From a virus, in the IMG/VR virus record IMGVR_UViG_3300042987_000307, positions 1 through 24,498 of that record: 24,498 nucleotides of DNA; one strand, written 5' to 3'. Numbering within the stretch: the first letter of the stretch is position 1; each line of letters opens with the position of its first letter. Under the pieces are notes generated by a model. That model was not told the origin of the DNA. It searched no databases and saw only the letters and a list, made by a program, of their open reading frames with translations. Shown here in pieces: positions 1 to 24,498 of the stretch. Both the position numbers and the translations under genes were made by a program.

Positions 1-196
1 CATTCAACGACAGCGTTTCGCACGTACTGAACGTCACCGACCCGTTCGCCCCGATACTGGACGAATTGCCCGTACCAGTCGACGCAATACTGGTCGGTGT
101 AATCAACACCATGCCACCCAACACCTCCGGCCCAGAACCAGAGGTGAAACCATAAGCCCGAGCCGAAGCATTCGCACGAGTACCAACAAGCGGCAT
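1..196 (-). CDS. Virion appendage/tail protein, 5' part only (cut by left edge)
   Basis: An open frame begins with ATG at 196 on the minus strand and runs off the left edge, giving 65 residues that start MPLVGTRANASARAYGF. An AAGGG element in AGTAAGGGTCGTTT lies just upstream, and the start is 9 nt after the stop of the preceding fibre-like gene, so it continues the leftward late block. The N-terminus (NASARAYGF followed by Ser/Thr/Gly-rich sequence) resembles the openings of appendage or fibre proteins in actinobacterial phages. That resemblance is from memory and function cannot be fixed without the missing part. The composition (Gly, Ser, Thr; few charges) fits an extracellular beta-rich virion protein. 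Confidence 0.72.
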   Translation of the reverse strand, partial: MPLVGTRANASARAYGFTSGSGPEVLGGMVLITPTSIASTGTGNSSSIGANGSVTFSTCETLSLN

Positions 197-205
197 AAAC
201 GACCC

Positions 206-1219
206 TTACTTGAACTGTGTCTGCGAAGCAAACACCGTATACGTCGGAGTAGCAGCAGTCTTGACAATCGTATACGAATACAAATCCACCGACGACGCAT
301 TACCCGCAGCCGGAGCCGTGCCGCCCTGCCACTTCGGAGTCACGCTAGAACCATCCACCTGAAACGCCGACGGATAATACGCGGTCGTACCATTCGTATT
401 CGCCCACACGACAGTCACCGAATCACCGACCGCCAGCAACGACGACAAGGTGGTAGAACTATCGCCACGCACATTGATCGTATGATTCGCTGTTGCGTTG
501 CTTGTGTAATACCAGACGCTTGCAGTTTTCAAATCAAAGTTGATTGTTCCGGTCGCAGCCGAAGCCACAATGTTCCAATCCTCCTGCAACTGATCGACCA
601 CACCACCCGTCAAATCAACCGTCGTCACCACCGGAGCAGTCAACGTCTTGTTCGTCAACGTGTCAGTAGTTGCACGACCAACAAGCGTGTCCGTTGATGT
701 CGGAAGGGTAAGCGTCCCGGTATTACTGATTGTTGAAATTGTTGGGCTGGTCAGCGTCAAACCTGACAGGGTGGCAGACCACTTGATGCCGTTTGTCTGG
801 GCTGAATCTGCAACCAACAAAGTGTTGTTTGCCCCAACCCCCGTACGGGCGTACGCCGAACCGGTATAGGTAAGCAGATCGCCTTTCGTAGTCAGAGTTG
901 AGGCGACAGCGTTTGCTTCGTCAGCATCAACAGCCGTGAACACCGGATAAATAGTGGAGCCGGAAGCCTGAGAAGCAGCCGTCGTCCCGTCCACGCCACG
1001 GGTCGTGACCGACAGAGTGGTGCTGGTGGATGTCGACCGAGTGACAAGGATCTTTTCTTCCGAGGCGGTGCCGGGGGCCACGACCACATAGAATGGGTCG
1101 GTGCCGTACGGCCAGCCGGTATAGGCGGCGATTGTGATAGAGGTGGAACCTGCGGTTAGAGCACCAGAAATAGTGGTAGCCGCTGCACCGCCAGCGTATG
1201 TTCTGCGTGTATATGCCAT
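206..1219 (-). CDS. Tail-fibre-like structural protein (TNKTLT repeat type)
   Basis: A 337-residue Thr/Ser/Gly/Ala-rich protein, probably an exposed tail or fibre component. Residues 20-95 form a beta-type module ending in RGVDGTTAAS, also seen in the connector-like gene upstream. Residues 176-196 hold the DTLTNKTLTAP signature that recurs in many phage fibre proteins. Residues 205-337 look like a C-terminal beta domain (KWQGGTAPAAG, then DLYSYTIV). The start is ATG with AAGGA about 6 nt upstream, 9 nt after the preceding stop. Base composition changes inside the gene: the C-terminal third has G/T-ending codons on the coding strand, the middle does not. Receptor binding is plausible but not shown. 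Confidence 0.8.
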   Translation of the reverse strand: MAYTRRTYAGGAAATTISGALTAGSTSITIAAYTGWPYGTDPFYVVVAPGTASEEKILVTRSTSTSTTLSVTTRGVDGTTAASQASGSTIYPVFTAVDADEANAVASTLTTKGDLLTYTGSAYARTGVGANNTLLVADSAQTNGIKWSATLSGLTLTSPTISTISNTGTLTLPTSTDTLVGRATTDTLTNKTLTAPVVTTVDLTGGVVDQLQEDWNIVASAATGTINFDLKTASVWYYTSNATANHTINVRGDSSTTLSSLLAVGDSVTVVWANTNGTTAYYPSAFQVDGSSVTPKWQGGTAPAAGNASSVDLYSYTIVKTAATPTYTVFASQTQFK

Positions 1220-1228
1220 CAGTTGTCC

Positions 1229-3070
1229 TTAATCGATAGACCTTGCTGTGATAATTGCGGTGCCGTCCCAATCCCAACTGTTGTTAGGAGAGTCGACTGG
1301 CACCCATTCTACATTCTCGACGATCACTTCATAGAGGGTGTTGCCCTGCTGGTAGGAAACAATCTTTCCGTTCATAATCAGTTCTTCAAGGAAGTCCAGT
1401 TCTTCTTGGATGTTGAAGAAGAACTCCCGGCCACGAATATTGATTTTTCGGTGGAGTAGCAGGGGGACGGAAAATACTTTGGATCGGGTGGGGGAGGCGT
1501 AGGCGCGGGCTTGCCAACGGGTGAGGACAGGGCCGAGGGTGGTGGTCGTAGTGGAACGAGTCAACACCAGTTTGACTGCCACATCGGAGAATCCGACCTG
1601 CTCACACGGAATTGTCTTTTCGGTATCGCCAGCGATCACGTGCCCTGTTTGGGCGGCGTAGCCGGACGAGTCGTGGTCAAGGTAGGGGACGATGGTGCCG
1701 TTCAACGGTTCCGTACGGATGTCAAAACGGGGAAGGAATTTGCGGTCGGGAACACCCCACCGGTAGGTGCCAGCCTCCACATACCCTTCACTCACAAGAA
1801 CGGTGTCCTCTTTGTAGATGCCGTCACCGGATACCGAGAATAGGCGGGTGCCGTTCCAGTTGGCAGCATGAAGCACATCGCCCTGCGCAGTAGCCATCAG
1901 ATCGGATGCGTACGCCGGTTCGTTCACGCCAGTCAGTTCAGACAAATCCATGCGCCCCAAACCGGTTGAGGTGCCATCAAAGTTTGACCAGCCGTACCAT
2001 ACGTACTTGCCGTCACCGGTCGCACAGTAAACCGTGTTCGGGGTTTCAAGGATCGGGCCGACCACAAGGTTCCCGTCACCATCCGAGGTGCAGAACCGCA
2101 CACCCTTATTCGTGCCAACAATGATGTAAGACAGGTAGCCGTATAAACAATGGATTACTTCACCGATAGGAAGTTCTGCTGCTTGCGTAGGGATATCAAG
2201 GGCGGTGCCGTCTGCTTTGATGTTGGTGCGATAGATCAGCGACACGCCACCCGCGTAACCGCCAACGTAAATGTGTTGTTGCCCGCCAGCCGCACCCACC
2301 CAGTTGAACTTGGTGTTCGGATGCGAATACAGAACAGCCGGGTTGTTGCCTGATGCGGTGATGTTCCACAGTTTGTAGGAGTCGGTGCTTCGACCGAACG
2401 CCATCAACCGTCCTTTCACATACTGCAACTGGTTCCACTCGTGTCCGGTGGAGTAGGAGGTCGCAGCCGACGACGAAGTGTCCGTAATGTAAATACCGTT
2501 ACTAGCGAACGATGCCCACACGTTATACCCGTCAGTTGTCAACCCCTCGATGCTCGCAGCCGGAGTACCGGTCACCGTCGTAAAGTTCGTGAGATCAGTC
2601 GTATATTTCAACGTCTGCCCGTCAGACACATACAGTCTGCCGTCAGTTACGCACATCCGCAGGTTCGTATTCGCAGACGACAAGAACTTGCTGGTTGTTG
2701 GCAACAACCGAAGTTCACCCTTCGTCCACGGATTCACACCCTTGCTAGTCCAAAACCGATAGTCCTGTGCGTCACCCGTATCCGCATACTTTTGACCGGA
2801 ACCTTTATGCCATGACGCTTGGGCGCGTCGCCACAAACCTTGCGGGCTAATCGCAGCCTCACCCGGCAACGCTGACTGGTCAACCGAATCACGGACACGT
2901 GGTTCAAACGCACGACCAAACCGGCCAGATTTCATGTCGATCTGGTACGCATGACCGGACAATGCGACCGGGAAAATGTCCGGTACAAGTGATGTAGAGC
3001 CGGTGCTCGTATAGAACGAAGGGCCACCCGTATATGGGGTGGTGAAATCAATCAGGCCGGTCGTAGCCAT
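1229..3070 (-). CDS. Large tail/baseplate-type protein, beta-propeller-like
   Basis: A 613-residue protein. Residues 8-20 carry the short N-terminal module DFT..xTGGPxFY also found in the 20-residue-repeat protein encoded at 6460-7464. Residues ~100-430 contain successive blade-like stretches (such as GRLYVSDG, YNVWASF, GRLMAFGR, KYVWYGW), suggesting a beta-propeller. The last ~100 residues (from about LTRWQARAYA, through the VSYQQGNTLYEVIVENVEW segment) resemble the barrel-type C-terminus of distal tail or baseplate proteins. The start is ATG with AGGAAG upstream, 3 nt after the preceding stop. It is most likely a minor tail or baseplate component. The propeller call rests on repeat rhythm and is inference; no enzymatic motif is visible. 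Confidence 0.78.
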   Translation of the reverse strand: MATTGLIDFTTPYTGGPSFYTSTGSTSLVPDIFPVALSGHAYQIDMKSGRFGRAFEPRVRDSVDQSALPGEAAISPQGLWRRAQASWHKGSGQKYADTGDAQDYRFWTSKGVNPWTKGELRLLPTTSKFLSSANTNLRMCVTDGRLYVSDGQTLKYTTDLTNFTTVTGTPAASIEGLTTDGYNVWASFASNGIYITDTSSSAATSYSTGHEWNQLQYVKGRLMAFGRSTDSYKLWNITASGNNPAVLYSHPNTKFNWVGAAGGQQHIYVGGYAGGVSLIYRTNIKADGTALDIPTQAAELPIGEVIHCLYGYLSYIIVGTNKGVRFCTSDGDGNLVVGPILETPNTVYCATGDGKYVWYGWSNFDGTSTGLGRMDLSELTGVNEPAYASDLMATAQGDVLHAANWNGTRLFSVSGDGIYKEDTVLVSEGYVEAGTYRWGVPDRKFLPRFDIRTEPLNGTIVPYLDHDSSGYAAQTGHVIAGDTEKTIPCEQVGFSDVAVKLVLTRSTTTTTLGPVLTRWQARAYASPTRSKVFSVPLLLHRKINIRGREFFFNIQEELDFLEELIMNGKIVSYQQGNTLYEVIVENVEWVPVDSPNNSWDWDGTAIITARSID

Positions 3071-3073
3071 CGG

Positions 3074-3955
3074 CTACTTCCTAATACGCAACGGGTATAG
3101 CCGTGCCAATCGTGCGGCCTCAGCCTGAATGCGGTCACGACGCAACCGCAACAGGTTCGTCACAGAGTTCGCCATTGCACCAGCGGGAACTTCATCCGAA
3201 CGGCGAGTATCGCCTTGCGATTCAATGAAGTTGCGTTTGACTTCACGGCTAGCAAGTATTCTAATTTGTGCGCCCAAAACAAGCAGGTCTTCAATTTCCG
3301 TTCCCGCACCCGCGCTGGTAACCGTTGACGACTCGGAACTAAATGCCGTATAGGGGGCCTTGTAAACCACACGCAATGAACCTGATCGGACATCATCATC
3401 GAATGCCAATACAAGACCAGAAGCGAAGTCGGTGGTGGGCATATCCCGCATCAATCGGACGTTACGGATCACCGGGTAGTCGTCAGCCAAATAGCGTAAA
3501 CGAACCTCATAAAGATCGATCAGGTCGGTGATACCTGCGAGATTTATCATCCGATCCGACCCGTTATACGAGATGTCTACTGTCTTCATTTGGAACAAGC
3601 CGTTCATCGGTGACGAATAGTCGGCAAGTTCGCTATTAAGGGCGGTCAGTATCTGGTTGCGGGGGAACTTCGGGTTCACGGTGATCGTGGCCCCTGCGCT
3701 GTGGCTGGCGGCGGTTGTTCCTCCGTAGCCACGTTCGACGGTCAATGTTTTGTTGGTGACGTTCGATTCCCAAATATAAAACAGTTCCGAGTCAATTTCG
3801 AATACGGTGTGTTCACGCAAAGAACCCAATGCGTAAGTCAGGACTAGGGACGTTTCGGACGTGTTGATAGAAGCCGCAATCTTGTTGCGCTCTTCAACGG
3901 TGCCAGCCAACAAGGGTTGGACGACCCGATCAATCAGGTTCCCTGCTGTAGTCAC
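3074..3955 (-). CDS. Connector/head-completion-like structural protein
   Basis: A 293-residue protein of mixed alpha/beta character. Residues 27-98 form a beta module ending in RGYGGTTAASHSAGATI, matching 10 of 16 residues with a segment of the fibre-like protein at 206-1219. The middle (ITDLIDLYEVR) and the helical C-terminus rich in Arg (LLRLRRDRIQAEAARLARLYP) suggest oligomer contacts. The GTG start overlaps the TGA of the preceding Lys/Pro-rich mini-gene (GTGA), so translation is probably coupled. Position between head and tail genes fits a connector, stopper or tail-tube-attached protein, but I do not recognise a named family and the role is inferred from context. Confidence 0.68.
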   Translation of the reverse strand: MTTAGNLIDRVVQPLLAGTVEERNKIAASINTSETSLVLTYALGSLREHTVFEIDSELFYIWESNVTNKTLTVERGYGGTTAASHSAGATITVNPKFPRNQILTALNSELADYSSPMNGLFQMKTVDISYNGSDRMINLAGITDLIDLYEVRLRYLADDYPVIRNVRLMRDMPTTDFASGLVLAFDDDVRSGSLRVVYKAPYTAFSSESSTVTSAGAGTEIEDLLVLGAQIRILASREVKRNFIESQGDTRRSDEVPAGAMANSVTNLLRLRRDRIQAEAARLARLYPLRIRK

Positions 3956-4050
3956 TTCTTCTTAGCGGGCTTCGGAACCGGAGGCTTCTTAGTAGGGGCA
4001 GGCTTCGGCATCGGCGGCTTAGGTTCGCCCTTCTTCTTCATACCGTACAT
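3952..4050 (-). CDS. Lys/Pro-rich mini-protein (32 aa)
   Basis: A 32-residue protein of which 21 residues are Lys (11) or Pro (10); it begins MYGMKKKGEPK and ends PAKKK. AAAGG lies 8 nt before the ATG, and the start is 1 nt after the stop of the preceding 50-aa gene. The stop overlaps the GTG of the connector-like gene. The composition recalls basic DNA-binding tails, so contact with packaged DNA or with a negatively charged surface is conceivable, but no family is recognised. An in-frame extension to 4140 would add an unrelated sequence and would bury the preceding gene, so the short start is preferred. Confidence 0.5.
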   Translation of the reverse strand: MYGMKKKGEPKPPMPKPAPTKKPPVPKPAKKK

Positions 4051-4051
4051 C

Positions 4052-4204
4052 TCACTTACCTTTCTTGTCAGTCGCAAGAATCTGCAACAGGGTCGTTGAC
4101 GGGCCAGCACAACCGTACTCACGATACTTCTCGCCCTCATCCTCAGACTTTTCGTGGGCTTTACCGTGCTTGTCTTTCTTCATGTATTCGCCGCCGTACA
4201 TCAT
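4052..4204 (-). CDS. Small charged protein (50 aa), unknown function
   Basis: A 50-residue protein starting MMYGGEYMKKDKHGKAHEK, rich in Lys, Glu and Gly, with a more ordinary C-terminus (PSTTLLQILATDKKGK). AAGAAG precedes the ATG, 3 nt after the stop of the preceding gene. Its MYGG opening echoes the MYGM opening of the next gene, so the two may be related. No family is recognised. Conservation of start, ribosome-binding site and tight packing between genes supports it as real despite its size. Confidence 0.5.
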   Translation of the reverse strand: MMYGGEYMKKDKHGKAHEKSEDEGEKYREYGCAGPSTTLLQILATDKKGK

Positions 4205-4207
4205 GTT

Positions 4208-4363
4208 TTACTTCTTTCTCTTAGCGCGAGCCTGTTCAGACAACGCGATGGCAACAGCCTGCTTACGGGACTTGACAACCGGGCCACCCTTACCAGAATG
4301 AAGAGTGCCAGCCTTGAACTCGCGCATCACCTTCTCAACCTTGTTCTTCTTTTTCGCAGCCAT
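4208..4363 (-). CDS. DUF6496-like small basic protein
   Basis: A 51-residue protein with a Lys-rich start (MAAKKKNKVEKVMREFKAG) and the stretch VKSRKQAVAIALSEQARAK. The pattern FxxGxLxSGxGG...SRKQAxAIALSEA is what I know as the DUF6496 family, small proteins of phages and bacteria with no assigned function. The ATG overlaps the TGA of the preceding gene (TGATG), so it is translated by coupling. Family assignment is from recalled sequence pattern; the function is unknown. Confidence 0.65.
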   Translation of the reverse strand: MAAKKKNKVEKVMREFKAGTLHSGKGGPVVKSRKQAVAIALSEQARAKRKK

Positions 4364-4521
4364 CAGCGACCCTTCGCCCAAGCATTATCGACAAGGTTCG
4401 GATACGGACGACCAGCCTTAGCCGCCCGTGCCTGAGCCGCCTTCTTCTGGCCTTCGGTCAACGGCGACGACTTCTTCTTCGGATTCGGAGTATCCCAAAA
4501 CTGCTTCTTCTTCGCTACCAT
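4363..4521 (-). CDS. Small Lys-rich protein (52 aa), unknown function
   Basis: A 52-residue protein with two parts: a Lys-rich start (MVAKKKQFWDTPNPKKKSS) and an Ala/Lys-rich helix (LTEGQKKAAQARAAKAGRP) followed by YPNLVDNAWAKGR. The start lies inside the 3' end of the preceding 85-aa gene (7-nt overlap) and the stop overlaps the next start, a layout typical of real tightly packed phage genes. No family is recognised. The basic, helical character would suit nucleic-acid or capsid-surface contact, which is speculation. Confidence 0.55.
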   Translation of the reverse strand: MVAKKKQFWDTPNPKKKSSPLTEGQKKAAQARAAKAGRPYPNLVDNAWAKGR

Positions 4522-4772
4522 GCTTTGCAACTCCAATACCGTGCCGAAGTCTTAGGGCCGGGGTTATCGCAGTTGTGGCGCGCCCGAAAGTTGGAACGTC
4601 GACCCGGCTGGTTCTTCTTGATTGTCATATTCGGATCACCAAACATAACCTTCTTGACCTGATCGCCAGCCGATACGAACACGACAGACTTCTTGCGGCC
4701 ATAGCCGGGTTCGCCCCGCTTGATCGGACGGGGCGAATTCAAGGAAACCTGCTTCCCGTGATAGACAGCCAT
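4515..4772 (-). CDS. Small conserved phage protein with HNC/WSC motifs
   Basis: An 85-residue basic protein (MAVYHGKQVSLNSPRPIKRG...). Residues 44-52 read FGDPNMTIK and residues 58-85 form the well-kept tail RRSNFRARHNC...ARYWSCKAW. I recall this C-terminal pattern from small proteins in several tailed phages, with no known role. His66, Cys68 and Cys82 could bind metal or form a disulphide; this is inference. GGCGG precedes the ATG by a few bases. It is the first of five very small genes after the glycosyltransferase gene. Confidence 0.7.
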   Translation of the reverse strand: MAVYHGKQVSLNSPRPIKRGEPGYGRKKSVVFVSAGDQVKKVMFGDPNMTIKKNQPGRRSNFRARHNCDNPGPKTSARYWSCKAW

Positions 4773-4791
4773 ACCGCCGAGTATACCCTAT

Positions 4792-5913
4792 TTAGTCTGC
4801 GGATTCGGTGACAAGCCTGCACTCGAACAGGTGCATCAGCGTTGAGATCGGCACGTATGTTTCTTGGTCTTTGACCAGTTTGATGTGGTATTGGCCGACA
4901 TCGCATTGGGCGGTTTTCAAGGCGCGTACCTTGACTTTACGACCGCCTGCATCCAGCCAGTCGCCCTGTTTCACGGTTCCTCCGGGTGGGAAGACACGAA
5001 TGAGTTCTTTGACGCAGTTATCCCACGTGAACTGGAGGGTTGCCTCGAACCGTTGTTGTCGTTCCCACAGAGGCGGTCGTCCTTTGGTGTATGCGTCCCG
5101 CATCGCGTCCAACAGTTGATCGTTGTCGGGGACACACCAGTTGCCGACTTCTAGGAAGTATTGCATGGCGGCTGGCCCCCATTCCCAATCCAGCGGATAG
5201 TCGAACAGGTGGGAGAACCAGAGGTGGCCGGTGTGGGCGGGGGCGATAACCCGGTTGCCGAGCGCAAGGTTTTGGAGGGGGATCATGCCGAACCCTTCGC
5301 CGCGGGTGGCTGAGATGAAACAGTCGGCGGTGGCATAAAAGTCGCGTTCCTGCTCCACCGTCATCCGTTCCTTGACAACGATGATGTTCTCCCCGAACTC
5401 GTACAACTTGGGGTCGTCCAGCAGATCGGGGGTACATTTGATGAGCAGTTCCGAATCAGGAAGATTCAACTGTTTGAACGCATCAATGATCTGTTGGATG
5501 CCTTTGCGTTTCCAGCCGGAGCCACCCGTGATGAACCGGAATCGGTCGTTCGCTGGTGTATCAACGGGATGCCACCAGTCATGATCGATCCCGAGTGGTA
5601 TCACTTTGATATCGTCGTGGAATCGGGAGAACAGTTCCCGGTTCTGTTCGCATGGGACGATCACCGTGTCAAACATTCTGAGCGTACGGGTATACCGTTC
5701 TGGCACTAGGTCGGTTTCCCACATGGTGAGACAAGCGGTGCGTTGACCGTCATACCAGCCTTTCACCATGTCCGGTGGGACAGCATAGATAGACGCTTCG
5801 GACAGTTCGTCAAACGTGACGTACTTCGTGAGCGCGTCCCGCATCGAAGTCACCATACGCCCATAACCGACATGGGGGATATTGAATACCCCGTACAGAT
5901 TGTAGGTTTTCAC
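4792..5913 (-). CDS. GT4-type (GT-B fold) glycosyltransferase with C-terminal extension
   Basis: A 373-residue protein expected to transfer a sugar from a nucleotide-sugar donor. Visible GT4 features are the N-terminal glycine-rich GYGRM (16-20), the basic GSGWKRKG loop (131-138) of the donor-binding site and the signature RGEGFGMIPLQNLALGN (204-220). In that signature the second Glu of the usual E-x7-E pair is Gln (position 214). After the normal GT end, residues ~308-373 form an extra small beta-rich domain (KQGDWLDAGGRKVKVRALK...) that is not part of standard GT4 enzymes. The GTG start overlaps the preceding stop (GTGA). Sitting among tail genes, it may glycosylate a virion protein or alter the host surface; the substrate is unknown. 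Confidence 0.82.
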   Translation of the reverse strand: MKTYNLYGVFNIPHVGYGRMVTSMRDALTKYVTFDELSEASIYAVPPDMVKGWYDGQRTACLTMWETDLVPERYTRTLRMFDTVIVPCEQNRELFSRFHDDIKVIPLGIDHDWWHPVDTPANDRFRFITGGSGWKRKGIQQIIDAFKQLNLPDSELLIKCTPDLLDDPKLYEFGENIIVVKERMTVEQERDFYATADCFISATRGEGFGMIPLQNLALGNRVIAPAHTGHLWFSHLFDYPLDWEWGPAAMQYFLEVGNWCVPDNDQLLDAMRDAYTKGRPPLWERQQRFEATLQFTWDNCVKELIRVFPPGGTVKQGDWLDAGGRKVKVRALKTAQCDVGQYHIKLVKDQETYVPISTLMHLFECRLVTESAD

Positions 5914-6176
5914 ACGTGGCCGGACTCCACTTGGAACTCCGTCTTAGCGCGAGCCTCCACTTTGGCCGCCCCGTCAATCTTGTGGGGTTGCAACCCGTCC
6001 TTGCGGAGACGTTTGTATGCGTCCATGTCTTTATGCCAGCGTCGTTCGGTTTCGTTGATCTGATGGCTGTGCGATTTGCGGGTGGGGGTCGCATCGGATG
6101 ACACGGCAATATGGCTGATCTTGCACGCGAAGCAACCTTCGACGTTCAGATCGGGATGGGTTTCGCGGTGCTTCAC
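5910..6176 (-). CDS. Small CxxC protein (88 aa) of an actinophage-type family
   Basis: An 88-residue His/Lys-rich protein. CFAC at residues 15-18 with nearby His (3, 7, 22) could form a small zinc site. The second half (RRWHKDMDAYKRLRKDGLQ and then KIDGAAKVEARA) matches a small protein pattern I recall from actinobacterial phages, unassigned in function. GTG start, GGAG about 10 nt upstream, and GTGA overlaps at both ends tie it to its neighbours. Metal binding is inferred only from the CxxC. Confidence 0.68.
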   Translation of the reverse strand: MKHRETHPDLNVEGCFACKISHIAVSSDATPTRKSHSHQINETERRWHKDMDAYKRLRKDGLQPHKIDGAAKVEARAKTEFQVESGHV

Positions 6177-6460
6177 GAAATGTACGCTCCGTAACCAGCG
6201 GTAGTTAGATCGGCGGCTTCTTGTTCCGTCAGATCGTATACGTGACCGCCATAGTAGGTGATAACTACGGTGGTCATATCGGACGGCTCGTTCTCAGTAT
6301 AGGTGCCAGTATCGAGTTTGTAGACGTTTCGGCCTCGCGGCAAAGAACCATAGTGGCGCAGCAGACCGTAGGCGCGTCGAACCTCAGGCGAATTAGGAAG
6401 ATCAACGGAGAAGTCTGCGAGACTATGGAAGTTGTCGGTGGGTGGTTGGAAGGTGGGCAT
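6173..6460 (-). CDS. Small tail-type protein, paralogue of the C-terminal domain of the gene before it
   Basis: A 95-residue protein that aligns over nearly its whole length with the last ~88 residues of the protein encoded at 6460-7464. Shared anchors, in order, are F.PP.D.F, R.RN.YKL.TG.YT, YYGGH, and E.ADL..AGY. The YYGGH...AGY ending is a motif I associate with minor tail proteins of actinobacterial phages. The ATG overlaps the preceding TGA (TGATG). It most likely arose by tandem duplication of the domain; whether both are in the virion is unknown. Confidence 0.72.
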   Translation of the reverse strand: MPTFQPPTDNFHSLADFSVDLPNSPEVRRAYGLLRHYGSLPRGRNVYKLDTGTYTENEPSDMTTVVITYYGGHVYDLTEQEAADLTTAGYGAYIS

Positions 6461-7464
6461 CAGGTCACCGTGTACCCGGCTGCGACAAGATCAGCCTTTT
6501 CTGTTTCGTCCACGAAATGTTCATGCCCGCCATAGTAAACCTTGCTGACTAGCGTGGGGTCTAACGGATCGGTGTTCGTGTAAACCCCGGTGTTGAGTTT
6601 GTAGATGTTGCGGGCGCGACCACCGCGCGCAAGTTTGGATAGGAACCATGATGCGTCGGACGGTTCGCGTCGATCAGCCCATGCGAACTGGTCGTCTGCC
6701 GGAGGACGGAAGATAAGACTCTTAGTCCAACCACCCGACGACTGGGTGCCTGCCCCAGAACCAGAAGCAGTTTTACTGAAGAACCGTATTCCCGTCGCAG
6801 ATGACGTGCCATCCCCTGAGCCGGTCGCGGTAACCACCGCCACCCGAACCGGTACCGCCGAACCATCACCGGCACCGCTACTAGAAGCCGTTCTAAGGGC
6901 CCTCAGAAGCCCTGCGGCGGTCGCTGAACCTTGTCCTGACCCCGAGGCTTGACGGGCGTTGCTCTTGCCTCCTAGAGCCGTAGAAGAACCAGTGCCCGAA
7001 CCGGTCGCCGTTCGAGGCGCAACGTGCCTGCCGTTCGCAATCTGAGTTCCCGCACCCGAACCCGTAGCCGTCCGAGGAACCTGACGTAAGACAGAAGCAG
7101 AACTTGAACCAATACCAGAACCGGTCGCTGTGCGAGGAACAATCCGTAGACCCGCAGCCGTGCCCGTTCCCGTGCCCGAACCCGTAGCCGTCCGAACATG
7201 AAGGATTCCGCCCAACGCAGACGATGAACCAGCACCAGACCCCGACGCAGTACGCGAACGAACCGTCAACCCAACCGCAGAACCAGCCCCCACCCCAGAA
7301 CCAGAAGCAGTACGAACAGCAACCAGCCGACCAGAAGCCGACTGGTTGCCCGTACCAGAACCCGTCGCCGTCTTAGCGACAGTATTGAAACCAACATAAA
7401 ACCGTGGCCCGCCCGTAAAGGCGAACGTGAAATCAGTCAGTTGGTCAAGTCTGGGGTCAGCCAC
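6460..7464 (-). CDS. Repeat-rich tail/fibre protein with ten 20-residue repeats
   Basis: A 334-residue protein in three parts. Residues 11-23 (DFTFAFTGGPRFY) form an N-terminal module shared with the propeller-like tail protein at 1229-3070. Residues 32-231 are ten consecutive 20-residue repeats of consensus (R)TATGSGxGxxSAxGxxxx, followed by a partial eleventh. Residues ~247-334 form the YYGGH...AGY domain that is duplicated in the next gene. The start is GTG preceded by a G-rich ribosome-binding sequence. The regular small-residue repeat suggests a long fibrous shaft or beta-solenoid between an attachment end and a terminal domain; this is inference. Confidence 0.78.
   Translation of the reverse strand: MADPRLDQLTDFTFAFTGGPRFYVGFNTVAKTATGSGTGNQSASGRLVAVRTASGSGVGAGSAVGLTVRSRTASGSGAGSSSALGGILHVRTATGSGTGTGTAAGLRIVPRTATGSGIGSSSASVLRQVPRTATGSGAGTQIANGRHVAPRTATGSGTGSSTALGGKSNARQASGSGQGSATAAGLLRALRTASSSGAGDGSAVPVRVAVVTATGSGDGTSSATGIRFFSKTASGSGAGTQSSGGWTKSLIFRPPADDQFAWADRREPSDASWFLSKLARGGRARNIYKLNTGVYTNTDPLDPTLVSKVYYGGHEHFVDETEKADLVAAGYTVT
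6727..7371 (-). repeat. 60-bp coding tandem repeat (ten full units plus a part)
   Basis: Ten consecutive 60-bp units encode 20-residue repeats, each opening with a T/Q-A-T/S-G/S-S-G pattern and usually ending in Arg; an eleventh breaks off after about 15 residues. Unit length is exact through the array, but the variable last third of each unit differs, so this is an old, diversified array rather than a recent expansion. Confidence 0.9.
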
Positions 7465-7476
7465 CCCCGCCCCCTA

Positions 7477-7845
7477 TCAGTCTAGGGAAAGCGTCAACGA
7501 AGTGATCTGGAACGTATCGCCAGCAGTCACCGCAGCCGACGACGACAAAGCCCCCGACCAAATACAGTTACCCGCCGTCGACGCATCCCACAAAGACCAA
7601 TGCGAATACGTCTCAGTCGTACTCACGTTCGTCCACTCCAACGTCGCAGACGTAGCAATTGAACCAGACGAAGCAGCAGCCCACGTCGCAGCCTTCCGAG
7701 TAGTTTCGGTAGCAGCGTTAGACGTGCCGTCCTCACCCGGATCGCCGGTATGCAACTTCACATACGTACCCGAAGGCGCAGTCCACGAAGCACGACCGGT
7801 CGCATGATCCAGAATCTTCAACTCAGCGTAGTTAGCAATACTCAC
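7477..7845 (-). CDS. Small structural protein, tail-fibre-associated type
   Basis: A 122-residue Thr/Ser/Ala-rich beta protein. The opening ANYAELKILDHATGRASW, then YVKLHTGDPGEDG (29-40), WSLWDASTAGN (83-93) and the ending AGDTFQITSLTLSLD match a pattern I recall in small phage virion proteins often labelled tail fibre. The start is GTG with AAGGAG 5 nt upstream. It is the first gene after the major capsid gene, from which it is separated by a strong hairpin, so its expression may be set lower than that of capsid. Decoration or appendage functions are both possible. Confidence 0.72.
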   Translation of the reverse strand: MSIANYAELKILDHATGRASWTAPSGTYVKLHTGDPGEDGTSNAATETTRKAATWAAASSGSIATSATLEWTNVSTTETYSHWSLWDASTAGNCIWSGALSSSAAVTAGDTFQITSLTLSLD

Positions 7846-7865
7846 AACAACTCCTTAGTGAGACA

Positions 7866-7905
7866 AGGGTCGGAGTACCACCCCGAAGGATGGCACCCCG
7901 ACCCT
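7866..7905 (-). terminator. 18-bp hairpin with UUCG loop after the capsid gene
   Basis: In leftward RNA the two 18-nt arms (7888-7905 and 7866-7883) pair at every position, three of the pairs being G-U, and enclose a UUCG tetraloop closed by C-G. No good U-tract follows (UGUCUCACU). It may act as an attenuating terminator or as a 3'-end stabiliser for capsid mRNA. In rightward RNA the three wobbles become A-C mismatches, so the structure favours the leftward transcript. Confidence 0.8.
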
Positions 7906-7918
7906 ACGCCGGATTGGA

Positions 7919-8875
7919 TTAGGCCAGCGACGAAGCCGACTCGATACGACGGAGCGAAGCCTCACGGAATCGCGAGTAGCCGCCCAGCCAGTACCAGCCG
8001 ATGGGCTGGAGACGAGCCAACGTGTCGGTCACGGGGCCACGCACGATCTTCGGCACGGCACCGTTACCATCGGTGATGGAGTGAGCCTTCGCGAGAGCCT
8101 GACGGCCCATGATGTGCGTGCAGTACACCTCGATGGTGCCGGTCGAACCGGAACCGTTTGAAGCGTTCTCGAACACCTTCGCGCGGGGCGTTTCGATGAA
8201 ACGGACACCTTCGAAGGCGCCGATCTCACCGTTGTAAATCTCCATCGTGTCCTGATACACGTGCGGGTCACGCCACGACGCGGCACCGGTCTCACGACGA
8301 AGGTCGTACGACACGTCCGGGTGGATGAAACCCATGTACAGGCCGTTGAAGGTTGCGGCGTTTGCCTTACGCAACTGGGCAGTCACCTTGCGAACGTCGT
8401 TCGCTTCGATGATGTCGGTTGCGGTGACGCTGGTACGACCCGTGGGGGTGGTGGTTCCACCGCCGCCGTAGATCACGTTGGTTCCACCGGCAAGCACGTC
8501 ACGGACGACCTGATCGATGGAGTCACCGGCGTTGTAACCAACCACGTTGGCGGCCACGCTGTCCACATCAAGGAACGAGGTGCCACGCAACTTGGCGGTC
8601 GTGATAACCGCGTTACCGTATTCACCGAGGGTCACCGTGACCTGCGAATCGCTGAGAGCGACAGCAGTAACATCGGTGGTCTCCGACAGGGTGCTGGTGG
8701 CAGCCGACAGATCGTTGAAGATCGTGAAGGTGACACCCGAACCGGGCATCGACTGGGCGGTGGGCTGGACATCGGCAGCCTGATCGAACAGAAGTTCGCT
8801 GCGGAGTGCGAAGTACGCAATCCGATCAAATGCGACCTGATCGACGGATACCGAACTGGTTTCTGTATAAGCCAT
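7919..8875 (-). CDS. Major capsid protein (N4-gp56-like, HK97 fold)
   Basis: A 318-residue protein forming the head shell. The N-terminal Y.ALRSELLFDQAA, then GVTFTIFNDLSAATSTLSE, VTVTLGEYGNAVITTAKLR and the DVDSVAANVVGYNAGDSID stretch are the features I know from the N4-gp56 family of major capsid proteins. The scaffold gene lies immediately upstream, as expected. The start is ATG with AAGGAG 9 nt upstream. The 37-nt gap before it can fold into competing hairpins around the ribosome-binding site, and a strong hairpin follows the stop. Abundant expression is expected from the nearby promoter at 9446-9473. No protease gene is visible in the window. Confidence 0.9.
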   Translation of the reverse strand: MAYTETSSVSVDQVAFDRIAYFALRSELLFDQAADVQPTAQSMPGSGVTFTIFNDLSAATSTLSETTDVTAVALSDSQVTVTLGEYGNAVITTAKLRGTSFLDVDSVAANVVGYNAGDSIDQVVRDVLAGGTNVIYGGGGTTTPTGRTSVTATDIIEANDVRKVTAQLRKANAATFNGLYMGFIHPDVSYDLRRETGAASWRDPHVYQDTMEIYNGEIGAFEGVRFIETPRAKVFENASNGSGSTGTIEVYCTHIMGRQALAKAHSITDGNGAVPKIVRGPVTDTLARLQPIGWYWLGGYSRFREASLRRIESASSLA

Positions 8876-8877
8876 TT

Positions 8878-8917
8878 GGGGGTTCTCCTTAGGGTTGGCC
8901 CCCTAACGGATGTTAGG
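8878..8917 (-). promoter_or_regulatory. Competing hairpins around the capsid ribosome-binding site
   Basis: Three copies of the TTAGG/CCTAA word are spaced so that two perfect 6-bp stems share one arm: 8889-8894 with 8901-8906, and 8902-8907 with 8912-8917. Only one can form at a time. The first pairs the CCCTAA that runs into the AAGGAG site of the capsid gene. A third option pairs G5 at 8878-8882 with C5 at 8899-8903, leaving the site in the loop. The second stem contains the scaffold stop codon. Confidence 0.5.
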
Positions 8918-9353
8918 AGGCTGCTTGGGCTTGGCGCATTTCGGCCAACAGCGAATCAACCTCAGCCGCGTTCTTGGCTTTGTTGATGCGGGTCACCCAA
9001 TCAACGGGGGCTTCTCCAGTTGTGTTCCCCTGCGCGGCTTGCTGGGTACGATCCCATGCCTTTGCTTCGGAAGCCAACTGTTCGGCCTTCGCGTCTCGGA
9101 TGATCTGCGCTTCGAGTGCGGCAGCCCTGATCGCATCGGCGGTGAGTTCTCCGTCGTAGCCCTTCATGAAGTATTTGGCTACTGGAAGGTTCGGGTCAAT
9201 CCCGGCTTCCATGAAAGCCAACTTTCGTGACGCTTCGGCGGCTTGCTCTGCCTTCTGCTTCAAGGCGGCGTTTTCGGATTCCAGTTGCTTCATCCTCTCG
9301 CGTAGAGGATTGCGACCCGACTCCGTTTCGTCGTACTCGATGCTGTCGTCCAT
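8913..9353 (-). CDS. Capsid scaffolding protein
   Basis: A 146-residue, Ala/Glu/Lys/Gln-rich, almost wholly helical protein. Residues ~14-50 form a strong coiled coil (LRERMKQLESENAALKQKAEQ), followed by AFMEAGIDPNLPVAKYFMKGYDGEL, a segment common in phage scaffolds, then a second helical region. Length, composition and position directly before the major capsid gene are all typical. The start is ATG with AAGGAG 8 nt upstream, and a promoter lies about 100 bp before it. It would guide capsid assembly and be removed before DNA packaging. Confidence 0.88.
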   Translation of the reverse strand: MDDSIEYDETESGRNPLRERMKQLESENAALKQKAEQAAEASRKLAFMEAGIDPNLPVAKYFMKGYDGELTADAIRAAALEAQIIRDAKAEQLASEAKAWDRTQQAAQGNTTGEAPVDWVTRINKAKNAAEVDSLLAEMRQAQAAS

Positions 9354-9480
9354 ATGTACACTCCTTTGCCCAAGTCACCCACGGAGGCATGGGAGACCGC
9401 TGCTTACTCCCCTTGCGGGGGTTCCTGCCTATTGGCATCGGATTGAGTATACCAGAGTTGTTGTTCTATGCAACTATCTG
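9354..9480 (-). promoter_or_regulatory. Untranslated leader before the scaffold-capsid genes
   Basis: A 127-bp gap, one of the two longest non-coding stretches in the late block. It contains the promoter at 9446-9473, a short G4/C4 hairpin with a 4-nt loop at 9409-9420, a possible CCCA/TGGG pairing around 9378-9393, and the AAGGAG site before the scaffold ATG. An open frame can be drawn through part of it but has no ribosome-binding site and no phage-like composition. Confidence 0.6.
9446..9473 (-). promoter_or_regulatory. Leftward promoter for scaffold and capsid genes
   Basis: On the minus strand TTGCAT (9468-9473) is followed after 16 bp by TATACT (9446-9451), preceded by TGG, giving an extended -10 (TGGTATACT). 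It lies in the non-coding leader of the scaffold gene. The leftward promoter before the terminase gene has the same TTGCA-N16-TATACT layout. Confidence 0.65.
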
Positions 9481-10578
9481 CTACTGGAGACCGGTGACGG
9501 TTGATCCTTGCCCGGCGAACGCTCCGCCGCCCTCGAAAACAGATGTACGTTCACGTGCGCGCTGACGGATACGCTGTTGTGCGGCAGCCGACGTGCCGAA
9601 GATACCAGCGATTTGTTCTTCTTGGGTGATCCCGGTTTCGGTGCTTCCGGCTAGCGGGTTGAACAGTTCTTGTGCCCCGGCGATGGTTTGGAAACCGGCC
9701 TGTGCTTGCTGTTGTCCGATACCAGCCATCGCGAGTTCTTCGGCTTGTGCGGCGGTGATTTCTTGTCCTGCCTGCAACTGGGCTTGACCGGCGATCTGCG
9801 CTGACTGTGCCTGCCGGGTGATGACTGGCAGGGTTCGTTCCGGGTCTAGGAAGTAGGCGGCCAACTGGCCTTCCGAAACTCCGTACAGTCGACGCATTTG
9901 GTTGACAACCTCAGGGTTGGCTTGCGATACGGCTTGGTAACCCTCGTTGATACGGGCGTTCAGTTCCGCAGGGGATACGTCATAGCCGATAAGAGTGGAC
10001 AGATCGTCGGCTGTGTCGAACAGGTCGGCGGGCATACCGGCAGATCGCATCAACTGGCGGTACGTATTTTCCAGCCCAATGTATTCCGCTTCGGACGGCA
10101 TATTCAGCCCTCTATTACGGCGAACTTCCATGCCTTTAAACCGTTCTTTATACTGATCTGTCTGGCGAATTTTTCCGATAAGTGCTGCTTCTGAAACAAC
10201 ATCTTCTTTAAAAATCAAATCGTTGACGAACCCTGTTAAAGATTCTAAACCATACTGGCTAAGAAGATTGTTGATTATATCCTTAGCAGATTCTTGTGCC
10301 TGCCTCTTAGCCTCTGCTGCGGCGGCGGCTTGCTGTTGTTGAAGAAACTCAAGATAAGCGTCTTGAGTCGGAACCACTTCTTCGGCGGCGGCCTGATCGC
10401 CCAATAAATAGTTCCCAGCGGCCACGCCACGGTCGCGACGGCGACGTGCTCGTTCTTCGTTATCACGTGCTTCTTGTTCTGCCTGTGCGGAAGTTATCTC
10501 TCCTCGCATTTGGCGACCATAAATATCAAGAGCCTTTTGCTGCTCTCTTTCTGGCATATCAGTATAGTCAATAGCCAT
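9481..10578 (-). CDS. Putative internal virion / tail-assembly protein (365 aa)
   Basis: A helical protein, Ala/Gln/Glu-rich. Residues 20-105 are charged helix (ARRRRDRGVAAG and a Gln/Ala run at 79-98). Residues ~165-255 carry SEAEYIGLENTYRQLMRSAG, YDVSPAELNARINEGY and RLYGVSEGQLAAYFLDPER, a segment I recall from large structural proteins of actinobacterial phages. The end (EGGGAFAGQG) is Gly-rich. The ATG overlaps the preceding TGA (TGATG). Residues ~84-150 are encoded by a noticeably AT-richer stretch (about 10125-10330). Its place before scaffold suggests a component that assembles inside or with the head; the exact role is unknown. Confidence 0.65.
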   Translation of the reverse strand: MAIDYTDMPEREQQKALDIYGRQMRGEITSAQAEQEARDNEERARRRRDRGVAAGNYLLGDQAAAEEVVPTQDAYLEFLQQQQAAAAAEAKRQAQESAKDIINNLLSQYGLESLTGFVNDLIFKEDVVSEAALIGKIRQTDQYKERFKGMEVRRNRGLNMPSEAEYIGLENTYRQLMRSAGMPADLFDTADDLSTLIGYDVSPAELNARINEGYQAVSQANPEVVNQMRRLYGVSEGQLAAYFLDPERTLPVITRQAQSAQIAGQAQLQAGQEITAAQAEELAMAGIGQQQAQAGFQTIAGAQELFNPLAGSTETGITQEEQIAGIFGTSAAAQQRIRQRARERTSVFEGGGAFAGQGSTVTGLQ

Positions 10579-12542
10579 CAGCCTGCTCCAAACATCTTCG
10601 CTAGACGATCAACAACATCATACGCCTTATTACGTGCGCCATCCGTATATTCATAACCAAACGACGGCGTAGAACGCAGATAATCAGCCCACTCGCCATA
10701 TGACATCTGCATCTGCTGACCCTTGCTGTCTTTCATCGTGAACGCGGCAGCCCACTTCGGATCGGTAAAATCCACCTGCGACGACGGGATTTCCAGAATG
10801 TTCGAGGCCATCTGCGCATACGGATCGGTCATCTGAGCAAACGTCAAACCTCGATCCAAACCAGACGATAAAGACGGATACAGGTTTTTCGCCAATCCAG
10901 AAATGTACGCTTGATACGACGCTTGGTTTTCCTCACCGGTTGCGATCTTGGCAACCCATTGGTTCACGAACGTATCGCTGACCGGCACCCCATACTGATT
11001 GGCGATGCTACGAACAGACTGACCGTAGAACCCCTGCCGAAGTTCCGACACACCACCAGTTGACTTCAACGCTTCCATACCGACAGCGTTGTTCAACAGT
11101 TGTTCTGTCCAACCGAACTTCAACGAATCCTCAGCCAACCGTGCCAGCGATGTATCGGGGAGACGCAGCCCAAGAGTCAACGCCGAATCTTTGATCGTTG
11201 CGATCCGAGCATCAATCTGCGACTGCAGGGTGGCTGGGTCACGAACCTTCTGTTCTTCCCACGCACGCGCCGAAGCAGTTGTCGTTTTCCACCACGTTGT
11301 CTGTTCCAGTTCGTATTGAAGTTTGTCTTGACTCCATTTGCTTTCCATCGCCCGACCGATAAGGCCACGCAACTCTGGGATGTTCTTGATGATCTCGTAA
11401 TAGCCGCCATATAGTTCAACAGCGGCTTGTTCCCAGTCGGCAGGGGTGGTCGGTGTTTGTGATGCGAGCCAAGCAAAGTCGATACCTGCGGGGAGTGTTA
11501 CACCGTTAGCGGTTACCGCACCACCGGCAGGGGCGGGAGTTGTGGTTGGGGTCGCGGTGGCCGGTGTGCCAGCCGCGGCAGGCGGGGTGGTGGTTGCGGG
11601 TTGACCGGCAGCCGGTGGCGTGACAGCCGGGGCAGGAGTGGCGCGCGATGCGCCTTCCGCTAACGCACCGAAGTCGATACCAGCGGGCAGTTGAACAGCA
11701 CCTTGATCGGTTGCGGCGATGGGCTGACCGGGTGCAAGAACACCTTGTTCACCACGCGCTGCGGCTGACACAGGGCCGGTACTGGGGGACGGGATCAATC
11801 CAGACGGGACATTCGCAGCACCAGCAGACGGACGACCACCAGCCATCGTTCCGCTAGCAGAAACAGGAGAAGTTGTCTGAATCTGTTGCGGTGTCGGGAT
11901 CGGAGGAAGAACATAACTTGGTGGCAGTTTGCCTGTTGAATCAATCGTATTGAGAAATCCGGTAAGTGTTTTCTGATCGGCTGTCAGTTTGGTAACCCAC
12001 GCCTGAGCGCGCGTATACGCTGTGGTATCCGTCGTGTTAGCAACAATCGTTTTTGCGAATTCGAGTTGCTGGCTGAAATTGGCGATGTATTGAACAAGTT
12101 TGTCTCGTTCTTGCTGGATGTTGACTCGTTGCGCTGCCGCTTCAGGCCCGAACACGCCAGCCATCTTCCGTTCTTCACGAATATTACGAAGGCTAGTTAG
12201 TTGATTCTGATATGCAGTTGGCGTGAGTTTCTTGCCTTGCCACGTATACGTGCCATCAGAGTTCTTTTTGAGACCTTCAAGTTGTGCGATCTGATTCGCC
12301 AACTCCTCGTTTGAGATGGTGTTAGCAGGGATGCGATTTTGTTCGCCGCCACCGGGAGATACCGCACCTCGTTGGGCGGGCGTGCTCGCTTTGGCTTGAT
12401 CGACTTCTGCCTTCTTTACAATGGATTCAGAAGTAACGATGCCGCCAGAAACCAACTGGTAATACCACTTGCCGTCAGACTTCAATACATAACGACCGGG
12501 GCCAGAGACATCAACAGTTTGAACAATCTTATTATCGGCCAT
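10578..12542 (-). CDS. Putative internal virion / tape-measure-like protein (654 aa)
   Basis: The protein has a short beta N-terminus (residues 5-42), a helical region (~75-200), a Pro/Thr/Ala-rich low-complexity linker (~205-350) and a helical C-terminal part (~365-654) with SKWSQDKLQYELEQTTWW and PSLSSGLDRGLTFAQMTDPY. The linker holds two copies of LPAGIDF (285-291 and 350-356) in similar contexts. I recall the WWKTT and DPYAQMASNIL-type patterns from tape-measure or internal proteins of actinobacterial phages. The start codon overlaps the preceding stop (TAATG) and the stop overlaps the next start. A DNA-ejection or inner-core role is inferred from position between portal and capsid genes. 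Confidence 0.65.
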   Translation of the reverse strand: MADNKIVQTVDVSGPGRYVLKSDGKWYYQLVSGGIVTSESIVKKAEVDQAKASTPAQRGAVSPGGGEQNRIPANTISNEELANQIAQLEGLKKNSDGTYTWQGKKLTPTAYQNQLTSLRNIREERKMAGVFGPEAAAQRVNIQQERDKLVQYIANFSQQLEFAKTIVANTTDTTAYTRAQAWVTKLTADQKTLTGFLNTIDSTGKLPPSYVLPPIPTPQQIQTTSPVSASGTMAGGRPSAGAANVPSGLIPSPSTGPVSAAARGEQGVLAPGQPIAATDQGAVQLPAGIDFGALAEGASRATPAPAVTPPAAGQPATTTPPAAAGTPATATPTTTPAPAGGAVTANGVTLPAGIDFAWLASQTPTTPADWEQAAVELYGGYYEIIKNIPELRGLIGRAMESKWSQDKLQYELEQTTWWKTTTASARAWEEQKVRDPATLQSQIDARIATIKDSALTLGLRLPDTSLARLAEDSLKFGWTEQLLNNAVGMEALKSTGGVSELRQGFYGQSVRSIANQYGVPVSDTFVNQWVAKIATGEENQASYQAYISGLAKNLYPSLSSGLDRGLTFAQMTDPYAQMASNILEIPSSQVDFTDPKWAAAFTMKDSKGQQMQMSYGEWADYLRSTPSFGYEYTDGARNKAYDVVDRLAKMFGAG

Positions 12543-13288
12543 TACTGCCCTCCGAACGCATTAAAAATCTGGTTCATATAACCCAAGAACTGATAGCCAT
12601 TAGCCTCAGTCGGCGCGACCTGCTGAGCGAACTGCTGAGCAAACACATCAGCCGACGCAACATCCTGCACCACACCACCACCCATAGCAGACTTCTGTGC
12701 AGAAACCTCAGCCGACTGATACGCCTGAACAAACCGATTCGCCTCATCAGTCGTGAACTCTCGGCCAATTGTCTGCTGAGCCACCTGACGGGCGACAGCC
12801 TTCAAATCGTCAGTCGATGACACACGGTAACGAGGCGCATACCCGCCACCACCACCATAGTTCGGCATATTCTTCTGCATCTCAGTTAACGCACGACTCG
12901 AAGTCACACCCAACGTGTTTGAATAATCCAACCAGTTTTGGATTGCATCAATATCGTTACCGAAACTGCGGTCGCCACGATAGAAACCTTTGCTCTTGAG
13001 AACGCCCATGATGCTTTCACGCGAATCTGGGCTGAGGTTTCCCCATACCGACTTCGCGTAATCCTCGCTGGTGTCATAAAACGTCAGGTTCGTAATGTTG
13101 TTGTTGTCGTCAACAAGATTATTGCCGGTGTAGGGGCGCATACCATGAGAACCCTGACGGGCGATACGCGGAGGTGGGTTGTAGACCGGCTGGTTTGAAG
13201 CCATCGATCCCATCGGAACCGCGCCGATAGCAGCAAGAATCTGGTTGATGCCAGAATCCTGTGCGCCAGTATCTTGACCGTCACTCAT
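12542..13288 (-). CDS. Virion-associated protein (248 aa), unknown function
   Basis: A protein with a Pro/Asn/Gly-rich N-terminus (1-60), then an alpha-helical unit (EDYAKSVWGNLSPDSRESIM, LKSKGFYRGDRSFGNDIDAI) that recalls small domains of tape-measure complexes, a Gly run (GGGGGY), and a second helical unit (STDDLKAVARQVAQQTIGRE...DEANRFVQAYQSAE). The ATG at 13288 is preferred over a TTG one codon upstream, because it forms a TGATG overlap with the preceding gene and has GGGGTGA before it. The same arrangement of units is known to me from actinophage structural clusters, but no enzymatic activity is visible. Confidence 0.62.
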   Translation of the reverse strand: MSDGQDTGAQDSGINQILAAIGAVPMGSMASNQPVYNPPPRIARQGSHGMRPYTGNNLVDDNNNITNLTFYDTSEDYAKSVWGNLSPDSRESIMGVLKSKGFYRGDRSFGNDIDAIQNWLDYSNTLGVTSSRALTEMQKNMPNYGGGGGYAPRYRVSSTDDLKAVARQVAQQTIGREFTTDEANRFVQAYQSAEVSAQKSAMGGGVVQDVASADVFAQQFAQQVAPTEANGYQFLGYMNQIFNAFGGQ

Positions 13289-16200
13289 CAAATCACCCCT
13301 GCATCAATATCAATTTCATTGAACAACAAACGATCATACAAACGTTCAAACTCTGGGTAGCGGGCAATAATCTGTTCCGCTGCCCCACGCAACCAGCCGC
13401 GAAGATCAGCAACCTTTTTGCCACCCAAACTAGATACGCCACGCTGGTTCGCTTCATTCAAAGCCTGCTGCCGAATTTGGAAATAAAGCCGCGCCCCTTC
13501 AGCCACAGGATTGCCGTCAAGCAAAGAGTCCTGCGCCGCTTGTTCTGCCTGCAACATCAGCGAAGGTTGCTTATTGATATCAACCGGCTGAGTTAGATAC
13601 CCGGGATACATTGAACCAATCGTGGCTCGAAGCATACGCAGATAATCCTGTTGATCGCCGGTCGGGTTCGGGCCTGCAAGACGGACAGCAGACTTATACA
13701 ACGATTTGCCGACAAGAGCCTGCGCTTCTTCGATCAGTTCGGACGGCTTCAACTTTTGGCGGCTACCTGTATTCAACTGACGTAGATACACCTGATAGTC
13801 AAAGTTCGTTCCAACAGGGGCGAAGTATCCAGCCACATCTTTATAGCGGGTGAACACGCTTCCGTTGGTGCGTTCAAAGTTACCGAACTCTGTCGACGCA
13901 TCCAGCCCACCAGCCGTTGCCTTTGACTTTCCTGCGACATACAGGAACGCATCCTCACCAAAGGTTTGCATAAACCGCGGGATAGCGGTGTCGTAGTTTT
14001 GTTTCTGCATATCGCGGAACGCGCGTGCTAGTTCTTTGGCGTACATATCGCCTTCGTTAGTCGGCACTTTGAATTCGATATCTGGGCGGGTAGGGCCGAC
14101 AGCCTGCCCAAGCGATCGCAACATCAGCAGCATCCGGGCGCGACCAGTAGCGTCAGCAAGCAGCCGTTCCTTTTCTGCCGGGTCTGTGAGATCGTATTTG
14201 CCTGTGGCTTGGAGAACTTGCATGACTTCAATAGTCATGTCACCCATCAGCCGGTTCTGTTCCGGGTCTTGTGTCGCAGCAATCAACTTTTGTGCCCACG
14301 ACGGAACAACTGTCAGATCGGGTTCGCCGTACGGTGCCAACAACTTTCGCACACCGTCTGCTTCAGGAAGTTTACCAAGCAGTTTGCTGGCGGCGATCTG
14401 AACCATCGGGCCGACACCCGGCACGACATTCAAACCCATCGTCAGGGTTTTCGCGGGGGCAGTCAAATTGACACCGGGAGTTGGCATCGCCCCCTGCAAC
14501 ACGCCACCGACGGACGCACCGCCAAGACCGCCAGCGACGGCCCCCTTTACGCCTCCAACAGCCAAACCGCCAAGAGCACCAATGCCACCAAAGTATGAGA
14601 CAAGTGGGCCGATTTGATCGGAGAATGGATAATGGAATGACCATTCACCTGACACCGGATCTTTCCAAAAGAAACCCTTGCCATCATTATCGGGGTCAGC
14701 GTTACGTAGTCCTTGAACGGTGAGGCCGACACGCTTGACGGTTTCGGGGTTGGACATGGCGATCTTTGCCCATGATGAGGTTACTTCTGCCCATGCCGAT
14801 CCGAATGGTGCGACAACTCGAAGGATGTCTGCGAAGTTTGATTTTTCGGCGGCGTTGTAGAACAGTCGTTTTGTTTCGTCTAATGCGAAACCTTTTGCGT
14901 ACGAGTCAATTTCAGCCAATGACAGTTTGCCTGTCGCTTGACCAGAGTTGATTTTATCAATAATCCGGCGTGTCAATGTTTGTTCTGAAACACCGATATC
15001 GCCCAAAAATTTTCCTGTCGCTGTGTCACCAATATATTTACGTAACCATTTTTCGCCAGCCTTCCCGCTAAGGCTAGACAAGCCGTCTTTCTTCGCGGCT
15101 TTCTCCAACGCCAGCCGGATATCCTGCAAGCCGCGCGCATCAACCTCATCAATCAGGTTGCCAATTTGCTTATAATAATACTGCCGGAATGCGGGAGACT
15201 GCATAAGGTATGCGGAACGCTTCGGATAAAGAGACGAGAAGAAATGATCGGTTGCCTTATCCCATCCAGCAAGCACTCTGCGTGTCTGAGCAGATTTCCC
15301 GCCCTCGCGCACTACATCAGCGATCTCTGCCCGATACTTATAAAATTCTTTTAGATCGGCACCTGAATCAATCAGTCGTTGGACGGCCTCATTCCATTCT
15401 TTGTCATATTCAATAGGTATACCGTTCTTGGTAACAAACATTGACAGTTCGGTTCCGTCCACGGCTGTGAACTTCCCATTGGCAACAGCGTCGACAAGCA
15501 ACTGGTTGTCGCGAGTTACATCCTTCAATCGTGGAGCAGCATATCCCTCCACAAAAAATCGGATACTGTCTTCGTTGAATGTTCCATCGGCGCGGATAAT
15601 GTCCGATGTGCCGACAACAAATGTCCCATCGCCTTTAGGGAATTCGCGGTTTGACCATCTTGCCTGAAGGCTCTTGAGATAGTTTTTTCCTTCGGTTGTT
15701 GTTTGCAGATGATAAATAACTTCGTCAGGGCGTGAACCCTGTGCCAACATACGAGTCACCAAATCATCATGGAGCAATGTCACTTCATCTTGAATACCTT
15801 TACGATATTTGGAACCAGCCGACCTATTTACAAAGTTCCATTCTTTCGACCGATATGCGCGTCGTTCGTTGAAAACAGGGTTCATATTCTCGCGCATTGT
15901 CTGACCAATGGCTTGCTTATATTCCGACACGCCGTTCCGCAACACACCTTCAGCGGTATCCTCAAAACCCCGCCCAAGTAAATCGCCCCTGAACTTCTTT
16001 TTCATTGCAATCTGAATCCATTGCAACGGATGGTAGACACCACCCTGTAGAGACGATTCGGATGACAGACGGAACGCAGAGTCCGTAAGGTTTCGCAATA
16101 CGTAACCGGGTGTCATGAGTGTCAGCGGTCGCCAGATTTCCTGCTGGAACGATTCGAGCATGGAAAATGGAAGTCGCAACTCTCCATATTTGGACGGATC

Positions 16201-17787
16201 AAATTTGCCTGTTTTGCCGGTGATCCAACCGACCTTTGAAACCATGCGTCGAATTTGTCTTGGGTCAGGAAGAACCATTTGTGCCATTTGAAGCATTTCA
16301 GATTCCAACGCTGCTGTCCCCAACGGGGCGTACACCAGTTGCGCATCTTGCAAAACTGTCCGTGCACCAAAATTAGTGGGATTTGCAGCATCGTCACCGG
16401 CACCATAAACCGCTTTATTCTCGGTGAAATCGCGCATCGACTGTTTAAACTTGGTAATCGCCTCGTCCGGCACATTCATCTTCTTCAACGCAGCAGTCAT
16501 CGCATCCTGAAACGCGCCAACAACTCCGTACATATCTTCTGGCGTACGGCTCACAACACCAGTAGATAGCGCGCGTGCATACCGGTCAACAAGTCCGATG
16601 CGTTCCTCGGGGTCAACCTTCAACAACATCAGATAGTTATTCATGTTCCTGATGGACTGCGCTGCATCGCGCGTATTCCCGCCATGCAAAACAATATGGT
16701 CGCCGGGAAGTGAATCAAACAGTTTCTTGATACCGGACGCGCGACCATTCGCGAAATCTGAATTCAACAATGATCGCTTGACATCATCAATACGTCCGAT
16801 GTTGATGTCCTTGATATTGCGTGGGCCTGATGTTCCGAGGGTGTCTTCCAACATTCGGAGAGTGTCGGCATCCGTTTTAGAATCAACGACATCAAACCAG
16901 AACTTCGGGTCGTCTACCTTCGGAAAAATAGACATCGCTTCATCGATGTTCTCGATGCTGGTTATTCGGCTGATAACAGCACGGCCCGACTTGGAACGCA
17001 ACCAGCCTGCAACTTTTGCGGTGTCGATAACGGCTGATTCTGCGTCTGCCAAACCTGCCAACGTACGCAAACCCGTCTGAGCCGACAACGCTTTCGCGCC
17101 ACCCTTGATTGCCGCGCCACCGGGAACAGCAGGGATCGCGATAGCCGCACTAGCATCAACCAAACCGGACAGAATGTTGTATTCCTTCGAGCCGGGTTGG
17201 GTGATGAGGCTTGCGAATCCGCGTCCGATAGTCCACGCGTGACCGTCAATTTCGCCGCGATATTCGCGGGCGCGTTGGGCCTGAAGTTCAGCGGCACGAC
17301 CACCCATGAACCAGCCGTCGCCAGCAACCTCATCGTTCGCAATCAAAGTACCGAGATCGGTAGAAATGAACCAGCCGTCAACCGAATCGTTCTCATCAAA
17401 AATCTGGGCGACACCACCCTGAACGAACTGTGGTACAAAGTTCAAACCAGCCATCGTCCAACGCGAACCAGTTTTCACCTTGTCATAAATATTTCGTTCC
17501 CACCACGACTTCTTCTTCTTCTCCGGTGGATTCTGAACAGCCTGTTTCGTCGCATCAATAATGATCTGCGCCGCACGATCAGCACCCATCGCCCCCACGC
17601 TGATCGCCTTCGACAACGACAACAACACCCCCGGCGAAGCGTACGGATGATCCCTGTACAAACTGCCAAGCGTTGACGCAACCTGCGGAGTAGAGGAACG
17701 TTCCATCTGCGCCAAATCGTTATCGATCTGACCTAACTCTTTTGCGATCTGATTTTCCTCATCAGGTGTGAAATCAAAACCCGACAT
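13288..17787 (-). CDS. Very large internal virion / ejection or tape-measure-type protein (1499 aa)
   Basis: The largest gene in the window. Charged start, a Lys run KKKKSWW at ~90-96, several short hydrophobic Ala/Gly-rich segments around 210-240 (ASAAIAIPAVPGGAAIKGG) and a longer Gly/Ala/Val hydrophobic stretch near 1060-1110 (GGIGALGGLAVGGVKGAVAG) able to insert in a membrane. Near 555 TPGYVLRNLTDSAFRLSSE and near 1000 VVAPFGSAWAEVTSSWAKIA are patterns I recall from giant phage internal proteins. No peptidase, lysozyme or polymerase motif is evident. TGATG overlaps join it to both neighbours. Position between portal and capsid fits an inner-core ejection protein as in T7-like phages, or a tape measure; sequence alone does not decide. 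Confidence 0.7.
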   Translation of the reverse strand: MSGFDFTPDEENQIAKELGQIDNDLAQMERSSTPQVASTLGSLYRDHPYASPGVLLSLSKAISVGAMGADRAAQIIIDATKQAVQNPPEKKKKSWWERNIYDKVKTGSRWTMAGLNFVPQFVQGGVAQIFDENDSVDGWFISTDLGTLIANDEVAGDGWFMGGRAAELQAQRAREYRGEIDGHAWTIGRGFASLITQPGSKEYNILSGLVDASAAIAIPAVPGGAAIKGGAKALSAQTGLRTLAGLADAESAVIDTAKVAGWLRSKSGRAVISRITSIENIDEAMSIFPKVDDPKFWFDVVDSKTDADTLRMLEDTLGTSGPRNIKDINIGRIDDVKRSLLNSDFANGRASGIKKLFDSLPGDHIVLHGGNTRDAAQSIRNMNNYLMLLKVDPEERIGLVDRYARALSTGVVSRTPEDMYGVVGAFQDAMTAALKKMNVPDEAITKFKQSMRDFTENKAVYGAGDDAANPTNFGARTVLQDAQLVYAPLGTAALESEMLQMAQMVLPDPRQIRRMVSKVGWITGKTGKFDPSKYGELRLPFSMLESFQQEIWRPLTLMTPGYVLRNLTDSAFRLSSESSLQGGVYHPLQWIQIAMKKKFRGDLLGRGFEDTAEGVLRNGVSEYKQAIGQTMRENMNPVFNERRAYRSKEWNFVNRSAGSKYRKGIQDEVTLLHDDLVTRMLAQGSRPDEVIYHLQTTTEGKNYLKSLQARWSNREFPKGDGTFVVGTSDIIRADGTFNEDSIRFFVEGYAAPRLKDVTRDNQLLVDAVANGKFTAVDGTELSMFVTKNGIPIEYDKEWNEAVQRLIDSGADLKEFYKYRAEIADVVREGGKSAQTRRVLAGWDKATDHFFSSLYPKRSAYLMQSPAFRQYYYKQIGNLIDEVDARGLQDIRLALEKAAKKDGLSSLSGKAGEKWLRKYIGDTATGKFLGDIGVSEQTLTRRIIDKINSGQATGKLSLAEIDSYAKGFALDETKRLFYNAAEKSNFADILRVVAPFGSAWAEVTSSWAKIAMSNPETVKRVGLTVQGLRNADPDNDGKGFFWKDPVSGEWSFHYPFSDQIGPLVSYFGGIGALGGLAVGGVKGAVAGGLGGASVGGVLQGAMPTPGVNLTAPAKTLTMGLNVVPGVGPMVQIAASKLLGKLPEADGVRKLLAPYGEPDLTVVPSWAQKLIAATQDPEQNRLMGDMTIEVMQVLQATGKYDLTDPAEKERLLADATGRARMLLMLRSLGQAVGPTRPDIEFKVPTNEGDMYAKELARAFRDMQKQNYDTAIPRFMQTFGEDAFLYVAGKSKATAGGLDASTEFGNFERTNGSVFTRYKDVAGYFAPVGTNFDYQVYLRQLNTGSRQKLKPSELIEEAQALVGKSLYKSAVRLAGPNPTGDQQDYLRMLRATIGSMYPGYLTQPVDINKQPSLMLQAEQAAQDSLLDGNPVAEGARLYFQIRQQALNEANQRGVSSLGGKKVADLRGWLRGAAEQIIARYPEFERLYDRLLFNEIDIDAGVI

Positions 17788-18185
17788 CAGTACCCGCGAT
17801 TCCCGTACTTAGAAATCATGTCAGCCAAATCCTCATTCGGGAACATCCGATACAACGTGCGGAGTTCTTCAACGACCTGATCGAAAGGGATGATGCGAGG
17901 AACAATGCCAGCCTGCTGACCGGTGGGGCCAGCACCAAAATCTGCTCCGGCAGTCAACGGTTCCGTTGGGCGTTCCGTAGGTCGGAACAACGGTTTCGCA
18001 CCCGGAACGGGGGCAGGTTGCTGTTGCGCTGCTTGTTGTGCTTGAACCTGAGCAGGGGCAGAACCGGGCGAGACAGCCTGCTGAGCCGCAGCCTGCTGCG
18101 CAGCCTGCCCGTAGGTTTGTCCGGTGAACGCCACCTTGCGGGTAGCAGGGTTACGAAGGTCGGAGCGATTCGGATAGTCAGCCAC
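17787..18185 (-). CDS. Small Pro/Gln-rich protein following portal
   Basis: A 132-residue protein beginning MADYPNRSDLRNP, then FTGQTYGQAAQQAAAQQAV (about 20-40), a Gln/Ala/Pro-rich disordered middle and a helical end (DQVVEELRTLYRMFPNEDLADMI). The GTG at 18185 is chosen over an in-frame TTG two codons earlier, because GGGAGG sits 6 nt before it and the resulting N-terminus matches a family I recall next to portal genes in actinobacterial phages. It starts 2 nt after the portal stop. The role is unknown; an adaptor or assembly factor is possible. Confidence 0.68.
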   Translation of the reverse strand: MADYPNRSDLRNPATRKVAFTGQTYGQAAQQAAAQQAVSPGSAPAQVQAQQAAQQQPAPVPGAKPLFRPTERPTEPLTAGADFGAGPTGQQAGIVPRIIPFDQVVEELRTLYRMFPNEDLADMISKYGNRGY

Positions 18186-18187
18186 GA

Positions 18188-19945
18188 TCAACCTCCCAAC
18201 TGTGCGAGCAACGATTCGATGCCGCCACCTTGACCCGGTGGTGCCATCGGAGCCTCAGCCCCCATACCGGGCATCGCCAAACCGGGCATACCCTCAGGTG
18301 CGCCAGCCGGAACTTCCTGAGCCTGACGTTCCTGCGCCTCACGATCAACCTCAGCAACAGCATCATACAAACTCTTGTTCTCCACCATCACCTTCTTGAC
18401 AAGGGATGCGAGATCAGCAGGCTGATATGGGCCTTGCGGGTTTGCGGCCTGCTGCTGAATCGAAGCAAGCAACGCGGCCTCCACACCTTCGGACACGATG
18501 CGATCATGTTCCATATCGGGGTCGGAGATCAGCGGATCAGCCTCACGTGCCGACTCTTTCGACATCAGACCAGTACCAACACGCTGACCCAACCCAATAA
18601 TCAGGTTGTTGACATCGGTACCGGCAGCCGAATATGCGACATAATGGAAGTCGGTTTCCCAAATCTTGTTCGGCGTGTAATCAACCTTGCCGGACGTAGC
18701 GCGACCGGGAATGAAGAACGACTTGGAAGCATCACCCCAATACGCTTTCTCAATCGCAATCGCGATCTTGTCTTCCTCCAACAACGATGACGCGAACAGT
18801 TCTTGTGCTTCCTGTACACGGAAATCGACGGTTGCTGCAAGTACGGATTCGCCGCGTCGGCCGGTACGAATGTTCGTAGCGGATTCGCCACCGAACTCTG
18901 CCGGGATCGCACCTTCCAGCCGTTCCTGCCGTTCAAGACGATCCAACGCCTGTTCGGTCTTATAGCCGGGGTTCACCTGCTGTGTGCGAAGATCGCCGCC
19001 CTTGACAACACCCAACAATCCTTCCTTGCCGGAAGCCAACTGGATGATCTCCGGGTTCTCACCGGGTCGAGCGACAAGATATTCGTCGGGGAAGATGCCT
19101 CGTTCAATAGCGATCTCGGTAAGAGCCTGCAAACGGGCGCGCGTGTAATACATACCGAGCAGCCCGTCAAACTGGCCGCGAGGCTTATTCAACGTGATGC
19201 GCTGCGGGATGACCGCCAACGGCACCCCAGCACGGTTGATGATGCGTTCCAACTCCACAAAATCGTGGCCCGCCCGCTGACTCGGAGTCAACGCAGGATC
19301 GTCCTCCATGCCCAACACACCCAACACGATCTCGTTCTCGTCCACATACTCCAAGATTGTGAACATCGTGTCGTACTCCACCTTGCCGACACGCAACACG
19401 CCGTCAATCAGATAGCCATAGTTGTGCAGCAGCCATGAGTACGGCTTGCGGTAGGTGAAGATGCAGTCGTACGGGACAGGATTCTCTAGATCGTCGGTCG
19501 GACACGGGTAGGTGTCCAACGGGTTGCGGATATGCCACTTCGGAGTGAGCGTCTTGAAATCAGGCTTCAAGATCACCGGACTGTTCGAGTAGGCGAGAAG
19601 ATGACGGGCGCGGCGACGCAACTTCATGTTCATCTTGTTGTGATCCCAGAACCCCAACATTGCCTTCTTGCGCAAAGAAGCCAAATCCTTAGAACGTTCC
19701 GACCCGTCCTTCAACGCCGGGAAAAACGGGGAAGGCATCGTGGAAGCCACCCGCATCGACATCTGATCCAAACCCTGTACCAGCAGGTTCGCTACCGAAG
19801 ACCGGGCGTTCCGATCCAACTCGTTCAACGGGATAATCACATCGCCATCGGCAAGTTCCCTGACAGCCTGCATCTGCTGGAACACCGGCCCAAGTTTCTG
19901 TCGGCGGCTCTTATAGATCGCGACAATTTCTTCGATAGATCGCAC
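18188..19945 (-). CDS. Portal protein
   Basis: A 585-residue protein expected to form the dodecameric DNA gate at one capsid vertex. The N-terminal half has the usual pattern: early helices, GDVIIPLNELDRNARSSVANLLVQGLDQ region (~34-60), RVASTMPSP, then the clip-type section with WHIRNPLDTYPCP. The later NIRTGRRGE, a Gln/Ala-rich helix and a Pro/Gly/Met-rich tail also fit. It starts with GTG, 5 nt after AAGGAG; a nearby ATG is in another frame. It follows the terminase gene by 41 nt, and a stem in that gap covers part of the ribosome-binding site. Confidence 0.9.
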   Translation of the reverse strand: MRSIEEIVAIYKSRRQKLGPVFQQMQAVRELADGDVIIPLNELDRNARSSVANLLVQGLDQMSMRVASTMPSPFFPALKDGSERSKDLASLRKKAMLGFWDHNKMNMKLRRRARHLLAYSNSPVILKPDFKTLTPKWHIRNPLDTYPCPTDDLENPVPYDCIFTYRKPYSWLLHNYGYLIDGVLRVGKVEYDTMFTILEYVDENEIVLGVLGMEDDPALTPSQRAGHDFVELERIINRAGVPLAVIPQRITLNKPRGQFDGLLGMYYTRARLQALTEIAIERGIFPDEYLVARPGENPEIIQLASGKEGLLGVVKGGDLRTQQVNPGYKTEQALDRLERQERLEGAIPAEFGGESATNIRTGRRGESVLAATVDFRVQEAQELFASSLLEEDKIAIAIEKAYWGDASKSFFIPGRATSGKVDYTPNKIWETDFHYVAYSAAGTDVNNLIIGLGQRVGTGLMSKESAREADPLISDPDMEHDRIVSEGVEAALLASIQQQAANPQGPYQPADLASLVKKVMVENKSLYDAVAEVDREAQERQAQEVPAGAPEGMPGLAMPGMGAEAPMAPPGQGGGIESLLAQLGG

Positions 19946-19952
19946 TCATGCT

Positions 19953-19977
19953 CCTTAGGGCAGACTTGCCTGTAAGG
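19953..19977 (-). promoter_or_regulatory. Stem covering the portal ribosome-binding site
   Basis: In leftward RNA CCUUA (19973-19977) pairs with UAAGG (19953-19957), and GGCA (19967-19970) with UGCC (19959-19962), around a 4-nt loop. UAAGG is the first part of the UAAGGAG site of the portal gene. The CCCTAAGGAG decamer here is identical to that before the major capsid gene. Confidence 0.5.
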
Positions 19978-19986
19978 ATACACGAT

Positions 19987-21987
19987 TTATCCTGCTAGGA
20001 AGGAAGGTCGCCACATTCGAGGGGGCAGTTTCGGTTCAGACAGTTTCGGTGCGTGCAACAGCATGAACCAGAGTGCCATCGCGAGGTCGGTGCCCCGTTT
20101 CTTATCTTTCGTCCACGTTACCAGTTCGTCTACCAACGCCAACGTTTTCCAGTTCGCTGTGAGCGTCGGTAGGCGAAGGGAGCCGGAACGGACGACCGGT
20201 GGGATGAGGGCTTCCAAACCGAGATTTTCGTCCAGTTTGTTTCGGCTGGTGGTGTGCGGGATGATGATGACCTGCCGTAACGCCTGCCAGCGGCGTACGA
20301 AATCGTGGGCGAGAAGGAATCTTTGGGCGGCGTTGACTTCGACAACGATGTGGGAGACGGGGTAGCCGGAATCTTCTGCTCGTTGCACCCAGTCTTCAAG
20401 GATGCCGATGTACTGTCCGGTGGACATATTGTACCCGAGGAGTTCTTCGGCGGTCAGTTTGACTCGTTCGAGGTCTACGACGTGGTAGAGGCCGAGGTCA
20501 GGTTGAACGATTGTCCAGATCACACCCCAAAAGTTTGCGGGTGACGGGTCGACGGTGATAATGGATACCCACGGGGAGGCAAGGTCGCGTCGAATCCAGC
20601 CGGGTTGCCGATCCCGGTCAATACAACCCTGATAGAACACCCCGTCCATTCCCTGCCCACCAACCAGCATCGGACGTTCAACCAACTGGTAGTCGGTATC
20701 AATGTTTTCTTGCTGATAGACAACCCGGAACTTGTTGGGCTGGTTGTGTTTGATGAACGACAAGTCTTTCCACGGGAGACGCACCGGATCGAGTAGCGGG
20801 CCGTCAGGCCACGCTTTCGAATTTTTTGAGCGGGACTTAGGGCCGGAATCCAGTTCCTCGTAGTACGCCTTGTAGGTGATGTGATGGTATTTCTGCTTTT
20901 TTACGGGGTCGCGCAGGCGTTCTTCCACGGTTGCGTCCTCGCCGGAAGCGTCGTCTTCTTCGTCGATGTCGTCGTAGGTGACTTTGTTGAGGCAATGGGC
21001 GTACAGGTCGCCGGGGCCGAGCCGCTGCCCGATCACGGCTACCAGCCCGCCCGGATCGCAGCGGGCTTCAGCCATCGAGTCCCACCGTTCAAGTAATCGG
21101 TCGCGGGCCACGGACTCTTTAGCGTTTTCTGGGGAAGCCACGTCATCAAAAAGACACAGGTCAGCACGGTGACCGATGAACTCGGAGTCAATACCGTACG
21201 CCGAGACGGTGGGTTCCTTGTTGTCCAGCCCCGAAAGACCAGTTTGCTCCACAATGAACTCCTCGGCACGCCACAACGACCCCGAAGCAGTCGGTTTAAA
21301 CCTGCCATAGTCCTGCGCGAGACATCCTTCAGCGTCAATAGCCAGCCCCTTGCGCACCAACTCGGGGTCAGCGATCAGGCGGGTAGGTCGTTCAAGGGTT
21401 TCGCGGATACGACGCGAGTACATTTTCGCCAAAGTTTGCGAAATCGAGCCGATGAGCACACGGATCGCCCGGTTGCGGACGATACACCAGACGGCAACAT
21501 CATGAAACAGCGTTGATTTACCTGCGCCGGGGGGACAGTTCAGAACTAGGAACTCTTTTTCTTCGGACTCTAGGTACTGAACGATCTGGTATGCGGCTTC
21601 TACCTGCCACGGCGACGGAACACGCCCCAAATAAACGCGTCGAAAGTAGTCGAAATCATCCCAGCCGCGTTTCGCCCGATCCGAAAGCCTGTCGTAAGGA
21701 ATGACCGGAGGCAACTCGGCAATACTGTCAATCTCAGTACGGAGCCTTTGAATGTCCCGACCAGACGGATTCGCCTTAACAATGGCAGTTTTCTCTGCCA
21801 TTTCCGCAACCTGCAACTCAGCCTGCAACCGGCGACGTTTCGCATCCCACTTCTGCCCCGTGTTGTAATGAATCCCCGCAATCTTGCAGGCTTCCTTGAT
21901 CGAGATGCCCGCAGCACGCGACTCCCAAAACCGCACCTTGTCGGCTTGCGACACCTCACGGCGACCGCTGTTATTCGTACCGCTCAT
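19987..21987 (-). CDS. terL: Terminase large subunit with N-terminal helix-turn-helix
   Basis: A 666-residue DNA-packaging motor. Residues ~12-55 contain a helix-turn-helix (GISIKEACKIAGIHYNTGQKW) like those of small terminases or homeodomain-type recombinases. The ATPase follows: Walker A PPGAGKST (152-159), Walker B DLCLFDD (276-282). The nuclease domain has VDPS (Asp480), VVEVN (Glu550) and TDLAMALW (Asp634), a plausible acidic triad. ATG at 21987 is preferred, with AGGA 6 nt upstream; an in-frame extension to 22092 would overlap the promoter and a strong hairpin and adds a non-conserved 35 residues. No separate small-subunit gene is seen in the window. Confidence 0.92.
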   Translation of the reverse strand: MSGTNNSGRREVSQADKVRFWESRAAGISIKEACKIAGIHYNTGQKWDAKRRRLQAELQVAEMAEKTAIVKANPSGRDIQRLRTEIDSIAELPPVIPYDRLSDRAKRGWDDFDYFRRVYLGRVPSPWQVEAAYQIVQYLESEEKEFLVLNCPPGAGKSTLFHDVAVWCIVRNRAIRVLIGSISQTLAKMYSRRIRETLERPTRLIADPELVRKGLAIDAEGCLAQDYGRFKPTASGSLWRAEEFIVEQTGLSGLDNKEPTVSAYGIDSEFIGHRADLCLFDDVASPENAKESVARDRLLERWDSMAEARCDPGGLVAVIGQRLGPGDLYAHCLNKVTYDDIDEEDDASGEDATVEERLRDPVKKQKYHHITYKAYYEELDSGPKSRSKNSKAWPDGPLLDPVRLPWKDLSFIKHNQPNKFRVVYQQENIDTDYQLVERPMLVGGQGMDGVFYQGCIDRDRQPGWIRRDLASPWVSIITVDPSPANFWGVIWTIVQPDLGLYHVVDLERVKLTAEELLGYNMSTGQYIGILEDWVQRAEDSGYPVSHIVVEVNAAQRFLLAHDFVRRWQALRQVIIIPHTTSRNKLDENLGLEALIPPVVRSGSLRLPTLTANWKTLALVDELVTWTKDKKRGTDLAMALWFMLLHAPKLSEPKLPPRMWRPSFLAG

Positions 21988-22007
21988 CGTGTTCCTAGTG
22001 TAAAGCA

Positions 22008-22035
22008 GAAAGGCCGCCCCAAAGGGCGACCTTTC
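22008..22035 (-). terminator. Terminator-like hairpin in the terminase leader
   Basis: A 12-bp stem (22008-22019 with 22024-22035) with a 4-nt loop. In leftward RNA it is fully paired with one G-U; in rightward RNA that pair is A-C. It is followed by CUUUC and then UGCUUUA, a modest U-rich run. It lies between the leftward promoter and the terminase start, so it would act as an attenuator of late transcription or shield the mRNA 5' end. A smaller AAACC/GGTTT stem lies just upstream (around 22055-22070). Confidence 0.6.
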
Positions 22036-22083
22036 CGACAATGGGGGAGAAGCGTAAACCGAGGAGGTTTCCGTTCCAACACG

Positions 22084-22111
22084 AGTATACACCTTGACAC
22101 GACAAGTGCAA
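22084..22111 (-). promoter_or_regulatory. Leftward late promoter before terminase
   Basis: On the minus strand TTGCAC (22106-22111), 16-bp spacer, TATACT (22084-22089). It has the same layout as the promoter before scaffold. Its -35 lies inside the spacer of the rightward promoter, so the two cannot both be occupied by RNA polymerase. Confidence 0.6.
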
Positions 22112-22121
22112 GTGCTATGCT
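22094..22121 (+). promoter_or_regulatory. Rightward promoter before the replication gene
   Basis: TTGACA (22094-22099, perfect -35), 16-bp spacer, TATGCT (22116-22121). The spacer holds a direct repeat AAGTGC AAGTGC, and CAAG-N7-CTTG (22109-22123) forms a small dyad over the -10 that could be an operator. The leader to the ATG at 22155 is about 27 nt. Confidence 0.65.
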
Positions 22122-22154
22122 TGTGAGTGGGGAAAGAAATCTACGAGGAGGAAT

Positions 22155-22913
22155 ATGCGCGTCGAAGCCGAAGAATACTTCGCCATCATCCCAGAATGGG
22201 TGCTATACGGCGACATCACCGCATCAGCCGTCAGGGTCTACGCAGTACTTAACCGGTACGCGAACAGCGACACCGGTAAATGCCACCCCTCTCGAAAAAG
22301 CATCGCCGCTAAAGCCCGGATCGGACTATCCACAGTTGACCGGGCAATAGACGAACTTGTTGCCTTCGGAGCAGTCACCGTCCGCCACCAGAAATCCGAG
22401 ACAGGCGACCACACCAGCAACGAATACACTCTCAAAATGAATAGAGGTCTATCCACAATGAATAGACCGTCCCCCCAAAATGAACAGACGGGTCTATTCA
22501 AAAGTGATAACCAAACCATAGCCATTCTTAACCAGAGCCAAGAATCAGAATCTTCATCATCTAACGATGACGGATTCGATGAGTTCTGGCAGATGTACCC
22601 CCGTAAAGTCGGCAAAGACGGAGCACGCACCGCCTTCAAAAGAGCACGAAAAAAAACCAGCCTCGAAACCATCCTCGCCGGACTCCACCTCTACAACCTC
22701 ACGCGCCCCAAAGAAACCCACTACATCGCCCACCCCACCACATGGCTCAATCAAGGACGCTGGGCCGACGAACCAGAAAACTTGCAGCCTACAAATAACC
22801 CCGACTCAGACCCCCAACCCATCTGGCAGCCCTGCGGCAACTGCTGGAACGGCTGGATCGAACAACCCGACAACACCCTCGCCCCCTGCCCCTGCCGAAC
22901 AAACTTCATGTAA
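22155..22913 (+). CDS. Replication initiation protein (lambda O / DnaT-like)
   Basis: A 252-residue protein. Residues ~21-92 are a winged-helix DNA-binding domain (HPSRKSIAAKARIGLSTVDR at 44-63, then FGAVTV and EYTL). A linker (93-140) of repeated MNR words and Ser-rich sequence follows. The C-terminal part has FWQMYPRKVGK (144-154) and HPTTWLNQGRW (193-203), typical of phage replication proteins that help load the host helicase, and ends with four cysteines (C227, C230, C245, C247) that may bind zinc. The ATG has AGGAGG 5-6 nt upstream. It is the first gene of the rightward block. The DNA for the linker contains iteron-like repeats, as in lambda O. Confidence 0.82.
   Translation: MRVEAEEYFAIIPEWVLYGDITASAVRVYAVLNRYANSDTGKCHPSRKSIAAKARIGLSTVDRAIDELVAFGAVTVRHQKSETGDHTSNEYTLKMNRGLSTMNRPSPQNEQTGLFKSDNQTIAILNQSQESESSSSNDDGFDEFWQMYPRKVGKDGARTAFKRARKKTSLETILAGLHLYNLTRPKETHYIAHPTTWLNQGRWADEPENLQPTNNPDSDPQPIWQPCGNCWNGWIEQPDNTLAPCPCRTNFM
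22434..22504. repeat. Iteron-like repeats, candidate replication origin
   Basis: Direct repeats of consensus A(A/C)AATGAA(T/C)AGA start at 22434, 22455 and 22477, that is 21 and 22 bp apart, two helical turns. An inverted copy (GGTCTATTCA) lies at 22491-22500, and a partial one (GGTCTATCC) at 22446-22454. AT-rich sequence follows. The repeats lie inside the linker-coding part of the replication gene. Confidence 0.55.
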
Positions 22914-22938
22914 TCAGTCAATTACCCAAAGGAGAGAA

Positions 22939-23916
22939 GTGAAAGCGACCATCCTTGTTGGCGACGTGCGTCAACGACTCAAAGACATCCCCGACAACAC
23001 CGTACAAGCCTGTATTACCAGCCCGCCGTATTGGGGGCTACGAGACTACGGCCACGATGGACAGATCGGCTTGGAACAGTCACCTGCTGAGTACGTCGCA
23101 GAAATGGTTGCCGTGTTCGAGGAAGTGCGTCGAGTCTTGCGGGACGACGGGGTGCTGTGGCTCAACCTCGGAGACTCCTACAACGGTACAGCAAACAACG
23201 GAACCGGACAAAACGGATTCAACGACGGACGCACCAACCGAGACAAACGATTTAGCGTCGGTGGGGTAGAAGGACTCAAACCAAAAGACCTTGTTGGTAT
23301 CCCGTGGCGAGTAGCGTTCGCCCTTCAAGAAGCAGGCTGGTGGCTACGCCAAGACATTATCTGGCATAAACCCAACCCCATGCCAGAATCCGTCACCGAC
23401 CGATGCACCAAAGCCCACGAATACCTGTTTATGCTCACCAAATCACCAAAGTATTTCTTTGACTCATCAACCATAGACGAAGAAGCAAAAACCGCCCCCG
23501 GTGCAACATGGAAAGAACGCAAAGCCGCCGGAGCAACAGCAGGAAACGTCATAGTCGGAGACGGACGGCGCAACGGAACCCAACGCGTTGTCCACGGCGA
23601 AGGCGTAACCAGCAACCTCACAAGACAAGACGGACGCAGAAACAAACGCTCCGTCTGGACAATCAACACCAAACCCTTCAAAGGCGCACACTTCGCAGTC
23701 ATGCCAGAAGCCCTCTGCGAACCCCCCATCCTCGCCACCAGCCGCGAAAACGACCTCATCCTCGACCCATTCACCGGATCAGGAACCGTCGCCACCGTCG
23801 CCCTCCGACACAACCGAAACTATATTGGGGTAGAACTCAACCCCGAATACGTCCAAATCGCTGTCAACCGAATCACCGACGACCAACCACTTATGAACGA
23901 GGTAGAAATCAAATGA
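22939..23916 (+). CDS. DNA methyltransferase, beta class (N4-cytosine or N6-adenine)
   Basis: A 325-residue enzyme that transfers methyl from S-adenosylmethionine to a DNA base. The catalytic motif TSPPYWGLRDYG is N-terminal (SPPY at 28-31), and the AdoMet-binding motif DPFTGSGTV is C-terminal (from 276), the beta-class order. SPPY is common to N4-cytosine and some N6-adenine enzymes, so the target base is open. The GTG at 22939 is chosen: AAGGAG lies 4 nt upstream and the gene then begins KATILVGDVRQRL, as in the family. A longer frame starting at 22567 would run out of frame through the replication gene. No restriction partner is nearby, so it is probably an orphan that protects phage DNA. 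Confidence 0.9.
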   Translation: MKATILVGDVRQRLKDIPDNTVQACITSPPYWGLRDYGHDGQIGLEQSPAEYVAEMVAVFEEVRRVLRDDGVLWLNLGDSYNGTANNGTGQNGFNDGRTNRDKRFSVGGVEGLKPKDLVGIPWRVAFALQEAGWWLRQDIIWHKPNPMPESVTDRCTKAHEYLFMLTKSPKYFFDSSTIDEEAKTAPGATWKERKAAGATAGNVIVGDGRRNGTQRVVHGEGVTSNLTRQDGRRNKRSVWTINTKPFKGAHFAVMPEALCEPPILATSRENDLILDPFTGSGTVATVALRHNRNYIGVELNPEYVQIAVNRITDDQPLMNEVEIK

Positions 23917-24152
23917 CATGGAATGAACACGACGCAACCATCCTCGAACAACAAACCACCATCATGCGCTATCAGTCAATCCTCACCGAACTCACCGAAG
24001 AAAACGACGACCTCCAAACCGAAATCGAAAACCTCGAAGACGAACTCTACGACATCCGAGCCAACCGCCCCAAAAACTGGCCGCTCACCCTCCTCCTCGC
24101 CCTCCAAACAGCAACACTCACCCTCACCATCATCCAACTCACAAGGAACTAA
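23913..24152 (+). CDS. Small coiled-coil protein with C-terminal membrane helix
   Basis: A 79-residue protein. Residues ~8-50 are an acidic coiled coil (ILTELTEENDDLQTEIENLE), then RANRPKNW, and a hydrophobic C-terminal helix (PLTLLLALQTATLTLTIIQL) that should anchor it in the membrane with the coiled coil in the cytoplasm. The ATG overlaps the methyltransferase stop (ATGA), so it is translationally coupled. Function is unknown. A spanin-like or holin-accessory role is conceivable, but the early position and lack of lysis neighbours argue against a firm call. Confidence 0.7.
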   Translation: MTWNEHDATILEQQTTIMRYQSILTELTEENDDLQTEIENLEDELYDIRANRPKNWPLTLLLALQTATLTLTIIQLTRN

Positions 24153-24155
24153 ACC

Positions 24156-24383
24156 ATGACCTTCCACGAATGGCTCAACACCGGAATCCGAAACGGCTGG
24201 TGCGGCCCCGCAATCTGCTACACCCACGACGGCCTCCCTACCACAGAACAAGAAGACCAAGAATTCGAACAAGGCGACCCCTGCATCCACATCCTCCGTC
24301 TCTACGACAGCCGCGAAACCAAAAAAGAAATCGAAAACAACCACACCCCCTCCATGTGGCGCAAAGCCGAACCGCTGCTATAA
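24156..24383 (+). CDS. Small conserved phage protein (75 aa), unknown function
   Basis: A 75-residue protein starting MTFHEWLNTGIRNGWCGP. The pattern EWL..G...GWCGP..CYTHDG.P.T...........GDPC.HI.RLY, ending PSMWR, is one I recall from short uncharacterised genes of actinobacterial phages. Cys16, Cys21 and Cys43 with His24 and His45 are conserved-looking and could bind metal (inference). AAGGAA precedes the ATG and the gap from the preceding stop is 3 nt. The last codons overlap a perfect extended -10 element (TGCTATAAT). Confidence 0.72.
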   Translation: MTFHEWLNTGIRNGWCGPAICYTHDGLPTTEQEDQEFEQGDPCIHILRLYDSRETKKEIENNHTPSMWRKAEPLL

Positions 24384-24384
24384 T
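24376..24384 (+). promoter_or_regulatory. Extended -10 promoter element at the end of the rightward block
   Basis: TGCTATAAT is a perfect extended -10 (TGn plus TATAAT), overlapping the last codons and stop of the 75-aa gene. No convincing -35 lies 16-18 bp upstream, which extended -10 promoters can do without. Transcription would enter the structured non-coding stretch that follows. Confidence 0.5.
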
Positions 24385-24498
24385 CAACCCACAGCCTCTA
24401 AACCTCGGACGGCGTACACCCCTTGCAAGGTGCGGGCCTCACACACGGAAACGTGGGTAGATCCCCCATGCCCAACCGACCAACGGCTGACGCAGTAA
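24385..24498 (+). other. Structured non-coding stretch and possible start of a gene cut by the right edge
   Basis: After the promoter element come a 10-bp perfect palindrome (CCTTGCAAGG, 24421-24430), a 4-bp hairpin with a GAAA loop (CACG-GAAA-CGTG, about 24444-24455) and a GGG/CCC pairing next to it. A frame from ATG at 24468 (MPNRPTADAV) is open to the window end but has no clear ribosome-binding site. A tRNA was considered and not supported. It may be a leader RNA for the next gene. Confidence 0.35.

Follow-up and report, generated by a model that had tools for sequence, protein, structure and literature searches.

The window analysed here, a 24,498-nt (24.5-kb) stretch of viral DNA taken as a whole, contains a replication initiator gene within which the repeats described below are embedded (Table 1). 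The encoded protein matches the Pfam family PF13730 (HTH_36) over residues 21-72 (E = 2.6e-9, above threshold), and its best PHROG match, also above threshold, is PHROG 270, 'replication initiation protein' (E = 1.5e-43). A Pfam scan up to E = 1 gave no match to a RepA_N domain (PF06970). The AlphaFold model places a confident winged helix at approximately residues 14-93 and a helical C-terminal domain, of moderate confidence, at residues 141-199; the residues joining them (98-136) fall below a pLDDT of 50 and are predicted to be disordered. Because the model was built from a 16-row alignment and has a mean pLDDT of 66.6, we use the fold search as supporting evidence: its top Foldseek match is 5kbj ('Structure of Rep-DNA complex'), with the initiator entry 4pt7 and the DNA-binding N-terminal domain 4pql among the further high matches, all weak (E 0.003-0.01). 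By sequence the initiator has no credible relative of solved structure, and a protein-based search for relatives in bacterial genome contigs returned nothing. The gene is directly followed by a DNA methyltransferase gene (PF01555, 22942-23916), and methyltransferase genes also adjoin the initiator in several actinophages and a Pontimonas phage. Upstream of the initiator gene there is a short GC-rich inverted repeat, GAAAGGCCGCCC / GGGCGACCTTTC (22008-22035), which lies where the terminase ORF begins (5' end) on the minus strand.

Table 1. Positions in the 24.5-kb window of the initiator gene, of its domain-coding parts and of the elements of the putative origin.
Feature	Position	Strand	Remarks
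Replication initiator gene	22155..22913	+	252 aa; PF13730 match, PHROG 270 match, AlphaFold model
Winged-helix DNA-binding domain, coding DNA	22194..22433	+	residues 14-93; pLDDT 78-96 in blocks over residues 11-90
Iteron copy 1, TGAATAGAG	22438..22446	+	core-word search
Low-confidence linker, coding DNA	22446..22562	+	residues 98-136; pLDDT <50; contains most of the proposed origin
Iteron copy 2, inverted, GTCTATCCA	22447..22455	-	one mismatch; imperfect palindrome with copy 1
Iteron copy 3, TGAATAGAC	22459..22467	+	core-word search
Iteron copy 4, TGAACAGAC	22481..22489	+	codon phase differs from copies 1 and 3
Iteron copy 5, inverted, GTCTATTCA	22492..22500	-	exact; imperfect palindrome with copy 4
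Weak stretch, proposed DNA unwinding element (DUE)	22495..22554		duplex stability; GC 0.38-0.40
E2 copy 1, AACCATAGCCA	22514..22524	+	read T-I-A-I
E2 copy 2, AACCAGAGCCA	22530..22540	+	16 nt after copy 1; other frame, read N-Q-S-Q
C-terminal domain, coding DNA	22575..22751	+	residues 141-199; in relatives swapped independently of winged helix and iterons

Five copies of the core word TGAATAGAC, three direct and two inverted, lie within 22438-22500, and elsewhere in the 24.5 kb only one 9-mer comes within one mismatch of it. The cluster is the top-scoring 90-nt stretch of the window, that is, its densest repeat cluster. The repeats exceed both chance and the demands of the protein: five copies in 90 nt were reached in none of 2000 mononucleotide shuffles and in none of 2000 synonymous draws that preserve the protein. 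An earlier note on this DNA had proposed an origin at 22434-22504 from three direct repeats spaced 21 and 22 bp and a single inverted copy, placed in the DNA for the linker between the winged helix and the C-terminal domain. The direct repeats were located at 22432-22446, 22453-22467 and 22475-22489 with exactly those start-to-start distances, and the structure model agrees with the placement; an inverted orientation is indeed present, in two copies (22447-22455 and 22492-22500) rather than one. The note had further argued from a recurring MNR in the linker that DNA rather than protein is selected. Selection on DNA is upheld below, for which codon phase is the better argument, but MNR itself is weaker evidence than stated: it occurs only twice in the protein, and the third direct DNA copy, AATGAACAGAC, is read in another frame as NEQT.

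The DNA following the repeats is AT-richer, again as noted earlier. GC content drops to 0.38-0.40 at 22475-22574, and the stretch 22495-22554 belongs to the four weakest non-overlapping 60-nt segments of the 24.5 kb (top 0.25%). The iterons are thus adjoined by AT-rich, easily melted DNA, as in an in-gene origin of the lambda type. A minimum in cumulative GC skew, which had been expected near 22.45 kb, is not seen there, and the skew lends the proposal no support; it declines to the end of the 24.5-kb linear fragment, to which no host has been assigned. Words resembling a DnaA box (CTATCCACA, one mismatch to TTATNCACA) occur at 22326-22334 and at 22449-22457, the latter inside the iteron array; the whole window holds 10 such words, and in the initiator family they are not enriched, their frequency being equal to that in codon shuffles.

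The interval 22434-22504 stops short of a further element just downstream, a tandem repeat of AAC(Y)AGA(R)CCA that we call E2. It lies within the weak stretch, so that tandem repeats are found inside the DUE as in iteron-plasmid origins of the RK2 kind. Defining a tandem E2 as a pair of AACYAGARCCA words with at most 4 summed mismatches and a spacing of 13-18, we find it in 35 of 43 non-redundant homologues collected by protein similarity, a set free of selection for E2, though part of it is where the consensus first came to notice. It is present whatever iterons the gene carries, and on the reverse strand in 0 of 43; shuffled sequences contain it at 0.5% (codon shuffles) and 11% (synonymous shuffles). 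Among the homologues, L001, L003, L025, L036, L043 and L293 have no clear tandem E2. Of the 35 genes, 18 have a spacing of 14, 15 have 16, one has 15 and one has 17; we abandoned a rule that excluded 15, because spacings of 13, 15, 17 or 18 do occur in noncoding copies and in some coding ones. In all but one of the 35 genes the two copies stand in different codon phases, and the encoded peptides are unrelated (TIAI..NQSQ, TRTTELEP, EPEPFLTRAI, KEPEPINQ). The variable base 4 follows the reading frame: it is T in 36 of 41 phase-2 copies, 41 of 53 phase-1 copies and 0 of 12 phase-0 copies, where it would create a TAG stop, in a tally partly biased by the inclusion of scan-selected genes, whose first copy had to carry T to match the scan. 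It is strongly supported, from sequence comparison, that a second tandem element, independent of the iterons, follows them in the unstable stretch. In the literature we found no mention of AACTAGAACCA in an origin context, and the six papers containing the string all look unrelated by title.

In the homologues the corresponding position of the linker also carries repeats, but their sequences are quite unlike those of the window. Direct and inverted repeats exceeded synonymous shuffles at p<0.05 in 44 of 56 non-redundant relatives, 28 of which were found through E2 and not through the protein; the test draws on bases upstream of E2 alone. As a source, the viral contigs are redundant and partly short. 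As a control, the winged-helix stretch of the same genes showed an excess in 1 of 56. An excess of inverted repeats by itself was not significant in these relatives. A simple 8-mer copy score applied to all homologues proved too blunt, leaving many genes non-significant, and was dropped for the direct/inverted score. Codon phase makes the same point within single genes: in the relative L009, one 18-bp word, GTAGCCGCACAGATGCGG, is read as VAAQMR and as SRTDAE in the same linker. Iteron copies in different codon phases argue that the DNA, not the peptide, is selected. When relatives are aligned, as the earlier note had suggested, the linker protein drifts beyond recognition and the DNA repeats stay in place, and no homologue was seen that keeps the linker protein without DNA repeats. 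Selection on the linker DNA as DNA, with an iteron array matched to the protein's own winged helix, is strongly supported by the sequences.

That match can be seen by comparing different parts of the genes. Across the 56 genes, iteron similarity follows winged-helix identity when C-terminal identity is held fixed (partial Mantel 0.44, p=0.002, the minimum attainable with 499 permutations), and the reverse partial correlation with C-terminal identity is 0.08 (p=0.058). Individual pairs illustrate the pattern: the window's gene shares 69% of its winged helix but only 16% of its C-terminus with L008, and their iterons are alike (local alignment score 53), whereas with L001 it shares 49% of the winged helix and 84% of the C-terminus, and the iterons are unrelated (score 6, against a background of 10). 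As read from these comparisons, the initiator gene is a mosaic in which winged helix and iterons are inherited as a module and the C-terminal domain can be swapped. If the repeats are read by the winged helix, iterons should track it as they do here, and from this covariation we infer that the repeats are initiator sites. Recognition-helix residues as the sole predictor did poorly (partial 0.12 once overall winged-helix identity was fixed), which is partly due to a crude, pattern-based extraction of the helix.

E2 can also be searched as DNA alone. Scanning 2.9 million viral contigs for AACTAGARCCA N(2-8) AACNAGARCCA returned 115 stretches, where we roughly estimate that one or fewer would be expected by chance. 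On inspection, matches with a gap of 3 are winged-helix initiator genes with E2 right after the repeat linker; gap 4 is mixed, and gap 7, mostly low-complexity genes and repeats, was ignored. A second scan with a pattern like the window's variant gave initiator genes at gaps 3 and 5 and a mixed set at gap 4. At gap 6 of the first scan E2 is noncoding, and in the cases examined it follows an HTH_36 gene of 118-139 residues and an array of short repeats. These relatives comprise Bacillus phages (OM654379 and others), the Bacillus plasmids CP035392, CP021679 and MF996510, and Virgibacillus; a Halobacillus genome and L381 have the same noncoding layout with other gaps. Noncoding E2 after short HTH_36 genes was noted in L336 (2600-2760), L381 (4200-4310), L442, L443 and L448-L450, and in the Bacillus-group phages and plasmids iteron-like repeats such as CCATACACGG lie directly upstream of it. 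A scan of genomes gave six stretches with E2. One in-gene copy lies in a Microbacteriaceae MAG (L446); three matches (Granulicella, a SAR86 MAG and a gammaproteobacterial MAG) have no adjoining winged-helix gene and look like simple repeats.

The layout has well-characterized precedents. The lambda origin has four 18-bp iterons in gene O, all of them inverted repeats to which one O dimer each binds, followed by approximately 38-40 bp of AT-rich DNA that opens (PMC3349717, PMC7466680, PMC5043065). As in the window, an iteron array inside the initiator gene precedes an AT-rich stretch, but the iteron sequence is another one and the AT-rich repeat is not AACYAGARCCA. In lambda gene O (L441, 522-544) that stretch contains ACAAAAGA twice, 15 nt apart, and this pair is a possible analogue of E2. 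SPP1 oriL, in gene 38, combines direct repeats with an AT-rich DUE and is bound by the initiator with nanomolar affinity (PMC6316719); judged by its description it shares the architecture of direct repeats and a weak stretch within the initiator gene, but SPP1 has a second origin, oriR. In the pSK41/pPR9 plasmids the Rep boxes lie inside rep and the central linker is dispensable as protein; in pPR9 Rep, an N-terminus of pfam13730 that brings its own origin is fused to a C-terminus of the pSK41 type, and the mini-replicon replicates (PMC5703833). Here too winged helix and origin are exchanged as a unit against a constant C-terminus, with the window's Pfam family in pPR9, whereas pSK41 differs in being a plasmid with antisense RNA control and in its RepA_N domain, which was not detected in the window's initiator. 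For E2 the nearest likeness is to the DUE 13-mers of RK2 oriV and E. coli oriC, which are likewise short, repeated in tandem and placed in weak DNA next to the sites of the initiator; the RK2 repeats are bound by the initiator as one single strand (PMC4081077). Such DUE repeats are described as differing between replicons (PMC10797057), unlike E2, which is common to replicons with unrelated iterons.

Taken together, the linker-coding part of the initiator gene very probably contains a theta-type phage replication origin. The lambda-like in-gene origin proposed in the earlier note is supported by the repeats of the relatives, their covariation with the winged helix and the architectures of lambda O, SPP1 and pSK41. 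Initiators would probably bind the five TGAATAGAC sites, neighbouring inverted copies being occupied by dimers, and this binding would bend or wrap the DNA; the resulting strain on the weak stretch could then open it. E2, most likely as a single strand, would be where the initiator, or a conserved partner such as a helicase loader, a helicase or a primase, docks or is loaded in a sequence-specific manner, and the exchangeable C-terminal domain would probably recruit a host- or phage-specific part of the replisome. E2 would thus be a shared unwinding or loading element. In our view, its constancy while winged helix and iterons change points to a conserved partner, or to a part of the initiation machinery that does not vary, as its reader.

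The same observations can be arranged differently. The linker repeats might be an operator through which the protein regulates its own gene or operon, with the origin elsewhere. Winged-helix proteins often autoregulate, some HTH_36 proteins carry an annotation as transcriptional regulator, and binding sites within a gene are by themselves no proof of an origin. An operator is nevertheless a very unlikely account of sites that lie approximately 280-345 bp inside the coding sequence and are followed by an unstable stretch and E2, in a layout that recurs in dozens of replication initiators and whose known precedents are origins. Conservation of E2 for the peptide it encodes (TRTTELEP, INQSQE), for example as a helicase or clamp contact, is less probable still. 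Its rate in synonymous shuffles does indicate that the protein sequence carries part of the signal, but in 34 of the 35 genes the frame changes from one copy to the other, so that the peptides are unrelated, and the occurrence of E2 in noncoding DNA removes this explanation.

We think it improbable, though less so than an operator, that E2 is a recombination linker, a conserved word at which the winged-helix/iteron module meets the swapped C-terminal module. E2 does sit exactly at the module boundary, and L212, L248 and L249 are alike after it and different before it. Against this, E2 is not one stretch of homology but two or three tandem copies at restricted spacing, and it is found in noncoding DNA of Bacillus replicons in which the short HTH_36 gene lacks a swappable C-terminal domain. 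A more serious contender, to which we give roughly one chance in three in plain terms, is a variant compatible with our preferred explanation: E2 would be a primosome or primase start, or a conserved host-factor site, rather than a strand read by the initiator. A conserved partner fits a constant E2 better than does a winged helix that changes completely along with its iterons, and E2 spans a Microbacteriaceae replicon and Bacillus-group replicons. On the other hand DnaA boxes are not enriched, and none of the recognition words of primase or DnaA known to us matches E2.

The broader proposition is that the word AAC(Y)AGA(R)CCA, repeated two or three times in tandem, acts as a portable signal of general use for origin opening or helicase loading in phages and plasmids with HTH_36 initiators, across two or more bacterial phyla. 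Its reader would be a conserved partner or a conserved portion of the initiator, whereas iterons and winged helix would diverge and be exchanged as a pair. We regard this proposition as evenly poised between right and wrong. DnaA-trios, which serve chromosomal origins, offer an analogue. To our knowledge only a handful of phages and plasmids have had their in-gene origins studied well, and the present results indicate that a large uncharacterised family has this arrangement in general. They also allow recognition domains to be paired with their iterons straight from sequence, which would be useful for predicting the compatibility of phages and plasmids, and E2 would provide an origin marker that is independent of initiator specificity and searchable as DNA. 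A shared E2, set against the replicon-specific DUE repeats of the published systems (PMC10797057), poses a testable question: what reads E2?

Two minor observations concern the size of the initiators. L017-L038 include a clade of very short initiators (172-184 aa, gene at about 4992-5540), in which the winged helix, the repeat linker and E2 are followed by a CxxC...CxxC zinc-knuckle-like tail that replaces the usual C-terminal domain. In L034 (3145-3492) the initiator ORF stops early in the linker, at 116 aa, compared with L017, owing to a frameshift or a sequencing error.
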